The position numbers were made by a program, and so were the translations under genes. Below are positions 1-64,000 of a DNA stretch of 64,000 bases, piece by piece. The notes under the pieces were generated by a model. It made no database searches. It was not told the DNA's origin and saw nothing but the letters and a program-made list of their open reading frames with translations. The first letter of the stretch is position 1. Each line of letters opens with the position of its first letter. The DNA is from Rhodospirillum centenum SW (GTDB taxonomy: Bacteria > Pseudomonadota > Alphaproteobacteria > Azospirillales > Azospirillaceae): assembly GCF_000016185.1 (NCBI RefSeq), contig NC_011420.2, forward strand, positions 3,325,001 to 3,389,000, given 5' to 3'.

Positions 1-2
1 CG

Positions 3-1811
3 CTGCCCATGGTCGCCATCGCGGTGATCCTGGCCAGTCTGGTCGGCTGCTTCCTGACCCTGCCCAGCCACATCCGCCACGCGCTGGAGCACGACAAGGG
101 CCACTCCTCCCGCGCCCGCCTCTGGTTCGACCGCTCCTTCCTGCGGTTCCGCGACGGCCGCTTCAAGCGCATCGTGCAGTGGTCGGTGGACAACCGCTAC
201 GCCACGGTGGCGGCCGCCGTCACGGCCATGTGCCTTGCCATCGGATTGCAGGCCGGCGGCCGGGTCAACTTCGCCTTCTCGCCGCAGCCGGAAGGCCAGT
301 CGCTGACGCTGAACCTGCTGTTCTCCCCCGGCACCCCGCGCGAGGTGGTGGCGCAGCAGCTCGACGAGGCGGAAGCCGCGCTCTACCGGGTGGAAGCGAA
401 ACTGGGCTATGAGCGCGGCGCCCTGGTCAGCATGACCTTCGGCCAGGTCGGTGCGACCGTGAACGGCCGTGTCGTGCCCCAGGTCGGCGACTACATGGGC
501 GGCATGGAGGCCGAGGTGATCTCCGCCGACCTGCGCGACGACCGACTGACCGACATCATGAAGATGTGGGAGGCCGAGACGCGCCTGCTGCCGGGCATCG
601 ACGAGGCGGTGTTCGAGGAGGACAGCGCCGGCTTCGGCGGCAGCAACATCGGCTGGCGGCTCCAGCACGACGACCCCTATGTGCTGAAGCAGGCGTCGCT
701 GGAACTGCGCGAGGTGCTGCGCGGCTTCGCCGGGGTCAGCGGCATCCGCGACAACCTGCCGGCCGGCAAGCCGGAACTGGTGGCCGCCGTCACCCCGCGC
801 GGCGAGGCCCTGGGCTTCACGACGGAGATCGTCGGCCGCCAGCTCCGCGACGCCCTGGACGGCGCCATCGCCAAGCGCTTCCCCCGCGGCGACGAGGAGG
901 TGACGGTGCGCGTCCGCCTGCCCGCCGCCGACCAGTCGGAGCAGGCGCTGCGCAACCTGCGGCTCCGCTCCCCCACGGGGGAGGAGGTGCCGCTGGGCGA
1001 CGTGGTCACCCTGAAGGAGCGGCCGGGTCTGGCCCGCATCCTGCGCAGCAAGGGGCTGCGCACCGTCTCCGTCTTCGCCGACGTGGACATCCACAAGTCC
1101 AACCCGGGCGAAATCCGCGATGCCATCGAGAAGGAGCATCTGCCCCGCATCATGGAGAAGTACGGCGTCGCCCGGAACATGGGCGACGGCGCCGAGCAGG
1201 AGGCCGAGTTCTGGGCCGACTTCTACGCCGGCATCCTGGTGGCGCTGGTCGGCATCTATCTGGTCCTGGCCTGGATCATGGGCAGCTTCACCCGCCCCGC
1301 GGCGGTGATGGCGGTGATCCCCTTCTCCGTGGCGGGGGCGGTGTACGGCCACTGGATCATGGGCGCCGACATGACCATGTTCAGCTACATCAGCATCATG
1401 GGCATGGCCGGCATCCTGGTGAACGACAGCATCCAGGTCGTCACCAGCATCGACGAGCGCCACGCGGCGGGCGAGCCGCTGCACCTCGCCGTCGTGGACG
1501 GGGCGGTGGAGCGCCTGCGCCAGGTCGCCCTGACCTCGCTCACCACCATCTTCGGCCTGCTGCCGCTGATGCTGGAGACGCAGCTCCAGGCGCAGTTCAT
1601 GATCCCGATGGCGATCACCTTCGTGTTCGGCATCGGCACCGCCACGCTGCTGGTCCTGCTGCTGATGCCGGCCATGCTGATGGTGGTGGAGGACGCGAAG
1701 TCCGGCGCCGGCCGGGTCTGGCGGGGACTGAAGCGGGGCGGCCGCTGGCTGGCCCGCGACCCCGACGCCCCCCGCCCGGCCCGACCGCCGGTCCGCACGC
1801 CGGCCGAGTGA
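3..1811 (+). CDS. RND-family efflux transporter permease, C-terminal part (5'-truncated by window edge)
   Basis: This is the last ~602 residues of an inner-membrane proton-driven RND permease; the reading frame is open from base 3, so the true start lies upstream. It begins in a membrane helix, followed by a large periplasmic porter/docking region (about residues 60-395). A second helix block from about residue 400 includes a G-M-A-G-I-L-V-N-D-S-I-Q stretch typical of the region after TM10/11 in AcrB-like proteins. The C-terminus is short, basic and cytoplasmic. A strong hairpin follows the stop. Substrate cannot be told; adaptor and outer-membrane partners would lie upstream. Confidence 0.9.
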   Translation: MPMVAIAVILASLVGCFLTLPSHIRHALEHDKGHSSRARLWFDRSFLRFRDGRFKRIVQWSVDNRYATVAAAVTAMCLAIGLQAGGRVNFAFSPQPEGQSLTLNLLFSPGTPREVVAQQLDEAEAALYRVEAKLGYERGALVSMTFGQVGATVNGRVVPQVGDYMGGMEAEVISADLRDDRLTDIMKMWEAETRLLPGIDEAVFEEDSAGFGGSNIGWRLQHDDPYVLKQASLELREVLRGFAGVSGIRDNLPAGKPELVAAVTPRGEALGFTTEIVGRQLRDALDGAIAKRFPRGDEEVTVRVRLPAADQSEQALRNLRLRSPTGEEVPLGDVVTLKERPGLARILRSKGLRTVSVFADVDIHKSNPGEIRDAIEKEHLPRIMEKYGVARNMGDGAEQEAEFWADFYAGILVALVGIYLVLAWIMGSFTRPAAVMAVIPFSVAGAVYGHWIMGADMTMFSYISIMGMAGILVNDSIQVVTSIDERHAAGEPLHLAVVDGAVERLRQVALTSLTTIFGLLPLMLETQLQAQFMIPMAITFVFGIGTATLLVLLLMPAMLMVVEDAKSGAGRVWRGLKRGGRWLARDPDAPRPARPPVRTPAE

Positions 1812-1845
1812 GCCCGCCCCTGTGCCTGCCCTGCCGTCGATCCTG

Positions 1846-1884
1846 CCGCCCCGTCCGGTTCCTCCGGGCGGGGCGGTTGGCGTT
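1846..1884 (+). terminator. Rho-independent-type terminator after the RND gene
   Basis: Arms CCGCCCCG (1846-1853) and CGGGGCGG (1869-1876) enclose a second CCGG/CCGG pair and a TTCCT loop, and are followed by TTGGCGTT. It lies 35 bp after the stop codon of the upstream gene. Confidence 0.6.
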
Positions 1885-1957
1885 GCGGGCAAGCGCCTTG
1901 TGCGGCCGGACCGGGGCGTGCCAATGAAGGGGGCCCCGCAGCCCATCGGTCGCCGCC

Positions 1958-2755
1958 ATGTCCTCCGCCCCGCCCCGCGCCCCCCGGCCCTTCCAGTCCC
2001 GCCCCACCCCGGCCAAGGCGGCCCCGCCGAAGCCGTTCCGCATCTGCGGGCTGCCGGCGGTGGCGGCGGTCTTCGCGCGCGACCCCGACCGCGTGCAGCG
2101 CCTGTTCTACGAGGAGCGCCACCGGCAGGCGGTCGGCCCCTTCTGCGCCCGGCTGGCGGAGGCGCGGAAGCCCTACCGGCTGGTGGAGAAGGAGGAGCTG
2201 GACAGGGTCGCCGGCACGCCGCTGCACGGCGGCGTCGTCGCCGTGGCCGAGCCGCGGCAGGTGCTGCCCTTCAACCCCGACTGGGCGAAGCGCTGGGCGG
2301 CGGAGGGCCGGCCGCTGCTGCTGCTGGACGGCATCGGCAACCCGCACAATCTGGGCGCCATCGTGCGCACGGCCGCCTTCTTCGGGCTGGACCGGCTGGT
2401 GATCTCCGACCATCCGGAGCAGGCGCAGCCGTCGGAATCCGCCTACCGCGTGGCCGAGGGCGGCTTCGAGTATGTCCAGATCTACCGCGCCGACCGCTTC
2501 GCCACGGCGGTGCGGCGGCTGGCGGAGAGTTACCGCGTCGTCGGCACGGCGCTGGGCGGGCACCCCGCCCTGGGCCGGCTGACCGGCGGGCCGAAGCCGC
2601 CGGCCGTGCTGCTGGGCAACGAGGAGGACGGCCTGCCGGCGGAGACGCTGCGCGCCTGCGCCGAGCTGGCGACCATCCCTGGCGCGGGGCAGGTGCAGTC
2701 CCTGAACGTGGCGGCCACCGCCGCCATCCTGGCCTGGGAGATGACGCGGCCCTGA
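1958..2755 (+). CDS. TrmH/SpoU-family RNA 2'-O-methyltransferase
   Basis: A 265-residue protein likely to transfer a methyl group from SAM to a ribose 2'-OH of rRNA or tRNA. All three SpoU motifs are visible: N-P-H-N-L-G-A-I-V-R-T-A at 128-139, L-G-N-E-E-D-G-L at 219-226, and I-P-G-A-G-Q-V-Q-S-L-N-V at 240-251, which form the trefoil-knot SAM site. Residues ~28-100 resemble the substrate-binding domain of SpoU proteins. The first 27 residues are a Pro/Arg-rich tail, so the start could lie slightly downstream. It is closest in layout to TrmH/YfiF-type proteins; the exact target nucleotide is unknown. Confidence 0.87.
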   Translation: MSSAPPRAPRPFQSRPTPAKAAPPKPFRICGLPAVAAVFARDPDRVQRLFYEERHRQAVGPFCARLAEARKPYRLVEKEELDRVAGTPLHGGVVAVAEPRQVLPFNPDWAKRWAAEGRPLLLLDGIGNPHNLGAIVRTAAFFGLDRLVISDHPEQAQPSESAYRVAEGGFEYVQIYRADRFATAVRRLAESYRVVGTALGGHPALGRLTGGPKPPAVLLGNEEDGLPAETLRACAELATIPGAGQVQSLNVAATAAILAWEMTRP

Positions 2756-2786
2756 GGCCGGCGGCCCCCGGCGGCGGGAAACGCCG

Positions 2787-3569
2787 TCAGAGCACGCTGC
2801 CGTTCCGGATGGCGGACAGGCGCTGGTTCACGGCGCCCCAGTTCACCGTGTTCCACCACGCGGCCAGATAGTCGGCGCGGCGGTTCTGGTACGTCAGGTA
2901 ATAGGCGTGCTCCCACACGTCGTTGCCCATCAGCACCGGCCTGCCGTCCATCAGCGGCGTGTCCTGGTTCGGACGCGCGACGATCTCCAGCCTGCCGGCG
3001 GGATCGACGGTGACGAAGACCCAGCCCGAGCCGAACTGCTTGGTGCCGGCCTCGTTGAACGTCTTCTTGAAGTCCTCGAAGGCGCCGAAGTCGCGGGCGA
3101 TGGCCTCCCCGACCGCGCCGGTCGGCTCACCGCCGCCGTTCGGCCCCATGATGGTCCAGAACATGCTGTGGTTGGCGTGGCCGCCGCCATTGTTGCGCAC
3201 GGCGGTGCGGATGCCCTCCGGCAGCTCGCCCAGGCGCTTCAGCAGGTCGGTCAGCGACAGGCCATGCAACTGGCTGTGCTCGGCCAGGGCGTTGTTCAGG
3301 TTCGTGACGTAGGCCTGATGGTGCTTGCCATGGTGCAGGCCCATGGTCCGGGCATCGATGTGCGGCTCCAGCGCCGTCACGTCATAGGGAAGCTCCGGGA
3401 GGGTGAAGGGGCTGCCGGTCTGCCGGTTTCCGGGCGGCCTGCTGTCCGACGGGCCGCTTCCGGGAGGGGGACTGCCCTGGGCGCTGGCGGGCAGGCGGGC
3501 GAAGGTCGCGGCGGCGACCGCGGCCGTGGCGGCGGTGGCGAGCAGGCGGCGGCGGGTCGGCATCGGCAT
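2787..3569 (-). CDS. Superoxide dismutase (Fe/Mn family) with Tat-like signal peptide
   Basis: A 260-residue Fe/Mn-type superoxide dismutase. The metal ligands are recognisable: H79 or H80 in G-L-H-H-G-K-H-H, H134 in N-H-S-M-F-W, and D217 and H221 in D-V-W-E-H-A-Y-Y. Residues 1-31 form a T-R-R-R-L-L-A plus hydrophobic Ala-rich stretch ending near A-S-A-Q, which looks like a twin-arginine signal. A Pro/Ser/Gly linker (32-55) follows before the enzyme domain. The protein is therefore predicted periplasmic, unlike the usual cytosolic SodA/SodB. Fe versus Mn cannot be decided by eye. It is transcribed divergently from the pseudouridine synthase gene. Confidence 0.9.
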
Positions 3570-3624
3570 CTCGGGTCCTTCCGGAAAGGGCTCAGGCGCA
3601 ACGGGATCGTCTGCAACAGGTCGT

Positions 3625-3690
3625 GCCTGCCGCCCGACGGTGCCATTCCCCGGACGGGTGGCGGCGACGGGCGGCAGGCCCCGTCCGGGG
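3625..3690. promoter_or_regulatory. Two interleaved long inverted repeats between sod and the pseudouridine synthase gene
   Basis: Arm a (3625-3636, GCCTGCCGCCCG) is perfectly complementary to 3668-3679. Arm b (3648-3658, CCCCGGACGGG) is perfectly complementary to 3680-3690. The order is a-b-a'-b', with a' and b' contiguous, so the two helices are probably alternatives. The element sits in the 194-bp divergent gap and would be in the leader of either transcript. Function is unknown. Confidence 0.45.
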
Positions 3691-3763
3691 CAATCATGTC
3701 GGGCGCCCGCTCTTGCGTGCCAGTCCCCCTTGCCGGGCGGTCCGCGGCATGGGAAGCAGGGCC

Positions 3764-4366
3764 ATGACCCGCGTGATCCTGCTGAACAAACCCTATGACG
3801 TGCTCTGCCAGTTCACCGATGCGGACGGGCGGGCGACGCTGAAGGACTTCGTGCCGGTGCCGGGGGTCTATGCCGCCGGCCGGCTGGACCGCGACAGCGA
3901 AGGGCTGGTGGTGCTGACCGACGACGGCGCCCTGACCGCCCGCATCGCGGACCCCCGGCACAAGATGGCGAAGACCTACTGGGCGCAGGTGGAGGGCATA
4001 CCGGAGGATGCGGCGCTGGAGGCGCTCCGCCGCGGCGTCGTGCTGAACGACGGCCCGACCCTGCCGGCGGAGGTGCGCGCCATTCCGGAGCCGCCCGGCC
4101 TCTGGCCGCGCACGCCGCCGGTCCGCTTCCGGAAGTCCATCCCCACCGCCTGGCTGGAGCTGACCCTGCGCGAGGGGCGCAACCGTCAGGTCCGGCGCAT
4201 GACGGCGGCGGTCGGGCTGCCCACCCTGCGGCTGGTGCGCCGGGCCGTCGGCCCCTGGACCCTGGAGGGGCTGGCCCCCGGGGAGTGGCGCGAGGCAGCG
4301 CCCCCGTCCCCCCGTCCGTCGCCCCGTCCGTCCCCCCCTCCCTCGCCGCGCCCGCCCCGGCGCTGA
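3764..4366 (+). CDS. Pseudouridine synthase, RsuA/RluB/E/F family (RluE-like)
   Basis: A 200-residue enzyme that isomerises a specific uridine in rRNA. It starts directly at the catalytic domain ([13 protein letters not shown]) and lacks the S4 RNA-binding domain, as in RluE. The catalytic aspartate is D42 in [10 protein letters not shown]; the family motif [11 protein letters not shown] is near residue 145. ATG at 3764 is chosen because GGAAGCAGGG precedes it and the homologous region begins right there; longer in-frame starts add only low-complexity residues. The last ~20 residues are a Pro/Arg/Ser repeat encoded by 12-bp units, apparently a recent 3' expansion. Confidence 0.88.
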
Positions 4367-4444
4367 GCGGGGAACAGCCGGCCGGCGCGGCCGTTGGCAG
4401 GACAGACGCCGACACCAGCGGCCGATCCCGACGGAGGTGCGCCC

Positions 4445-4615
4445 ATGCCCCTGTTCATCTTCCTTCTGCTCGTCATCCTGATCGCCCAGGTCGGGTTCTG
4501 GGACACGCTGGAGGCGGTCCTGGGCGGGGCGCTGATGCTGGTGCTGCTGGCCGTCCTGGTCGTGCTGCTGGCCGGCGTGGGCGTGCGGATGGGGCTGCGC
4601 CGTCTCGGCCGCTGA
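4445..4615 (+). CDS. Small hydrophobic membrane protein, function unknown
   Basis: A 56-residue protein made almost wholly of hydrophobic segments (residues ~2-15 and ~27-47), ending in a basic tail R-M-G-L-R-R-L-G-R. ATG at 4445 is preceded at the right distance by GGAGG (4433-4437), which argues that it is translated. An upstream in-frame ATG (4394) has no comparable site. It lies 78 bp after the pseudouridine synthase gene and may be co-transcribed with it. No family recognised. Confidence 0.6.
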   Translation: MPLFIFLLLVILIAQVGFWDTLEAVLGGALMLVLLAVLVVLLAGVGVRMGLRRLGR

Positions 4616-4618
4616 GGG

Positions 4619-4645
4619 GGCCCCGACCGGGCCCCGGACGGGGCC
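4619..4645. terminator. Bidirectional hairpin between convergent genes
   Basis: GGCCCCG (4619-4625) pairs with CGGGGCC (4639-4645), with an inner CCGG/CCGG pair and a GCC loop. It fills the 29-bp space between the stop codons of two convergent genes. There is no T-tract on either side, so termination is inferred from position. Confidence 0.5.
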
Positions 4646-5100
4646 TAGTATCCCAGCGCCTTCAGCGCCGCGATGGACAGGGCGGCGGAGCTGTGCAGGA
4701 CGAAATGGCCGCCGCGCGCCTCCCAGCCCTCGCGGGTCTTCTCGTGGTCGTCCACCAGCACCCGGCCGGGGCCGGACCAGTCCGGCTTGTCCCGCGCCAT
4801 GCAGGTGATGACCTCCACCTCCGCCCCCAGCATGTTGGCGACCCAGCGGCGCTTCTGCGCCTCGGCCCAGTCGCCCCGCGGCATGCCGGTCAGGATCACC
4901 GGCCGGTGCGGGGCGCAGTAGTCCCACAGCTCGCGGGCATCGGCCATCAGCGCCAGCGTGCCGAAGAAATCCGCATCCCGCGCCAGCGCCTGCCACATCT
5001 CGCGGGTGGTCAACTGGTCCGGCCGGCGGCCGGTGACCCGTTCCACCCCGCGGTCGAAGTCGGCCAGCACGCCGTCGAGGTCGAGGAAGAGTGTCGTCAT
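4645..5100 (-). CDS. HAD-superfamily 5'(3')-deoxyribonucleotidase-like phosphatase
   Basis: A 151-residue HAD hydrolase. Motif I is F-L-D-L-D-G-V-L-A-D-F-D (residues 5-16, with nucleophile and acid/base Asp). Motif II is I-L-T-G-M-P near residue 70, a conserved Lys lies near residue 105, and motif IV is V-L-V-D-D-H (~115-120). This order and the short length resemble the cytosolic 5'-deoxynucleotidase (NT5C) group, so it probably dephosphorylates nucleoside monophosphates or a similar small phosphate. The substrate is not certain. Confidence 0.8.
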   Translation of the reverse strand: MTTLFLDLDGVLADFDRGVERVTGRRPDQLTTREMWQALARDADFFGTLALMADARELWDYCAPHRPVILTGMPRGDWAEAQKRRWVANMLGAEVEVITCMARDKPDWSGPGRVLVDDHEKTREGWEARGGHFVLHSSAALSIAALKALGY

Positions 5101-5241
5101 GCCGCCGCCCGCTCCACAGGTCTCCGATCCCTCCCGGCCCTCTCTGCGCCGGTCCGGGCTTACCCGCCCGCACCCGGACGGCTATGGTGGTGCCGGGTGG
5201 GACGGTCCTGGAGATGGGGTCGCCCGGGCGGCAGGGGAACG

Positions 5242-6075
5242 GTGGTGCTGGACGACGGAAGGACGCAGCCCGGCGCGGGCAGCGGCGGCAGGACGGGAAC
5301 GGACGGCGGCGGGACGGAGGCGCCGCTCTACCGCCGGGTGAAGGCCTATGTGCTGGAGCGCATCCGCGACGGCGCCCTGCAACCCGGCGACCGCGTGCCC
5401 TCCGAGCACGAGCTGGTGGCGGCGCTGGGCGTCTCGCGCATGACGGCGAACCGCGCCCTGCGCGAACTGACGGCGGAGGGGCGGCTGACCCGCGTCGCCG
5501 GGGCGGGCACCTTCGTCGCCCCGGCCAAGCCCCTGGGCACGGTGCTGGAGATCCGCAACATCGCCGACGAGATCCAGGCCCGCGGCGGCGCCCATTCCGC
5601 CCGCGTGCTGCATCTGGCGACGGAGCCGGCGGCGGGCGAGGTGGCGGAAGGCTTCGGTCGGCCGGCGGGGACGCCGCTGTTCCATTCGATCCTGGTGCAT
5701 GCCGAGAACGGCCGCCCGATCCTGCTGGAAGACCGCTGGGTGGCACCCGACGCCGCGCCCGACTATCTGGCCCAGGACTTCGCCCGCGCCACGCCGTCGG
5801 AGCATCTGCTGGCCGTCGCCCCGGTGCGGGAGGTCGAGCATCTGGTCGAGGCCGTGCTGCCCGACGCCCGCATCCGCACCCTGCTGGACATGGAGGTGGG
5901 CGAGCCCTGCCTGCTGCTGCGCCGGCGCACCTGGATCGCCGCGGGTGAGGCGGAAACGGAAGGAGAGCCGGCCGAGGGAGCGGAGGCGCGTGCAGAGGGG
6001 CGTGTCGCCTCCCTGGTCGAACTCTGGTTCCCCGGCGGCCGCTACCGGCTGGGCGGCCGCTTCCGGCCGGGCTGA
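5242..6075 (+). CDS. hutC: HutC, GntR-family histidine utilisation repressor
   Basis: A transcriptional repressor of the hut genes. It has an N-terminal GntR winged helix (about residues 30-100: L-Y-R-R-V-K-A-Y-V ... P-S-E-H-E-L-V-A-A-L-G-V-S-R-M-T-A-N-R-A-L) and a C-terminal UTRA effector domain, which in this family binds urocanate. No ATG fits; GTG at 5242 (or 5245) is preceded by GGGGAAC. An acidic insert near residues 235-252 (E-A-E-T-E-G-E-P-A-E-G-A-E-A-R-A-E-G) is unusual. It faces hutI and lies next to the whole catabolic set, which supports the role. A matching operator candidate lies at 7413. Confidence 0.92.
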   Translation: MVLDDGRTQPGAGSGGRTGTDGGGTEAPLYRRVKAYVLERIRDGALQPGDRVPSEHELVAALGVSRMTANRALRELTAEGRLTRVAGAGTFVAPAKPLGTVLEIRNIADEIQARGGAHSARVLHLATEPAAGEVAEGFGRPAGTPLFHSILVHAENGRPILLEDRWVAPDAAPDYLAQDFARATPSEHLLAVAPVREVEHLVEAVLPDARIRTLLDMEVGEPCLLLRRRTWIAAGEAETEGEPAEGAEARAEGRVASLVELWFPGGRYRLGGRFRPG

Positions 6076-6090
6076 CGGATCAGTCCGCCA

Positions 6091-7359
6091 TCATGCCGGG
6101 GCCGGCCCGTCCACCGGCACGCCCGCCAGGACGCGGCCGGCGCAGGCGCCGCCGCCCAGCCAGTAGGCCAGCTCGGCCGGGCGGTCGATCTCCCAGACCG
6201 CGAGGTCGCAGCGTTTCCCCGGCTCCAGCGTCCCCGCCTCCGCCGCCAGCCCCAGGGCGCGGGCCGCCTCCCGCGTGGCGCCGGCCAGCGCCTCCGCCGG
6301 GGTCAGGCGGAACAGGGTGCAGGCCATGTTCAGCGCCAGCCGCAGGGACTGCACCGGGCTGGTGCCGGGGTTCAGGTCCGTCGCCACCGCCATGGGGATG
6401 CCGCGGGCGCGGAACCCCGCCACCGGCGGCAGCCGCGTCTCGCGCAGCAGGTAGAAGGCACCGGGCAGCAGCACCGCCACCGTGCCGGCCGCCGCCATGG
6501 CGTCCAGCCCGGCCTCGCCGGCATGCTCCAGATGGTCGGCCGACAGGGCGCCGCAGCGGGCGGCCAGCGCCGCGCCCCCCAGGTCGGACAACTGGTCGGC
6601 GTGCAGCTTCACCGGCAGCCCGTGCCGCCGCGCCGCGGCGAACACCCGGTCCACCTCCGCCGGCGTGAAGGCGATCGTCTCGCAGAAGGCGTCCACCGCG
6701 TCGGCCAGCCCCTGGGCCGCGGCGGCGGGGATCATCTCCGTCACGATGCGGTCGATATAGCCGGCGCGGTCGTCGCGCCGTTCCGGCGGCAGGGCGTGCG
6801 CCGCCAGCAGGGTGGTCCGCACCCGCACCGGCAGCTCCCGCTCCAGCCGGCGGGCCACGCGCAGCATCTTCAGCTCGGCCTCCGGCTCCAGCCCGTAGCC
6901 GGACTTCACCTCCACCGTCGTCACGCCCTCGGCCAGCAGCGGGCGCAGCCGGCGGGCGGCGGACCGGAACAGGTCCTCCTCCGTCGCCTCCCGGGTCAGG
7001 CGCACGGTGCGGGCGATGCCGCCGCCCTCCCGGGCGATGGCCTCGTAGCTCTCCCCGTTCAGGCGGCGCTCCCACTCCTCCACCCGGTCGCCGCCGAACA
7101 CCAGATGGGTGTGGCAGTCGATCAGCCCCGGCGTGACCCAGCGGCCGCCCAGATCCACGACGCGGGCGGCCAGGGCCTGCGGCGCCGACGGCAGGGCGGC
7201 GCGTGGGCCGACCCAGGCGATGCGGCCGCCGCGGGCGGCGATGGCGCCGTCGGGGATGGTGCCGTAAGCGTCGCCGGCGGCGGTGCCGGGCGCGCCGGGG
7301 GCCAGCGTCGCCAGCGCCGCCCCGGTCCAGAGGGTGTCCCAGGGGGGTGCGTCTGTCAT
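6091..7359 (-). CDS. hutI: Imidazolonepropionase
   Basis: This amidohydrolase opens 4-imidazolone-5-propionate to N-formimino-L-glutamate, the third step of histidine breakdown. Its 422 residues match the usual family size. The metal-binding D-C-H-T-H motif lies at 81-85, followed by the family block [17 protein letters not shown] and A-R-E-G-G-G-I. Further amidohydrolase histidines are seen in K-L-H-A-D-Q-L-S and S-A-D-H-L-E-H. It is transcribed against the other hut enzymes. Its start faces hutF across a 146-bp gap that carries the putative HutC operator. Confidence 0.95.
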
Positions 7360-7412
7360 GGGGCCATCCTGCCGGGTGTCTTGCGGGGCCGCAACGGCGC
7401 CGCTAGACTAAC

Positions 7413-7424
7413 CTGTATAGACAG
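7413..7424. promoter_or_regulatory. Candidate HutC operator between hutI and hutF
   Basis: CTGTATAGACAG is a near-palindrome with the GT-N-TA-N-AC-like core expected for HutC-subfamily GntR repressors. It lies in the divergent gap, 54 bp from the hutI start and 82 bp from the hutF start, so one bound repressor could control both directions. The assignment is by position and motif only. Confidence 0.5.
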
Positions 7425-7505
7425 CCATGCGGAAACCATCAGCGCGGACGCGATCGGCCACCCGGCCCGCCGGGCGCCGGCGCACCCGCGGACAGGGAGG
7501 GGGGA

Positions 7506-8894
7506 GTGCTGCTGCGCGCCTGCTACGCCGACCGCGTCCGGCTGCCCGAGGGCTGGGCCGAGGGGGTGCGGATCGAGCTGACCGAGGGCGGCGACATCGC
7601 CGCCCTGATCCCCGGCGGTTCGCCCGAGGGGGCGGAGCGGCTGGCCGGCCCGGTGGTGCCGGGCCTGCCCGACCTGCACAGCCACGCCTTCCAGCGCGCC
7701 ATGGCCGGGCTGGCCGAGCGGGTCGGGGAGGGGGGCGACAGCTTCTGGTCCTGGCGCCGCACCATGTACGGCTTCGTCGCCCGGCTGACGCCCGACGACG
7801 TCCACGCCATCGCGGCCCAGCTCCAGATCGAGATGCTGAAGGCCGGCTATACCGCGGTGGCCGAGTTCCACTACCTGCACCACGATCCCGACGGCCGCCC
7901 CTATGCCGACCCCGCCGCGCTGTCCCGCGCCGTGCTGGCCGCGGCGCGGGAGACGGGCATCGCCCTGACCCACCTGCCGGTGCTCTATATGACGGGCGGG
8001 CTGGACGGGCGGCCGCTGGCGGACGGCCAGCGCCGCTTCGCCGGCACGCCCGCCGGGCTGCTGGCGCTGCTGGAGGCGCTGGCGCCGGAGACGGGCCCCG
8101 ACCTGCGCCTGGGGCTGGCGCTGCACAGCCTGCGCGCCGTGCCCGCGGGCGCCCTGCGGGAGGCGCTGGCCGGCCTGCGCGCCCGCGACCCCGAGGCCCC
8201 CGTCCACATCCACGCGGCCGAGCAGCCGAAGGAGGTGGAGGAGTGCCTGAACCATCTGGGCGCCCGGCCGGTGGAGTTCCTGCTGGAGCAGGCGGGCGTG
8301 GACCGGCGCTGGTGCCTGATCCACGCCACCCACATGACCGAGGCCGAGGCCACCGCCCTGGCCGCCAGCGGTGCCGTCGCCGGCCTCTGCCCGACGACGG
8401 AGGCCAATCTGGGCGACGGGCTGTTCCGCTGGGAGCCGTTCCGCCGCGCCGGCGGGCGCTTCGGCATCGGGTCCGACAGCCATGTCTCCGTCGATCCGCG
8501 GGAGGAGCTGCGCTGGCTGCACTACGGCCAGCGGCTGGCCGCCGGCCGCCGCTCCTTCGGCCTGCCGGGACGCAGCCCCCATCTGGGCGCGCGGCTCTGG
8601 CTGGATGCGGCGGACGGCGGGGCGCAGGCCCTGGGCCGGGCCGCCGGCCGCCTCGCCCCCGGCCGCCGCGCCGACTTCCTGGTGCTCGACCCCGACCATC
8701 CGTCCCTCTGCGGCCCCTCCCTCTGCGGCCGGGAGGGCGACGCCCTGCTGGACGCGCTGGTCTTCGCCAACCACGGCAACCCGGTGCGCGACGTCATCGT
8801 CGGCGGCCGCCGGGTCGTCGCCGCGGGGCGGCACCCGGCGGAGGAAGCCGTCGCCGCCCGCTACCGCCGCACCGTCGCCCGCCTCACCGCCTAG
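7506..8894 (+). CDS. hutF: Formimidoylglutamate deiminase
   Basis: This amidohydrolase deiminates N-formimino-L-glutamate to N-formyl-L-glutamate and ammonia; its presence marks the five-step hut pathway. It has 462 residues. The metal site begins with D-L-H-S-H at 56-60; other family blocks are [26 protein letters not shown] and G-I-G-S-D-S-H. The start is GTG at 7506 behind AGGGAGGGGG. hutU begins 10 bp after its stop, so hutF leads the hutFUGH operon. Confidence 0.94.
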
Positions 8895-8904
8895 GAGCCC
8901 GCCC

Positions 8905-10592
<1,688 letters not shown>

Positions 10593-10596
<4 letters not shown>

Positions 10597-11420
10597 CACC
10601 CTACCGTTTCGTTCCCGGAACGATTCCGCTGCTGGTCTCCATGCCGCATGTCGGCACGGGCCTGCCCGACGGGCTGGCGGACCGGCTCGCCCCCGCGGCG
10701 CGGGACCTGCCGGACACGGACTGGCATGTCGATGCGCTCTACGACTTCCTGGGCGGGCTCGGCGCCTCGGTGATCGTGGCGACCCGGTCGCGCTATCTGG
10801 TCGATCTCAACCGCCCGGCGGACGATGCCAGCCTCTATCCCGGCCAGACCACCACGGGGCTGTTCCCGGACACCACCTTCGCCGGCGGCCCGGTCTGGGC
10901 GAAGCCCGTTACCGAAGCGGAACGATCCGCCTTCCGGGCCGATATCTGGCAGCCCTACCATGACCGGATCGCGGCCGAGCTGGCGCGGCTGCGCGACCGT
11001 TTCGGTCATGCCCTGCTCTGGGATGCGCATTCCATCGCCCCCGTCCTGCCGCGCCTGTTCGACGGGCGGCTGCCCGACCTGAACCTGGGCAGCAACGGCG
11101 GCCTGTCCTGCCCGCCGTCCGTCGCCCGCGCCGTGCTGGCGGCGGCCGGCGACGATCACACCGCGGTGCTGGACGGCCGCTTCAAGGGCGGCCACATCAC
11201 CCGCCAGTACGGCCGCCCGGCGGAGCGCGTGCTGGCGCTCCAGCTCGAACTCTCGCAGGCGACGCATCTGGCCGAGGGGCCGCCGCCCCGGCTGGACCCG
11301 GCGAAGGCGGGGGCGCTGCGCCCCGTCCTGCGCCGCATGATCGAGACGTTCCTCTCCGCCGCCGCCGACCATTTCGCCACGCTTCCCCCTGCCGCCCCGC
11401 TTCCGGAGTCCCCGCGATGA
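10593..11420 (+). CDS. hutG: N-formylglutamate deformylase
   Basis: This enzyme hydrolyses N-formylglutamate to glutamate and formate, the last step of the pathway. It has 275 residues of the FGase family. The motif [11 protein letters not shown] near residues 12-22, the D-T-D-W-H-V-D block, N-R-P-A-D-D and L-L-W-D-A-H-S-I supply the likely metal and catalytic residues. Its start overlaps the hutU stop by 4 bp (ATGA) and its own stop overlaps the hutH start in the same way. Confidence 0.93.
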
Positions 11421-12946
11421 CCGAGACCCTGCGCCTCACCCCCGCCGGCCTGACCCTGGCCGACCTGCGCCGCGTGCTGGCCGGCCCCGTGCGGCTGGAG
11501 ATCGCCCCGCGGGACCTGGAGGCGGCCGAGGCGTCGGCCCGCACGGTGGCGGAGGTGATCGGCTCCGGCCGCACCGTCTACGGCATCAACACGGGCTTCG
11601 GCCTGCTGGCCCGCACCCGGATCGAGCCGGACCGGCTGGCCCAGCTTCAGCGCAACCTCGTGCTCAGCCACGCCGCCGGCACCGGGGAGGCGATGCCCGA
11701 CCGGGTGGTGCGGCTGATGCTGGTGCTGAAGGTCGCCAGCCTGCTGCGCGGCTTCTCCGGCGTGCGCGGGGAGGTGATCAGGGCGCTGGCGGCGCTGGTC
11801 TCGGCGGAGGCGCTGCCGCTGGTGCCGGCCAAGGGCTCCGTCGGCGCGTCGGGCGATCTCGCCCCGCTCGCGCATCTGGTGCTGCCGCTGCTGGGGCTGG
11901 GGCAGGTACGGCTGGCCGGTCGCACCGTGCCGGCGGCCGACGGGCTGGCCGCCGCCGGGCTGCGCCCGCTGGAACTGGGCCCTAAGGAGGGGCTGGCGCT
12001 GCTGAACGGCACCCAGGCGTCCACCGCACTGGCGCTCGCCGGGCTGGTCGCGGCCGAGTGGGCGTTCGACGCGGCCCTGGTGGCGGGCGCGCTCAGCATC
12101 GACGCGGCACAGGGCTCCGACACACCGTTCGACGCCCGAATCCACGCCCTGCGCGGCCAGCGCGGCCAGATCGACGCCGCCGCCGGCTACCGCCGGCTGC
12201 TGGCCGGCAGCCCGATCCGGGCCAGCCACCTGAGCTGCGCCCGGGTGCAGGACCCCTACTGCCTGCGCTGCCAGCCGCAGGTGATGGGCGCCTGCCTGGA
12301 CCAGCTCCGCTTCGCGGCCGGCACCCTGGCGACGGAGGCGAACGCCGTCACCGACAACCCGCTGGTCTTCCCCGACGACGGCGACATCCTGTCGGGCGGC
12401 AACTTCCATGCCGAACCCGTCGCCATGGCCGCCGACCAGATCGCCCTGGCGCTGGCGGAGATCGGATCGCTGTCGGAACGGCGCACGGCCATGCTGGTGG
12501 ACCCGCACCACAATGGCGGGCTGCCCGCCTTCCTGGTGACCGACGGCGGGCTGAACAGCGGCTTCATGATCGCCCAGGTCACGGCCGCCGCGCTGGCCAG
12601 CGAGAACAAGGGGCTGGCGCACCCGGCCAGCGTGGACAGCATTCCCACCAGCGCCAACCAGGAGGACCATGTCAGCATGGCGACCTGGGCCGCCCGCCGG
12701 CTGCTGGAGATGGCGGACAACGCCGCCGGCATCGTCGCGGTGGAACTGCTGGCCGCCTGCCAGGGCATCGACTTCCGCCGGCCGCTGCGCACCTCCGCCC
12801 CGCTGGAGGCGGTGCATGCCGCGGTGCGGGAGGAGGTCGGCTTCTACGACCGCGACCGCCACTTCGCCCCGGACATCGAGGCGGCGCGGGGCCTGATCGC
12901 CGCCGGGCGGGCCGCCAGCGGGACCGACTGGCTGGCGGCCGCCTGA
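11417..12946 (+). CDS. hutH: Histidine ammonia-lyase
   Basis: This enzyme removes ammonia from L-histidine to give urocanate, the entry step of the pathway. It has 509 residues, the usual size. The A-S-G triad that forms the MIO cofactor by itself is at 144-146 in [12 protein letters not shown]. Other family blocks are Y-G-I-N-T-G-F-G-L near 55-63 and [12 protein letters not shown]. It is the last gene of the operon, translationally coupled to hutG, and its end nearly meets the convergent aldehyde dehydrogenase gene (15-bp gap). Confidence 0.96.
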
Positions 12947-12961
12947 CGCGGGGGACGGGGG

Positions 12962-14410
12962 TCAGCGGATCAGGAACTTCAGCAGCCGCTCCATCTTCGC
13001 GCCGTAGGGCGGGCGCATCAGGCCGGTGCCGTTCAGCCGCGACTGGTGGAAGACCGACTTGGCGTGGCTGAAGGTGCGGAACCCGGCCTCCCCGTGGTAG
13101 GCGCCGATGCCGCTCTCGCCCACGCCGCCGAAGGGAAGCTCCTCCTGCGCGACGTGCAGCAGCGTGTCGTTGACGGTGACGCCGCCCGAGACGGTGCGCT
13201 CCAGCGTGCGGTCCACGACGCCCTCGTCATGGCTGTAGAGGTAGAGCGCCAGCGGCCGCGGCCGGTCGTTGATGTAGGCGTAGGCCTGTTCCAGGCTGTC
13301 ATAGGGGACCAGCGGCAGGATCGGGCCGAAGATCTCCTCTCGCATCACCGCCGCCTCGTCCGGCACGCCGGTCAGCAGCGTCGGCTGCAGCTTGCGCCGG
13401 GCCGGGTCCGGCACCTCGTTGCCGGGATTGATCGTCTCCACCCGCGCGCCGCGGCGCTTCGCATCCTCCAGCAGCCCTGTCAGCCGCTGGTAGTGGCGGT
13501 CGTTCACGATGGCGGTGTAGTCGGGGTTCGTGTCCAGCCGCGGATAGAAGCGGGTGACGGCGGCGCGGTAGGCGGCGATGAACGCCTCCTCCCGGCCGCG
13601 CGGCAGCAGCACGTAGTCCGGCGCGATGCAGGTCTGGCCGGCATTGAACAGCTTGCCGCCGGCGATGCTCTCCGCCGCCTTGTCCAGCGGATAGTCCGCG
13701 GCCACGATGGTGGGCGACTTGCCGCCCAGCTCCAGGGTCACGGGCACCAGATTCTCCGCCGCCGCCCGCATGACATGACGGCCGACGGGGGTGGAGCCGG
13801 TGAACAGCAGATGGTCGAAGCGCAGCCGGCTGAACGCCTGCGCCACCTCGGCCCCGCCCTGCACGACGGCGACCTCCACCGGCTCGAACACCTCCGCCAG
13901 CACCCGTTCCAGCAGGGCGGCGGTGGCCGGGGTGTATTCCGACGGCTTCAGCATCACCCGGTTGCCGGCCGCGACCGCCGCGGCGAGCGGCGTCAGGCCG
14001 AGCTGGATCGGGTAGTTCCAGGGGCTGATGATGCCGACGACGCCCAGCGGCTGGTACAGCACGCGGCCGCGGCCGGGCTGGAAGGTCAGGGCGATGGACC
14101 GGCGCTGCGGCTTCATCCAGCGCCGGAAGTGCTTGCGGGCATGGCGGATGGCGCCCAGGGTGGAGAAGATGTCGGCCAGCCGCGTTTCATGCGCGGAGCG
14201 GTGGCCGAAATCCTGGCGCACGGCCTCGACCAGCGCCTCCTGGTACTTCAGCACCGCCTGATGGAGGCCGTCCAGGGCGGCGGCGCGGCGCTCCTCCGAC
14301 AGGGGGCCGTGCAGCAGGTAGGCGTTGCGCTGGGCGTCAAGGAGCTGGGACAGCCGGCGGTCGCCCGTGCGGGCATCCTGTACCGGGAAATCGATCACGG
14401 CATCGGTCAT
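12962..14410 (-). CDS. Coniferyl aldehyde dehydrogenase (NAD(P)+-dependent aldehyde dehydrogenase)
   Basis: A 482-residue aldehyde dehydrogenase that oxidises an aromatic or long-chain aldehyde to the acid. The catalytic cysteine is C261 in N-A-G-Q-T-C-I-A-P-D-Y; the general-base glutamate is E227 in L-E-L-G-G-K-S-P; the cofactor block is F-T-G-S-T-P-V-G. The P-L-G-V-V-G-I-I-S-P-W-N-Y-P-I block and the short length match the CalB/class 3 group. ATG at 14410 is chosen over an upstream ATG (14482) because GGGAGGA lies just before it. The neighbours give no lignin-degradation context, so the substrate is only a family-level guess. Confidence 0.85.
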   Translation of the reverse strand: MTDAVIDFPVQDARTGDRRLSQLLDAQRNAYLLHGPLSEERRAAALDGLHQAVLKYQEALVEAVRQDFGHRSAHETRLADIFSTLGAIRHARKHFRRWMKPQRRSIALTFQPGRGRVLYQPLGVVGIISPWNYPIQLGLTPLAAAVAAGNRVMLKPSEYTPATAALLERVLAEVFEPVEVAVVQGGAEVAQAFSRLRFDHLLFTGSTPVGRHVMRAAAENLVPVTLELGGKSPTIVAADYPLDKAAESIAGGKLFNAGQTCIAPDYVLLPRGREEAFIAAYRAAVTRFYPRLDTNPDYTAIVNDRHYQRLTGLLEDAKRRGARVETINPGNEVPDPARRKLQPTLLTGVPDEAAVMREEIFGPILPLVPYDSLEQAYAYINDRPRPLALYLYSHDEGVVDRTLERTVSGGVTVNDTLLHVAQEELPFGGVGESGIGAYHGEAGFRTFSHAKSVFHQSRLNGTGLMRPPYGAKMERLLKFLIR

Positions 14411-14512
14411 GGTTTTCCTCCCTGCCCGGGTCCCGCTCCGGCCGGCCCGGCTGTCGTCGATGTTGGCCGTGTCTGTGCGCACGGCAAGCGCGCATCCGGT
14501 CCGTCCGGCAGT

Positions 14513-14550
14513 CCGTCCGCGAGGTGGCCGTCCGCGAGGTGGCCGTCCGC
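14513..14550. repeat. 15-bp tandem repeat, 2.5 copies
   Basis: Unit CCGTCCGCGAGGTGG occurs at 14513 and 14528 and in part at 14543-14550, in the gap between the aldehyde dehydrogenase start and the 3' end of the coiled-coil gene. It is non-coding and has no known role. Confidence 0.85.
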
Positions 14551-14583
14551 GGGGAGCCCGTCCCGGGGCGGGTGTCGCGGCGG

Positions 14584-15111
14584 TCAGCCGCGGCGGAAGC
14601 GCTGCACGCCGATGATGCGATAGCCCTGGGCCGAAGGGAACCGCGTTTCGATGCGGTGGCGGGCGTCGCGTTCGGTGGCGGCGCCGATCAGGCAGATGCG
14701 GCCGGCCGCCCAGTCCCCGGCCTGCGCCGGGGGCGGTCCCGCCCGCAGGCTGCCCTGCCCGTCATTCACCACCGTCACCTCCCACAGGCGCTGATGCACC
14801 AGACCGGCGCGGTCGATCATGTGCAGACGCTGCCTCGGCGTCTGCTGGGCGGCATGCAGTTCCGCCTCGGCATCGGCGCGCAGCTCCTTCAGGCGGGTCA
14901 GCTCGGCCTCCGCCTCGGTGATGGCGGCGTCGGCCTGGGCCTGCCGCAGCTGCACCTCCCCGCAGACCTCCTTCAGCGCCCGGTGCTCCCCCTCCAGCCG
15001 GGCGGTGGCGCGGTGGCGGTCGGCCCGGTCGCCCTCCATCCGGCGCAGGGTGACGGCGAACTGCACCAGCGCCAGGACGAACACCAGCAGCAGGATCAGG
15101 TTCAGGATCAT
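14584..15111 (-). CDS. Membrane-anchored coiled-coil protein, function unknown
   Basis: A 175-residue protein with one N-terminal membrane helix (residues ~2-20), then a charged heptad-rich coiled coil (~22-90), and a C-terminal globular part ending A-T-E-R-D-A-R-H-R-I-E-T-R-F-P. The C-terminal segment resembles that of its upstream neighbour (A-T-P-A-E-A-T-R-L-A-R-Q-A-F-P), so the two look like diverged tandem paralogues. They are 30 bp apart and probably co-transcribed. The head likely faces the cytoplasm if the positive-inside rule holds. No family is recognised. Confidence 0.72.
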   Translation of the reverse strand: MILNLILLLVFVLALVQFAVTLRRMEGDRADRHRATARLEGEHRALKEVCGEVQLRQAQADAAITEAEAELTRLKELRADAEAELHAAQQTPRQRLHMIDRAGLVHQRLWEVTVVNDGQGSLRAGPPPAQAGDWAAGRICLIGAATERDARHRIETRFPSAQGYRIIGVQRFRRG

Positions 15112-15141
15112 GGTCGCGGCGGCCCCGTCATTCGGTTCCCG

Positions 15142-15696
15142 TCACTCGGCCGCCTTGCGGGCGGGTCGGCCGGGGGCGGCGGGCTGCAAGGGCGGGACGG
15201 TGAAGCCGGCGTCCGGCGGGAAGGCCTGCCGTGCCAGCCGCGTCGCCTCCGCCGGGGTGGCGGCCCAGACCTCCAGCACATGGCGCAGGCCGCGCACCCG
15301 GCTGTCGCCGGAATGGATGCGGCCCACCGTCAGCATCGGTCCCAGCGTCATGTCGCCGACGAAGGGGCGGTGGTCGCCCCCGGGGTCCCCCAGCTCGTGG
15401 ACGATCTCGAAACTCTCCTGCCTTGCGGCCAGCAGGCGGCGCTTCATCTCCTGGATCTGGCCGACGGTCATGCGCCGCTCCACCTCCAGATCCGCGATCC
15501 GGGCGACCGACGCCTCGTGCGTGGCGCGCACCTGATCGTAGCGTCGCCGCAGCCTTTCGTTGCGGAGTTCCAGGGTCGCCCGCATCCGACGGTCAACGAC
15601 AAGGCGCACCTGTCGCACCAGCGCCGCCGAGACCATGCCGCAGGCCCCCAGCACCGTAAAAATGAACAGGTTAATACTGAAGCCTTCCAGCCACAC
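15142..15696 (-). CDS. Membrane-anchored coiled-coil protein, paralogue of the downstream gene, function unknown
   Basis: A 184-residue protein with an N-terminal membrane helix (~8-28), a basic/charged coiled coil (~30-95) and a C-terminal domain. That domain contains a W-A-A-T-P-A-E-A-T-R-L-A-R-Q-A-F-P-P segment shared in outline with the protein encoded just downstream. The order helix, coiled coil, small domain and the tandem arrangement suggest that the two form a hetero-oligomer, but this is inference. The C-terminus is Pro/Ala/Arg-rich. Confidence 0.72.
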   Translation of the reverse strand: MWLEGFSINLFIFTVLGACGMVSAALVRQVRLVVDRRMRATLELRNERLRRRYDQVRATHEASVARIADLEVERRMTVGQIQEMKRRLLAARQESFEIVHELGDPGGDHRPFVGDMTLGPMLTVGRIHSGDSRVRGLRHVLEVWAATPAEATRLARQAFPPDAGFTVPPLQPAAPGRPARKAAE

Positions 15697-15967
15697 GTCG
15701 ATCCGTCCCGATCATGTGGCCACGCGACCGGAAGCAGTCAAAAGCCCGGAACGGCCACCGATTATTCCGGGCGCGGGCTGGGTTCGACCGGCCACGGACG
15801 GGAGAGGTCAGCGGCGGTACGGTGTCTATACCATGCAGGCTCTGTCGCGTCGATCCGGCATGCCCCCTTTGCCATCGTCCGGTATGGGGAAACCATGCCC
15901 GCTCCGGCCTGTTGAGGGGCCGACCGACATGATGCGGTCTTGATCCGACACAGCAACGGAGCACACC

Positions 15968-16999
15968 ATGGCAGATCGCCTGGGCGACAAGGTCGTGGTC
16001 ATCACCGGGGCCTCCAGCGGCATCGGCAGGGCCACCGCGGACACCTTCGCCGCGGAAGGGGCCACGGTGGTGCTGGCGGCCCGGCGCGAGCAGGGCCTGC
16101 ACGGCACGGCGGAGATGGTGATCCGCGACGGCGGACGGACCATGGTGGTGCCGACCGACGTGCGCGACGCGGCCCAGGTCCGGCACCTCGCCGAGCGGGC
16201 CATCGACGCCTATGGCGGCATCGACATCTGGGTCAACAACGCCGGGATCGCCAGCTTCGGCACCTTCGAGCAGACCCCGCCCGAGGTCTTCGCCAACGTC
16301 GTGAACTCGACCTTCTACGGCGTGGTCAACGGCTTCCGGGCCGTGCTGCCGCATTTCCGCGAGCGCGGCCGCGGCATCCTCATCACCACGGCCAGCGTCG
16401 CCGGCCGGGTGCCGACGCCCTACCAGTCGCCCTACGTGGCGGCGAAGCATGCCGTGCTGGGCTTCGTCGAGACGGTGCGGCAGGAACTGCATCTGGAGGG
16501 GCTGGACGATGTCCATCTCTGCTCCGTCCTGCCCGGCCCGATCGACACGCCCTTCTGGCAGCACGCGGCCAACTACACCGGCCGCGACGTGCAGGCGCTG
16601 GAGCCGGTGACGCCGCCGGAGAAGGTGGCCCGCGCCATCCTCGGCCTTGCCGTCCGGCCGCGGCGGGAGGTCGGCGTCGGCATCCCGCCCTGGGTGCTGG
16701 AGATGGGCATGGCCGTGGGGCAGGGGGCGCTGGAGCGCGGTCTGGCCCGGATGACGCAGCGGAGCCTGTTCCAGGACAGCACCCGTCCCGCCACCGACGG
16801 CGGCGTGCTGCGCCCGATGCCGGAGGGCACGGGCGAACGCGGCGGCTGGATCGAGCGGCAGCGCCACGGCAACGGCGGCAACGGCGGCCACGCCGCCGGC
16901 ATCGGCACGTCGATCGGTACGGCGGGCCTGCTGGCGCTGGCGGTCCCGCTGGGGGCTGCCGCCTGGTACCGCTACCAGAAGCACGGCCGCGTGCTCTGA
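15968..16999 (+). CDS. Short-chain dehydrogenase/reductase with C-terminal membrane tail
   Basis: A 343-residue NAD(P)-dependent oxidoreductase of the classical SDR type. The cofactor motif T-G-A-S-S-G-I-G is at 13-20, N-N-A-G at 90-93, and the catalytic S143, Y156 and K160 (Y-V-A-A-K) are all present. About 90 residues are added after the core domain: a Gly/Asn/His-rich linker (~285-305), then a hydrophobic helix (~311-327) and a short basic end. This suggests anchoring to the inner membrane. The substrate is unknown. The gene stands alone, with the yoeB remnant 46 bp downstream. Confidence 0.87.
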   Translation: MADRLGDKVVVITGASSGIGRATADTFAAEGATVVLAARREQGLHGTAEMVIRDGGRTMVVPTDVRDAAQVRHLAERAIDAYGGIDIWVNNAGIASFGTFEQTPPEVFANVVNSTFYGVVNGFRAVLPHFRERGRGILITTASVAGRVPTPYQSPYVAAKHAVLGFVETVRQELHLEGLDDVHLCSVLPGPIDTPFWQHAANYTGRDVQALEPVTPPEKVARAILGLAVRPRREVGVGIPPWVLEMGMAVGQGALERGLARMTQRSLFQDSTRPATDGGVLRPMPEGTGERGGWIERQRHGNGGNGGHAAGIGTSIGTAGLLALAVPLGAAAWYRYQKHGRVL

Positions 17000-17045
17000 C
17001 CCGTCCGGCCGGTGAGGGGCGCGACCGGCGGCTCCCGCTGCCGAA

Positions 17046-17313
17046 TTGTACGAATATCTGTGCAGGAGAGCGACGCTGACATCGCGGCCCGGATCAACCG
17101 CTGATCGAGGCCGCCCGGCGCACGCCGTTCTCCGGCATCGGCAAGCCGGAGCCGCTGAAGGGCCGCCTGTCCGCTTCCGGTCGCGCCGGATCACCCAGGA
17201 ACGCCGGCTGGTCTGCCGGGTGGCCGGCAATCCCAGCGGTGGCGAGCCCCGTGGTGGCGATGCCCGGGGCGAAGGCCCGCGGATCGAGATCGCGTCCTGC
17301 CGGTTCCATTATC
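17046..17313 (+). pseudogene. Decayed YoeB-type toxin gene
   Basis: Fragments in three frames line up in order with YoeB mRNA-interferase toxins: Y-E-Y-L, then Q-E-S-D-A-D-I-A-A-R-I-N (17073-17098), then L-I-E-A-A-R-R-T-P-F-S-G-I-G-K-P-E-P-L-K (17101-17160), then R-S-R-R-I-T-Q-E-R-R-L-V and finally I-E-I-A-S-C-R-F-H-Y (~17284-17313). At least three frameshifts separate them. The conserved Trp of F-W-S-R-R-I is Arg, and the stop after H-Y appears changed from TAG to CAG. No YefM-like antitoxin gene precedes it; the SDR gene ends 46 bp upstream. It fills most of the 367-bp gap. Confidence 0.8.
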
Positions 17314-17366
17314 AGGGCCATGGCTCAGGGTCACGGCCGGTCCCCTCCCGGCCGCGGGGGGCCCGC

Positions 17367-20300
17367 CTACTCCGCCGCGGCACCGTGCCCGCCCCGGGGT
17401 TCCTGCCCGGTGGCGGGGCCATGCTCGGCATACTGGCTGTCGAGGTCCTGGAGCCGGCGGCGGATGGCGCCGACCGGCTGCACGCCCTGGGCGGCAAGAT
17501 TGTAGAGCAGCGGCGTCACGAACAGCGACAGCAGGGTGCCGATGGTGACACCGCCGACGATGACCCAGCCGATCGCCATGCGGGATTCCGCCCCCGCCCC
17601 CTCGGCAAGAGCCAGCGGCAGGGCGCCGAACACCGTGGCGATGCTGGTCATCAGGATGGGGCGCAGGCGCAGCTTCGACGCCTCGATCACCGCCTCGCGC
17701 ATCACCAGCCCCTCGTCGCGGAGCTGGTTGGCGAACTCCACGATCAGGATGGCGTTCTTGCAGATCAGCCCGACCAGCAGGATCAGCCCGATCTGGGTGT
17801 AGATGTTGTCGGTCATGCCGGTCACCGCCATGGCCAGAACGCCGCCGAACAGGGCCAGCGGCACGGCCAGGATGATGATCAGCGGCATGCGGAAGTTCTC
17901 GAACTGTGCCGCCAGCACCAGGAACGCCACCAGCAGCGCCATGCCGAAGGCGAAGAAGATGGAGGAGGAGGCTTCGAGCTGCTGGCGTGCCGCGCCCTCG
18001 AAGGCGAGCTGCGCCTCCGGCGGCAGCATCTCGGTCGCTGCGGCGCGCACCATGTCGATCGCCTCGCCCATGGAGAGCCCGGGCTCCAGGGTGCCGCTGA
18101 TCGTGATGGAACGCAGCCGGTCGTAGCGGTTCAGCTCCGTCGCCCCGGCGATGTCGTTGATCTCGATGAGGTTGGCCAGCGGCACGAGCTGGTCGGTCTT
18201 GGACCCGCGGATGTAGATGTTCGACAGGTCGCGCGGGTTCGAGCGCTGGCTGGCCTCCGCGCGCAGCACCACGTCGTACTCCTCGCCGCGGTCCAGGTAG
18301 CGGGTGACCTGCCGCTCCGCCATCATCGTCTCCAGCGTGGAGCCGATGTCGGAGATGCCGACGCCCAGGTCGGAGGCGCGGTCGCGGTCCACCTGCACGC
18401 GGAGCTGCGGCTTCGTCTCGTCATAGTCGGCGACAAGGCTGGAGATGGTGCCGTATTCCTGCAGGCGGGCGATGATGGCGTCACGCCATTCCGCCAGCTC
18501 CTCGTAGGTGTTGCCGCGCAGCACGAACTGGATCTGATTGGAGCCGCCGCCGCGCAGCCCCAGGCCCGAGGGGATCTGGGGATAGACGCGGGCGCCGGGC
18601 ACCCGGGACAGCTTCGGCATCAGCTCGGCGACGATCTCATCCACGCTGCGGCTGCGCTCGTCCCAGGGCGGGGTCCGCACCACCAGCATGGCGCGGTTGA
18701 CGCCCGCACCGCCCCAGCCGGGGGCCAGGATGGTGAGGATGGAATTGACGTCCCCGTTGGCCAGATAGGGCTCCAGGAGTCCCTCCACCGCCTTCACCTC
18801 GCGGTCGGTGAAGTCCAGGGTGGCCCCCTCCGGAGTCTGCACGGAGATGCGGAAGACGCCGCGGTCCTCCTGCGGGGCCAGCTCGCTCTCCAGCGACTGA
18901 TAGGTCACCACCAGCCCGCCCACCGTGGCCGCGAACAGGGTGAGCACCACGACGGGGGCGCCCAGGGCGGCGCGCAGGGCGCGGCCGTACAGGTCGGCCA
19001 TGCCCGTGAAGACCTTCTCCGTCGCCGTGAAGAAGCGGTTGCCCTCGTCATGCACCCGCAGCAGCTTGGAACAGAGCATGGGCGACAGCGTCAGCGCCAC
19101 GGCGCAGGAGAAGCCCACGGCCGCCATCAGCGCCACGGCGAATTCGCGCAGCAGGCGGCCCTGCTCGTTGTCCAGCATGGTCAGCGGGAAGATCACCGCC
19201 AGCAGCACCAGCGTCGTGGCGATCACCGCGAAGCCGATCTGGCGCGCCCCGCGGAAGGATGCCAGCAGCGGCGGCTCGCCCTCCTCGATGCGGCGGGCGG
19301 CGTTCTCCACCACGATGATGGCATCGTCCACCACCAGCCCGACCGCCAGCACGAAGGCCAGCAGCGTCAGCACGTTGATGGAATAGCCCAGCAGCGCCAG
19401 CACGCCGAAGGCGGCGACCAGCGAGACCGGGATGGCGACCACCGGGATGACGGTGGCGCGCACCGTGCGCAGGAAGACCCAGACGACCAGCACCACCAGC
19501 AGGATGGCGACGCCGATGGCGTGGAAGACCTCGTAGATCGACTGGTTGATGAAGACGGCGTCGTCCTGCCGGACCTCCAGCGTCATGCCCGGTGGCAGCG
19601 AGGCGCGGAACTGGTTCAGCACGGCGTGGACCGCCTGCGACACCTCCACCGTGTTGGCGGTGGACTGGCGCTGGATGCCCATGCCCACGGCCTGGATGCC
19701 GTTCAGGCGGAAGTCGCCGCGGTCGTCGCGCGGGCCGACCTCGACGCGGGCCACGTCGCCGATCCGCACCAGATTGGCGCCGTCCTGGCGCACCACGATG
19801 GCGGCGAACTGGCCGGGGGTGGACAGGCGCGTGTCGGTGCGGACGGTGAATTCGCGCTGCGAGGATTCGATGCGGCCGGCCGGAAGCTCGGTGTTCTCGC
19901 GCCGGATGGCGGTCTCCACGTCGCGCACGGTGACGCCGCGGGCGGCCATGGCGTCGCGGTCCAGCCAGACCCGCATGGCGAAGTCGCGCCGGCCGGAGAT
20001 GCGGATGCTGGCGACGCCGGGGACGGTGTTCAGCGTGTCCAGATAGTAGCGCCGGACATAGTCGGTCAGCTCAAGCTGGTTCATGCGGTCGCTGGTCAGC
20101 GTGATCCACATGATCGGCTGGCTGTCGCTGTCCACCTTCGTCACCTCCGGCGGGTCGGCCTCCTCCGGCAGGTTGTCCACGACGCGGGAGACGCGGTCGC
20201 GCACGTCGTTGGCCGCACCGTCGATGTCGCGCGTCAGCTCGAACTCGATGGAGACGCTGGAATTGCCCTCGCGCGAGCGGGAGCGGATCGTGCGGATGCC

Positions 20301-20525
20301 CTCGATCCCGTTGACGACGCTCTCGATGCGCTCGGTGATCTCGTTGTCCACCACCTCGGCGCTGGCGCCGGGGTAGCTGGTATCGATGGAGACGATGGGC
20401 GGGTCGATCCGCGGCAGTTCCCGCACGGGCAGGCTGTCATAGCCCAGCAGGCCGAACACGACCAGGACGGCGCTCAGGACGAAGGCCAGGACGGGGCGCT
20501 GGATCGAGACGTCGGACAGGACCAT
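17367..20525 (-). CDS. RND efflux transporter permease (HAE-1/MexB-like)
   Basis: A 1052-residue inner-membrane proton/drug antiporter of full length. It starts V-L-S-D-V-S-I-Q-R-P-V-L-A-F-V-L with TM1, has periplasmic porter loops after TM1 and TM7, and shows the proton-relay aspartates in G-L-V-V-D-D-A-I-I-V-V-E-N near residue 400. The C-terminal half repeats the layout (F-G-A-L-P-L-A-L-A-E-G-A-G-A-E-S-R). The adaptor gene lies 68 bp upstream on the same strand, so the two form an operon. No outer-membrane factor is encoded nearby, so a TolC-like protein from elsewhere is likely used. Confidence 0.94.
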   Translation of the reverse strand: MVLSDVSIQRPVLAFVLSAVLVVFGLLGYDSLPVRELPRIDPPIVSIDTSYPGASAEVVDNEITERIESVVNGIEGIRTIRSRSREGNSSVSIEFELTRDIDGAANDVRDRVSRVVDNLPEEADPPEVTKVDSDSQPIMWITLTSDRMNQLELTDYVRRYYLDTLNTVPGVASIRISGRRDFAMRVWLDRDAMAARGVTVRDVETAIRRENTELPAGRIESSQREFTVRTDTRLSTPGQFAAIVVRQDGANLVRIGDVARVEVGPRDDRGDFRLNGIQAVGMGIQRQSTANTVEVSQAVHAVLNQFRASLPPGMTLEVRQDDAVFINQSIYEVFHAIGVAILLVVLVVWVFLRTVRATVIPVVAIPVSLVAAFGVLALLGYSINVLTLLAFVLAVGLVVDDAIIVVENAARRIEEGEPPLLASFRGARQIGFAVIATTLVLLAVIFPLTMLDNEQGRLLREFAVALMAAVGFSCAVALTLSPMLCSKLLRVHDEGNRFFTATEKVFTGMADLYGRALRAALGAPVVVLTLFAATVGGLVVTYQSLESELAPQEDRGVFRISVQTPEGATLDFTDREVKAVEGLLEPYLANGDVNSILTILAPGWGGAGVNRAMLVVRTPPWDERSRSVDEIVAELMPKLSRVPGARVYPQIPSGLGLRGGGSNQIQFVLRGNTYEELAEWRDAIIARLQEYGTISSLVADYDETKPQLRVQVDRDRASDLGVGISDIGSTLETMMAERQVTRYLDRGEEYDVVLRAEASQRSNPRDLSNIYIRGSKTDQLVPLANLIEINDIAGATELNRYDRLRSITISGTLEPGLSMGEAIDMVRAAATEMLPPEAQLAFEGAARQQLEASSSIFFAFGMALLVAFLVLAAQFENFRMPLIIILAVPLALFGGVLAMAVTGMTDNIYTQIGLILLVGLICKNAILIVEFANQLRDEGLVMREAVIEASKLRLRPILMTSIATVFGALPLALAEGAGAESRMAIGWVIVGGVTIGTLLSLFVTPLLYNLAAQGVQPVGAIRRRLQDLDSQYAEHGPATGQEPRGGHGAAAE

Positions 20526-20593
20526 GGGGCGTTTCCTTGCGGGCGTTGACCCTGGCGGACTTCAGGCCGGCGGACCCGTGCCGCCGGTTCCGG

Positions 20594-21685
20594 TCAGCTC
20601 TGCGTGCCGGCGGGGCCGGGCAGGCGCATCGGCTCGATCTCGACCGTCACGGGCGAGCCTTCGCGCACCTTCTGGGTGCCGCGGGTGATGACAAGCTCGC
20701 CGTCGGCCACGCCCTCCGCCGCTTCGACCACGCCGGACTGGCGGGCACCGATGACCACCTGCCGGCGTTCCACCCGGCCGTCCTTCACGATGAAGACGTA
20801 CTGGCGGTCGCCGACGGGAACCAGCGCCTCTTCCGGGATCAGGACCACGCCCTTGCGTTCGTCCAGCAGCAGCCGGACGTTCATGAACAGGCCCGGCTTC
20901 AGCAGGAAGCCGTCATTGGGGATCTCGGCGACCAGGGTCAGGGTCCGGGTGACCGGATCGATGCGGGTATCGACCGCCCCGATGACGCCGGTGAAGGCGC
21001 GGCCGGGGAACACGGCCGTGCGGGCGGCGACGGGCTGGCCCACGGCCAGACGGCGCAGTGCCGCCTCGGGCACGGAGAAGTCCAGCTTCACGGTGTCGAT
21101 GTCGTCCACCGTCGTCACCGCGTCGCCCGGGCGGACCAGGGTCCCCGGGCTGACATGGCGCAGCCCGGCGACGCCGGCGAAGGGGGCGCGGATCGTCAGA
21201 TCCTGGAGCCGGGCGCGGGCGGCGTTGACCTGGGCCTCCGCCCCCTGCAATCCGACCCGCAGATCGTCCACCCGGGCCTGCGCCACGGCCTGCCGGCCCA
21301 GCAGCGCGATGGCCCGCTCCAGCTCCTGCGAGACGGTGCGGCGCTGCGACTCGGCCACGGCCAGCTCCGCCTTCGCCTCGGTCGCGTCCAGCTCCACCAG
21401 AACGTCGCCGGTCTTGACCCGCTGGCCTTCGGTGAAGGAGATCTTCGAGACGATGCCGGCCAGCTTGGAGGTGACGGTGACGGCCTCGTTGGCGCGCAGG
21501 GTGCCGATGGCGTCGAAGGTGACTGGGATGTCGCCCGTCGTCGCGGCAGCGGCGACCACGGCAGTGGGGCGGATCTGGGGCCCGCTCTGCTGGGCGGTGT
21601 CCTGGCGGCCGGCCGCCGCATACCAGATGCCACCTGCGGCAAGGGTAAGGGCGGCGACGGCCGCGATCTGCCAGGCAAGGCGCAT
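20594..21685 (-). CDS. RND efflux periplasmic adaptor subunit (membrane fusion protein)
   Basis: A 363-residue adaptor linking the RND permease to an outer-membrane channel. It has an N-terminal membrane anchor or signal (residues ~4-25), split lipoyl/barrel-sandwich halves (~55-95 and ~165-200) around an alpha-hairpin (E-A-K-A-E-L-A-V-A-E-S-Q-R-R-T-V-S-Q-E-L-E-R-A), then beta-barrel and membrane-proximal domains. ATG at 21685 is chosen because the signal starts there; the longer frame upstream reads through the promoter and operator. First gene of the pump operon. Confidence 0.92.
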   Translation of the reverse strand: MRLAWQIAAVAALTLAAGGIWYAAAGRQDTAQQSGPQIRPTAVVAAAATTGDIPVTFDAIGTLRANEAVTVTSKLAGIVSKISFTEGQRVKTGDVLVELDATEAKAELAVAESQRRTVSQELERAIALLGRQAVAQARVDDLRVGLQGAEAQVNAARARLQDLTIRAPFAGVAGLRHVSPGTLVRPGDAVTTVDDIDTVKLDFSVPEAALRRLAVGQPVAARTAVFPGRAFTGVIGAVDTRIDPVTRTLTLVAEIPNDGFLLKPGLFMNVRLLLDERKGVVLIPEEALVPVGDRQYVFIVKDGRVERRQVVIGARQSGVVEAAEGVADGELVITRGTQKVREGSPVTVEIEPMRLPGPAGTQS

Positions 21686-21891
21686 GGTCAGGTCCGGTTC
21701 CGGGGCTTGTGAAGAATGAGCGCCGCCGACACAGGGGCCGGCGGCCGGTGGCACAGAATTGGCCCGAACCCCGGATTGTTCAAGCGTTTCACTGCCGCGG
21801 GGGGCTGCGTCCGTGAAATACTCGTGCGTCTCCGGGGGCGGACCGCACACTTGCGTACCCTGAGCCGCCCCCCTCATGCCACTCCCGCGTG

Positions 21892-21907
21892 GTTACCGTT
21901 CGGTAAC
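21892..21907. promoter_or_regulatory. Palindromic operator candidate upstream of the RND pump operon
   Basis: GTTACCG-TT-CGGTAAC is a perfect 7+2+7 inverted repeat about 207 bp before the adaptor start, with a further GTTAC half-site nearby (21920-21924). TTACCG/CGGTAA palindromes of this type are typical targets of TetR-family repressors of RND pumps. No regulator gene lies next to it. The surrounding 21686-21969 stretch shows no gene. Confidence 0.5.
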
Positions 21908-21969
21908 GTCCTCCGGTCCGTTACAATGCAGCAAAGAAGGGGCATTCTCTGCCCGTCTGGCGGCGCATC

Positions 21970-22025
21970 TCAGGCGGCGAGGGGCAGGCGGCGAGTGTCA
22001 GGCGGCGAGGGTCAGGCAGGCGGGA
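21970..22025. repeat. 14-bp tandem repeat overlapping the stop of the proteasome-like gene
   Basis: Units TCAGGCGGCGAGGG (21970), GCAGGCGGCGAGTG (21984), TCAGGCGGCGAGGG (21998) and a degenerate fourth (22012). The third and fourth units encode the C-terminus and TGA of the minus-strand gene; the first two lie beyond the stop, and the outermost carries a second TGA in the same place. Confidence 0.85.
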
Positions 22026-22558
22026 CCCACCTGCTCCACCGTGAAGGGGGCGCGCACCCCGCCGGAGAAATGCTCCGCCGTCTCCAGCGCCAGCCGCACC
22101 CGCTGTTCCGCGGGCAGGTCCCGGGTGGTGTAGAGCGAGCCCAGCGCATAGTGCGCCCCGCAGCCGATCGCGTGGAAGCCGCGGCTGAACTCGCTGACCT
22201 GATAATCGTCCTGGACCGAGAACAGCCGCCCCTCCGTCGCCACCAGAAAGAAGCCGCCGGTCTCCACGTCGTTGGAACGGTGGGCGAAGCCGCCTTCCTT
22301 CAGGCAGACCCGCACCGCCTCCACGAACTCGCAGACCATGTAGTGGAACAGATCCTGGTCCGGCCGCCGAAGCGGCGGGCGCAGGCGGAAGCGCAGAAGC
22401 TGGCCCATGCGGAAGGAACTGGTGAAGCCGATCAGGAGATCGCCGTTGCGGAACACCTTGGGATCGGCGCGCAGGCTGATGTCCAGCCCCGCCACCCCGG
22501 CGCTGTCGCCGCCCATCCAGACCGTGCTGCCTTCCACCAGACCGACGATACAGGTCAT
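21998..22558 (-). CDS. Proteasome-fold (Ntn-hydrolase) protein, stand-alone proteasome beta-like peptidase
   Basis: A 186-residue protein of HslV-like size. After removal of Met the chain begins T-C-I-V-G-L. Counting from that threonine, T1, D17 (G-G-D-S-A-G-V) and K33 (A-D-P-K-V-F) fall exactly at the catalytic positions of proteasome beta subunits and HslV. Other fold features are G-F-T-S-S-F-R-M-G-Q-L and G-C-G-A-H-Y-A-L-G. ATG at 22558 follows GGGGAAGG and places the nucleophile at the N-terminus; the longer frame is therefore rejected. No HslU or other ATPase gene is adjacent. The substrate is unknown; assembly into a ring is inference. Confidence 0.82.
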   Translation of the reverse strand: MTCIVGLVEGSTVWMGGDSAGVAGLDISLRADPKVFRNGDLLIGFTSSFRMGQLLRFRLRPPLRRPDQDLFHYMVCEFVEAVRVCLKEGGFAHRSNDVETGGFFLVATEGRLFSVQDDYQVSEFSRGFHAIGCGAHYALGSLYTTRDLPAEQRVRLALETAEHFSGGVRAPFTVEQVGPACLTLAA

Positions 22559-22790
22559 TGCGCGCCTTCCCCGAGGTTCGACCAGGAATGGCCGCGACTC
22601 TGGAGCCGGCCCGATTAAGGCTTGCTTTACGTCCATCCGGCACAAAAGAGGTATGGGGCCGACACCGCCCGCAGGCCCCCCTTCGGGCGCCCCCGGCCCG
22701 TGACCGGCTTTCCGGCTTCCCGCACCGGGCGCCGGTCATCGCGCGGCCCGTCCGAGCCCCCCGGACGGGCCGTTGCGTTTTCCGGCCGGC
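22559..22790. other. Intergenic region upstream of the proteasome-like gene
   Basis: No gene is seen. The region must hold the promoter of the minus-strand gene and ends with a plus-strand terminator-like hairpin at 22744-22781. No convincing paired -35/-10 elements could be picked out by eye. Confidence 0.4.
22744..22781 (+). terminator. Strong rho-independent-type terminator on the plus strand without an annotated plus-strand gene
   Basis: CGGCCCGTCCG (22744-22754) pairs perfectly with CGGACGGGCCG (22762-22772) across a 7-nt loop, followed by TTGCGTTTT. The T-run is only on the plus strand, but both flanking genes are on the minus strand. Confidence 0.6.
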
Positions 22791-22850
22791 CTGCGTTTAC
22801 CGGACCTGCGTTTACCGGGTCCGCGTTTGCCGGACCCGCGTTTACCGGAC
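22791..22850. repeat. 15-bp tandem repeat, 4 copies
   Basis: Four units of the type CTGCGTTTACCGGAC at 22791, 22806, 22821 and 22836 differ at one to three positions. They lie between the terminator-like hairpin and the 3' end of the next gene and are not coding. No inverted symmetry or spacers, so not CRISPR. Confidence 0.9.
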
Positions 22851-22883
22851 CCGCGCCATCTCGGACGTCGTTATCCCAGGCGG

Positions 22884-22931
22884 CATCTCAGGCCGCGCCC
22901 ATCTCAGGCCGCGCCCATCTCAGGCGGCGCT
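22884..22931. repeat. 16-bp tandem repeat including the stop codon of the next gene
   Basis: Units CATCTCAGGCCGCGCC at 22884 and 22900 and CATCTCAGGCGGCGCT at 22916. The third unit contains the minus-strand stop codon (22920-22922); the first two are downstream copies, each with a TGA in the matching place. Confidence 0.9.
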
Positions 22932-23243
22932 CAGGGCATAGCCGCGGTCGCCGATCTCCGCCAGGAAGGCGCGGTCCAGGCGGGCATAGCGCGACGGCAT
23001 CTCGCGCTCGATCCGGTCCAGCAGGTCGCGCGCTGCCGCCTGACCGTTGACCTCCGCATACAGCAGGAACCATGCCGCATAGGTCCGCCCGGCCAGACGC
23101 AGGTCGGCATCCTCCGCCTGGGGCGGCAGGACCCAGAAGCCCAACTGCCCGTCCCGGCGCACACCCACGAAGGGCAGCTTGCCGATGGGAAGCCGGACCG
23201 GACGTCCCGGACCGGGGGTATGGGTCGATGCTGAAGGACTCAC
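22920..23243 (-). CDS. Hypothetical protein, function unknown
   Basis: A protein of about 107 residues if the GTG at 23243 is used; an ATG at 23375 gives 151 residues but would lie upstream of two -10-like boxes (TATACT), so the shorter form is preferred. An N-terminal Pro/Gly-rich stretch leads to L-P-F-V-G-V-R-R-D-G-Q-L-G-F-W-V-L-P, which looks like beta strands. A helical C-terminal part follows (R-T-Y-A-A-W-F-L-L-Y-A-E-V ... L-D-R-I-E-R-E-M-P-S-R-Y-A). Codon usage matches real genes here. No family recognised. Its 3' end is duplicated downstream. Confidence 0.6.
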   Translation of the reverse strand: MSPSASTHTPGPGRPVRLPIGKLPFVGVRRDGQLGFWVLPPQAEDADLRLAGRTYAAWFLLYAEVNGQAAARDLLDRIEREMPSRYARLDRAFLAEIGDRGYALSAA

Positions 23244-23287
23244 GGCTCGGGCATCCCCGGTTTCCGGACGTTCACTTGCGGTTAACA

Positions 23288-23349
23288 AGTATAGAATCAG
23301 GCCAGGTCTTGTGCCGGAGAGTATAGAGTCGGGATTCGCGGCCGCGCAA
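23288..23349 (-). promoter_or_regulatory. Paired 11-bp direct repeats with -10-like cores upstream of the hypothetical gene
   Basis: AGTATAGAATC (23288-23298) and AGTATAGAGTC (23320-23330) are 32 bp apart, about three helical turns. On the minus strand each gives TATACT, a good -10 box; the distal one has TTGCGC 18 bp upstream. They are either tandem promoters or a two-site operator. Confidence 0.45.
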
Positions 23350-23380
23350 CGGCGGCGCATCCGCTGCGTCGCCATGGCCG

Positions 23381-23408
23381 CCTTTCCGGGAGCGCGTCTG
23401 CGGAAAGG
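23381..23408 (-). terminator. Hairpin after the DASS transporter gene
   Basis: CCTTTCCG (23381-23388) pairs with CGGAAAGG (23401-23408) across a 12-nt loop, 22 bp beyond the transporter stop codon. There is no T-tract. Confidence 0.4.
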
Positions 23409-23430
23409 CCTTGGCGGGACATGCGCGGCC

Positions 23431-25236
23431 TCAGCCGGTCAGCGGCCAGACCAGCGCGATCAGCGGCACGCCGACCGCCAGCACGGTCAGCGACAAGGGC
23501 AGCCCCAGCCGCCAGTAGTCGCTGAAGCGGTAGCCGGCGGGCCCCATCACCAGCGTGTTCGACTGGTGCCCGATGGGGGTCAGGAAGTCGCTGCTGGCCC
23601 CGACCGCCACGGCCATCAGGAACGGGTCGGGGTTCAGGCCCAGATGCTGGGCCAGCCCCACCCCGATGGGCGCCATCACCAGCACCGTGGCGGCGTTGTT
23701 CAGCACCGGCGTGACCAGCATCGTCGCCGCCGTGATCAGGGCCAGCGCGGCGACCGGGGGCACGCCGCTGACCGCCAGCGACAGCCAGCCGGCGATCACC
23801 TCGGTGCCGCCGGTGTCGCGCAGCGCGTTGCTGACCGGGATCAGGGCGCCCAGCAGCACGATCACAGGCCATTCGATGCTGCCATAGACCTCGCGCAGGG
23901 CCAGCGCCCGGGTCAGCACCAGCACCAGCACGGCCGCCACGAAGGCGACCGCCACCGGCAGCAGGCCCAGCGCCGCCAGCAGCACGGCCGCCGCCATCAC
24001 CGCCGCCGGCAGCACCCGGTTGCCGGGCTTGCCGATCTGGAGATTGCGCTCGGCCAGCGGCAGGCAGCCCAGAGCCGCCAGCGTGTCCGGCATGTCCGCC
24101 AGCGGACCCTGCAGGACGATGACGTCGCCCGGTTGCAGCTTCACCCGCTTCAGCCGGGTGATGGCGGTGCGGTCGTGCCGGCCGATGGCCAGCAGGTTCA
24201 CACCGTAGCGGTGGCGCAGCCGCAGCTCCGCCGGGGAGCTGCCGACGACGGGAGAGGTCTCCGTCACCACCGCCTCGACCACGCCGTAGCCGTCGCCGGC
24301 GGCGATCGGCGGGGTGTCGTCGCCGTCGTCCTCCAGCGTCAGCCCGGCGGCGTCCGCCACCCGCTTGACGATGGTGGGGTCGCCCTCCAGCAGCAGGATG
24401 TCGCCGGCCAGCAGCGTCCAGTGCCCGTGCGGCACGTAGCGGCGGAAGCCCTCGCGCACCACGGCGGCGACGGTGACATCGCCCTCGCCTTCGTCCTCAA
24501 GCTGCCGCACGGTGCGGCCGACGAAGGGCGAGCCCTCGGGCAGCCGCACCTCCATCGTGTAGTCCTCGATGCGGAACTTGTCCTGCGGGTCGCCCTGGCC
24601 CCGCCGGTGCCGCGGCAGCAGCCGCCAGCCGACGGCGACCACCACCAGCCCCGCCGCGGTGACGCCCAGGCCCACCGGCGCGAAGTCGAACATGTCGAAG
24701 CCTTCGCCCAGCATGTCGCGCCGGACCCCGGAGATCAGGATGTTGGGCGGCGTGCCCACCAGCGTGATCAGCCCGCCCAGCAGCGAGGCGAAGGAGAGCG
24801 GCATCAGCAGTTCCGCCGGGGAGCGCCCGCTGCGCTGCGCCACCCGCAGCGCCACCGGCAGGAAGACGGCCAGCGCGCCGACATTGTTCATGAAGGCCGA
24901 CAGGGTGGCGACCATGCCGGCCAGGATCAGCACCTGCGCGTCCGGCCCGCGCAGCAGCGGACCCAGCGGGCGCAGGGCCGCGTCCACCAGACCTGAATTG
25001 CGGATCGCGGTGCTGAGCACCAGCACCGCTGCAACGGTGACGACGGCGGTGTCGGAGAAGCCGGAGAAGGCCTTCTCCCCCGGCACGACGCCCAGCACGA
25101 CCGCGGCCACCAGGGCCAGCATCGCCACCAGATCGTAGCGCAGCCGGTCCCAGATGAAGAGCGCCAGTGCCCCGGCCAGGATGCCGAAGACGATGAGCTG
25201 GTCGCCCGTGGGCATGCCGGGGGTCTCCGGCGTCAC
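23431..25236 (-). CDS. DASS/SLC13-type anion transporter with RCK_C domains
   Basis: A 601-residue inner-membrane protein with membrane helices in the first ~190 and last ~210 residues. These carry the D-A-S-S-type loops S-A-F-M-N-N-V-G-A and V-T-P-V-L-N-N-A-A-T-V. Between them lie two soluble RCK_C/TrkA-C-like domains (about 205-290 and 300-375), each containing a G-D-I-L-L-L-E-G or G-D-V-I-V-L-Q-G strand. Members carry sulfate, dicarboxylates or other anions with Na+. GTG at 25236 overlaps the CBS gene stop (GTGA); ATG at 25215 is an alternative start. Overlap with the CBS gene suggests joint regulation. Confidence 0.88.
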   Translation of the reverse strand: MTPETPGMPTGDQLIVFGILAGALALFIWDRLRYDLVAMLALVAAVVLGVVPGEKAFSGFSDTAVVTVAAVLVLSTAIRNSGLVDAALRPLGPLLRGPDAQVLILAGMVATLSAFMNNVGALAVFLPVALRVAQRSGRSPAELLMPLSFASLLGGLITLVGTPPNILISGVRRDMLGEGFDMFDFAPVGLGVTAAGLVVVAVGWRLLPRHRRGQGDPQDKFRIEDYTMEVRLPEGSPFVGRTVRQLEDEGEGDVTVAAVVREGFRRYVPHGHWTLLAGDILLLEGDPTIVKRVADAAGLTLEDDGDDTPPIAAGDGYGVVEAVVTETSPVVGSSPAELRLRHRYGVNLLAIGRHDRTAITRLKRVKLQPGDVIVLQGPLADMPDTLAALGCLPLAERNLQIGKPGNRVLPAAVMAAAVLLAALGLLPVAVAFVAAVLVLVLTRALALREVYGSIEWPVIVLLGALIPVSNALRDTGGTEVIAGWLSLAVSGVPPVAALALITAATMLVTPVLNNAATVLVMAPIGVGLAQHLGLNPDPFLMAVAVGASSDFLTPIGHQSNTLVMGPAGYRFSDYWRLGLPLSLTVLAVGVPLIALVWPLTG

Positions 25237-25649
25237 CGCAGCGGCCCCCGCCCGCCCGGACCGCCGTCGTCGGCGGCGGCCTTGCCGGCGACGGCCAGGA
25301 TCGCGCGGGCGCCCAGCATGCCGACGACCCGGCCCTCCTCCAGCACCGGCACGCGCCGTACCTGACGGGACTCCATGCGGAGGAGGACGGCCTCCACCGG
25401 CTCTTCCCCCGTGCAGGTCAGCACGTCGGAAGACATCACCGCGGCCACCGGGGTGGTGGCGGGGTCGCGGCCCTGGGCCACGACGCGGATGAGCACGTCG
25501 CGGTCGGTCAGGATACCGCGCAGGTCGGCCGCCTCTCCCACCGGCAGGGCACCGACGTCCAGCTCCGCCATGAGCCGGGCCGCCTGCTGCACGCTGGCGT
25601 CGGGACTCAGGAAATGCACGTCCCGGGTCATGATCTCGGCGACCCTCAT
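25233..25649 (-). CDS. Two-CBS-domain protein
   Basis: A 138-residue protein consisting of a Bateman module: CBS1 (residues ~4-60, I-M-T-R-D-V-H-F-L-S-P-D-A-S-V ... L-T-D-R-D-V-L-I-R-V) and CBS2 (~70-128, V-M-S-S-D-V-L-T-C ... R-R-V-P-V-L-E-E-G-R-V-V-G). Such modules bind adenine nucleotides and control partner proteins. It is the first gene of a two-gene unit and overlaps the transporter start, so it may sense nucleotides for that transporter; this is inference. Confidence 0.88.
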   Translation of the reverse strand: MRVAEIMTRDVHFLSPDASVQQAARLMAELDVGALPVGEAADLRGILTDRDVLIRVVAQGRDPATTPVAAVMSSDVLTCTGEEPVEAVLLRMESRQVRRVPVLEEGRVVGMLGARAILAVAGKAAADDGGPGGRGPLR

Positions 25650-25681
25650 GGCCTTGTCTCCGTTACCGGCGGGTACTTGCA

Positions 25682-25732
25682 GCCGGGCCAGACCCGGCGG
25701 GGAATTGACATGCCGGGCCAGGCCCGGCGGGG
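25682..25732. repeat. Two 21-bp hairpin repeats, 30-bp period, in a divergent promoter region
   Basis: GCCGGGCCA-(G/A)-CCCGGCGGGG-type units at 25682-25702 and 25712-25732 each fold on GCCGGG/CCCGGC. They sit between the divergent CBS gene (start 25649) and CAP-domain gene (start 25789). The exact 30-bp spacing (about three turns) could suit cooperative protein binding. Confidence 0.6.
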
Positions 25733-25788
25733 GTCAACACAGGTTTCCGGGCGGGCGTTCCAGGCCGGGCCGGCGGTGGGAGAGGGCG

Positions 25789-26685
25789 ATGCGGCGATGC
25801 GGTGCGGAAACGGGCCGGGAGCGGGAAGCGGCGGTCAGGCCGGTGGCCCGCAGGGCGCTGCTGGCGGCGGCCCTGGGCGGGGCGGGACTGCTGGTGCTGC
25901 CGGACCGGCCGGCGGCAGGGCAGGGTCAAGGGCAGGGGGACACCGCGGACCCGCTGGACCCGGCAGCCTGTCTCGCTGCCGTTCAGGCCGACCAGACCGC
26001 TGTCCCTCTGCCCGAGGTCGAGACGGCGGTGTGGCATGCCACAGCCGACCGTCGTGCCGGCGCCGGCGTCGCCTCCCTGGCGATGGACGAGCGGCTGCGC
26101 TGGATCGCCCGCTTCTACGCCGCCCGCATCACCCGGACCGGCCTGTCGCACACCGATCCGCAGGGGCGCGGCCCGGGGCAGCGGATCGGGCTGCTGCACC
26201 GCCGGCTGGTCGGCGTGGCGGGCGAGAACCTGTTCCGGAGCAGCCGTCTCCCGCCGTCCGGGCGGGGGAGCGCCGGCCGCTTCGCCGTGGACAGTCTGAT
26301 GGACTCCCCCGGCCACCGGCGGACCCTCCTGGAACGGCGCTGGACCCATGCCGGCATGGGGGCGGTGGCGGATGGCGACGGCTTCGTGGTGGTGCAGCTC
26401 TTCGCCCAGCGCGCCGCCCTGCTGGCCGGACCGATGCCGGCCGTGCTGGAGGCCGGGTGTCCGCTGCCGCCCGTGGCGCGGCAGTTCGCGGAGGGGATGC
26501 CCGACCGCATCGGCTTCGGCCCGCCGACGGACGGGCCGGTGGCGGTGGACACCGTGGCCCTGGCCGACGCGATGACTCCGGCCGCACCGGGCATCTACCG
26601 CAGCCTTTACGCCTTCCTGCGCGAGCGCACGGCGTCCGGCGCGCATTACGAGATCGCCCCCGGTCCGATCGTCCGGGTCGCCTGA
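25789..26685 (+). CDS. CAP/SCP-domain protein, probably exported
   Basis: A 298-residue protein. Residues ~19-45 are R-R-A-L-L-A-A-A-L-G-G-A-G-L-L-V-L plus a Pro/Ala region, a Tat- or Sec-type signal. The CAP (SCP/PR1/YkwD-like) domain follows, with its His/Glu signature residues in S-H-T-D-P, G-E-N-L-F and S-P-G-H-R-R-T-L-L. A C-terminal extension (~200-298) has no clear family. CAP proteins are secreted and of varied, mostly unknown, function. The start at 25789 follows GGGAGAGGG; other starts are possible. Confidence 0.78.
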   Translation: MRRCGAETGREREAAVRPVARRALLAAALGGAGLLVLPDRPAAGQGQGQGDTADPLDPAACLAAVQADQTAVPLPEVETAVWHATADRRAGAGVASLAMDERLRWIARFYAARITRTGLSHTDPQGRGPGQRIGLLHRRLVGVAGENLFRSSRLPPSGRGSAGRFAVDSLMDSPGHRRTLLERRWTHAGMGAVADGDGFVVVQLFAQRAALLAGPMPAVLEAGCPLPPVARQFAEGMPDRIGFGPPTDGPVAVDTVALADAMTPAAPGIYRSLYAFLRERTASGAHYEIAPGPIVRVA

Positions 26686-26706
26686 GACGGGACGGGAGCC
26701 GGGGAT

Positions 26707-26723
26707 GCCGCCGGAGCGGCGGC
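26707..26723. terminator. Short hairpin between convergent genes
   Basis: GCCGCCG (26707-26713) pairs with CGGCGGC (26717-26723) around GAG, in the 50-bp space between the CAP-domain gene and the convergent zinc-finger gene. There is no T-tract. Confidence 0.35.
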
Positions 26724-26735
26724 GCGCCGGCCGGA

Positions 26736-26924
26736 TCAATGTCCCGCGGCGTGGGCGTGCCGGCGGCCTTCCTCGCTCAGCACGTAGCGGCGGCTGCAAT
26801 AGGGGCAGTCGACCTCCCCCTTCGCGCCCAGCGGCAGATAGACGAGCGGATGGCCCAGCGCACCGCCGCCGCCGTCGCAGCCGACCGTCGCGTCGTCCAC
26901 GTAGATGATCTCAAGCGGTTGCAT
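26736..26924 (-). CDS. CHCC-type zinc-finger protein (NDUFS6-like)
   Basis: A 62-residue protein with the zf-CHCC layout: C near residue 16 (V-G-C-D-G), then H-P (G-H-P-L-V-Y-L-P), then C-P-Y-C-S-R-R-Y-V-L. This fold is related to the C-terminal part of the complex I 13-kDa subunit and is common as a small stand-alone protein in alphaproteobacteria. ATG at 26924 follows a GAGAGAGAGG site. It may be a zinc-binding accessory of respiratory complex I, by family only. Confidence 0.85.
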   Translation of the reverse strand: MQPLEIIYVDDATVGCDGGGGALGHPLVYLPLGAKGEVDCPYCSRRYVLSEEGRRHAHAAGH

Positions 26925-26959
26925 GGCCTCTCTCTCCCTTCTTCCCCGTGTCCGGTTCT

Positions 26960-27004
26960 TCCGGTCCGGTGTTTCCGTCTCCGGTGTTCCCGTCTCCGGT
27001 CTTG
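26960..27004. repeat. 15-bp tandem repeat, 3 copies, upstream of the zinc-finger gene
   Basis: Units of the type CCGTCTCCGGTGTTC at 26975 and 26990, with a more divergent copy at 26960. They lie in the leader region of the minus-strand zinc-finger gene, between it and the insertion sequence. Confidence 0.7.
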
Positions 27005-27169
27005 CGTCCGGTCCGGTCTCCGGCGCTGCGGCCGGCATCATACCCGAGCGACCGCTCCGATCAACCGCCCGCGGCCGGCGCTTCCGGTCAGGGCGGCGGG
27101 CTGCGGGGCGGGACCGCCGGGCGTGGCGGGGAGGGGGACAATCCCGGGGCCGGAGCCGCCGGCCGGGAC

Positions 27170-28437
27170 CAGGGCTTCGAATCCAAGTTAAGGGATGGCG
27201 GGGTTGAGGAGAGAGGCGAGGTAGTCGTCCGACCATCCTGCCATTTTTCGGCGCGTCTTGAGCGACTTTCGGTCGTTGGCTGCGCGGATGAGGTTGAGGG
27301 CGAAGTGGCGGACGACGGCCATGTTTTTGGCACCGTGGCCGGTTCGCAAGCGCGAGAGATCGTCCTTGAAGAGGACGTCGAGCACCCAGTGCAGCCTGTT
27401 CTCGATGCCCCAGTGCCCGCGGACGGCGTCGGCGGCGCGTTCGGCGGTGAGCGGGGCGGAGGAGATGAAGTAGCGGGTGTCGGTCCGCGTCCGGTCGCCG
27501 ATGTGGGCTGTGGTGTGGACGCGGACGATGGCGGCGACGTCGGGCAGGCGCATCTCCCCAGGAAACCGGCGCGTGCCGGAGAGCCAGTCGACCTCACGGA
27601 TCACGCTCACGTGGCGTTCTTCGACCCGGCCGTGCCCCTTGTCGAGGTCGTGGTGGTGGTCGGCGCCGTCGCCGACGGCGAACGCCACCTCGAGCTCCGC
27701 GCGCAGCGTGGGCTGGTTGGCCTTGACGGCGAGGAGGTAGTCGGCGCCCTGGCCCCGGATCGCGGCGGCGATGGTCGGGTTGGTGGCGATGGCGTCGATG
27801 GAGACGAGGGCGCCGGCCAACCCGCCGTTCTCGCCGAGCCGGTCGAGCAGCACCGGAATCGCCGCAAGCTCGTTGGCCTTGTCGGGGACCGCCTCCTGGG
27901 CGAGCACCAGGCGGGAGGTCGTCGCGAAGGCGGATACGAGGTGGATCGGCGCGGTCCCGGCGCGGCGGTCGTGGCTACGCCGCGAGGTCTTGCCGTCGAT
28001 GGCGACGAAGTCGGCCCGCCCCGGAAAGGTCGCACGTACCCACGCGGTGAAGGCGGCCGAGAACAGCGCCGGATCGATCCGGTTCATCAGGATCGTCAGC
28101 CACCGCTCGCCGGGAACGCCGTGCGCGTAGGGCAGATGCCGACGCAGGAACGGCAGGTGCGCCGCACCCCAGGCCGCGATGTTCTCGTAGTCGTCGCAGT
28201 CCGCCATCGTGCCGCACACCACCAAAAGCAGGATCTCCGGCAGCGGATGCAGGATCCGCCGCTCATCCCGCGGGTCCTCTATCCGGCTGAAATGCTCCAA
28301 AAGCACCCGAAGCCGCGACTTCGAACCCCAATCGTCCTCGTCCATGACGCCGATCCCGTGCCGTCCGATAACACCGGCCCACAGAATCAGCAGTTCCGCA
28401 ATCTGTCACCCGCTGTCACATGAGTTCAGTGCCCTGG
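27170..28437 (-). mobile_element. ISAs1-family insertion sequence
   Basis: A ~1268-bp element with one intact transposase gene. The ends share CAGGGC and a looser 19-bp inverted repeat (CAGGGCTTCGAATCCAAGT at the left; CAGGGCACTGAACTCATGT read inward from the right; 13 of 19 match). Flanking 9-mers GGCCGGGAC and GGCAGGGAT match at 7 of 9 positions and may be a worn target duplication. It inserted between the zinc-finger gene's leader and the ABC ATPase gene, breaking no recognisable ORF. Confidence 0.8.
27188..28345 (-). CDS. ISAs1-family transposase
   Basis: A 385-residue DDE transposase. The catalytic residues are D117 (A-I-D-G-K-T), D184 (S-I-D-A) and E315 (G-H-W-G-I-E-N-R-L-H-W). The N-terminal helical region (L-L-E-H-F-S-R-I-E-D-P-R-D) and the G-H-W-x-I-E-N block are hallmarks of the ISAs1 (H-repeat) group. 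The ORF spans nearly the whole element and is uninterrupted, so it may still be active. Its codon use is a little less GC-biased than that of its neighbours. Confidence 0.93.
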   Translation of the reverse strand: MDEDDWGSKSRLRVLLEHFSRIEDPRDERRILHPLPEILLLVVCGTMADCDDYENIAAWGAAHLPFLRRHLPYAHGVPGERWLTILMNRIDPALFSAAFTAWVRATFPGRADFVAIDGKTSRRSHDRRAGTAPIHLVSAFATTSRLVLAQEAVPDKANELAAIPVLLDRLGENGGLAGALVSIDAIATNPTIAAAIRGQGADYLLAVKANQPTLRAELEVAFAVGDGADHHHDLDKGHGRVEERHVSVIREVDWLSGTRRFPGEMRLPDVAAIVRVHTTAHIGDRTRTDTRYFISSAPLTAERAADAVRGHWGIENRLHWVLDVLFKDDLSRLRTGHGAKNMAVVRHFALNLIRAANDRKSLKTRRKMAGWSDDYLASLLNPAIP

Positions 28438-28609
28438 GCAGGGATGCGGGCGATTGACCGGCCGGCGGAAGCGATGTTACGCCATCCCCGGATGTCGCGC
28501 CTCTCGGGGGAGCCGTTCCGGCCATGCCTGCCGGACCGGACCGATGCCCCGCCGGTCCGAACCCGTCAGCCGCGGACATCACCCGACCGTTCAGGAAGCC
28601 AGGCCGCCC

Positions 28610-29644
28610 ATGCCCGACATGACCCTGCCCCCCGCCGCCGGTTCCGGGGCCCCCGCCGGCGCGGTGCTGCCGCCCGACCAGGCGGTCGAGGTCCACGACC
28701 TGCGCAAGATCTACAAGGGCACCGGCCGCGCCCCCGCCAAGGAGGCGCTGAAAGGCATCTCCCTCAGCATCCCGCGCGGTTCCCTCTACGGCCTGCTGGG
28801 GCCGAACGGGGCGGGCAAGAGCACCTTCATCAACATCCTGGCCGGTCTGGTGAACAAGACCAGCGGCACGGCCCGGATCTGGGGCATCGACATCGACCGG
28901 GACGCGCGCAGCGCCCGCGCCGCCATCGGCGTGGTGCCGCAGGAGCTGAACCTGGACCCCTTCTTCACCCCGCGGGAGATCCTGGACCTCCAGGCCGGCC
29001 TCTACGGCGTGCCGAAGCGGGAGCGCCAGACCGACCGGCTGCTGGAGGCGGTCGGGTTGCAGGACAAGGCCGACGCCTATGCCCGCACCCTGTCCGGCGG
29101 CATGCGCCGGCGGCTGATGGTGGCGAAGGCCATGGTCCACGCCCCGCCCGTGCTGGTGCTGGACGAACCCACGGCCGGCGTGGACGTGGAACTGCGCCAG
29201 TCGCTCTGGGCCCATGTGCGCGAGTTGAACCGCGCCGGCACCACGGTGGTGCTGACGACGCACTATCTGGAGGAGGCGGAGCAGCTCTGCGACACCATCG
29301 CCATCGTCAACCATGGACAGGTCGTCGCCTGTGACAGCAAGCAGCAGCTCCTGAAGCGGCTGGACCAGAAGGAGCTGGTCGTGCATCTCGGCCAGGACGT
29401 GGACGCGCTGCCCGAGGCGCTGGCCGCCTGCGACGCCGAACTCCAGGGCTCCCGCCGGATCGTCATCCGCTACCAGCCCAGCCGGGCACGGGTGGGCGAC
29501 ATCCTGGGCGCCGTCTCCGCCGCCGGCCTGTCCATCGTGGACCTGACGACGGTGGAGTCCGACCTGGAGGACCTGTTCCTGCAACTGACCCGGGCGCCCC
29601 AGGCCGCCGCCGTGGCCACCGCCCACGACGATGAGTACCGCTGA
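28610..29644 (+). CDS. ABC-2-type transporter ATP-binding protein
   Basis: A 344-residue ATPase. Walker A is G-P-N-G-A-G-K-S at 64-71, the signature is L-S-G-G-M-R-R-R-L and Walker B is V-L-V-L-D-E-P. A C-terminal ~100-residue extension of the drug/polysaccharide exporter type follows. The short form of the NodI/DrrA group is the nearest layout. No membrane subunit is encoded beside it: the next gene, overlapping by 14 bp, encodes a lipoprotein hydrolase. The permease may be elsewhere. ATG at 28610 follows AGGAAGCCAGG. Confidence 0.88.
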   Translation: MPDMTLPPAAGSGAPAGAVLPPDQAVEVHDLRKIYKGTGRAPAKEALKGISLSIPRGSLYGLLGPNGAGKSTFINILAGLVNKTSGTARIWGIDIDRDARSARAAIGVVPQELNLDPFFTPREILDLQAGLYGVPKRERQTDRLLEAVGLQDKADAYARTLSGGMRRRLMVAKAMVHAPPVLVLDEPTAGVDVELRQSLWAHVRELNRAGTTVVLTTHYLEEAEQLCDTIAIVNHGQVVACDSKQQLLKRLDQKELVVHLGQDVDALPEALAACDAELQGSRRIVIRYQPSRARVGDILGAVSAAGLSIVDLTTVESDLEDLFLQLTRAPQAAAVATAHDDEYR

Positions 29645-30737
29645 GCGCGGCACCCTCCCGCGCCGTCGGGCGCGGGTCCCCTTCCTGGCGCTGGCGCTGG
29701 CCGTCGTGCTGGCGGGCTGCGCCCCGACCCTGCAACCGATGGGGCCGCGCGTGGCGGCCCCGACGCTGGAGGCGGAGACCTTCCGCACCGCCGACGGAGA
29801 GGCCCTGCCGCTGCGCCACTGGCTGCCGGCCGGCCGGCCGACGGCGGTGATCCTGGCGCTGCACGGCTTCAACGACTATTCCAACGCCTTCGACAGCCCC
29901 GCCCGCTTCTGGGCGGCGCACGGCGTCGCCACCTACGCCTACGACCAGCGCGGCTTCGGCGGCAGCGGCCGCCCGGGCATCTGGCCGGGCAGCGACACCC
30001 TCACCCAGGACGTGCTGGACGCCGCCGCGGCGCTGAACGCCGCCTATCCCGGCGTGCCGGTCTATCTGCTGGGCGAGAGCATGGGCGGGGCCGTGCTGCT
30101 GGCCGCCTTCGCCGGCCGCGACCTGCCGCCGGGGATCGCCGGGCTGGTGCTCTCCGCGCCCGCGGTGTGGAGCCGGGACACCATGCCCTTCTACCAGCGC
30201 TGGGCGCTGTCCGTGGCGGGCTGGACGGTGCCCTGGCTGAAGCTCAGCCCGCCGCGCGGGCTGGACATCCAGGCCTCCGACAACATCGAGGTGCTGCGCG
30301 CCCTGGGCCGCGACCCGCTGGTGCTGAAGGAGACACGGGTGGACGCCGTGCGCGGCCTGACCGACCTGATGGATCAGGCGATGGCGGGGGCCGAGCGGCT
30401 GACCGTGCCGGCCCTGGTGCTGTACGGGGAGAACGAGCAGGTCATTCCGGTGGAACCGCGCAGCCGCGCCATGCGCCGGCTGCCGCTGGCCGAACCGCCG
30501 CGGCACGGGCCGCGGCTGGCCCTCTATCCGCACGGCTGGCACCTGCTGCTGCGCGACCTGAACGCCGAGACGGTGTGGCGCGACGTGCTGGCCTGGATCG
30601 CCGATCCGCACGCGGCCCTGCCCAGCGGGGCCGACCGCAATCCCCGCGTGCTCACGCTCCTGGATCCCGCCCCGGACGGGACCGACCCGGCGGAGGCCGA
30701 ACCCGGCTCCCCCCTGGAAGCGCCGCCGGTGCCCTGA
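29631..30737 (+). CDS. Alpha/beta hydrolase lipoprotein (monoacylglycerol lipase-like)
   Basis: A 368-residue protein with a signal peptide ending in a lipobox, L-A-G-C, so Cys30 would be lipidated. The alpha/beta-hydrolase core has the oxyanion region H-G-F-N-D-Y, the nucleophile S150 in G-E-S-M-G, the Asp likely near Y-G-E-N-E-Q and the His in H-G-W-H. It is a serine aminopeptidase S33/monoacylglycerol lipase type, acting at the periplasmic membrane face. It overlaps the ABC ATPase gene by 14 bp, so the two are co-translated and might act together on a lipid; this is inference. The tail is Pro/Asp-rich. Confidence 0.87.
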   Translation: MSTAERGTLPRRRARVPFLALALAVVLAGCAPTLQPMGPRVAAPTLEAETFRTADGEALPLRHWLPAGRPTAVILALHGFNDYSNAFDSPARFWAAHGVATYAYDQRGFGGSGRPGIWPGSDTLTQDVLDAAAALNAAYPGVPVYLLGESMGGAVLLAAFAGRDLPPGIAGLVLSAPAVWSRDTMPFYQRWALSVAGWTVPWLKLSPPRGLDIQASDNIEVLRALGRDPLVLKETRVDAVRGLTDLMDQAMAGAERLTVPALVLYGENEQVIPVEPRSRAMRRLPLAEPPRHGPRLALYPHGWHLLLRDLNAETVWRDVLAWIADPHAALPSGADRNPRVLTLLDPAPDGTDPAEAEPGSPLEAPPVP

Positions 30738-30795
30738 GGGGCTGGGGACGTGTCCGCTTGAGAGTGTGCAGAAGGTTGATGCGGCGCAGGTCGGC

Positions 30796-30818
30796 GGGCG
30801 GCCCTGTGCGGGCCGCCC
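30796..30818. terminator. Hairpin between convergent genes
   Basis: GGGCGGCCC (30796-30804) and GGGCCGCCC (30810-30818) form a perfect 9-bp stem around TGTGC in the gap between the hydrolase gene and the DUF2892 gene. There is no T-tract. Confidence 0.5.
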
Positions 30819-30835
30819 GGGGAACCGGCGAGGGC

Positions 30836-31027
30836 TCAGCGGGCGCCGGTGTTGATCCCGAGAACCGTGTAGAGCGGGCACCAGCGCAGCGTCGCCGTGG
30901 TCAGCGGCACCAGCCCGATCAGCCCCAGCCAGCGGGCGTTGCCCTCCAGCAGCAGCAGCAGGGACAGCAGGCCCAGCGCGATCACGAAACGCAGGGCGCG
31001 GTCCAGGGAACCGACATTCGTCACCAT
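30836..31027 (-). CDS. DUF2892-family small membrane protein (YgaP-like membrane part)
   Basis: A 63-residue protein with the family opening N-V-G-S-L-D-R-A-L-R and two membrane helices (~13-28 and ~31-48), then C-P-L-Y-T-V-L-G-I-N-T at the end. In other bacteria this segment is often fused to or next to a rhodanese. ATG at 31027 follows GGAGGTGAG at the right spacing; the longer frame is rejected. An FNR-like site lies about 100 bp upstream. Confidence 0.88.
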   Translation of the reverse strand: MVTNVGSLDRALRFVIALGLLSLLLLLEGNARWLGLIGLVPLTTATLRWCPLYTVLGINTGAR

Positions 31028-31098
31028 CTCACTCACCTCCAGGAAGGGCGTGCCGGCCTGTCCCGCGGCGGGAGCCGGCCGCCGTTGCGACCGGGCGA

Positions 31099-31140
31099 AC
31101 ATCTATTCCTTCGAATGGGCGAAGTAATTGAGAATCGTCA
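31099..31140 (-). promoter_or_regulatory. FNR/FixK-like box and promoter upstream of the DUF2892 gene
   Basis: TTGAG-AATC-GTCAA (31127-31140) matches the TTGAT-N4-ATCAA consensus except for the innermost base of each half. A TAGATG -10-like box on the minus strand (31099-31104) would place the site near -41.5, the usual activating position. Oxygen- or redox-responsive control is inferred. Confidence 0.5.
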
Positions 31141-31172
31141 AGCCGGGGCAGGGGGCCGCACCCGCCCGCCGC

Positions 31173-31268
31173 GGGATCAGGCCACGCCTTCGGCTCGGGA
31201 TCAGGCCACGCCTTCGGCTCGGGGTCAGACCACGCCTTCGGCTCGGGATCAGACCACGCCCTCGGCCT
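31173..31268. repeat. 24-bp tandem repeat, 4 copies, built from the 3' end of the CoA-transferase gene
   Basis: Four 24-bp units start at 31173, 31197, 31221 and 31245, each beginning GGGATCAG or GGGGTCAG and continuing with C-CACGCC-T-TCGGC. The last holds the true C-terminal codons and TGA of the minus-strand gene; the other three are downstream copies, each with an in-frame TGA. Confidence 0.95.
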
Positions 31269-32430
31269 TCAGCCGGGCCTGCTCCTCCGGCCCGTAGCCC
31301 AGCCCGGCCAGCACCTCGGCCGTGTGTTCGCCCTGCATCGGGGCGGGGCGGTCGATGCTGAAGGCGAAGTCCGTCATGCGGACCGGGAAGGCGTACTGCC
31401 GCACCGGCCCCTCCACCGGATGGTCGTGCTCCACCACCAGACCGCGGCCGCGGGCCTGCTCGCTCTCCAGCGCCTCTTCCGGGGTCAGCACGGGGCTGAC
31501 ACAGGCGTCCACACGGGCGAACACCGCCGCCCACTCGGCCAGCGGACGGGCGCGCACCCGCTCCGCCACGGCCGCGCGCACGCGCTCGCCCTCCGCCCCG
31601 GTGGCATAGCCCAGCCCCTCCAGCTCCGGCGTGCCGATGGCGGCGCAGAAGGCGCTCCAGAACTTCTGTTCCAGGGCACCCACGGCCAGCCAGCGCCCGT
31701 CCGCCGTCTCGTACACGCCGTAGTTCGGCTGGCCGCCGCTGAGCCGGCCCTGGCCGCGCGGCTCCGCCCCCTGGCCGGCGTTCAGGGTGGCGAGCGCCAC
31801 CACCGTGTGCGCCAGCACGCAGTCGGTCATCGCCACGTCCACATGCCGGCCCTGGCCGGTCCGCTGCGCGTCCACCAGCGCCGCGAGGATGCCCATAACG
31901 GCGGAGAGCGAGCCGCCGGCCAGATCGGCGATCTGGAAGTTGGACAGGGCCGGCGGTCCGCCGGCCGTGCCGGTCTGGTCCAGCACCCCGGCATGGGAGA
32001 GGTAGTTCATGTCGTGCCCGGCCCGCTGCGCCCAGGGGCCGTCCTGGCCGTAGCCGGTGATGCTGGCATAGACCACCTTGGGGTTCAGCGCCCGCACGGC
32101 GGCATAGCCCACGCCCAGCCTGTCGGTGACGCCGGGGCGGAAACCCTCCACCACGATGTCGGCACCGGCGGCCAGCGTCAGCAGGATCCGCTGCGCCTCC
32201 GGCTTCTTCAGGTCCAGGGTCAGCGACCGCTTGTTGCGGTTGAACAGCAGGAAGCTGGTGGCATTCACCTTCTGGCGCTGGCCCATCCAGCGGGCATAGT
32301 CGCCGCCCGCCGGGTCCTCCACCTTCAGCACGTCGGCGCCGAGGTCGGCCAGATGCTGGGTGCACATCGGCCCCGGCAGCAGCCGGGTCAGGTCGAGCAC
32401 GGTGATGCCGGCCAGGGGCTTGGCGCGCAT
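31249..32430 (-). CDS. CaiB/BaiF CoA-transferase family protein (alpha-methylacyl-CoA racemase-like)
   Basis: A 393-residue family III CoA-transferase fold. H139 and D140 in A-G-H-D-M-N-Y and D169 in I-A-D-L-A-G-G match the catalytic His and Asp of alpha-methylacyl-CoA racemase, so epimerising 2-methylacyl-CoA is more likely than CoA transfer. The N-terminal L-A-G-I-T-V-L-D-L-T-R-L-L-P-G-P and N-R-N-K-R-S-L-T-L-D-L blocks are family typical. It sits upstream of tandem copies of its own 3' end. Confidence 0.85.
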   Translation of the reverse strand: MRAKPLAGITVLDLTRLLPGPMCTQHLADLGADVLKVEDPAGGDYARWMGQRQKVNATSFLLFNRNKRSLTLDLKKPEAQRILLTLAAGADIVVEGFRPGVTDRLGVGYAAVRALNPKVVYASITGYGQDGPWAQRAGHDMNYLSHAGVLDQTGTAGGPPALSNFQIADLAGGSLSAVMGILAALVDAQRTGQGRHVDVAMTDCVLAHTVVALATLNAGQGAEPRGQGRLSGGQPNYGVYETADGRWLAVGALEQKFWSAFCAAIGTPELEGLGYATGAEGERVRAAVAERVRARPLAEWAAVFARVDACVSPVLTPEEALESEQARGRGLVVEHDHPVEGPVRQYAFPVRMTDFAFSIDRPAPMQGEHTAEVLAGLGYGPEEQARLKAEGVV

Positions 32431-32494
32431 GGGGGGTCCTTCCCGCGGGTGGGGCCAGTCGTGCAGGTCGCGTCGGGGGCGGTCCGGTCCGCCG

Positions 32495-33493
32495 CTATTC
32501 CGCCGCCAGCGCCTGCGGCCGGGCGGGGGAGGCGGGCAGGCGGCACGCCTGCTCGTACTCCGCGGTCAGGCGGGCGACCAGCTCGGCCACCGTGGGCACG
32601 TCGTGGATGGTGCCGATGCCCTGGCCGGCGGACCAGACGTCCTTCCAGGCCTTGGCCTCCCGGGACTCGTCGCGGTTGGCCAGATCCATGTCGGGCCGGT
32701 CCAGCCCGCCCGTGATGTTCGCCGGGTCGATGCCGTTGGCGGCGATGCTGGGGGCCAGATAGTTGCCGGGGATGCCGCTGAAGGCCGGGGTGTAGACGAT
32801 GTCGGTCGCGCTCGACTCGACGATCATCTGCTTGTAGCCGGGCTTGGCGTTGGCCTCGGCCGTGGCGATGAAGCGGGTGCCCATATAGCCGAAGTCGGCG
32901 CCCAGCACCTCCGCCGCGCGCACCGCCCGGCCCGAGGACATCGAGCCCGACAGCGCGATCGGCCCGTCGAAGAACTCCCGCACCTCCGGCAGCAGGGCGA
33001 AGGGCGACAGCGTGCCGGCATGGCCGCCGGCCCCGGCGCAGACCAGGATCAGCCCGTCCACGCCCGCCGCCAGCGCCTTGCGCGCATGCTTCACGTTGGT
33101 GACGTCGTGGAAGACGATGCCGCCGTAGGAATGGATGCGCGGCACGATCTCCGTCGGCGCCCCGACGGAGGTGATGACGAACGGCACCCTGTGCTTCACC
33201 ACCAGCTCCACGTCCTCGGCCAGCCGGGTGTTGGAGCGGTGGACGATCAGGTTGACGCCGAACGGCGCCACCGGCCGGTCCGGATGGGCGGCGCGGAAGG
33301 CGTCCAGCTCGGCGGTCAGATCGCCCAGCCACGCGTCGAGCTGGGCCAGCGGCCGGGCGTTCAGACTGGGGAAGGTGCCGACGACGCCCGCCTTGCACTG
33401 CGCCGCGACCAGTGCGGGGTAGCTGCAGATGAACATCGGCGCCCCGATCACGGGGAGGGCGAGCTTGCCCTGGAACAGGCTGGGGATCGGCAT
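32495..33493 (-). CDS. Nitronate monooxygenase (2-nitropropane dioxygenase family)
   Basis: A 332-residue FMN-dependent TIM-barrel enzyme. Visible blocks include L-P-V-I-G-A-P-M-F-I near the N-terminus, F-G-V-N-L-I-V-H-R, the catalytic-region F-H-D-V-T-N, the phosphate-binding A-G-A-G-G-H-A-G, and S-G-S-M-S-S-G-R-A-V-R-A. It detoxifies alkyl nitronates such as propionate-3-nitronate. Some close relatives act as enoyl reductases, so the exact reaction is open. The CoA-transferase gene starts 64 bp downstream and may be in the same operon. Confidence 0.87.
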   Translation of the reverse strand: MPIPSLFQGKLALPVIGAPMFICSYPALVAAQCKAGVVGTFPSLNARPLAQLDAWLGDLTAELDAFRAAHPDRPVAPFGVNLIVHRSNTRLAEDVELVVKHRVPFVITSVGAPTEIVPRIHSYGGIVFHDVTNVKHARKALAAGVDGLILVCAGAGGHAGTLSPFALLPEVREFFDGPIALSGSMSSGRAVRAAEVLGADFGYMGTRFIATAEANAKPGYKQMIVESSATDIVYTPAFSGIPGNYLAPSIAANGIDPANITGGLDRPDMDLANRDESREAKAWKDVWSAGQGIGTIHDVPTVAELVARLTAEYEQACRLPASPARPQALAAE

Positions 33494-33616
33494 GGGTCCT
33501 CCCGGGCGTTCTTCTTGCGGCCGTCGATTAAGGTCGTCGATTGCGGCGGCGGATTGTTCCGGCCCGCCGGCCCGACCACAAGGGCCCGCGGCCCGCCTGT
33601 CCGTAAGGCGGGCCGG

Positions 33617-33889
33617 TCAGTGCTGCTGCGCCCCGTGCCAGACACGCAGGACGCGCACCTCGCCCGCCGCCCGGTCCACGGCGTAGACCATGACGAAGGG
33701 CGGGACGAGCGTCAGTTCGCGGGTGCCGTTCCGGCCGGGGCGGCCACGGTCGGGAAACAGGACCAGTCCGTCGGCCGCGTCCAGCAGATCCTCCAGCAGC
33801 CGGGCCGCGGCCAGGGGATTACTGCGCGCGATGTAGTCCGCCTGGGCGTATGCGTCCCGCAGCGCGCTCCGGGTCCAGACTATCCGCAC
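33617..33889 (-). CDS. RelE/ParE-superfamily toxin
   Basis: A 90-residue protein with the ParE/RelE fold pattern: V-R-I-V-W-T-R-S-A-L-R-D, then A-D-Y-I-A-R-S-N-P-L-A-A-A-R-L-L, F-P-D-R-G-R-P-G-R-N-G-T-R-E-L and the C-terminal strand V-R-V-L-R-V-W-H-G-A-Q-Q. ParE members poison gyrase, RelE members cut mRNA; this sequence is nearer the ParE side. GTG at 33889 is the only sensible start. The antitoxin gene upstream overlaps it by 71 bp in another frame. Confidence 0.85.
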   Translation of the reverse strand: MRIVWTRSALRDAYAQADYIARSNPLAAARLLEDLLDAADGLVLFPDRGRPGRNGTRELTLVPPFVMVYAVDRAAGEVRVLRVWHGAQQH

Positions 33890-34145
33890 CGTTCGTCGTC
33901 TGCGGAGTCGTCGCCGACGGACGGGGGCCGGGTCGGGGCTCGGGCGGAGGCGGCAGCGGCGTTCCGGTCCGGGCGGCGGCGGCGGCGCGCACCAGCCAGT
34001 CGCGCACCGTATCGTGCCCGACGGTTCGGCCCTGGCGGACATCGTCCTCCGCCTCCGCCAGCGCCCGCAGGCACGCGTCGGGGTCCGCCCCCGCGATCCG
34101 GGGCGGTGCGGCTGCGACAGGGGGCCGGCGGCTCGGTCTGACCAT
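33819..34145 (-). CDS. Putative antitoxin of the ParE-type toxin
   Basis: A 108-residue ORF directly upstream of the toxin. Residues ~27-52 (A-L-A-E-A-E-D-D-V-R-Q-G-R-T-V-G-H-D-T-V-R-D-W-L) match the toxin-binding segment common in antitoxins of RelE/ParE pairs. The N-terminal 25 residues are basic and Pro/Ala-rich without a ribbon-helix-helix pattern. The last ~50 residues are Pro/Thr-rich and run on into the toxin gene. The DNA-binding part may be lost, or the start may lie elsewhere. Confidence 0.6.
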   Translation of the reverse strand: MVRPSRRPPVAAAPPRIAGADPDACLRALAEAEDDVRQGRTVGHDTVRDWLVRAAAAARTGTPLPPPPEPRPGPRPSATTPQTTNGADSLDPERAAGRIRPGGLHRAQ

Positions 34146-34317
34146 GGGGTCAGTTTCTTCTGTCCGGGTTAAAGCGACAAGCGGTTTCGCAACCCTCGTT
34201 TCAGCATCCCGCTCTGGCAGGGTGTGGCGCGGCCCTGTAGTCTGTTATTCGGAACGACAACGCCGGATGGTCCGGCGGAGAAGAAAATTAGGCGATGAGC
34301 CTCAGGAGCGAGCGTAT

Positions 34318-36588
34318 ATGGCCGACAGCGACAACCGGATCACGACGGAGGAAGCCCTTCTGCTGCACAGCGGCGGCCGCCCCGGAAAGCTGGAGGTCAC
34401 CCCCACCAAGCCCCTGACGACACAGCGCGATCTGTCCCTGGCCTACTCGCCCGGCGTGGCCCAGCCCTGCCTGCGCATCCATGCCGATCCTTCCACCGCC
34501 TACGACTACACGGCCAAGGGCAACCTCGTGGCCGTCATCTCCAACGGCACGGCCGTGCTCGGCCTGGGCGACCTGGGGGCGCTCGCCTCCAAGCCGGTGA
34601 TGGAGGGCAAGGCCGTCCTGTTCAAGCGCTTCGCCGACGTGGACGGCATCGACCTCTGCGTCGATACCCGCGACGTGGACGAATTCGTCAACTGCGTGCG
34701 CTTCCTCGGCCCCAGCTTCGGCGGCATCAACCTGGAGGACATCAAGGCGCCGGACTGCTTCATCATCGAGCAGCGCCTGCGCGAGCTGATGGACATCCCC
34801 GTCTTCCACGACGATCAGCACGGCACCGCCATCATCGCCGCCGCCGGCATGATCAACGCGCTGGAGCTGACCGGCCGCAGCATGGCGGACACGCGGATGG
34901 TGGTGAACGGCGCCGGCGCCGCCGCCATCGCCTGCGTCGAGCTGATCAAGGCCATGGGCATGCCGCACGGGAACGTCACCCTGTGCGACACCAAGGGCGT
35001 CGTCTACCAGGGCCGCACCGAGGGCATGAACCAGTGGAAGTCGGCCCACGCCATCCGGACCGACGCCCGCACCCTGGCCGAGGCGATGGAGGGAGCCGAC
35101 GTCTTCGTGGGCCTGTCGGTGAAGGGGGCGGTGACGCGGGAGATGGTCCGTGCCATGGCGCCGAAGCCGATCATCTTCGCCATGGCGAACCCCGACCCGG
35201 AGATCACGCCGGAAGAGGTGCGCACCGTCCGCAAGGACGCCATCGTCGCCACCGGCCGCAGCGACTATCCCAACCAGGTCAACAATGTCCTGGGCTTCCC
35301 CTACATCTTCCGCGGCGCCCTGGACGTGCGGGCCAGCACCATCAACGAGGCGATGAAGATCGCCGCCGCCCGCGCCCTGGCCGAACTGGCGCGCGAGGAC
35401 GTGCCGGACGAGGTGGACGCCGCCTATGCCGGCCGGCGGCTGCGCTACGGCCCGGAATACATCATCCCCGTTCCCTTCGACCCGCGCCTGATCGTCAAGA
35501 TCCCGGCGGCGGTGGCGCGGGCGGCCATGGAGTCGGGCGTCGCCCGCAAACCCATCGTGGACATGGAGGAGTACGGCCGCTCCCTGCGCCTGCGCCTCGA
35601 CCCCACCTCGGACAGCCTCCAGCTCATCTTCGAGAAGGTCAAGGCCACCCCCAAGCGGGTCGTCTTCGCCGAGGGCGAGGAGGAGCGGACGATCCGCGCC
35701 GCCCTGGCCTTCCGCACCGCCGGCTACGGCACGCCGGTGCTGATCGGGCGCGAGGAGGTGATCATCGAGCAGATCGCCAGCCTGGGCCTGGGCTCCATCG
35801 AGCCGCTGGAGATCCACAACGCCCGCGTCTCCCAGCTCAACGACGGCTTCTCCGACTTCCTCTACGGCCGGCTGCAACGGCGCGGCATGCTGTACCGGGA
35901 CTGCCAGCGGCTGGTGAACCAGAACCGCAACGTCTTCGGCGCCTGCATGGTGGCGCTGGGCGCCGCCGACGCGCTGGTCACCGGGCTGACCCGCAGCTTC
36001 GCCGTCTCCTTCGAGGACATCGCCCGCGTCGTGGACCCGCAGCCGGACCATGTCGTCTTCGGCCTGTCGGTGCTGGCCAGCCGGGCGCGCACCGTCTTCA
36101 TCGCCGACACCACGGTGCATGAACAGCCCAGGGCCGAGGAACTGGCCGACATCGCCATCCAGTCCGCCCGCACTGCGCGGCAGATGGGGCACGAGCCGCG
36201 GGTGGCCTTCCTCTCCTTCTCCAACTTCGGCCAGCCGATGCACCAGCGGGCGCAGCATGTGCGCGACGCCGTGGCCCTGCTGGACGGGCGCTCGGTGGAT
36301 TTCGAGTACGATGGCGAGATGTCGGCCGACGTGGCGCTGGATTTCGAGCTGATGAGCCGGCTCTACCCGTTCTGCCGCCTCTCCGGCCCGGCCAACGTGC
36401 TGATCATGCCGGGCCTGCACGCCGCCAACATCGGCGCCAAGATGTTGCAGAAGATGGGCGGCGGCACGCTGGTCGGGCCGCTGCTGATCGGGCTGGACCG
36501 GCCGGTGCAGATCGTCCAGATGGGGGCCACGGCGAACGACATGGTCACCGCCGCGGTGCTGGCCGCGCACGACGCCCTGGCCTGGTAG
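34318..36588 (+). CDS. maeB: NADP-dependent malic enzyme with phosphotransacetylase-like C-terminal domain
   Basis: A 756-residue enzyme that oxidatively decarboxylates malate to pyruvate. The N-terminal malic domain has Y43 in [10 protein letters not shown] and F-H-D-D-Q-H-G-T-A near 160; the nucleotide site [10 protein letters not shown] is near 200. From about residue 430 a phosphotransacetylase-like domain follows ([24 protein letters not shown]), which in MaeB proteins binds acetyl-CoA as a regulator rather than acting as an enzyme. ATG at 34318 follows AGGAGCGAG. A short hairpin (34261-34277) lies in its leader. Confidence 0.95.
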
Positions 36589-36819
36589 GGCCGGCCTGCC
36601 CGGCATCGCAATCCGGTACTGCGACCCGGCATCGCGCCCCGGCACGCGATGAAATTTCGATGACGCCGCTGCGGGCCGGCGGGACCGATGCTATCACGAC
36701 CGTTCGCCCCGTGCCGGAGCCGATGTCGGCCGGCGGGGGCGGACGGGACCCGCCCGGGGCCCGGATCACAGGTCCCGTCCGGGGTCCGGACTGGGGAGAG
36801 CACCGGCAGACCGCGTCCG

Positions 36820-38334
36820 ATGAGCAGGCAAGAGATCCGTCCCGACCGCTTCGTCCTGATCGGCGTCCTGCTGCTGGCGCCGACCGGGGGGATTCTGCTG
36901 TCGCTGGTGTTCGCCGGAAAGCTGGGCTTCGGCCTTGCCCTGGCCGCGATCACCCTGGCCGCCGGGCTGACCGGGCTGGTCCTGCGCATGCTCTACCAGG
37001 ACTCCCGGCTGATCGCGGAATTCCTGGACCAGACGGCCCGGGCGGACGATCCGGTGCCCGCACCGCTGCCCAACTCCGCCGTGGCGCAGACCCTGCTGTC
37101 GGCCACGGCGCAGGCGCAGCGCCGCTGGCTGGAGCGGCTGGACAAGGCCGAGCGCCGCGTCGCCGTGGGCGAGGCGGTGGTCGAGGCGATGCACGAGCCG
37201 CTGATCCTGATCGACCCCGACCGCCGGGTGGCACAGGCCAACGCCGCCGCCCGCACCCTGTTCGGGGACCGCATGTCCGGGCGCGACCTCGCCGTCAGCC
37301 TGCGCAACCCGGCCGTGCTGGAGGCGGTGGGACAGGTGCTGCGGGGCGGCACCTCGCGCAGCGTGGAGTTCGCCCTGCCGCTGCCGGTGGAGCGCGTGCT
37401 GGAGGCGCGGGTCAAGCCGTTCCGCCGCCCCGCCGCCAGCCCTGCCGGCCCGGCCGATCCCGGCGCCGGGACCGAGGCCGCGGTGCTGCTGACGCTGCAC
37501 GACATCACCGTGCTGAAGCGGTCCGAGCAGATGCGGGCCGACTTCGTCGCCAACGCCAGCCACGAACTGCGCACCCCGCTCGCCACCCTGCTGGGCTTCA
37601 TCGAGACTCTGCGCGGCCCCGCCCGCGACGACGCCGAAGCGCGCGACCGCTTCCTGGGCATCATGCACGACCAGGCCGGGCGCATGTCCCGGCTGGTCAA
37701 CGACCTGATGTCCTTGTCGCGGATCGAGCTGGACGAGCACACCCCGCCGTCCGGCACCGCCGACGTGGCGGAAATCGTGCGCAAGGTCGTCGCCATGCTG
37801 GAGCTGCGCGCGGCGGCCCGGAAGATCCGGCTGCGGGTTGACGGGCCGGACCGGCTGCCCCCCGTGGTGGGGGACGAGGACCAGCTCGCCCAGGTCTTCC
37901 AGAACCTGATCGACAACGCCCTCAAGTACGGGCGCGAGCAGACCGAGGTGACGGTCGCGCTCTCCGTCTCCGATCAGCCCGCCAGCGGCGGCGGCGGCGG
38001 TGTCCCGGGCGCCCTGTCGGCGGTTCCGGTCCTGCCCGGCCGGCGGCGGCCGACGCATCTGGTCGCGGTCGCCGTGATCGACCGTGGCGACGGCATCCCG
38101 CGCACCCATCTGCCGCGGCTGACCGAGCGGTTCTACCGGGTGGACCCGGCCCGCTCCCGCGCGCTGGGGGGCACGGGGCTGGGGCTCGCCATCGTCAAGC
38201 ACATCGTCAACCGCCACCGCGGCCGCCTCGCCATCGACAGCGAGGTGGGCAAGGGCAGCACCTTCACCGTGCTGCTGCCGGCGGCGACGGAGGAACCGGC
38301 CCCGGCGCAGCCGCTGCCCGGCGCCGTCGCCTGA
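36820..38334 (+). CDS. phoR: PhoR, phosphate regulon sensor histidine kinase
   Basis: A 504-residue kinase with two N-terminal membrane helices (~12-33 and ~38-58), a PAS-like domain (~113-235) and a HisKA domain with the phosphorylated H248 in F-V-A-N-A-S-H-E-L-R-T-P. An ATPase domain follows with N-L-I-D-N-A-L-K-Y, D-R-G-D-G-I and G-T-G-L-G-L-A-I-V-K. An insert of ~35 Gly/Pro-rich residues splits the ATPase domain after the N box. It heads the phoR-pstSCAB-phoU-phoB block, which fixes its role: phosphorylating PhoB under phosphate shortage, restrained by PstSCAB-PhoU. Confidence 0.92.
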   Translation: MSRQEIRPDRFVLIGVLLLAPTGGILLSLVFAGKLGFGLALAAITLAAGLTGLVLRMLYQDSRLIAEFLDQTARADDPVPAPLPNSAVAQTLLSATAQAQRRWLERLDKAERRVAVGEAVVEAMHEPLILIDPDRRVAQANAAARTLFGDRMSGRDLAVSLRNPAVLEAVGQVLRGGTSRSVEFALPLPVERVLEARVKPFRRPAASPAGPADPGAGTEAAVLLTLHDITVLKRSEQMRADFVANASHELRTPLATLLGFIETLRGPARDDAEARDRFLGIMHDQAGRMSRLVNDLMSLSRIELDEHTPPSGTADVAEIVRKVVAMLELRAAARKIRLRVDGPDRLPPVVGDEDQLAQVFQNLIDNALKYGREQTEVTVALSVSDQPASGGGGGVPGALSAVPVLPGRRRPTHLVAVAVIDRGDGIPRTHLPRLTERFYRVDPARSRALGGTGLGLAIVKHIVNRHRGRLAIDSEVGKGSTFTVLLPAATEEPAPAQPLPGAVA

Positions 38335-38348
38335 TCCGTCCGGCGCCG

Positions 38349-38416
38349 CATCCGGGCAGGCGCCCCATCCGGGCAGGCGCCCCATCCGGGCAGGCGCCCC
38401 ATCCGGGCAGGCGCGC
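38349..38416. repeat. 17-bp tandem repeat, 4 copies, after phoR
   Basis: Unit CATCCGGGCAGGCGCCC at 38349, 38366, 38383 and 38400 (the last slightly altered), starting 15 bp after the phoR stop and ending 51 bp before the Pho box. It is not coding. Confidence 0.93.
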
Positions 38417-38466
38417 GCGTTCCGGTCCGGTCAGCCCTGCGTCGCCGCGGCTCCCGACGGGGCCGG

Positions 38467-38497
38467 CTGTCATCAAACCGTCATGCGACCGTAGTAT
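38467..38497 (+). promoter_or_regulatory. Pho box and promoter of pstS
   Basis: CTGTCATCAAACCGTCAT (38467-38484) is a two-repeat PhoB site close to the enterobacterial consensus. TAGTAT (38492-38497) 7 bp on is a good -10 box, so the Pho box takes the place of the -35 element, as in known PhoB-activated promoters. It serves pstS and probably the genes beyond. Confidence 0.85.
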
Positions 38498-38605
38498 TTG
38501 GTTCGCGCTCGGGGACTAAGGTCCGGCTACCCCGCCGGGACCCAGTTGCCGGGGAGAGCGGGCTTGCATCCCCGGACCAGTTGCCAAGAAATCGGAGGCA
38601 ATGTC

Positions 38606-39646
38606 GTGACCACGAAGAAGCTTGCCCTTGCCGCCGCGCTCGCCGCGGTTTCCGTCGTCGGCCTGACCGGCGTCGCCGAGGCCCGCCAGCAGATCCGCAT
38701 CGTCGGTTCCTCCACGGTCTTCCCCTTCACTGCCACGGTGGTGGAGCGCTTCGGCCAGACCACCAGCTTCCCCGCGCCGATCCTGGAATCGACCGGCACG
38801 GGCGGCGGCATGCGCCTGTTCTGCGCCGGCGTCGGTGCCGATCACCCGGACATCACCGGCGCCTCGCGCGCCATGAAGGCGTCCGAGTTCGACCAGTGCC
38901 AGAAGAACGGCGTCGAAGAAGTCACCGAGATCATGATCGGCTTCGACGGCATCGCCTTCGCCCACGCCAAGTCCGGCCCGGACATCAACCTGACCAAGGC
39001 CCAGCTCTGGCAGGCGCTGGCCAAGGAGGTCGAGGTCAACGGCCAGATCGTCCCGAACCCGCACAAGCGCTGGTCCGACGTTGATCCCTCCCTGCCGAAC
39101 GCCCCGATCGAGGTGCTCGGCCCGCCCCCGACCTCCGGCACCCGCGACGCCTGGGTCGAGCTGGTGATGGACACCGGCTGCGAGGAGTATCCGGCGGTGA
39201 AGTCGCTGGCCGCTGCCCGCAAGAAGGCCGTCTGCCAGACCATGCGCGAGGACGGCGTGTTCATCGAGGCCGGTGAGAACGACAACCTGATCGTCCAGCG
39301 TCTGGAGCAGAACAAGGATGCCTACGGCATCTTCGGCTTCTCCTACCTGGAGGAGAACCTGGACAAGCTGAAGGGCGCGACCATCTCCGGCGTGACCCCC
39401 AGCTTCGAGACCATCGCCTCCGGCGAGTACCCGATCTCCCGCCCGCTCTTCATCTACCTGAAGAACGCCCATGTCGGCGTCATCCCGGGCCTGAAGGAGT
39501 TCGTCACCGAGTATGTCGGTGAGCGCGCCGCCGGCGAGGACGGCTACCTGGCCGACAAGGGCCTGGTGGCGATGCCGAAGGAGCGTCTGGCCAAGGTGCA
39601 GGAGACGGTGAAGTCCCTGACCCCGATGGCCAAGCCGGCCTCCTGA
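38606..39646 (+). CDS. pstS: PstS, periplasmic phosphate-binding protein
   Basis: A 346-residue binding protein with a Sec signal peptide (K-K-L-A-L-A-A-A-L-A-A-V-S-V-V-G ... V-A-E-A-R). The mature protein starts with the phosphate-binding strand I-R-I-V-G-S-S-T-V-F-P; later sites are S-T-G-T-G-G-G-M and T-S-G-T-R-D-A-W. It lacks a lipobox. The start is GTG at 38606 behind CGGAGG; no in-frame ATG fits. The Pho box upstream and the palindrome downstream suggest high, phosphate-controlled expression. Confidence 0.95.
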   Translation: MTTKKLALAAALAAVSVVGLTGVAEARQQIRIVGSSTVFPFTATVVERFGQTTSFPAPILESTGTGGGMRLFCAGVGADHPDITGASRAMKASEFDQCQKNGVEEVTEIMIGFDGIAFAHAKSGPDINLTKAQLWQALAKEVEVNGQIVPNPHKRWSDVDPSLPNAPIEVLGPPPTSGTRDAWVELVMDTGCEEYPAVKSLAAARKKAVCQTMREDGVFIEAGENDNLIVQRLEQNKDAYGIFGFSYLEENLDKLKGATISGVTPSFETIASGEYPISRPLFIYLKNAHVGVIPGLKEFVTEYVGERAAGEDGYLADKGLVAMPKERLAKVQETVKSLTPMAKPAS

Positions 39647-39672
39647 TCCGGTTGTCTGGTCGTTCGATCGGT

Positions 39673-39708
39673 GCTACCGGCAGTCATGACTGCCGGTAGC
39701 CCTTTCGG
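39673..39708 (+). terminator. Perfect 28-bp palindrome between pstS and pstC
   Basis: Arms GCTACCGGCAGTCA (39673-39686) and its exact complement (39687-39700) are followed by CCTTTCGG. It likely acts as a partial terminator or mRNA-stabilising hairpin that lets pstS be expressed above pstCAB. Confidence 0.65.
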
Positions 39709-39763
39709 CGTCCGGTAATGTGTATTTCCATGGTGCGGGGCACTCCCGCGTTCGGGGACGCCG

Positions 39764-41230
39764 ATGTCCATCCAGTTGACCGTCGCCATCCTGCTGCTGC
39801 TGTCCGCCATCGGCTTCTGGATGGGGCGGAGCCGGGCGGTGGCCGTGTCGGGCGGGCGGATCGCCAGCCTGCATTCGGTGCCCGGCTACTACGGGGCCTT
39901 CGCTGCCATCTGGGCCGGCCTGCCCGCGCTGCTGCTGGTGCTGTTCTGGCTGGTGCTCCAGGCGCCGGTCATCGAGACGCTGGTGCTGAACGGGATGTCC
40001 CCGGAGTCGGTGCTGACCTGGGCCCGGGCGGCGTTGGCGCCGACCGAGCTGGAGCGGGTCTCCGGACCGATCGCCGTCCAGGCGGCCGACGCCCTGGGCG
40101 AGACGCAACGGCAGCTCCTGCTCATCAACATCCGCAATCTGGCCGCCGGTCAGGAAGCCTATGTCAATCCCGCGGTGGTCGAGGCGCTGCGCCCCGCCGC
40201 GGCGCATTATGACGATCTGCAACGGATCGCCGGCTGGTCGGTCTTCGCCGTCTGCATGGCGCTCGCCGCCGGCGGGCTGATGCTGACCCGGCGGCTGATC
40301 GCGCCCCGCTTCCGCGCCCGCAACAATGTGGAGCGCGTGGTCGTCTGGGCGCTGGTGGTCTGCTCGATCATCGCCATCCTGACCACGGTCGGCATCGTGC
40401 TCTCGCTGCTCTATGAGAGCGTGCGCTTCTTCGCCTACGTGCCCGTGACGGATTTCCTGTTCGGCCTGCACTGGAGCCCGCAGACGGCGATCCGCGCCGA
40501 CCAGGTGGGGTCGTCCGGGGCGTTCGGCGCCATCCCCCTGTTCACGGGCACACTGCTGATCTCCGCCGTCGCCATGGCGGTGGCGCTGCCGGTGGGGCTG
40601 CTCTCGGCGATCTATCTGGCCGAGTACGCGCCGCGCCGGGTGCGCAGCACGGTCAAGCCGGTGCTGGAGATCCTGGCCGGCATCCCCACCGTGGTCTACG
40701 GCTTCTTCGCCATCCTGACGGTGGCGCCGGTGATCCGTAACCTCGGCGTGGATCTGGGGCTGGACGTCTCCTCCAACAGCGCGCTGGCGGCCGGCGTGGT
40801 CATGGGCATCATGATCGTGCCCTTCATCTCCTCCCTTTCGGACGACGTCATCAACGCCGTGCCGCAGAGCCTGCGCGACGGGTCCTACGGGCTCGGCGCC
40901 ACGCGGTCGGAGACGATCCGGCAGGTGATCCTGCCGGCGGCGCTGCCGGGCATCGTCGGCGCCTTCCTGCTGGCGGTCAGCCGCGCCATCGGCGAAACGA
41001 TGATCGTCGTCATGGCCGCCGGCATGGCCGCGAACCTGACCGTCAATCCGCTGGCCGCGGTGACCACGGTGACCGTGCAGATCGCGGCCCTGCTGACCGG
41101 CGACCAGGAGTTCGAGAGCGCCAAGACCCTCTCGGCCTTCGCCCTCGGCCTCGTCCTGTTCTTCGTCACCCTGGTCCTCAACGTCGTCGCCCTGCGCGTC
41201 GTCCAGAAATATCGGGAAAAGTATGACTGA
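39764..41230 (+). CDS. pstC: PstC, phosphate ABC transporter permease
   Basis: A 488-residue inner-membrane subunit. The last ~290 residues are the normal PstC permease core, ending in the ABC-interaction loop region (Q-S-L-R-D-G-S-Y-G-L-G-A-T) and R-A-I-G-E-T-M-I-V-V-M-A-A-G. The first ~190 residues are an extra segment with two or three membrane helices and a periplasmic loop (V-L-N-G-M-S-P-E ... N-P-A-V-V-E-A-L), as seen in other alphaproteobacterial PstC. It overlaps pstA by 8 bp. Confidence 0.94.
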   Translation: MSIQLTVAILLLLSAIGFWMGRSRAVAVSGGRIASLHSVPGYYGAFAAIWAGLPALLLVLFWLVLQAPVIETLVLNGMSPESVLTWARAALAPTELERVSGPIAVQAADALGETQRQLLLINIRNLAAGQEAYVNPAVVEALRPAAAHYDDLQRIAGWSVFAVCMALAAGGLMLTRRLIAPRFRARNNVERVVVWALVVCSIIAILTTVGIVLSLLYESVRFFAYVPVTDFLFGLHWSPQTAIRADQVGSSGAFGAIPLFTGTLLISAVAMAVALPVGLLSAIYLAEYAPRRVRSTVKPVLEILAGIPTVVYGFFAILTVAPVIRNLGVDLGLDVSSNSALAAGVVMGIMIVPFISSLSDDVINAVPQSLRDGSYGLGATRSETIRQVILPAALPGIVGAFLLAVSRAIGETMIVVMAAGMAANLTVNPLAAVTTVTVQIAALLTGDQEFESAKTLSAFALGLVLFFVTLVLNVVALRVVQKYREKYD

Positions 41231-42536
41231 TCTGGCGGAACCGATGGCGACCCCCGGGTCCTTCCACACGTCGGAGGCCGCGGAGAAGCGGCTGCGCCGG
41301 CGCTATGCGGCCGAGCGGCGGTTCAAGGCCTATGGCATCGTGGCGATCGCGGTCGCCTGCCTGATGCTGGTCGTGCTGCTCTACACCATCCTGCACAACG
41401 GGGTGGGGGCGTTCACGCAGACGGCGATCCGGCTGGAGGTGACGCTGGACGCGAAGACGATCGATCCCAAGGGCACGGGCAACCCGGCCGACTGGGACCG
41501 CGCCGCCTTCCAGGATCTGGTCCAGGACGCGCTCTACCGGGAATTCCCCGATGTCTCGGGCCGGGTGCCCAAGCGCGCGCTGCGCGGCCTGATCAGCCCG
41601 GTGGCCGGCGTCTTCCTGTACCGCGAGGTGCTGGAGGACCCCGCCATGGTGGGCCAGACGCGGGAGTTCTGGCTGCCCGCCTCCGACGACATCAACCAGA
41701 TCCGCAAGGGCCGCATCGACCGCACCCTGCCGGAGTCGAGCCGTCCGGTCAGCGACGAACAGCTCGCCTGGCTGGACCGGCTGGTGGAGCAGGGCAAGGC
41801 CACGTCGGTCTTCAACTCCACCTTCTTCACCGCGTCGGACAGCAACTATCCGGAGCTGGCGGGCATCCGCGGGGCGGTGGTCGGCTCCCTCTACCTGCTG
41901 ATCGTGACCGTGCTGCTGGCGCTGCCGATCGGTGTCGCCACGGCGGTCTACATGGAGGAGTTCGCGCCGAAGAACTCCTTCACCGACCTGATCGAGGTGA
42001 ACATCAACAACCTCGCGGCGGTGCCCTCGATCGTCTTCGGCCTGCTCGGCCTCGCCGTCTTCCTGGGCTTCTTCGGCCTGCCCCGGTCGGCACCGCTGGT
42101 CGGCGGCATGGTGATCGCCCTGATGAGCCTGCCGACCATCATCATCGCCGCCCGCGCCGCGCTGAAGGCGGTGCCGCCCTCGATCCGCGAGGCGGCCCTG
42201 GGCATGGGGGCGTCGCGGCTCCAGACGGTGATGCACCATGTGCTGCCGCTGGCCATGCCCGGCATCCTGACCGGCACCATCATCGCCCTGGCGCAGGCGC
42301 TGGGCGAGACGGCGCCGCTGCTGATGGTGGGCATGAACGCCTTCGTCACCGAGCCGCCGTCGGGTCTGCTCTCCAGCTCGTCGGTGCTGCCGGTGCAGGT
42401 CTACATCTGGGCCGACGCGCCCGAGCGCGGCTTCGTCGAACTGACCTCGGCCGCGATCATGGTGCTGCTGGCCTTCCTGATCATGATGAACGGCGCCGCC
42501 ATCTATCTCCGCAAGAAATTCGAACGCCGCTGGTGA
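41223..42536 (+). CDS. pstA: PstA, phosphate ABC transporter permease
   Basis: A 437-residue partner of PstC. The C-terminal ~260 residues are the permease core ([23 protein letters not shown]; the EAA-type loop [20 protein letters not shown]). The N-terminal half carries one membrane helix (~40-60) and a ~150-residue periplasmic insert ([11 protein letters not shown]) typical of alphaproteobacterial PstA. Its stop overlaps or nearly touches the pstB start. Confidence 0.94.
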
Positions 42537-42541
42537 GGACC

Positions 42542-43351
<810 letters not shown>

Positions 43352-43403
43352 GCCGGCACGGCGTCCGGCCCCGCGCGGGCCGCCAGCAGGACAAGGGGTC
43401 AGC

Positions 43404-44129
43404 ATGGCCACCGAACACACCGTCAAGTCTTTCGAGCAGGAACTGCGGCGGCTCTCCGGCCTGATCACCCAGATGGGCGGCGTGGCCGAGGCGCAGGTGG
43501 ACGCCGCCGTGCAGGCGGTGACCCGCCGCGACGTGGATCTGGCCGGCCGTGTCATGCAGTCCGACAACCGGCTGGACGACTATGAGCGCCAGATCGAGCA
43601 GGAGACCATCCGCATGCTGGCCCTGCGCCAGCCGATGGGCAGCGACCTGCGCGAGATCCTGGCGGCGCTGAAGATCTCCGCCGATCTGGAGCGCACCGGC
43701 GACTATGCCGCCAACATCGCCAAGCGATCCATCGCGCTCGCCCAGTTGCCCGCCGTCCGCCCGGCCTCGGCCATCCCGCGCATGGGCAAGCTGGTGCAGG
43801 AGATGCTGAAGGAAGTGCTCGACGCCTATGTCGACCGCGACCTGGACAAGGCCATCGCCGCCTGGCACCGCGACGAGGAGCTGGACGATCTCTACACCAG
43901 CCTGTTCCGCGAGGTCCTGACCTACATGATGGAGGACCCGCGCAACATCACCCCCTGCACGCACCTGCTGTTCATCGCCAAGAACCTGGAGCGGGCGGGC
44001 GACCACGCGACCAACATCGCGGAGACGATCCACTTCCTGATCGTCGGTCAGCCGCTCACCACCGACCGGCCCAAGGGCGACGAGTCGAGCTTCGCCGTCG
44101 TCTCGCCCGAGACCCCGGCGACGCCCTGA
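43404..44129 (+). CDS. phoU: PhoU, phosphate signalling regulator
   Basis: A 241-residue all-helical protein with two repeated three-helix PhoU domains, each with a metal-binding E/D-x-x-x-D pattern (L-D-D-Y-E-R-Q-I-E-Q-E and D-E-E-L-D-D-L-Y-T-S-L-F). Typical blocks are L-R-E-I-L-A-A-L-K-I-S-A-D-L-E-R-T-G-D-Y and N-L-E-R-A-G-D-H-A-T-N-I. It links PstB activity to PhoR inhibition. The C-terminus has a short extra acidic/Pro tail. It lies in line between pstB and phoB. Confidence 0.96.
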   Translation: MATEHTVKSFEQELRRLSGLITQMGGVAEAQVDAAVQAVTRRDVDLAGRVMQSDNRLDDYERQIEQETIRMLALRQPMGSDLREILAALKISADLERTGDYAANIAKRSIALAQLPAVRPASAIPRMGKLVQEMLKEVLDAYVDRDLDKAIAAWHRDEELDDLYTSLFREVLTYMMEDPRNITPCTHLLFIAKNLERAGDHATNIAETIHFLIVGQPLTTDRPKGDESSFAVVSPETPATP

Positions 44130-44170
44130 CCGCCCGCCCGAGTGACCGCAAGCCCCCAGCCGGACCCGCC

Positions 44171-44875
44171 ATGAACTCAGCCCTGAAGCCCCTGATCCTG
44201 ATCGTCGAGGATGAGGCGGATCTCGTCACCCTGCTGAAGTACAATCTGGAGAAGGAGGGGTTCCGCGTCATCTCCGCCAGCGACGGGGAGGAGGCGCTGC
44301 TGCTGGCCAACGAGCAGGCGCCGCATCTGGTGCTGCTGGACTGGATGCTGCCGCTGATGAGCGGGCTGGAGGTCTGCCGCCAGCTCCGGCGCAACCCGAA
44401 GACCCGCGACACGCCCGTCATCATGCTGACCGCCCGCGGCGAGGAGGCGGACAAGGTCCGCGGGCTGAACAGCGGGGCGGACGACTACATCGCCAAGCCG
44501 TTCAGCCCGACCGAGCTGGTCGCCCGCATGCGCGCGGTGCTGCGCCGCGCGGCACCGGGGCTGGCGGAGGAGCTGCTGCGCTTCGCCGACGTGGTGATGG
44601 ATCTGGCCGCGCACCGGGTCCGCCGCAACGGCCGCGACGTGCATCTGGGGCCGACGGAGTTCCGCCTGCTGCGCCACTTCATGCAGCACCCCGGCCGGGT
44701 CTTCAGCCGCGAGCAGCTCCTGGACGTGGTCTGGGGGCACGACGTCTATGTCGAGCCGCGCACCGTGGACGTCCACATCCGGCGCCTGCGCAAGGCGCTG
44801 AACGAGACCGACGACCAGGACCTGATCCGCACCGTCCGCTCGGCCGGCTACGCGCTCGACCAGAACACGCTCTGA
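44171..44875 (+). CDS. phoB: PhoB, phosphate response regulator
   Basis: A 234-residue OmpR-type regulator. The receiver domain has the acidic pocket E-D-E near residues 13-15, phospho-acceptor D57 in L-L-D-W-M-L-P, the Thr of L-T-A-R and K-P-F. The C-terminal winged helix (~135-230) has G-P-T-E-F-R-L-L-R-H-F-M, R-E-Q-L-L-D-V-V-W-G and the recognition helix V-D-V-H-I-R-R-L-R-K-A-L. It activates pstS through the Pho box at 38467 when phosphorylated by PhoR. Confidence 0.96.
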   Translation: MNSALKPLILIVEDEADLVTLLKYNLEKEGFRVISASDGEEALLLANEQAPHLVLLDWMLPLMSGLEVCRQLRRNPKTRDTPVIMLTARGEEADKVRGLNSGADDYIAKPFSPTELVARMRAVLRRAAPGLAEELLRFADVVMDLAAHRVRRNGRDVHLGPTEFRLLRHFMQHPGRVFSREQLLDVVWGHDVYVEPRTVDVHIRRLRKALNETDDQDLIRTVRSAGYALDQNTL

Positions 44876-44943
44876 GCCGGACACTCTCCGGGCCGGAACA
44901 CGCCCCGGGCACCGGCCGGCCGGGCGCCGCTTCCCCCGCCCGT

Positions 44944-44976
44944 CCCGGGCGGAAACCCGTCCGGGGTCAACTCCTT
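44944..44976 (+). terminator. Terminator after phoB
   Basis: CCCGGGCGG (44944-44952) pairs with CCGTCCGGG (44957-44965), with one G-T pair and an AAAC loop, and is followed by a TC-rich run ending CCTTTT. It closes the phosphate block, 69 bp after the phoB stop. Confidence 0.5.
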
Positions 44977-45043
44977 TTGAAAAAGCGTAGCTATTTGCCG
45001 CGCCCGCTTCCGTGCCCGCGCGCGCTGCGCTAGGGTGCCGCGC

Positions 45044-45823
45044 ATGACTGAGACCACGCCCCCGCCGGGACAGGAGTCCCGCTTCTTCGGCTTCCGCGAG
45101 GTGGACCCGCGGGAGAAGACGCCGCTCGTACGGGGGGTCTTCTCCTCCGTCGCCACGCGCTACGACCTGATGAACGACCTGATGTCGGGGGGCATCCACC
45201 GACTCTGGAAGGACAGCTTCGTCTCCATGGTCGATCCCCGGCCGGGAGAGACCCTGCTGGACGTGGCCGGCGGCACGGGCGACATCGCCTTCCGCCTGTC
45301 GAACCGGGCGCCGGGCTCCCGCGTGCTGGTCTGCGACCTGACCGAGGCCATGGTCCGCGTCGGCCGCGACCGCGCCATCGACCGCGGCCTGCCGCAGCGC
45401 TCCGACGGCACCGGCATCGACTGGATGGTCGGCAATGCCGAGGCGCTGCCCATCGCCAGCCGCTCGGTGGATGCCTACACCATCGCCTTCGGCCTGCGGA
45501 ACGTCACCCACATCGACGTGGCCCTGGCCGAGGCGCGGCGCGTGCTGAAGCCGGGCGGGCGGCTGTTCATCCTGGAGTTCAGCCACGTCACCCTGCCGAT
45601 CTTCCGCGAGATCTACGACGGCTTCTCCTTCGGGGTGCTGCCGCGGCTGGGCGAGATGGTGGCCGGCGACCGCGAGAGCTACCAGTATCTGGTGGAGAGC
45701 ATCCGGCGCTTCCCCCGGCAGGAGGCCCTGTGCCGCCGGATCGAGGCGGCGGGCCTGGCCCGCGTCCGCTACCGGAACCTGACCGGCGGCATCGCCGCCG
45801 TGCATTCCGCCTGGCGGGTCTGA
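45044..45823 (+). CDS. ubiE: UbiE, ubiquinone/menaquinone C-methyltransferase
   Basis: A 259-residue SAM-dependent methyltransferase of the ubiquinone pathway (C-methylation of the benzoquinol ring). Typical blocks are V-F-S-S-V-A-T-R-Y-D-L-M-N-D-L-M-S, the SAM motif L-L-D-V-A-G-G-T-G-D-I-A-F, A-F-G-L-R-N-V-T-H and L-E-F-S-H-V. ATG at 45044 follows TAGGG. An AT-rich promoter-like stretch (44971-44997) lies upstream. The usual alphaproteobacterial partner ubiB follows after 273 bp. Confidence 0.95.
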   Translation: MTETTPPPGQESRFFGFREVDPREKTPLVRGVFSSVATRYDLMNDLMSGGIHRLWKDSFVSMVDPRPGETLLDVAGGTGDIAFRLSNRAPGSRVLVCDLTEAMVRVGRDRAIDRGLPQRSDGTGIDWMVGNAEALPIASRSVDAYTIAFGLRNVTHIDVALAEARRVLKPGGRLFILEFSHVTLPIFREIYDGFSFGVLPRLGEMVAGDRESYQYLVESIRRFPRQEALCRRIEAAGLARVRYRNLTGGIAAVHSAWRV

Positions 45824-45901
45824 GCCGATGCGGCCGGTGCTGCGGCATGACGGACGACCAGGGCGCCCGGCCCGTCGGGCTGTCCTGATTCCGTCCGTCC
45901 C

Positions 45902-45931
45902 GGGGCTGCCTGTTCTGGGGCTGCCTGTTCT
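45902..45931. repeat. 15-bp tandem repeat, 2 copies plus part of a third, between ubiE and ubiB
   Basis: Unit GGGGCTGCCTGTTCT at 45902 and 45917, with GGGACTGCC beginning a third. It lies in the otherwise empty 273-bp ubiE-ubiB gap. Confidence 0.85.
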
Positions 45932-46096
45932 GGGACTGCCGCACGACCGGCTGCGCAGCGCCGGCGGGACCGCCGCCGGCAGAGAAGACGCACGAACGGA
46001 ACCGGCGCCGCGCCATGGCGCCCGAGGGACGATGACCAGTCAGACCGCGGTTCTCCGCGCCGGCCGGCCGGGCGTGCGCCCGGCGGAGGCGCGCCC

Positions 46097-47635
46097 ATGA
46101 TCACCATCGCCCGCAATCTCCTGCGCCTCGTCGTGATCGTCCGCACGCTCGGCAAGCACGGCGCGCTGGCGGTGGATGAATACAGCGATGTCACGCCCGG
46201 CGTCGCCTGGGTGCTCCGGCGGCTGAACAACCCGCACGCCATCGGGCGGCCGGGGGTGCGGCTGGCCCGCGCCCTGACCGAGCTGGGCCCCAGCTTCGTC
46301 AAGCTGGGACAGGCCCTGTCCACCCGCGCCGATCTGGTGGGCGATGCGGTGGCGGCCGATCTGGCGCAGCTCCGCGACCGGCTGGACCCGTTCCCGGCCG
46401 ACGAGGCCGTCGCCATCATCGAGTCGGAGCTGGAGCGGCCGATCGGGGTGCTGTTCTCCCGCTTCGATCCGAAGCCGGTGGCCGCGGCCTCCATCGCCCA
46501 GGTCCACTATGCCGAGGCGCCGGACGGCCGCCGGCTGGCGGTGAAGGTGCTGCGGCCGGGCATCGCCCAGGCCTTCCGCCAGGACATCGACCTGATGTAC
46601 TGGCTCGCCGATCTGGCGCTCTGGCTGCAACCGCGGCTGAAGCGCCTGAAGCCGGTGGAGGTGGTGGACACCTTCGCCGAGACGGTGGCGATGGAGATGG
46701 ACCTGCGGATGGAGGCGGCCGCCGCCTCCGAGATGGGGGACAATTTCCGCGACGATCCCAGCTTCAACGTCCCCACCATCGACTGGGACCGCACCAGCAC
46801 CCGCGTGCTGACGCTGGACTGGGTGGAGGGCATTCCGGTCGACCGGGTGGATCAGATCCGCGCCGCCGGCCTGGACCCCGACCGGGTGCTGCTGTACGCC
46901 GCCAACGGCTTCTTCAACCAGGTCTTCCGCGACGGCTTCTTCCACGCCGACCTGCATCCCGGCAACCTGTTCGTGGACATGCAGGGCAATCTGATGACGG
47001 TCGATTTCGGCATCGTCGGCCGCATCGACCGGCAGACCCGGCTCTATCTCGCCGACATGCTGCTGGGCTTCCTGAACCGCGACTACGATCTGGTGGCGCG
47101 GGTGCATTTCGATGCCGGCTTCGTGCCGCGCACCCAGTCGCTGGAGATGTTCCGGCAGGCCTGCCGCGCCATCGGCGAGCCGGTCCACAACAAGCCGATG
47201 AGCGAAATCTCCATCGGCCGGTTGCTGGCCCAGCTCTTCGCCGTGACCGAGCGGTTCCAGATGGAGACGCAGCCGCAGCTCCTGCTGCTGCAGAAGTCCA
47301 TGCTGACGGCCGAGGGCGTCGGCCGGGCGCTGAACTCCCGCATCAACATGTGGGAGATGGCCCGGCCGCTGATCGAGGAATGGATGCGGGAGAACCGCGG
47401 GCCGGAGGCGCGCGTCGCCCAGGCCGCGGGGGCCCTGGCGCAGATCGCCGGCGGGCTGCCCCGGCTGGTGCGCGATGCCGAGGCCCTGGCCTCGCAGGTG
47501 TCGGAAGGCGGGCTGCGCATCCACCCGGCCAGTCTGCGCGAGATCGACACCCGCCAGCGCGCCCGCACGGCCCAGCAGCTCCGCCCCGTCTGGGCGGTCA
47601 TCGTCCTGCTGGTGCTGATCCTGCTGTTCGGCTGA
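46097..47635 (+). CDS. ubiB: UbiB, atypical kinase/ATPase for ubiquinone biosynthesis
   Basis: A 512-residue member of the ABC1/ADCK/UbiB family, needed for ubiquinone synthesis. The hallmark K-x-G-Q motif is in S-F-V-K-L-G-Q-A-L-S-T-R near residue 75; the Ala-rich loop and lysine (P-V-A-A-A-S-I-A-Q-V-H, L-A-V-K-V-L-R-P-G), the H-A-D-L-H-P-G-N catalytic loop and V-D-F-G-I-V-G metal motif follow. The C-terminal ~20 residues form a membrane helix. ATG at 46097 follows GGAGGCG. Confidence 0.95.
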   Translation: MITIARNLLRLVVIVRTLGKHGALAVDEYSDVTPGVAWVLRRLNNPHAIGRPGVRLARALTELGPSFVKLGQALSTRADLVGDAVAADLAQLRDRLDPFPADEAVAIIESELERPIGVLFSRFDPKPVAAASIAQVHYAEAPDGRRLAVKVLRPGIAQAFRQDIDLMYWLADLALWLQPRLKRLKPVEVVDTFAETVAMEMDLRMEAAAASEMGDNFRDDPSFNVPTIDWDRTSTRVLTLDWVEGIPVDRVDQIRAAGLDPDRVLLYAANGFFNQVFRDGFFHADLHPGNLFVDMQGNLMTVDFGIVGRIDRQTRLYLADMLLGFLNRDYDLVARVHFDAGFVPRTQSLEMFRQACRAIGEPVHNKPMSEISIGRLLAQLFAVTERFQMETQPQLLLLQKSMLTAEGVGRALNSRINMWEMARPLIEEWMRENRGPEARVAQAAGALAQIAGGLPRLVRDAEALASQVSEGGLRIHPASLREIDTRQRARTAQQLRPVWAVIVLLVLILLFG

Positions 47636-47655
47636 GGAAGGCCCCCGGGCCTTCC
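47636..47655. terminator. Bidirectional hairpin at the ubiB/MNT convergence
   Basis: GGAAGGCCC (47636-47644) and GGGCCTTCC (47647-47655) form a perfect stem with a 2-nt loop exactly between the two convergent stop codons. Confidence 0.6.
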
Positions 47656-47656
47656 C

Positions 47657-47950
47657 TCACAGCACCACCCCCGTCCGGTAGGCGATGCGCTGGATCGGCA
47701 GCGGCGGTTCGCCGCGCACATGCAGCAGCAGGTCCACCCGCTGGTCGTCCAGGGCCTGTTCCAGCGCCCAGTGCAGGCGGGCCTCGCGGCCGGAGTCGGG
47801 CCGGGCGTCCACGGTGACGATCAGGTCGATGTCGCCGCCGCGGCGGCCGTCGTCCACGCGGCTGCCGAACAGGCGCACCTCCGCCGCGGTGCCGAGATGC
47901 TCGGCCACCAGATGCTTGATGATCCTGATCTCGTCCGTCTTCAGCCGCAT
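47657..47950 (-). CDS. MNT-type minimal nucleotidyltransferase
   Basis: A 97-residue nucleotidyltransferase-fold protein. The catalytic motif G-S-R-V-D-D-G-R-R-G-G-D-I-D-L lies near residues 29-43; a third acidic strand is Q-R-V-D-L-L-L. Proteins of this size are usually the antitoxin half of HEPN/MNT pairs, acting by AMPylation of the HEPN toxin. The gene upstream on the same strand (86 bp) looks like the HEPN half. The C-terminus I-Q-R-I-A-Y-R-T-G-V-V-L is typical of this subgroup. Confidence 0.85.
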   Translation of the reverse strand: MRLKTDEIRIIKHLVAEHLGTAAEVRLFGSRVDDGRRGGDIDLIVTVDARPDSGREARLHWALEQALDDQRVDLLLHVRGEPPLPIQRIAYRTGVVL

Positions 47951-48036
47951 GGGACCAGCATAGAGGGTCTTCCGTCCGGCGGGAACCGGGCCGTTCCGGC
48001 CGTTCCGGCCGCCCCGGCGCTCCCCGGACGCGCCGT

Positions 48037-48543
48037 TCAGGGCGCCCGCGTGGTCGCGCCGTCCGTGCCCCCGTCGTCCGTGCCCGGTGACCCGGCCGCC
48101 GTCTCCAGCCCGGCGAGCAGGGCGGTCAGGTGGGGTACGGCGCGGGCGGCGGCGTTCAGCAGTTCCGCCTCCTCCGCCGGATCGACGGGGAAGGCGTCGC
48201 GCAGCCGGTCGCGCAGCCGGGTCAGGTGGTCGAACGCCTCCGCGTCCGGCACCAGCCGCATCCCGGCCAGCAGCCCCGCCAGCTCGCGCGTGGTCTTGCC
48301 CCGCGCCTCCAGCCCGGCCCGGCCCATGGCCGCCGGCAGCACCCGGCCCGCCAGCAGCCCGTGCAGGGTGCGGAAGCGGTGCAGCAGGGCGTCCGCCTCG
48401 GTGCGGAACTTCTCGGGCATGTAGGCCAGTCCCGTGCCGGTGACGGGCAGCACCGCCCGCAGCTCGTCCAGCGAGTCGTTCAGGCGCCGGGCCACCTCGC
48501 GCGCGGCCGCCAGCGCCTTTCCCGGATCGTCCTGCTCCGCCAT
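48037..48543 (-). CDS. HEPN-like partner of the MNT protein, possibly with a lost active site
   Basis: A 168-residue helical protein. Its plan (L-D-E-L-R ... F-R-T-E-A-D-A-L-L-H-R-F-R-T-L-H ... L-R-D-R-L-R-D-A-F-P-V-D-P-A-E-E-A-E-L-L-N) resembles proteins coded next to MNT genes, in which the R-N-x-x-x-H-E-Y-P motif is the RNase site. Here that place reads R-D-R-L-R-D-A-F-P: the Asn and His are both replaced by Asp. The family match is from memory. ATG at 48543 follows GGGAGG. A Gly/Asp/Thr-rich tail ends the protein. Confidence 0.65.
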   Translation of the reverse strand: MAEQDDPGKALAAAREVARRLNDSLDELRAVLPVTGTGLAYMPEKFRTEADALLHRFRTLHGLLAGRVLPAAMGRAGLEARGKTTRELAGLLAGMRLVPDAEAFDHLTRLRDRLRDAFPVDPAEEAELLNAAARAVPHLTALLAGLETAAGSPGTDDGGTDGATTRAP

Positions 48544-48819
48544 CGTCGCCTCCCGCACGCGAAGGGCGGCCCGCCGTCCGCCCCCTGGTTCCGCGGACAG
48601 TGTAGACCGGCCCGCGGCCGGTCGGAAGGACCGCGCCCCGGGCCTCCCCCGGAAGCGGGGCCGACGGGTAAGGAAAAGGTGAAGGTCCGCCTGCAAAGGA
48701 TGCGGGGCAGCCATCGGAAAAGGCGCAGGATTATCGCCGCTGAAAAGCCATAGCCCGGTCCTATGTTATTGGTGTCGGGAGCGGGGCGCTTCCGGCCATG
48801 TCCAACCCAGGGACCTTGC

Positions 48820-49131
48820 ATGTTTCCCGCAGTGGCGACCGGAGCCCGCAATCCGGAACCCGGCATGACGGCTGCCGCACTGTCCGTCACCGAAGAGACC
48901 CCGACGCTCGCCCGCGCGTTTCCGCCCTACGGCCCCGACGCCCTGGCGCGCCAGATCATGACGGCGCTCGATCGCTGCCGACGCCTCGGCCACCATGATC
49001 CCAGCGTGACCCTGACCCGCCCGACCGCCGTGGTCGAAGGGGTGCAGGGCCTGCTCAGGGATGCCGGCCTGCGGCCCAGCGTGAAGCCCGCCGGTGTCGG
49101 TGGCTGCCTCGTCCTCACCGTCCGCGGGTAG
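48820..49131 (+). CDS. Hypothetical protein, function unknown
   Basis: A protein of about 103 residues (89 if the ATG at 48865 is used). It has strong GC bias at third positions, as in real genes here. An N-terminal Ala/Thr-rich stretch leads to a helical part (A-L-A-R-Q-I-M-T-A-L-D-R-C-R-R-L-G) and a small alpha/beta end (V-V-E-G-V-Q-G-L-L-R-D-A-G-L-R-P-S-V). Ribosome-binding sites for all candidate starts are weak. No family recognised. The stop codon region is duplicated. Confidence 0.5.
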   Translation: MFPAVATGARNPEPGMTAAALSVTEETPTLARAFPPYGPDALARQIMTALDRCRRLGHHDPSVTLTRPTAVVEGVQGLLRDAGLRPSVKPAGVGGCLVLTVRG

Positions 49132-49160
49132 GACTGGCCGAGGATAGGACTGGCCGCGGC
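49129..49160. repeat. 16-bp duplication containing a stop codon
   Basis: TAGGACTGGCCG occurs at 49129 and again at 49145. The first copy includes the TAG of the hypothetical gene, the second is a downstream copy. Confidence 0.8.
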
Positions 49161-49365
49161 CCGGCTTTCCTGTCTTCCGAGTTCCCTGTCACCCGAGTTC
49201 CTCCTGGCCCGCCCCCGTTCCGCCGCCTCCGGGCGACGGGGCGGGGCGCGGCGTGTCCGCATGCCCGAATGGCCGCCCCGGTATCGCCCCGGGCGGCGCT
49301 TGCCGTGGCCGGGGCCGTCTGCCACTTTCGCCCCGCCTGCGCGGTGATGCTGAGGAACAGGGCGG

Positions 49366-50694
49366 ATGGCGGAGAGCTTGCAGGGCAGAAGGGCCGCGGT
49401 CGCCGGCTGGTGCCTCTACGACTGGGCGATGTCGGCCTTCAACACGGTGGTCGGCACCTTCGTCTTCAGCCGCTACTTCACCGACGCCGTGGCCGCCGAT
49501 CCCGAGTCGGGGGCGCGGGACTGGGGCTTCGCGCTGGCCCTGTCGGGGCTGGCGGTGGCCGTGCTGTCGCCCGTGCTGGGCGCCATCGCCGACCAGGGAG
49601 GCCGGGCCAGACCGTGGCTGGCGGTGTTCACGGCGCTGACGGTGGCGGGCTCGGCCTGCCTCTTCCTGGTGCGGCCGGACCCGTCCTACATCCTGCTGGC
49701 GCTGGTCGCCTTCGGCGTCGCCGCCACCGCCTTCGAGCTGGCGAACGTCTTCTACAACGCCCTGCTGCAGTCCGTGGCGCCGCCGGGGATGATCGGCCGC
49801 GTCTCCGGCTGGGGCTGGGGCGTGGGCTATCTCGGCGGGCTCGGTGCGCTCGTGCTCTGCCTCGTGCTCCTGATCCAGACCGACCGGCCGCTGTTCGGCC
49901 TGCTGGGGACGGAGGATGCGGCGCCGGTGCGCGCCACCTCCGTCCTGGTCGCCGTCTGGTACGCGCTGTTCAGCCTGCCCCTGTTCCTGCTGGTGCCGGA
50001 CCGCGCCCCCTCCGGCCTGTCGGCGTCGGAGGCGGTGCGCCGCGGCCTCGCCACCCTGGCCGGGACGATCCGGCACGCCGGGCGCCGCGCCAACACGGTG
50101 CGCTTCCTGATCGCCAGCGCGCTCTGGCGCGACGGCATCAGCACCATCACCGCGTTCGGCGGCATCTTCGCCGGGGCGCTGTTCGGCATGACGACGGCAC
50201 AGATCATCGTCTTCGCCATCCTGCTGAACGTCTCAGCCGGGGCGGGGGCGATCGGCTTCGCCTGGCTGGACGACCGGGCCGGGGCGAAGCCGACGCTGCT
50301 CCTCAGCCTGGGCGGTCTGCTGCTGTCGGGGCTGGCGATGCTGCTGGTGGGGACGCCCTGGTGGGCCTGGGCGCCGGACCTGTCGCTGCCGCTGGACTTC
50401 ACCCCGGACCAGCAGTGGCTGCTGGTCTTCGGCCTGCTGCTGGGCGTCTTCTTCGGTCCGGCGCAGGCGGCGGCACGCTCCATGATGGCGCGGCTGTCGC
50501 CGCCGGAGATGCAGACGGAGTTCTTCGGCCTCTACGGCCTGACGGGCCGCGCCATCGGCTTCATCGGGCCGCTCGCCTACGGCCTTGCCACCGATGCCTT
50601 CCAGAGCCAGCGGGCCGGCATGTCCACCGTGCTGGTGCTGTTCCTGGTCGGGATGGGGCTGCTGCTGACGGTGCGGGAGCCGCCGCGCGGCTGA
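49366..50694 (+). CDS. MFS transporter, UMF1/Atg22-like family
   Basis: A 442-residue inner-membrane protein with about 12 hydrophobic helices. It opens with W-C-L-Y-D-W-A-M-S-A-F-N-T-V-V-G-T-F-V-F, a block typical of the UMF1 (unknown major facilitator 1)/Atg22 group. Other matching blocks are G-A-I-A-D-Q-G-G-R, V-S-G-W-G-W-G-V-G-Y-L-G-G and F-G-P-A-Q-A-A-A-R-S-M-M-A-R. The substrate is not known; amino-acid export is reported for eukaryotic relatives. It is a single gene, possibly starting at 49366 with a weak upstream site. Confidence 0.85.
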   Translation: MAESLQGRRAAVAGWCLYDWAMSAFNTVVGTFVFSRYFTDAVAADPESGARDWGFALALSGLAVAVLSPVLGAIADQGGRARPWLAVFTALTVAGSACLFLVRPDPSYILLALVAFGVAATAFELANVFYNALLQSVAPPGMIGRVSGWGWGVGYLGGLGALVLCLVLLIQTDRPLFGLLGTEDAAPVRATSVLVAVWYALFSLPLFLLVPDRAPSGLSASEAVRRGLATLAGTIRHAGRRANTVRFLIASALWRDGISTITAFGGIFAGALFGMTTAQIIVFAILLNVSAGAGAIGFAWLDDRAGAKPTLLLSLGGLLLSGLAMLLVGTPWWAWAPDLSLPLDFTPDQQWLLVFGLLLGVFFGPAQAAARSMMARLSPPEMQTEFFGLYGLTGRAIGFIGPLAYGLATDAFQSQRAGMSTVLVLFLVGMGLLLTVREPPRG

Positions 50695-50703
50695 GGGTCC
50701 TCC

Positions 50704-50754
50704 TCACCGGGCGGCCAGCCGCCCTTGCTCTTCACCGGGCGGCCAGCCGCCCTT
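50704..50754. repeat. 28-bp-period duplication of a gene's 3' end
   Basis: TCACCGGGCGGCCAGCCGCC-TT occurs at 50704-50726 and 50732-50754. The second copy encodes the C-terminal G-R-L-A-A-R and stop of the minus-strand gene; the first is a downstream copy with its own TGA. Confidence 0.93.
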
Positions 50755-50956
50755 CCGGCTGCGTCAGCGCCTTGGCATCCGCCTCCGCCCTGATGTCGGC
50801 CGCGTCCAGGCCGGCGGTCATCAGGGGGGAGGCCGCCGCGGGGGCCTTCACGGCCGGGCGCGTGGCGGCGGCGAGCGCACTGCCGCCCCCGACGATGACG
50901 ATGGTGGCCAGGACGAAGACGGCGATCGGGCTGCGGATGGAAGAAGCGGCGGCCAT
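50732..50956 (-). CDS. Small exported or membrane-anchored protein, function unknown
   Basis: A 74-residue protein with an N-terminal hydrophobic helix (S-P-I-A-V-F-V-L-A-T-I-V-I-V-G-G-G-S-A-L) that could be a signal peptide or anchor, then an Ala-rich soluble tail of about 40 residues (A-G-L-D-A-A-D-I-R-A-E-A-D-A-K-A-L). ATG at 50956 follows AAGGGGA at proper spacing. No family recognised. Its last codons are duplicated after the stop. Confidence 0.65.
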   Translation of the reverse strand: MAAASSIRSPIAVFVLATIVIVGGGSALAAATRPAVKAPAAASPLMTAGLDAADIRAEADAKALTQPEGRLAAR

Positions 50957-51134
50957 GGTCTGTCCCCTTGCGCGGACCCGGCTGTCAGGGGCCGGGCTGT
51001 CGTGTCGCTGGCCCGCGGCGGCGGACCCGGGTCCAGTTGGCCTGCCGTCCGCGGCGGCGGTGGGGAGCAATCGTGGCGGGATCGTGGAAAGGCGGGGGCG
51101 GGACCGGGACGGTGCGGGCCGTATCCCCTGCCGC

Positions 51135-51944
51135 TCAGCGCCGGGCGCCCTCCTTCCGCTCCTGCGCCTCCAGGGCGTCCAGCGCCTCCAGGTTTGCCGC
51201 CGCGGCCTGGGCGAAGGAGCCCTGCCCGGCGATTCGGCCGACCTGCATCCAGTCGGCGCGGGCGCCCTCCCGGTCGCCCCGTTCCGCCCGCAGGCTGCCG
51301 CGCAGCAGCAGGGCCTGCGGCGCGCTGGGGTCGAGCGCCAGGGCGCGGTCCACGTCGCGGGCGGCATCGCTGTCCTGGCCCAGCGCGCGGTTCACCTGCG
51401 CCCGCAGGACATGGGCATCGACCCGCCGGGGCGCGGCGGTCAGCACCGCGTCCAGATCGGCCAGCGCGTCCCAGAAGCGTTCCTGCCCGGCCGCCAGCAC
51501 GGCCCGGTCCAGGCGCAGTTCAACGTCGCGGGGCGCCAGATCCAGGGCGCGGTCCAGGGCCTTGGCGGCCCGTTCCGGTTCCTTGGCGTTCGCCCAGGCC
51601 AGCGCCGTCCGGCCCCAGAGGTTCGCCCGCACGGCCGCGCCGTCGCCCGTCAGGGCCGGGATCACCCGTTCGAACAGCTCCGCCGCCGGGCGCCAGTCCG
51701 CCCGCAGCAGCAGCGCCACCGCCTGGCACAGCAGGGCATCGTTGCCGCCGCCCTGGCGCTGCCAGAGCCGCGCCTCCTCAAGCGCGAAGTCCGGGGCCGC
51801 CTCGGCCCGGGCAAGGCAGGAGGCGCGGTCGCGCACCGGATCGGCCGCGGCCGGGGCGCAGAGCAGCGCCAGTCCCGAGACCAGCAGGAGAAGAGACCCG
51901 GCGGGCCGGCGGCCGGCGGGCGGAAGGTTGCAGCATCGCATCAT
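51135..51944 (-). CDS. TPR-repeat protein, exported
   Basis: A 269-residue protein with a signal peptide (G-S-L-L-L-L-V-S-G-L-A-L-L-C-A-P-A-A-A-D). Tetratricopeptide-type repeats span ~75-245, clearest in A-K-A-L-D-R-A-L-D-L-A-P-R-D, A-L-A-D-L-D-A-V-L-T-A-A-P and A-A-R-D-V-D-R-A-L-A-L-D-P-S-A-P. Such proteins act as periplasmic scaffolds. Two adjacent ATG codons (51944, 51941) are possible starts. It is divergent from the epimerase gene with only 48 bp between them. Confidence 0.8.
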   Translation of the reverse strand: MMRCCNLPPAGRRPAGSLLLLVSGLALLCAPAAADPVRDRASCLARAEAAPDFALEEARLWQRQGGGNDALLCQAVALLLRADWRPAAELFERVIPALTGDGAAVRANLWGRTALAWANAKEPERAAKALDRALDLAPRDVELRLDRAVLAAGQERFWDALADLDAVLTAAPRRVDAHVLRAQVNRALGQDSDAARDVDRALALDPSAPQALLLRGSLRAERGDREGARADWMQVGRIAGQGSFAQAAAANLEALDALEAQERKEGARR

Positions 51945-51992
51945 GGCGCCTAGCTTGATGATCCGGTCCGTTCTGTCCAGGGGCATTCGCGC

Positions 51993-52889
51993 ATGACCCG
52001 GAAGCTCTTCGTCTTCGGCCTCGGCTACAGCGCCCTGGCCCTCACCCGTCTCGTGCTGGCGGAGGGCTGGCGCGTCGCCGGCACCACCCGCGACCCGGCC
52101 AAGGCCGCCGCCCTGCGGGAGGCCGGCATCGAGGCGCACCTGTTCGGCCCCGGCCGGCCGCTGGATGATCCGGCGGCGGCGCTGGCCGGCACCAGCCACC
52201 TGCTGGACTCCGCCCCGCCCGAGCCGGGACCCGACGGGACGCGCGACGGCAGCGGCCACGACCCGGTGCTGGCGCAGCACGCCGACGTCATCGCGGCGCT
52301 GCCGCTGACCTGGGCCGGCTATCTCTCCACCACCGGGGTCTACGGCGACACCGGCGGCGCCTGGGTGGACGAGGACTCGCCGCTGCGCCCCGGCAATGCC
52401 CGCGGGCGGGAGCGGGTGGAGGCGGAAGAGGGCTGGCTCTCCCTCTGGCGGGAGCACGGCGTTCCGGTCCACCTGTTCCGGCTGGCCGGCATCTACGGCC
52501 CCGGCCGCAGTCCGGTGGACCAGCTCCGGGCCGGCAGGGCCCGGCGCATCGTGAAGCCGGGTCAGGTGTTCAGCCGCATCCATGTGGACGACATCGCGGC
52601 CGTGCTGCGCGCCTCCATGGAGCGGCCACGCCCCGGCACCGCCTACAATGTCTGCGACGACGAGCCCACCCCTGCCGACGAGGTGATGGCCTATGCGGCG
52701 GGCCTGCTGGGGATGGAGCCGCCGCCGGCCGAACCCTACGACCCGGCGACGGCCTCGCCCATGCAGCGCAGCTTCTATTCGGAGACGCGGCGGGTGCGGA
52801 ACGACCGCATCCGGACGGACCTGGGAGTCCGGCTGGCCTATCCGACCTACCGGGAGGGGATGCAGGCCCTGGTCCGCAGCGCCGGCTGA
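51993..52889 (+). CDS. NAD(P)-dependent epimerase/SDR, YeeZ-like
   Basis: A 298-residue extended-SDR protein. The cofactor motif is the atypical F-G-L-G-Y-S-A (residues 8-14), as in YeeZ-type proteins; L-S-T-T-G-V-Y-G-D carries the Thr/Tyr region, and R-L-A-G-I-Y-G-P-G-R-S and H-V-D-D-I-A-A-V are conserved structural blocks. The Y-x-x-x-K catalytic pair is not canonical: the expected Lys region reads A-R-G-R-E-R. Function is unknown; a sugar-nucleotide substrate is the family default. Confidence 0.82.
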   Translation: MTRKLFVFGLGYSALALTRLVLAEGWRVAGTTRDPAKAAALREAGIEAHLFGPGRPLDDPAAALAGTSHLLDSAPPEPGPDGTRDGSGHDPVLAQHADVIAALPLTWAGYLSTTGVYGDTGGAWVDEDSPLRPGNARGRERVEAEEGWLSLWREHGVPVHLFRLAGIYGPGRSPVDQLRAGRARRIVKPGQVFSRIHVDDIAAVLRASMERPRPGTAYNVCDDEPTPADEVMAYAAGLLGMEPPPAEPYDPATASPMQRSFYSETRRVRNDRIRTDLGVRLAYPTYREGMQALVRSAG

Positions 52890-52913
52890 GGCGCTGCGGT
52901 TCCCGGCCGCCCG

Positions 52914-53642
52914 TCAGGGCTGCTTCGGCGGGGCGAGATCGGGCGGCACGGCGAAGGCGCCCAGCGTGACCCGCGCGGTCAGGTGCAGCTTCTCCTGCAC
53001 GCCTTCCTCCAGCATGTCCGCGGCCTCCATGCCGCGGGCCGGGGCCATGGCCATGCGGCTGCTCATCAGCTTGGGCATCGGCTCCTCGCTGAAGTCGATG
53101 CCGGCGACGCGGAACTGCCGGTCGGGGAAGACCTTGGCAAGCCGGGCCAGCTCGGCCGTCACCTTGCCGTACAGCTCCTCCCGCAGGCGGGAGCGGACGG
53201 CCTCCGTCTCGGCCAGGGTGGGGTCGAAGGCGACGCCGCCGATGCGGACCTGGAGGCCGGGGCGGCTGACCTTCTTGGCGCGGTCGGCAAGGCCGGCGAG
53301 CTGCGCCTCGGGCAGACGCGCCTCCAGCTCGGCCTGCCAGCGGTCCAGCCCGGCCTCGTCCTGGCGGCGGTCCAGCCGCAGGATGCGCCATTCGGCCTTG
53401 TCCGCCACGGCTGTCGCGGCTTTCAGAAGTTCCGGCCGGAGCTGGCTGGCCTCGGCGCCGTTGCCGGCGGCGTCCACGATCAGGCTGACGCGGGCGGTCT
53501 CCGTCTTCACCCAGTCCTCGGCCTCCAGCGACAGCGACACGGTGTCGATGAAGACGGGCGGCTGGACGATCTGGGCGCCGGCCGGGGCGGCGGCGATCAG
53601 GCCGGCCGTCAGGGCCAGCGCGGGCAACAGGCGTCGGTGCAT
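52914..53642 (-). CDS. SIMPL-domain (DUF541) periplasmic protein
   Basis: A 242-residue protein with a signal peptide (L-L-P-A-L-A-L-T-A-G-L-I-A-A-A-P-A-G-A-Q). The body matches the SIMPL layout: V-S-L-S-L-E-A-E-D-W-V-K-T-E-T-A-R-V-S-L-I-V-D-A, a helical part, then V-R-I-G-G-V-A-F-D-P-T-L-A and a C-terminal strand L-H-L-T-A-R-V-T-L-G-A-F. Such proteins form periplasmic oligomers of poorly known role. ATG at 53642 follows GGGAG. The family call is moderately sure. Confidence 0.7.
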   Translation of the reverse strand: MHRRLLPALALTAGLIAAAPAGAQIVQPPVFIDTVSLSLEAEDWVKTETARVSLIVDAAGNGAEASQLRPELLKAATAVADKAEWRILRLDRRQDEAGLDRWQAELEARLPEAQLAGLADRAKKVSRPGLQVRIGGVAFDPTLAETEAVRSRLREELYGKVTAELARLAKVFPDRQFRVAGIDFSEEPMPKLMSSRMAMAPARGMEAADMLEEGVQEKLHLTARVTLGAFAVPPDLAPPKQP

Positions 53643-53804
53643 GGAGGGTCTCCCGTGGCTTCGGGTCCGGGAACAACGGAATTCCGGTGCCGCGGCGCCG
53701 GCCGGACCCGGATCCATCCAGCCCCAGGAAGGGGGCGGAATTGCGACGGTGGCGGAGCGTCCGTGCGGCATCCGTCGGGCGGACCTCCCGTGGTCCCGCC
53801 GGGC

Positions 53805-54470
53805 TCAGAAATCCAGGTCGGCGTAGTGCGCCGGCGGCGAGGCGCCGGGGATGTGGTCGCCCAGCACCGGGCGGAAGCTGGGCCGGCTCTTGATCCGGGC
53901 GTACCAGTTCTTCGCCTCGGGATGGTCGTCCCAGGGCACGTCGCCCAGATAGTCCAGGCAGGACAGATGCGCCGCGGCCGAGATGTCGGCCAGCGTCAGG
54001 TCGTCACCGGCAAGCCAGGTCCGGCGCTCCGCCAGCCAGGCGATGTAGTCCAGGTGGTAGTGGATGTTGGCGAGCCCGGCGCGGATCGCCTGGGCGTGCG
54101 GGGTGCCCTGGCCGGCAAGGCGCTTGAGCATCTTCTCCCCGACCAGCAGATCCGTCACCTCGCGGGCGAACTTCTCGTCGAACCAGGCGGCCAGCCGCCG
54201 CGTCTCCGCGCGGGTGACCTGATCGGGTCCCAGCAGGGTGATGGGGAAGCCTTCCTCCAGATACTCGCAGATCGGGCCGTGACCGACGACGACGACGCCG
54301 TCATCCTCCACCAGAACGGGAACCTCCCCGGCCGGGTTCAGCATCAGGAAGTCTTCCCGGCGCTCCCAGGGCTTCTCCAGCGCCAGATCGAACTCGACAC
54401 GCTTCTCCCCCAGCGCGACACGCACCTTGCGGGAAGAGGCGGAGAGCGGATGATGGTACAAGGTGCGCAT
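53805..54470 (-). CDS. Glutathione S-transferase-like protein (possibly FzlA-like)
   Basis: A 221-residue GST-fold protein: thioredoxin-like N-domain (L-Y-H-H-P-L-S-A-S-S-R-K-V-R-V-A-L ... N-P-A-G-E-V-P-V-L-V-E-D-D-G) and helical C-domain (W-L-A-G-D-D-L-T-L-A-D-I-S-A-A-A). The C-terminal tail H-Y-A-D-L-D-F and the N-terminal block recall FzlA, the alphaproteobacterial GST homologue that binds FtsZ through its C-terminal tail. That link is from memory and uncertain; a plain GST is the alternative. It is a single gene. Confidence 0.8.
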   Translation of the reverse strand: MRTLYHHPLSASSRKVRVALGEKRVEFDLALEKPWERREDFLMLNPAGEVPVLVEDDGVVVVGHGPICEYLEEGFPITLLGPDQVTRAETRRLAAWFDEKFAREVTDLLVGEKMLKRLAGQGTPHAQAIRAGLANIHYHLDYIAWLAERRTWLAGDDLTLADISAAAHLSCLDYLGDVPWDDHPEAKNWYARIKSRPSFRPVLGDHIPGASPPAHYADLDF

Positions 54471-54688
54471 CGGTGGTCCATGAGACCGGGGCGGCCGCCG
54501 TTCCCGGACCGCCGGCGCGGGACATTCCTGTCCACAGTCTGCCGGTTCCTCGGGGGCGCGGCCTCTCTACGGACCCGGCCGGGGTCCGCCGCCCGGATCG
54601 TGTGCCACAGCGGCACGCGGGCTGACAAGGCTTCCCGCGCGCCGGCGGTGGTCGCAAAAGGGTGCGTCGCAGCAGAAGGAAACGGCCC

Positions 54689-55378
54689 ATGGTACGACAC
54701 GACCATCCGGAGATGGACGCGACGCCCTGCCGCGGCGGCTGCGCCGGGACCCCGCCGGCCGCGGGCGGCGGCTGGCTGCGGCGGCTGCACGCCTGGTTCC
54801 TGCACGTCTATGCCGACGGCTACAACGCGAAGGTGGATGCCCGGAAGCGTCACCTGATCGGGGGACTGCGCGGCGCCGTGCTGGAGATCGGCCCCGGCTC
54901 CGGCGCCAATATCGGTTATTTCGCGTCGGGCATCCACTGGACGGGGGTGGAGCCCAATCCGATGGCGTACCCCTATCTGCGGCGCAAGGCGGATGCCGCC
55001 GGGCTGGACGCCACCCTGCTGGCGGGCACGGCGGAGCGGCTGCCGGTCCCCGACGCCAGCCAGGACGCCGTCGTCTCCACCCTGGTGCTGTGCAGCGTGG
55101 CCGATCCCGACCGGGTGCTGGCCGAGGTCCGGCGGGTGCTGAAGCCCGGCGGCCGCTTCGTCTTCATCGAGCATGTCGGGGCCGAGCCCGGCAGCGGCGA
55201 ACGGCACTGGCAGCGGCGGGTGAAGCCGGTCTGGCGCCGGCTGGGCGACGGCTGCGAGCCCGACCGCGACACCGCCGCCCGCATCCGGGCCGCCGGTTTC
55301 GCCCGCGTGGACATCGAGCCGTTCCGGATGCCATACCCGATCGTCGCCCCGCACATCGCGGGATGGGCGGAACGCTGA
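54689..55378 (+). CDS. Class I SAM-dependent methyltransferase
   Basis: A 229-residue enzyme. SAM-binding motif I is V-L-E-I-G-P-G-S-G-A-N; motif II region A-G-T-A-E-R-L-P-V-P-D-A-S-Q-D-A-V-V-S-T and post-motif V-L-K-P-G-G-R-F-V-F-I-E-H follow. The sequence is nearest the METTL7/UbiE-like group (E-H-V-G-A-E, W-x-R-x-x-x-G-C). ATG at 54689 follows AGAAGGA; an upstream GTG (54662) is less likely. The substrate is unknown. The GNAT gene starts 43 bp downstream and may be co-transcribed. Confidence 0.83.
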   Translation: MVRHDHPEMDATPCRGGCAGTPPAAGGGWLRRLHAWFLHVYADGYNAKVDARKRHLIGGLRGAVLEIGPGSGANIGYFASGIHWTGVEPNPMAYPYLRRKADAAGLDATLLAGTAERLPVPDASQDAVVSTLVLCSVADPDRVLAEVRRVLKPGGRFVFIEHVGAEPGSGERHWQRRVKPVWRRLGDGCEPDRDTAARIRAAGFARVDIEPFRMPYPIVAPHIAGWAER

Positions 55379-55421
55379 CCGCTCCGCCGGGGCAGGGCCG
55401 GGAGAGGGAGGAACGGCGCGG

Positions 55422-55880
55422 ATGGGAACGGGCATCACGGTCACCCCGGCCACGGCGGGGGACGCGGCGGACTGGCACCGGCTGTTCGCCGGCTACTGCG
55501 CCTTCTACGGGGAGGCACTGCCCGACGGCGTCGCCGCCGATGTCTGGCGCCGCATCCTGGAACCCGGGCATCCGGTCAAGGGCCTGCTCGCCCGGGAGGC
55601 GGACGGGACGGTGGTCGGGCTCTGCAACTACGTCCTGCACGACAACACCTGGAGCGTCCGCACGGACTGCTACCTGGAGGACCTCTATACCGATCCCGCG
55701 GCGCGCGGCCGCGGCGTCGGCCGGGCCCTGATCGAACGGCTGGTGGCGACGGGGCGGCAGGCCGGCTGGCGCCGCGTCTACTGGCACACGCAGGAGGACA
55801 ACGCCACCGCCCGGCGGCTCTATGACAGGGTCACGGGCGGCCGCGACGCCTTCGTCCGCTACACGGTCAAGCTGGTCTGA
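55422..55880 (+). CDS. GNAT-family N-acetyltransferase
   Basis: A 152-residue acetyltransferase. Strand beta4 (C-Y-L-E-D-L-Y-T-D) runs into the acetyl-CoA-binding loop R-G-R-G-V-G-R-A-L-I (~96-105), and W-H-T-Q-E-D-N-A-T-A-R-R-L-Y-D follows, all typical of GNATs acting on small amines or amino groups. The substrate is unknown. The start at 55422 follows a GGAACGGCGCGG stretch. Confidence 0.87.
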   Translation: MGTGITVTPATAGDAADWHRLFAGYCAFYGEALPDGVAADVWRRILEPGHPVKGLLAREADGTVVGLCNYVLHDNTWSVRTDCYLEDLYTDPAARGRGVGRALIERLVATGRQAGWRRVYWHTQEDNATARRLYDRVTGGRDAFVRYTVKLV

Positions 55881-56007
55881 CCGGCATCCCCCCGGGCGGT
55901 GCCGCGATTGACCCCCGTCAAGGCCGGGCGGCCCGCCCCGCGCTAGGGTCCGCCCGTTCCAGTTCCTGCTGCCCCCAGTTCCGTCCGCCCCCGGGAGGAG
56001 AGCCGCC

Positions 56008-57054
56008 ATGGCCTACGACGAACCCTGGACCCTGGATGCCGAGGATTTTCCGGAGGAGGGGCCGCAGCGCGAGCAGATCCGCTTCGCACTGCGCTACGCC
56101 GTCCTGGCGCCCAGCGGGCACAACACCCAGCCCTGGTCGCTGGTCCTCTCCGACTCCTTTGTCGAGCTGCGGGCCGACCGCGAGCGCGCCCTGCCGGTGG
56201 TCGATCCGGCCGGCCGCGAGCTGCTGATCTCCTGCGGGGCGGCGCTGGGGCATCTGACGGTCGCCCTGCGCGCCTTCCACCGCGCGCACATCGTGGAGAC
56301 CTTCCCCGACCCCCGCGACCCGGACCTTCTGGCCCGGGTCCTGCTGACGGGGGAGAAACTGCTGCCCGATGCGGAGGCGCGGGCGCTGCTCGATGCGATC
56401 CCGCGGCGGCACAGCAACCGCTCCGCCTATGAGGACCGTCCGGCCGAGCCGCGCGACCTGATGGCCTGCGTCGCCGCGGCGGAGGCGGAAGGGGCGCTGC
56501 TGCACGTTCTGACCGAGCCGGGCGAGCGCGATGCCGTGGCCGCCCTGATCGCGGAGGGCGATCTGGCCCAGATGCACGACCCCGCCTTCCGGCGCGAGCT
56601 GGCGCACTGGGTGAAGTCCCGCCACGGGGCCGACCAGGACGGCCTGTCCGCCCGGGCGTTCGGCCTGCCCGACGCGCTCTCGGCCGTGGGGGCGCTGGTC
56701 ATCCGCTTCACCGACCAGGGCGACAGCGTGGCCGCGAAGGACAGCCGTCTGGCCCGGGACGCCCCGGCGCTGGCCGTGCTGACGACGCCGGGCGACACCC
56801 CGGCCGACTGGCTGGCGGCGGGGCGGGCGCTGTCGCGGGTGCTGCTGACCCTGACCGGGGCCGGGCTGGCCGCCGCCTTCCTGAACGAACCGATCGAGGT
56901 GCCGGAGCTGCGGCCGCGGCTGCGCGATCTGCTGCCGCGCTTCAACTGCACAGGCGACGGGGTGCCGCAGCTTCTGCTGCGGATCGGCTATCCGCAGCAG
57001 AGCGTGCCCGCCGCCGCCCGCCGCCCGCTGGAGGACGTGCTGGTCGAGCAGTGA
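56008..57054 (+). CDS. Acg-like nitroreductase-family protein
   Basis: A 348-residue flavoprotein-like protein with an N-terminal nitroreductase half (A-L-R-Y-A-V-L-A-P-S-G-H-N-T-Q-P-W, R-R-H-S-N-R-S-A-Y) and a degenerate second half (A-A-G-R-A-L-S-R-V-L-L-T-L-T-G-A-G-L-A-A-A-F-L-N). This double, partly decayed arrangement is seen in the Acg family of Mycobacterium, which is thought to sequester FMN rather than reduce nitro compounds. ATG at 56008 follows GGGAGGAGAG. Confidence 0.82.
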   Translation: MAYDEPWTLDAEDFPEEGPQREQIRFALRYAVLAPSGHNTQPWSLVLSDSFVELRADRERALPVVDPAGRELLISCGAALGHLTVALRAFHRAHIVETFPDPRDPDLLARVLLTGEKLLPDAEARALLDAIPRRHSNRSAYEDRPAEPRDLMACVAAAEAEGALLHVLTEPGERDAVAALIAEGDLAQMHDPAFRRELAHWVKSRHGADQDGLSARAFGLPDALSAVGALVIRFTDQGDSVAAKDSRLARDAPALAVLTTPGDTPADWLAAGRALSRVLLTLTGAGLAAAFLNEPIEVPELRPRLRDLLPRFNCTGDGVPQLLLRIGYPQQSVPAAARRPLEDVLVEQ

Positions 57055-57214
57055 CAGGCCGGGTGCTGACAGGACGGGGGCCGGTCCGCGCTGTGGTGGC
57101 GGGCGTGCCATCGCGGTGCAATCTTGCCGCCGCGCGCTTTTCATCCCATGGACCTAATACCATAGTCATGGCGCGTGACGGACCGCCGGCCGACCGGCCG
57201 GCCGACGAGGTAGG

Positions 57215-58306
57215 ATGATGCAGGAAGACAAGGCGGCGCTCTTGCGCGCCCTCACGATCGACCGGACCCGCCCCCCCGCCCGGCGCGGCGTGCCCTGGAA
57301 GACCGTGGCGGCCGGGCTGGCCGCGGGCTGCATCGTCGCGGCCGGCGCCTACTGGTACATGATCGACGGTCAGCCGCCGGCCCGCACCGCCGAGCGCGCG
57401 CCGGCCAAGGCGCCGCCGCCCGCCGCCGCCCCCCGTTCCGAACCGGCCGCCACCACGACAGCCTCCACGGCCCAGGCGCGGCCCGCCACTCCGGTGCCCG
57501 CCGCCGCTCCGGCGGTGCCGCGGGCGGGCTCGCTGGTCGCCTCGGGCTACATCGTCGCCCGCCGCAAGGCCACCGTGGCGGCGGAGATCACCGGCCGCAT
57601 CGTGGACGTGCTGGTGGAGGAGGGGATGCGGGTCGAAGAGGGGCAGGTGCTGGCCCGGCTCGACGCCGCGCTCGCGGAGATCGACCTGTCGCTGGCCCGC
57701 GCCGCCGTGGACCAGGCGCAGGCGACCGTCGCCGGCCACCAGGCGGACCTGCGCGACGCCGAGAGCACGCTGAAGCGGGTCCGCAGCCTGTCGCGCAATG
57801 CCAACGCCAGCGAGGCGGACCTGATCAAGGCGCAGGCCCGCGTGGACTCCCTGCGCGCCCAGATCCGGGCGGCACAGGCCCAGATCGAGACGGCTAAGCT
57901 GGACGTCTCCCGCCGGGCGGAGCAGCTCTCGAAATACACCATCGCGGCCCCCTTCTCCGGAGTCGTGATCGACAAGAACGCCCAGCCGGGAGAGATCATC
58001 TCTCCGGTGTCGGCGGGCGGCGGCTTCACCCGCACCGGCATCTGCACCATCGTGGACATGGACAGCCTGGAGGTGGAGGTGGACGTGAACGAGGCCTATA
58101 TCGGCCGCGTCGTCGCCGGCCAGCGGGTGGAGGCGGTGCTGGACGCCTATCCGGACTGGCGCATTCCGGCCCGGGTCATCGCGGTGGTGCCGACGGCCAA
58201 CCGCGACAAGGCGACGATCCAGGTCCGCATCGGGTTCGACGGGCGCGATCCGCGCATCCTGCCCGACATGGCGGCGAAGGTGACCTTCCTGGAGGACCGC
58301 GCCTGA
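57215..58306 (+). CDS. HlyD-like periplasmic adaptor of an ABC exporter
   Basis: A 363-residue membrane-fusion protein. One N-terminal membrane helix (~30-50) is followed by an Ala/Pro-rich linker (~57-105). Lipoyl halves (V-A-S-G-Y-I-V-A-R-R-K-A-T-V-A-A-E-I-T-G-R and T-I-A-A-P-F-S-G-V-V) flank a coiled-coil hairpin, then come barrel domains (V-D-V-N-E-A-Y-I-G-R-V-V). First of four genes forming a MacA/DevB-like tripartite exporter. Confidence 0.9.
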   Translation: MMQEDKAALLRALTIDRTRPPARRGVPWKTVAAGLAAGCIVAAGAYWYMIDGQPPARTAERAPAKAPPPAAAPRSEPAATTTASTAQARPATPVPAAAPAVPRAGSLVASGYIVARRKATVAAEITGRIVDVLVEEGMRVEEGQVLARLDAALAEIDLSLARAAVDQAQATVAGHQADLRDAESTLKRVRSLSRNANASEADLIKAQARVDSLRAQIRAAQAQIETAKLDVSRRAEQLSKYTIAAPFSGVVIDKNAQPGEIISPVSAGGGFTRTGICTIVDMDSLEVEVDVNEAYIGRVVAGQRVEAVLDAYPDWRIPARVIAVVPTANRDKATIQVRIGFDGRDPRILPDMAAKVTFLEDRA

Positions 58307-58385
58307 CGCGGGCGGCCGGGGACGGACGGAAACGGAACGGGCACGGACCGGCCGGCAGCGGCGCCGGCCGACAGCGGGAAAGACC

Positions 58386-59081
58386 ATGGGCGACGCACTG
58401 ATCCGGCTGACCGAAGTCTCCAAGCGCTTCATCAAGGCGAAGGAGACGATCACCATCTTCGACCGCCTGGACATGGCGATCCCGCGCGGCGATTTCGTCG
58501 CCGTCATGGGACCCAGCGGGTCGGGCAAGACGACGCTGCTGAACCTGCTGGGCGGCATCGACCGGCCGACCTCCGGCGCGGTCCAGTTCGACGGCGTGCG
58601 CATCGACGGCCTGTCGGAAGGGGCGCTGGCCGACTGGCGCGCCGCCAATGTCGGCTTCATCTTCCAGTTCTACAACCTGATGCCGATGCTGACGGCGGCG
58701 CGGAACGTGGAACTGCCGCTGCTGCTGACCCGCCTGGACGCGGCCGAGCGGCGGCGGCGGGTGGAGATCGCGCTGCGGCTGGTGGATCTGGGCGACCGCA
58801 TGGGCCACTACCCGCGGGAGATGTCGGGCGGCCAGATGCAGCGCGTCGCCATCGCCCGCGCCGTCGTCTCCGACCCCAAGATGCTGCTCTGCGACGAACC
58901 GACGGGCGATCTCGACCGCACCACGGCGGACGAGATCCTGCGGATGCTGCAACTGCTGAACCGGGAGATGGGCAAGACCATCGTCATGGTCACCCACGAC
59001 CCGGAGGCCGCCCGCTACGCCCGCCGCGTCCTGCACCTGGACAAGGGGCAGTTCGTCGAGCGCGACCTGGACGCGGCCTGA
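58386..59081 (+). CDS. ABC transporter ATP-binding protein (LolD/MacB-type)
   Basis: A 231-residue ATPase with Walker A G-P-S-G-S-G-K-T near residue 43, signature M-S-G-G-Q-M-Q-R-V and Walker B M-L-L-C-D-E-P-T-G-D-L-D-R. The E-P-T-G-D-L-D form and the short length identify the mechanotransmission MacB/LolD/FtsE group, whose members pair with FtsX-type permeases, as encoded next. It lies 79 bp after the adaptor gene. Confidence 0.93.
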   Translation: MGDALIRLTEVSKRFIKAKETITIFDRLDMAIPRGDFVAVMGPSGSGKTTLLNLLGGIDRPTSGAVQFDGVRIDGLSEGALADWRAANVGFIFQFYNLMPMLTAARNVELPLLLTRLDAAERRRRVEIALRLVDLGDRMGHYPREMSGGQMQRVAIARAVVSDPKMLLCDEPTGDLDRTTADEILRMLQLLNREMGKTIVMVTHDPEAARYARRVLHLDKGQFVERDLDAA

Positions 59082-59092
59082 CGGGGGCGGGG

Positions 59093-60256
59093 ATGGACGA
59101 TTTCTACCTGGTCCGCAGAAACCTGTTCCGGCGCAAGCTGCGGGCCTTCCTGATGGTGGTCAGCATCTTCGTCGCCTTCCTGATCTTCGGCGTGCTGGCC
59201 AGCTTCGAGCGGGCCTTCAACTCGGCCGAGGCGGCGGCGGCCGACAACCGGCTGGTTGTCGTCAACCGGATCAACTTCACCCAGCCGCTGCCGCTGGCCT
59301 ACCTGGACCGGGTGCGGGGGGTGGAAGGCGTGCGGGTGGCCAGTCACTGGAACTGGTTCGGCGGCTATTTCCAGGAGCCGCGCAACTTCATCGTCACCTT
59401 CGCGGTGGAGCCGGAGACCTATCTGGAGATCTTCCGCGAGGACTTCGCCTTCGATCCGGCCGAGCGGGAGGCGTTCCTGCGCGACCGCGGCAGCCTGGCG
59501 GTGGGCGAGGCGGTGGCGCGGAAATACGGCTGGCAGGTCGGCGACCGGGTGCCGCTGTCCAGCACCATCTTCACCAACCGGACGACCGGCACCCGCACCT
59601 GGGACTTCACCATCGCCGCCATCTTCCGGCCGGCGCGCGACCGGGTGGACACCAACCTCGTGGCCTTCCACTACGACTATTTCAACGAGACGCGCAGCTT
59701 CGGGAAGGACTTCATCGGTTCCGTCCTGGTCGAGACGACGGGGCCGGAGGTGAACGACAGGGTCGTCGCCGCCGTGGACGGCATGTTCGCCAATTCGCCC
59801 TTCGAGACCTCGACGACGACCGAGGGGGCGTTCAACAAGCAGTTCGCCGCCCAGCTCGGCAACATCGCCCTGATCGTGACGCTGGTGGTGGGGGCCGCCT
59901 TCCTGACCATCCTGATGATCGTCGGCAACACCATGGTCATGGCGATCCGCGAGCGCACGCGGGAGATCGGGGTGCTGAAGACACTGGGCTTCCCCAGCGG
60001 CCGGATCTTCCGCATGGTGCTGGGGGAGAGCGTGCTGCTGGCCCTGCTGGGCGGCATTCCGGGACTGATCGCGGCGGCGGCGGCCTGCGCCGTGCTGGCG
60101 CCGATGGCCGGCGCCTTCGCGCCGGGCCTGCGGCTGGTGCCGCAGACGGCCTTCCTGGGGGTGGGGCTGATGCTGCTGCTGGGTCTGGTCACCGGCGTCG
60201 TGCCGGCGCTGAACGCGCTGCGCATGAGCATCGTCACCGCCCTGGGGAGGGACTGA
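59093..60256 (+). CDS. FtsX/MacB-type ABC permease 1
   Basis: A 387-residue membrane protein: one N-terminal helix (F-L-M-V-V-S-I-F-V-A-F-L-I-F-G-V), a ~220-residue periplasmic domain, then three C-terminal helices (from ~255) with the coupling region R-E-R-T-R-E-I-G-V-L-K-T-L-G-F. This MacB_PCD plus FtsX layout is standard. It starts 11 bp after the ATPase gene and ends 4 bp before the second permease gene. Confidence 0.92.
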   Translation: MDDFYLVRRNLFRRKLRAFLMVVSIFVAFLIFGVLASFERAFNSAEAAAADNRLVVVNRINFTQPLPLAYLDRVRGVEGVRVASHWNWFGGYFQEPRNFIVTFAVEPETYLEIFREDFAFDPAEREAFLRDRGSLAVGEAVARKYGWQVGDRVPLSSTIFTNRTTGTRTWDFTIAAIFRPARDRVDTNLVAFHYDYFNETRSFGKDFIGSVLVETTGPEVNDRVVAAVDGMFANSPFETSTTTEGAFNKQFAAQLGNIALIVTLVVGAAFLTILMIVGNTMVMAIRERTREIGVLKTLGFPSGRIFRMVLGESVLLALLGGIPGLIAAAAACAVLAPMAGAFAPGLRLVPQTAFLGVGLMLLLGLVTGVVPALNALRMSIVTALGRD

Positions 60257-60260
60257 GCCC

Positions 60261-61448
60261 GTGCGCCTGCTGAACCAGATCGTCGCCGTCACGGCGATCA
60301 ACCTGAAGAGCATCCCGCGCCGCTTCTGGGTGTCGCTGTCCACGGTGGTGGCGATCGCGCTCGTGGTGACGGTGCTGCTGTCCTTCCTGGCGATGGCGAA
60401 CGGTTTCCGGCAGACCCTGCGCGGCACCGGCTCGCCGGACGTGGCGGTGCTGCTGCGCGGCGGCGCCAGCGTGGAGATCAACAGCTCCGTCGGCCGCGAC
60501 CAGCTCCGCCTGATCGAGGAGGCGCCGGGCATCGCCCGGGGGGCCGACGGCAAGGCGCTGGTCTCGGGCGAGCTGTACCTCATCGTGGACGGGCTCAAGC
60601 GGGCCAGCGGCACCAAGGCCAACATCGCCCTGCGCGGGCTGGGTCCGGAAGGGGAGGCGATCCGCCAGGGCTTCCGCATCGTCGAGGGCCGGATGTTCGA
60701 GCCTGGTGCGGCGGAGATCATCGTCGGCCGCTCGCTGCTGAGCGAGTTCGCCGGGTTCGAACCCGGCAGCACGGTGCGGCTGGGCACCGGCACCTGGACC
60801 GTGGTCGGCATCTTCGAGATGGGCGGCAGCGTCTTCGAATCCGAACTCTGGGCCGATGTCGGCACGGTGCAGAGCCTGTTCAACCGCAGCAACTTCTACC
60901 AGAGCATCCGGGTCCGGCTGGACGGACCCGACGCGCTGGCGGCGCTGAAGACCTATGTCGATGCCGACCCGCGCCTGAAGCTGGACGCGAAGACGGAGCA
61001 GACCTACTTCGCCGATCAGGCGGCGGGCACCGGCGGGCTGATCCAGAGCCTGGGCTGGCCGCTCGCCATCGCCATGGCGATGGGCGCGCTCGCCGGCGCC
61101 CTGAACACCATGTACAGCTCGGTCGCCGCCCGCACGACGGAGATCGCCACCCTGCGGGCGCTGGGCTTCGGCGGCATCCCCGCCTTCGTCGGCACGCTGG
61201 TGGAGAGTCTGGCGCTGGCCGGCCTGGGCGGGGTGGTCGGCGCGCTGCTGACCTGGGTCTTCTTCGACGGGCTGACGGCCAGCACCTTCGGCGGCAGCTT
61301 CACCCAGGTGGTGTTCAGCTTCCGGCTCACCCCGGGGCTGGTGATGCAGGGGGTGACGCTGGCGCTGGTCGTCGGCTTCATCGGCGGCCTGTTCCCGGCC
61401 ATCCGCGCCACCCGCGTCCCCCTGGTCGCCGCCTTCGGACAGCGATAG
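60261..61448 (+). CDS. FtsX/MacB-type ABC permease 2
   Basis: A 395-residue paralogue of permease 1 with the same layout: N-terminal helix (V-S-L-S-T-V-V-A-I-A-L-V-V-T-V-L-L), periplasmic domain (~50-260) and three C-terminal helices with R-T-T-E-I-A-T-L-R-A-L-G-F as coupling loop. The start is GTG at 60261 behind GGGAGGGA. Two different permeases with one ATPase suggest a heterodimeric membrane part. The substrate is unknown. Confidence 0.92.
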   Translation: MRLLNQIVAVTAINLKSIPRRFWVSLSTVVAIALVVTVLLSFLAMANGFRQTLRGTGSPDVAVLLRGGASVEINSSVGRDQLRLIEEAPGIARGADGKALVSGELYLIVDGLKRASGTKANIALRGLGPEGEAIRQGFRIVEGRMFEPGAAEIIVGRSLLSEFAGFEPGSTVRLGTGTWTVVGIFEMGGSVFESELWADVGTVQSLFNRSNFYQSIRVRLDGPDALAALKTYVDADPRLKLDAKTEQTYFADQAAGTGGLIQSLGWPLAIAMAMGALAGALNTMYSSVAARTTEIATLRALGFGGIPAFVGTLVESLALAGLGGVVGALLTWVFFDGLTASTFGGSFTQVVFSFRLTPGLVMQGVTLALVVGFIGGLFPAIRATRVPLVAAFGQR

Positions 61449-61485
61449 GGCCTTCCCGGCGCCGCCGGAAAGGCCCTGCCGTTCC
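61447..61485. terminator. Bidirectional terminator hairpin
   Basis: AGGGCCTT (61447-61454) pairs with AAGGCCCT (61470-61477), with a second CCGGC/GCCGG pair inside and a GCC loop. It starts at the stop codon of permease 2 and serves the convergent acyl-CoA ligase gene too. Confidence 0.65.
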
Positions 61486-61510
61486 TGTCCGTCCGGGTCC
61501 GTCCGGCCGC

Positions 61511-63163
61511 CTATTCGGCGGCTTCGGCCCCCGGCAGGCGGTAGTCGGCGAACTGCTTGCGCAGGGCCGTCTTCAGGATCTTGCCCGTGGCCGTGTGCGG
61601 AAGCTGCTCCATCACCACGATGTCGTCCGGCAGCCACCACTTGGCGACCTTGTCGGACAGCCAGGCCAGCAGCTCCTCCTTCTCGACGGTCCTGCCCTCC
61701 CGCGGGACGACGACCAGCAGCGGCCGCTCCTGCCACTTCGGATGCGGCACGCCGACGACGGCGGCTTCCTGCACGGCGGGATGGCCGATGGCGGCATTCT
61801 CCAGGTCGATGGAGCTGATCCACTCGCCGCCCGACTTGATGACGTCCTTGGCCCGGTCCACGATGGCCATGAAGCCGCGGTCGTCGATGGTGGCGACGTC
61901 GCCCGTGCGGAACCAGCCGTCGGGGGTGAAGGCGCCGATGTTCGCCTGTTCGTCGTTGTAGTAGCCGGCGGTGATCCAGGGGCCGCGCACCACCAGCTCG
62001 CCATAGGCGACGCCGTCGCGCGGCCGCTCCGACCCGTCGGGGCCGACGATCTTCATCTCCACCCCGTAGACGGCGCGGCCGGCCTTCATCTTCAGCTCGT
62101 GCTGGACCTCTGCCGGCTGCTGCAACTGGTCGGGCGCCAGGGTGCCGACGGTGCCCAGCGGGCTCATCTCCGTCATGCCCCAGCCCTGGATGCAGGTGAC
62201 GCCGTGGCCCTGCTCGAACTCCTCGATCATCGCCTTGGGCAGGGCCGAGCCGCCGACCGTGACCGCCTTCAGCGTGCTGAAGCGGGCGCCGGACTGGCGC
62301 AGATGCGCCAGCAGCCCCAGCCAGACCGTGGGCACGCCGGAGGAGACGGTGACCTTCTCCTCCTCCATCAGCTCATAGACGGAGCGGCCGTCCAGCTTCG
62401 GCCCCGGCAGCACCATGCTGGCCCCGATGATGGGGGCCGAGTAGGGATAGCCCCAGGCGTTGGCGTGGAACAGCGGCACCACCACCAGGGCGGTGTCGTG
62501 CGAGCGCACCTCCATGCCCGGAATGGCCAGGAAGCCGTAGGCGTGCAGCACGGTGGAGCGGTGGCTGTAGAGCACGCCCTTGGGGTTGCCCGTCGTGCCG
62601 GAGGTGTAGCAGAGCCCGGCGGCCGTGTTCTCGTCGAACTCGGGGAAGTCGAAATCGGGCTTCGCCCCGTCCATCAGCGTCTCGTAGCAGAGCAGGCTGG
62701 GCAGGCTGCTCTGCTGCGGCATCAGTTCGGGCCGGGTCATCACGACGATGGTGCGCAGCGTCTTCAGGTGGGGCTTCAGCTTCTCCACCAGCGGCACGAA
62801 CATCGGATCGACGAACAGCACCTCGTCGGCGGCATGGTTGAAGATGTAGATGAGCTGTTCGGGGAAGAGCCGGGGATTGACCGTGTGGACGACGGCGCCG
62901 ATGCCCGCGATGGCGTAGTACAGCTCGACATGCCGGTGGTCGTTCCAGGCCAGCGTCGCCACCCGGTCGCCGGGCTTGATGCCCAGCTCGACCAGCACGT
63001 TGGCGAGCTGCCGGGTGCGCGCCCAGGCGTCGCGGTAGGTGTATCTGTGCGGCTTCTCGGTGCCGAAGCGCGAGGCGATGGTGGCGGTGCCGTGATAGAG
63101 GGCGGCATGCCTGAGGATCGACGAGATCATCAGGGGCCGGTCCATCATGAGTCCACGCAGCAT
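61511..63163 (-). CDS. Acyl-CoA synthetase (medium/long-chain fatty acid-CoA ligase)
   Basis: A 550-residue ANL-family ligase that activates a fatty acid through an acyl-AMP to its CoA ester. The P-loop is [11 protein letters not shown] near residue 190, A5 motif [10 protein letters not shown]7/A8 motifs G-W-F-R-T-G-D and [15 protein letters not shown], and the C-terminal lysine in T-A-T-G-K-I-L-K. The A8 form with G-G-E-W-I-S is typical of the medium/long-chain branch. The nearby CaiB-type gene is far away, so no pathway link is claimed. Confidence 0.92.
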
Positions 63164-63572
63164 TCTGCCTCCTCCCGTGGGCTGTTCTTGTTCGTCCCCG
63201 GGACCTTAACCGTTCCCCCGCTTGCTCGCCAGAACCCAGGCAGGCCCGTCGCGCCGGATGACCGGCCTGTGGATGGCGGTGTCCGGGGGACGGGTCCCGG
63301 CCGCAGGCCATGGTGCGTCGTCGCCAGCCTCCATACAGTTGTAAGCGGCGCCCTGATGGCGGCGATGGTGTGTCTGTGACATCCTGGCGCTATTCCCGTT
63401 TCCCGCGACAGGAGTCACGGAGATTTCTGTTTCTCCTTTATAGGTACGAGGTTAGGCTTACCCCGGATTGTACCGCCAAGGACCCGCCGAGGTGGCGGGT
63501 GCGGGGTGCCGTCCACCGCACCACGCTGCCGCGGCAGCCGCAGGCGGGCTCACAGAAAGGGGAGGTTTCGTA
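63164..63572. other. Intergenic region before the tail-collar gene
   Basis: A 409-bp stretch between divergent genes with no convincing ORF. It is less GC-rich near 63420-63475, where a TATAGG -10-like box and the leader of the tail-collar gene probably lie. No repeat, attachment site or tRNA was seen. Confidence 0.4.
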
Positions 63573-64000
63573 ATGTCTGATCCCTTCATCGGTACGATCA
63601 TGCCCTGGGCGGTGTCCTGGGCACCGTCGAACTGGTCCTTGTGTATGGGCCAGATCCTGCCGGTCAACGGCAACCAGGCGGTCTTCGCCCTGATCGGTGC
63701 TACCTATGGCGGCAACGGCTCGACGAATTTCGCCCTGCCCGACCTGCGCGGCCGTGTCCCCGTCGGCGCCGGCCAGTTCCCCGGCAGCGGCGGCATCCCG
63801 CCGACGACCAACCGCGTGATCGGCCAGAGCGGCGGCCAGGAGCAGGTCAACCTGACGCAGAGCCAGATGCCGGTCCACACCCATGCCGCGCAGGCGACCG
63901 GCGGCGGCGGATCGGTGACGCTCAGCGCCTATACCGGCCCCGCCGATTCGAGCGCCCCGGCGGTGGGAAAGTACCTGACGGCGGCGGCCGGCGACTTCGG
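63573..64000 (+). CDS. Phage tail collar-domain protein (microcystin-dependent protein-like), 3'-truncated by window edge
   Basis: The first 142 residues of a tail-collar-domain protein. The opening F-I-G-T-I-M-P-W-A-V-S-W-A-P-S-N-W and the block L-P-V-N-G-N-Q-A-V-F-A-L-I-G-A-T-Y-G-G-N-G, then F-A-L-P-D-L-R-G-R-V-P-V-G-A-G, are standard for the MdpB/tail collar family. H-T-H-A-A at ~106 starts the Gly-rich region. ATG at 63573 follows AAAGGGGAGG. Such genes occur both in prophages and as stand-alone surface-fibre-like proteins; the missing downstream sequence would decide. Confidence 0.88.
   Translation, partial: MSDPFIGTIMPWAVSWAPSNWSLCMGQILPVNGNQAVFALIGATYGGNGSTNFALPDLRGRVPVGAGQFPGSGGIPPTTNRVIGQSGGQEQVNLTQSQMPVHTHAAQATGGGGSVTLSAYTGPADSSAPAVGKYLTAAAGDF

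Follow-up and report, generated by a model that had tools for sequence, protein, structure and literature searches.

The gene analysed here, a stand-alone open reading frame of Rhodospirillum centenum SW, encodes a small protein with a predicted proteasome fold, which raises the question of which bacterial proteasome homolog it represents and what such a protein would do in the cell. The window, i.e. the whole stretch of DNA that was analysed, comprises 64,000 nucleotides. Structural, phylogenetic and genomic comparisons indicate that the window protein is best filed as a member of AAH, an already published family, and that it is probably an N-terminal-threonine peptidase with neither a propeptide nor a dedicated unfoldase, its ring and its activity being predicted ones.

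Gene structure and start codon

The gene is present in a single copy in the complete 4,355,543-bp genome and encodes a protein beginning with MTCIVGL, with a purine-rich GGGGAAGG located directly 5' of its ATG (Table 1). A longer, TTG-started frame of 215 aa is likewise open; the Met-Thr start was chosen because it is shared by all 179 relatives with a match extending to residue 1, with ATG, TTG and GTG as start codons in 151, 14 and 14 of them, respectively. Removal of Met ahead of Thr is expected, and without this Met the residues T1, D17 and K33 stand in the proteasome register. The repeat that spans the stop codon encodes the final tail residues of the protein, which correspond to the low-confidence end of the structural model. 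Further GC-rich short tandem repeats are found upstream of the gene, at 22793-22855 (15 bp, 4.2 copies) and 22884-22930 (16 bp, 2.9 copies), and no Rfam match was obtained over positions 21000-24000 of the window.

Table 1. Features of the window gene and its immediate surroundings (positions in the window).
Feature	Position	Strand	Remarks
AAH-type proteasome-like Ntn hydrolase gene	21998..22558	minus	186 aa; ATG at 22558, stop at 21998; Met-Thr start; T1/D17/K33
Codons 1-3 (start, Thr1, Cys2)	22550..22558	minus	propeptide absent
14-bp tandem repeat, 3.7 copies	21970..22022	.	spans stop codon of the window gene
151-aa ORF upstream of the window gene	22920..23375	minus	family not assigned; same strand as the window gene
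HlyD-type membrane fusion protein, downstream of the window gene	20594..21877	minus	synteny found in close genera but not in Azospirillum
Long ORF after the HlyD gene	17367-20525		RND pump as judged by eye

Predicted fold and profile matches

The AlphaFold model, computed as a single chain from an alignment of 70 sequences, has a pLDDT of 94.9 and a pTM of 0.90 and displays the proteasome fold, as the first-pass annotation had proposed from the sequence. Its top Foldseek match among solved structures is the BPH 5ovs (E 5.9e-13, TM 0.80), followed by HslV, and the VIA comparison yielded Z scores of 21.5 and 19.7 against BPH and HslV, respectively, with model residue 2 (Thr) superposed on residue 1 of the solved chain. 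The model contains four helices, H1 (49-58), H2 (70-88), H3 (135-144) and H4 (150-164), and a last strand at 173-177, after which nothing is structured, so that S12/H5 is missing; there are no long insertions. With all four helices in place and no structured element beyond the final strand, the window protein is not a PPH, a type of about 140 residues devoid of H2, and it lacks the H5 of the Anbu type. From the cyanobacterial homologs (CPH) it was set apart by taxonomic distribution only.

Searches at the sequence level pointed in the same direction. The window protein matched BPH by phmmer (E 3.8e-5), and the profile search placed BPH first, with HslV close behind. PHROG family phrog_1040, named 'peptidase HslV family', matched the window protein (E 1.1e-21) and all 70 members tested; this profile is phage-centred, and its name does not specify which proteasome homolog is meant. 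Pfam offered no usable model for the window protein (best E 0.13, to an unrelated family), PF00227 was weakly reached by four of the 70 relatives, and NCBIfam returned only weak proteasome/HslV matches for the window protein.

Relation to HslV, Anbu and BPH, and assignment to AAH

In the tree of 53 rows, HslV (seven rows), Anbu and BPH formed clades with support of 100/99, 99/96 and 95/89, respectively, and the window protein fell outside all of them, in agreement with the earlier view that it is neither HslV nor Anbu; the BPH clade consists of two rows only, which hit BPHs of solved structure (E 2.5e-59 and 3.6e-70), one of them on a long branch. Five Azospirillaceae-type rows grouped together at 100/99. 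The AAH rows as a whole appeared as a strict single clade in 33% of bootstrap trees (2 changes), and the tree does not settle them as one clade, owing to the long branches of the references and to a midpoint root placed within the AAH rows; they may nevertheless share one origin.

HslV (ClpQ) resembles the window protein in fold, triad and compact subunit, but it belongs to a clade of its own, is encoded in this genome by a separate gene paired with hslU and starts with TT[IV] rather than TCIV. Anbu belongs to the same superfamily and is encoded in the same genome at C1:1743142, where it lies below the Pfam Proteasome cut-off and matches solved Anbus at 2e-33; its rows differ in starting with TYC and in being longer, and an extended C-terminal helix H5 marks the Anbu type. 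BPH (5ovs, 5ovt and 5ovu; PMC5777263) is the best fold match and of a like length class, although identity is about 25% and it occupies a separate clade. In addition, the oxyanion region holds Gly in the two BPH rows and Ser/Thr in AAH, and the Ser129 slot holds Ser in the former and Cys in the latter.

The lack of an hslU beside the gene, taken at first as a sign against HslV, holds within the window; just past its end, however, a separate hslV and hslU pair is encoded at C1:3390823-3392658, equivalent to window positions 65823-67658 (1.8-3.7 kb past the window end), which settles the earlier question of whether hslVU exists elsewhere in this genome. This hslU is situated about 43 kb from the window gene. 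It would be available to a divergent HslV or BPH working with the HslU of the genome or with some other unfoldase, and the nearest solved folds are indeed those of BPH and HslV; such a reading is nonetheless improbable, given that the window protein is placed outside the HslV and BPH clades, that this hslU already adjoins a different, complete hslV, and that no AAA+ unfoldase was seen by eye among the 45 neighbour clusters listed (six representatives profiled). No partner unfoldase is known for BPH either.

The features of the window protein correspond to those of AAH, one of 22 new proteasome-like families described from sequence by Fuchs, Alva and Lupas (2021; PMC8665760). In the accessible text of that paper, AAH is placed in group I together with BPH and HslV, possesses the triad, lacks a propeptide and S12/H5, is represented by WP_035979212, and is reported from alphaproteobacteria, actinobacteria and phages, as well as, in phage-borne copies, from Firmicutes and Bacteroidota. 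The likeness thus extends to the triad, the compact group-I set of H1-H4, the missing propeptide and S12/H5, the kinship with BPH and the host range, and the assignment was made by this published description rather than against the authors' sequences. One point fits uneasily: oxyanion Gly47 is listed in the accessible text as common to the core of all families (PMC8665760), while the corresponding slot in the present alignment is mostly Ser, Thr or Asp. The suggestion of a new class of bacterial protease is superseded, since the features tested fit a family published in 2021.

As far as the accessible text goes, no genomic context suggestive of function is reported there for the new families, and its main text does not contain the words 'Nitrogen', 'rhizob' or 'terminase' (PMC8665760). 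A later paper citing it (PMC13022661) mentions none of AAH, BPH and Anbu in its text, and the accessible part of a phage paper (PMC8953757) names one protein as BPH without context. No assay of an AAH protein was found in the literature searched.

Active-site residues

The residues T1, D17 and K33, whose exact spacing had been noticed at first sight, were each found in all 146 distinct relatives, a set gathered mostly by peptide patterns covering the N-terminus and the SFRMGQLL stretch; the invariance of these two regions is inflated because both served as search patterns. The triad was also retained in all 16 intact rhizobial copies checked. A homolog from Tenacibaculum phage pT24 (L206, 3001-3597) begins with Met-Ser, so that T1 is replaced by Ser and the nucleophile would be Ser1. 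A Ser1 nucleophile has been reported for some BPHs.

Residue 2 is Cys in 133 of the 146 relatives, and the slot aligned to Ser129 of the 20S proteasome (the Cys132 slot) is likewise Cys in 133, with Ser in the other 13. The pairs formed by residues 2 and 132 are C/C in 121, C/S in 12, A/C in 10, V/C in two and A/S in one. A redox or disulfide role of Cys2 and Cys132 was considered and rejected because the two positions vary independently, and no disulfide is supported. The slot that corresponds, by sequence alignment only, to the oxyanion glycine in HslV and in the 20S beta subunit is occupied by S in 101, T in 26, D in 10, G in four, N in three and A in two of the 146 relatives. Given these residues, and the prevalence of Cys at the Ser129 slot, both substrate and chemistry may differ from those of proteasomes. 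An E-x-x-S motif resembling the D166/S169 pair of the 20S proteasome is common (E in 124 and S in 112 of the 146), and of the eight proteins from named phages that a plain tblastn search detected, seven keep the Arg following S-F/Y.

Beyond the triad, D31, S47, R49, the Cys132 slot and a GVR-x-PF motif are near-invariant in the 146 relatives. Together with the altered oxyanion and Ser129 positions, this would suit a proteasome-fold Ntn hydrolase that is no general protease, but rather a connectase-like monomeric or small-oligomeric amidase or ligase dedicated to one substrate. Connectase, a member of the same superfamily, is described as a ligase and not a protease, and as lacking H1 and H2, both of which join in the contacts between proteasome subunits (accessible text of PMC8665760). 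This alternative is rather unlikely, though it deserves more weight than the other two considered here: H1 and H2 are present in the AAH model, and the conservation is partly a matter of ascertainment, SFRMGQLL having been a search pattern.

Occurrence and surroundings in Azospirillaceae

The gene was detected in 53 of 82 genomes of the same family, i.e. its own genome and 52 others (69-86% identity), and no internal stop was found in these copies. Together with the triad kept in the 146 relatives, this conservation far exceeds what chance would give. On a wider scale it is rare. In an even draw of the phylum, three of 398 genomes matched, one being the own genome and the other two (G300 and G431) being BPHs by their matches to solved members of that type (E 3.6e-70 and 2.5e-59, respectively); a profile search of an even draw of the class gave three of 385, own genome included, and an even draw of the phylum of Frankia gave one of 296, the seed genome itself. 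Relatives were found in alphaproteobacteria, actinobacteria, phages, Firmicutes and Bacteroidota.

Of the genes flanking the window gene, those identified are transport or CBS-domain genes, none of them a phage gene. The downstream HlyD and RND-type genes are common to all three near relatives with long flanks (L029, L030 and L044), and the upstream 151-aa ORF, which has no PHROG or Pfam match and adjoins the AAH gene in some close relatives only, recurs in two of these three (L029 and L044). In the Azospirillum, Skermanella and Arenibaculum loci none of the neighbours was matched, save for one transporter match of 32% (L045), and a comparison of these loci and the three long-flank relatives revealed no operon partner. 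Taken together, these surroundings look like ordinary inheritance with shifting neighbours. That the gene might instead be a phage-derived remnant devoid of cellular function is very improbable: many relatives outside Azospirillaceae are carried by phages and prophages, and plasmid copies of the R. tropici type are broken by an in-frame stop, but the 53 same-family copies contain no internal stop, the Azospirillaceae-type rows hold together in the tree, and the window gene has transport and CBS-domain neighbours.

A true nifH was counted in 46 of the 53 same-family genomes with the gene and in 19 of the 29 without it, in a tally made by hand in which fragments were counted as present and BchL/ChlL-like matches near 200-228 bits were left out. 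One nifH-positive genus of seven genomes is entirely devoid of the gene. Co-occurrence with nif was therefore rejected for the family of R. centenum, and no nif link is claimed for the window gene, because the two groups differ only weakly and genus acts as a confounder. Searches with rhizobial nif proteins found no nif genes in the flanks of the Azospirillaceae and Frankia loci; one nifV-like match of 30% (L048) was set aside as generic. A pattern scan found no sigma54 site upstream of the window gene on its strand, and over the whole window the sigma54 pattern occurred 41 times against 66.5 expected, i.e. less often than by chance. The window gene shows neither a nif/sigma54 link nor a phage-packaging link; by itself it is an ordinary, well-conserved AAH member of modest interest.

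A rhizobial branch linked to nif genes and sigma54-type sites

For the neighbour survey, the best 80 loci were taken from each of two sets, 197 genome loci and 375 viral loci. Among the genome loci surveyed, nif genes were found in the flanks of 17, all of them in Rhizobiaceae, and they were also seen at three of the eight plasmid loci examined (of 26 plasmid records). The position of AAH in the nif region varies, adjoining nifQ-iscA-nifS, nifENX or nifHD. In a separate tree, the 15 intact nif-linked copies and that of Mesorhizobium amorphae constitute one group (100/99), and the rhizobial loci are not independent events because they form one clade and include some near-copies.

The -24/-12 consensus of sigma54 promoters is TGGCACN5TTGC. 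A site of this type lies on the AAH strand at -111 to -124 from the ATG in all 20 loci of the branch, which comprise the 15 intact nif-linked copies, four broken ones and M. amorphae (L014, L027, L028, L066, L067, L069-L073, L077-L081, L084, L086, L092, L095 and L104). With GG and GC fixed, three of the 20 sites match the consensus without mismatch, 13 with one and four with two, and a NifA-type TGT-N10-ACA site is located farther upstream in 15 of the 20. Among the comparison loci, one of 11 has a sigma54-type site, with two mismatches, and the background in the same loci amounts to 0.014 for sigma54-type sites in a 41-bp slot and to 0.12 for NifA-type sites in 450 bp. A site between -160 and -60 was present at 24 of the 178 loci with enough upstream DNA, and 22 of these 24 belong to the rhizobial branch, namely the 20 listed above, R. 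tropici L013 and the copy in a second M. amorphae record.

The spacer letters vary by species while the sigma54-type site stays, and M. amorphae has kept the site with no nif gene within its flanks. The sites are thus not just hitch-hiking, because the spacers differ between species and M. amorphae keeps its site in the absence of flanking nif genes. In L013 and L069-L072, on plasmids of the Rhizobium tropici/lusitanum/leucaenae/freirei type, AAH is interrupted in frame by a stop at codon 39, with the upstream site retained; these copies are probably dead pseudogenes. The site is absent from the AAH genes of R. etli (L026) and Paraburkholderia (L015), both on large plasmids of nodule bacteria. 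The exact sigma54 consensus was detected in four of 28 loci scanned, of which the one in a nif locus (L027) precedes iscA and not AAH.

COG3484, which we take to be Anbu, provides a precedent for a sigma54-controlled proteasome homolog, though not for AAH. It is listed as 'proteasome-type protease' in the accessible part of a sigma54-regulon study (PMC12316311). In the accessible text of PMC7415380, proteasome-dependent proteolysis is merely one entry among the nodule processes that respond to nitric oxide. Literature tying AAH either to nif or to terminase was not found in a search that reached few subscription journals.

Phage copies beside packaging and head genes

Across 170 loci, the most widely recurring partners of AAH were portal, seen in 25 lineages, head maturation protease, in 21, and terminase, in 18, followed by a capsid-like cluster named by eye (10), and then by HNH and others. 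Among the 80 viral contigs surveyed out of 375 (the best ones, L109-L188, with flanks of at most 5 kb on each side), raw counts place a terminase large subunit or portal gene no more than 8 kb from AAH in 44, and no more than 1 kb away in 34, which represent 27 of 57 lineages. Each of the 160 genes labelled as portal, terminase, protease, capsid, HNH, methyltransferase or small-terminase-like lies on the AAH strand. The slot itself is not fixed, since AAH may precede terminase, separate it from portal, stand between the latter and the protease gene, or follow the capsid gene. AAH is not a simple substitute for the head maturation protease because the latter was recognised in 27 of the 80 viral loci and in 23 of the 44 loci with terminase or portal.

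Packaging as a universal phage context was rejected, given that terminase, portal, head protease and capsid genes were all unrecognised at 30 of the 80 viral loci and that no annotated terminase or portal occurred in the flanks (0.7-10 kb per side) of any of the eight named-phage regions. Four of these eight regions have nucleotide-metabolism neighbours (ribonucleotide reductase, thymidylate synthase, dihydrofolate reductase or thymidine kinase); they are L202-L205, from T5-like Salmonella, Pseudoalteromonas, Vibrio and Geobacillus phages. The homolog of Pseudoalteromonas phage J2-1 (L203, 5001-6167) consists of 388 aa, about twice the usual length, and has an extra C-terminal part.

Proposed mode of action and significance

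For the window protein, read as an N-terminal-threonine peptidase, the following mode of action may be proposed. Methionine aminopeptidase would expose Thr1, and the subunits would build a closed homo-oligomeric double ring like that of BPH or HslV, in which Thr1, activated by Lys33 and Asp17, would cut unfolded peptides. Substrates would enter without a dedicated AAA+ unfoldase, in an ATP-independent manner; ATP-independent action on unfolded proteins or peptides follows the proposal made for BPH in the accessible texts of PMC5777263 and PMC8665760. In the Azospirillaceae lineage, the protein may serve as a chromosomal accessory of protein quality control alongside HslUV and Anbu, while in rhizobia it would have been recruited to nitrogen-fixing conditions via sigma54/NifA control, and in many phages it appears to travel with packaging and head genes. 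Recruitment to both nif and phage-packaging settings fits an enzyme for high folding load, a specific substrate also being possible.

What is new here concerns the family and not the window gene, namely the promoter sites in the nif-linked rhizobial branch and the proximity of phage copies to terminase and portal, and these links are of higher interest than the window gene. On balance, we favour, somewhat less firmly than the peptidase assignment, the view that rhizobial AAH belongs to the NifA/sigma54 regulon through a promoter of its own rather than by read-through from nif, acting as a low-oxygen peptidase of the nodule, and that in many phages AAH takes part in packaging and head assembly. 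AAH is among the more numerous uncharacterised proteasome-like families, for which the nif and DNA-packaging neighbours of the relatives hint at when the protein is used, and the sigma54/NifA-type sites and the position in phage packaging regions offer testable settings. The production of a proteasome-like protease by nitrogen-fixing rhizobia, if it occurs, would bear on the fate of damaged nitrogenase and of plant peptides in nodules. If true, these links would give AAH its first functional setting, and the gene of R. centenum would represent the free-living branch of a protein twice drafted into high-demand proteostasis.
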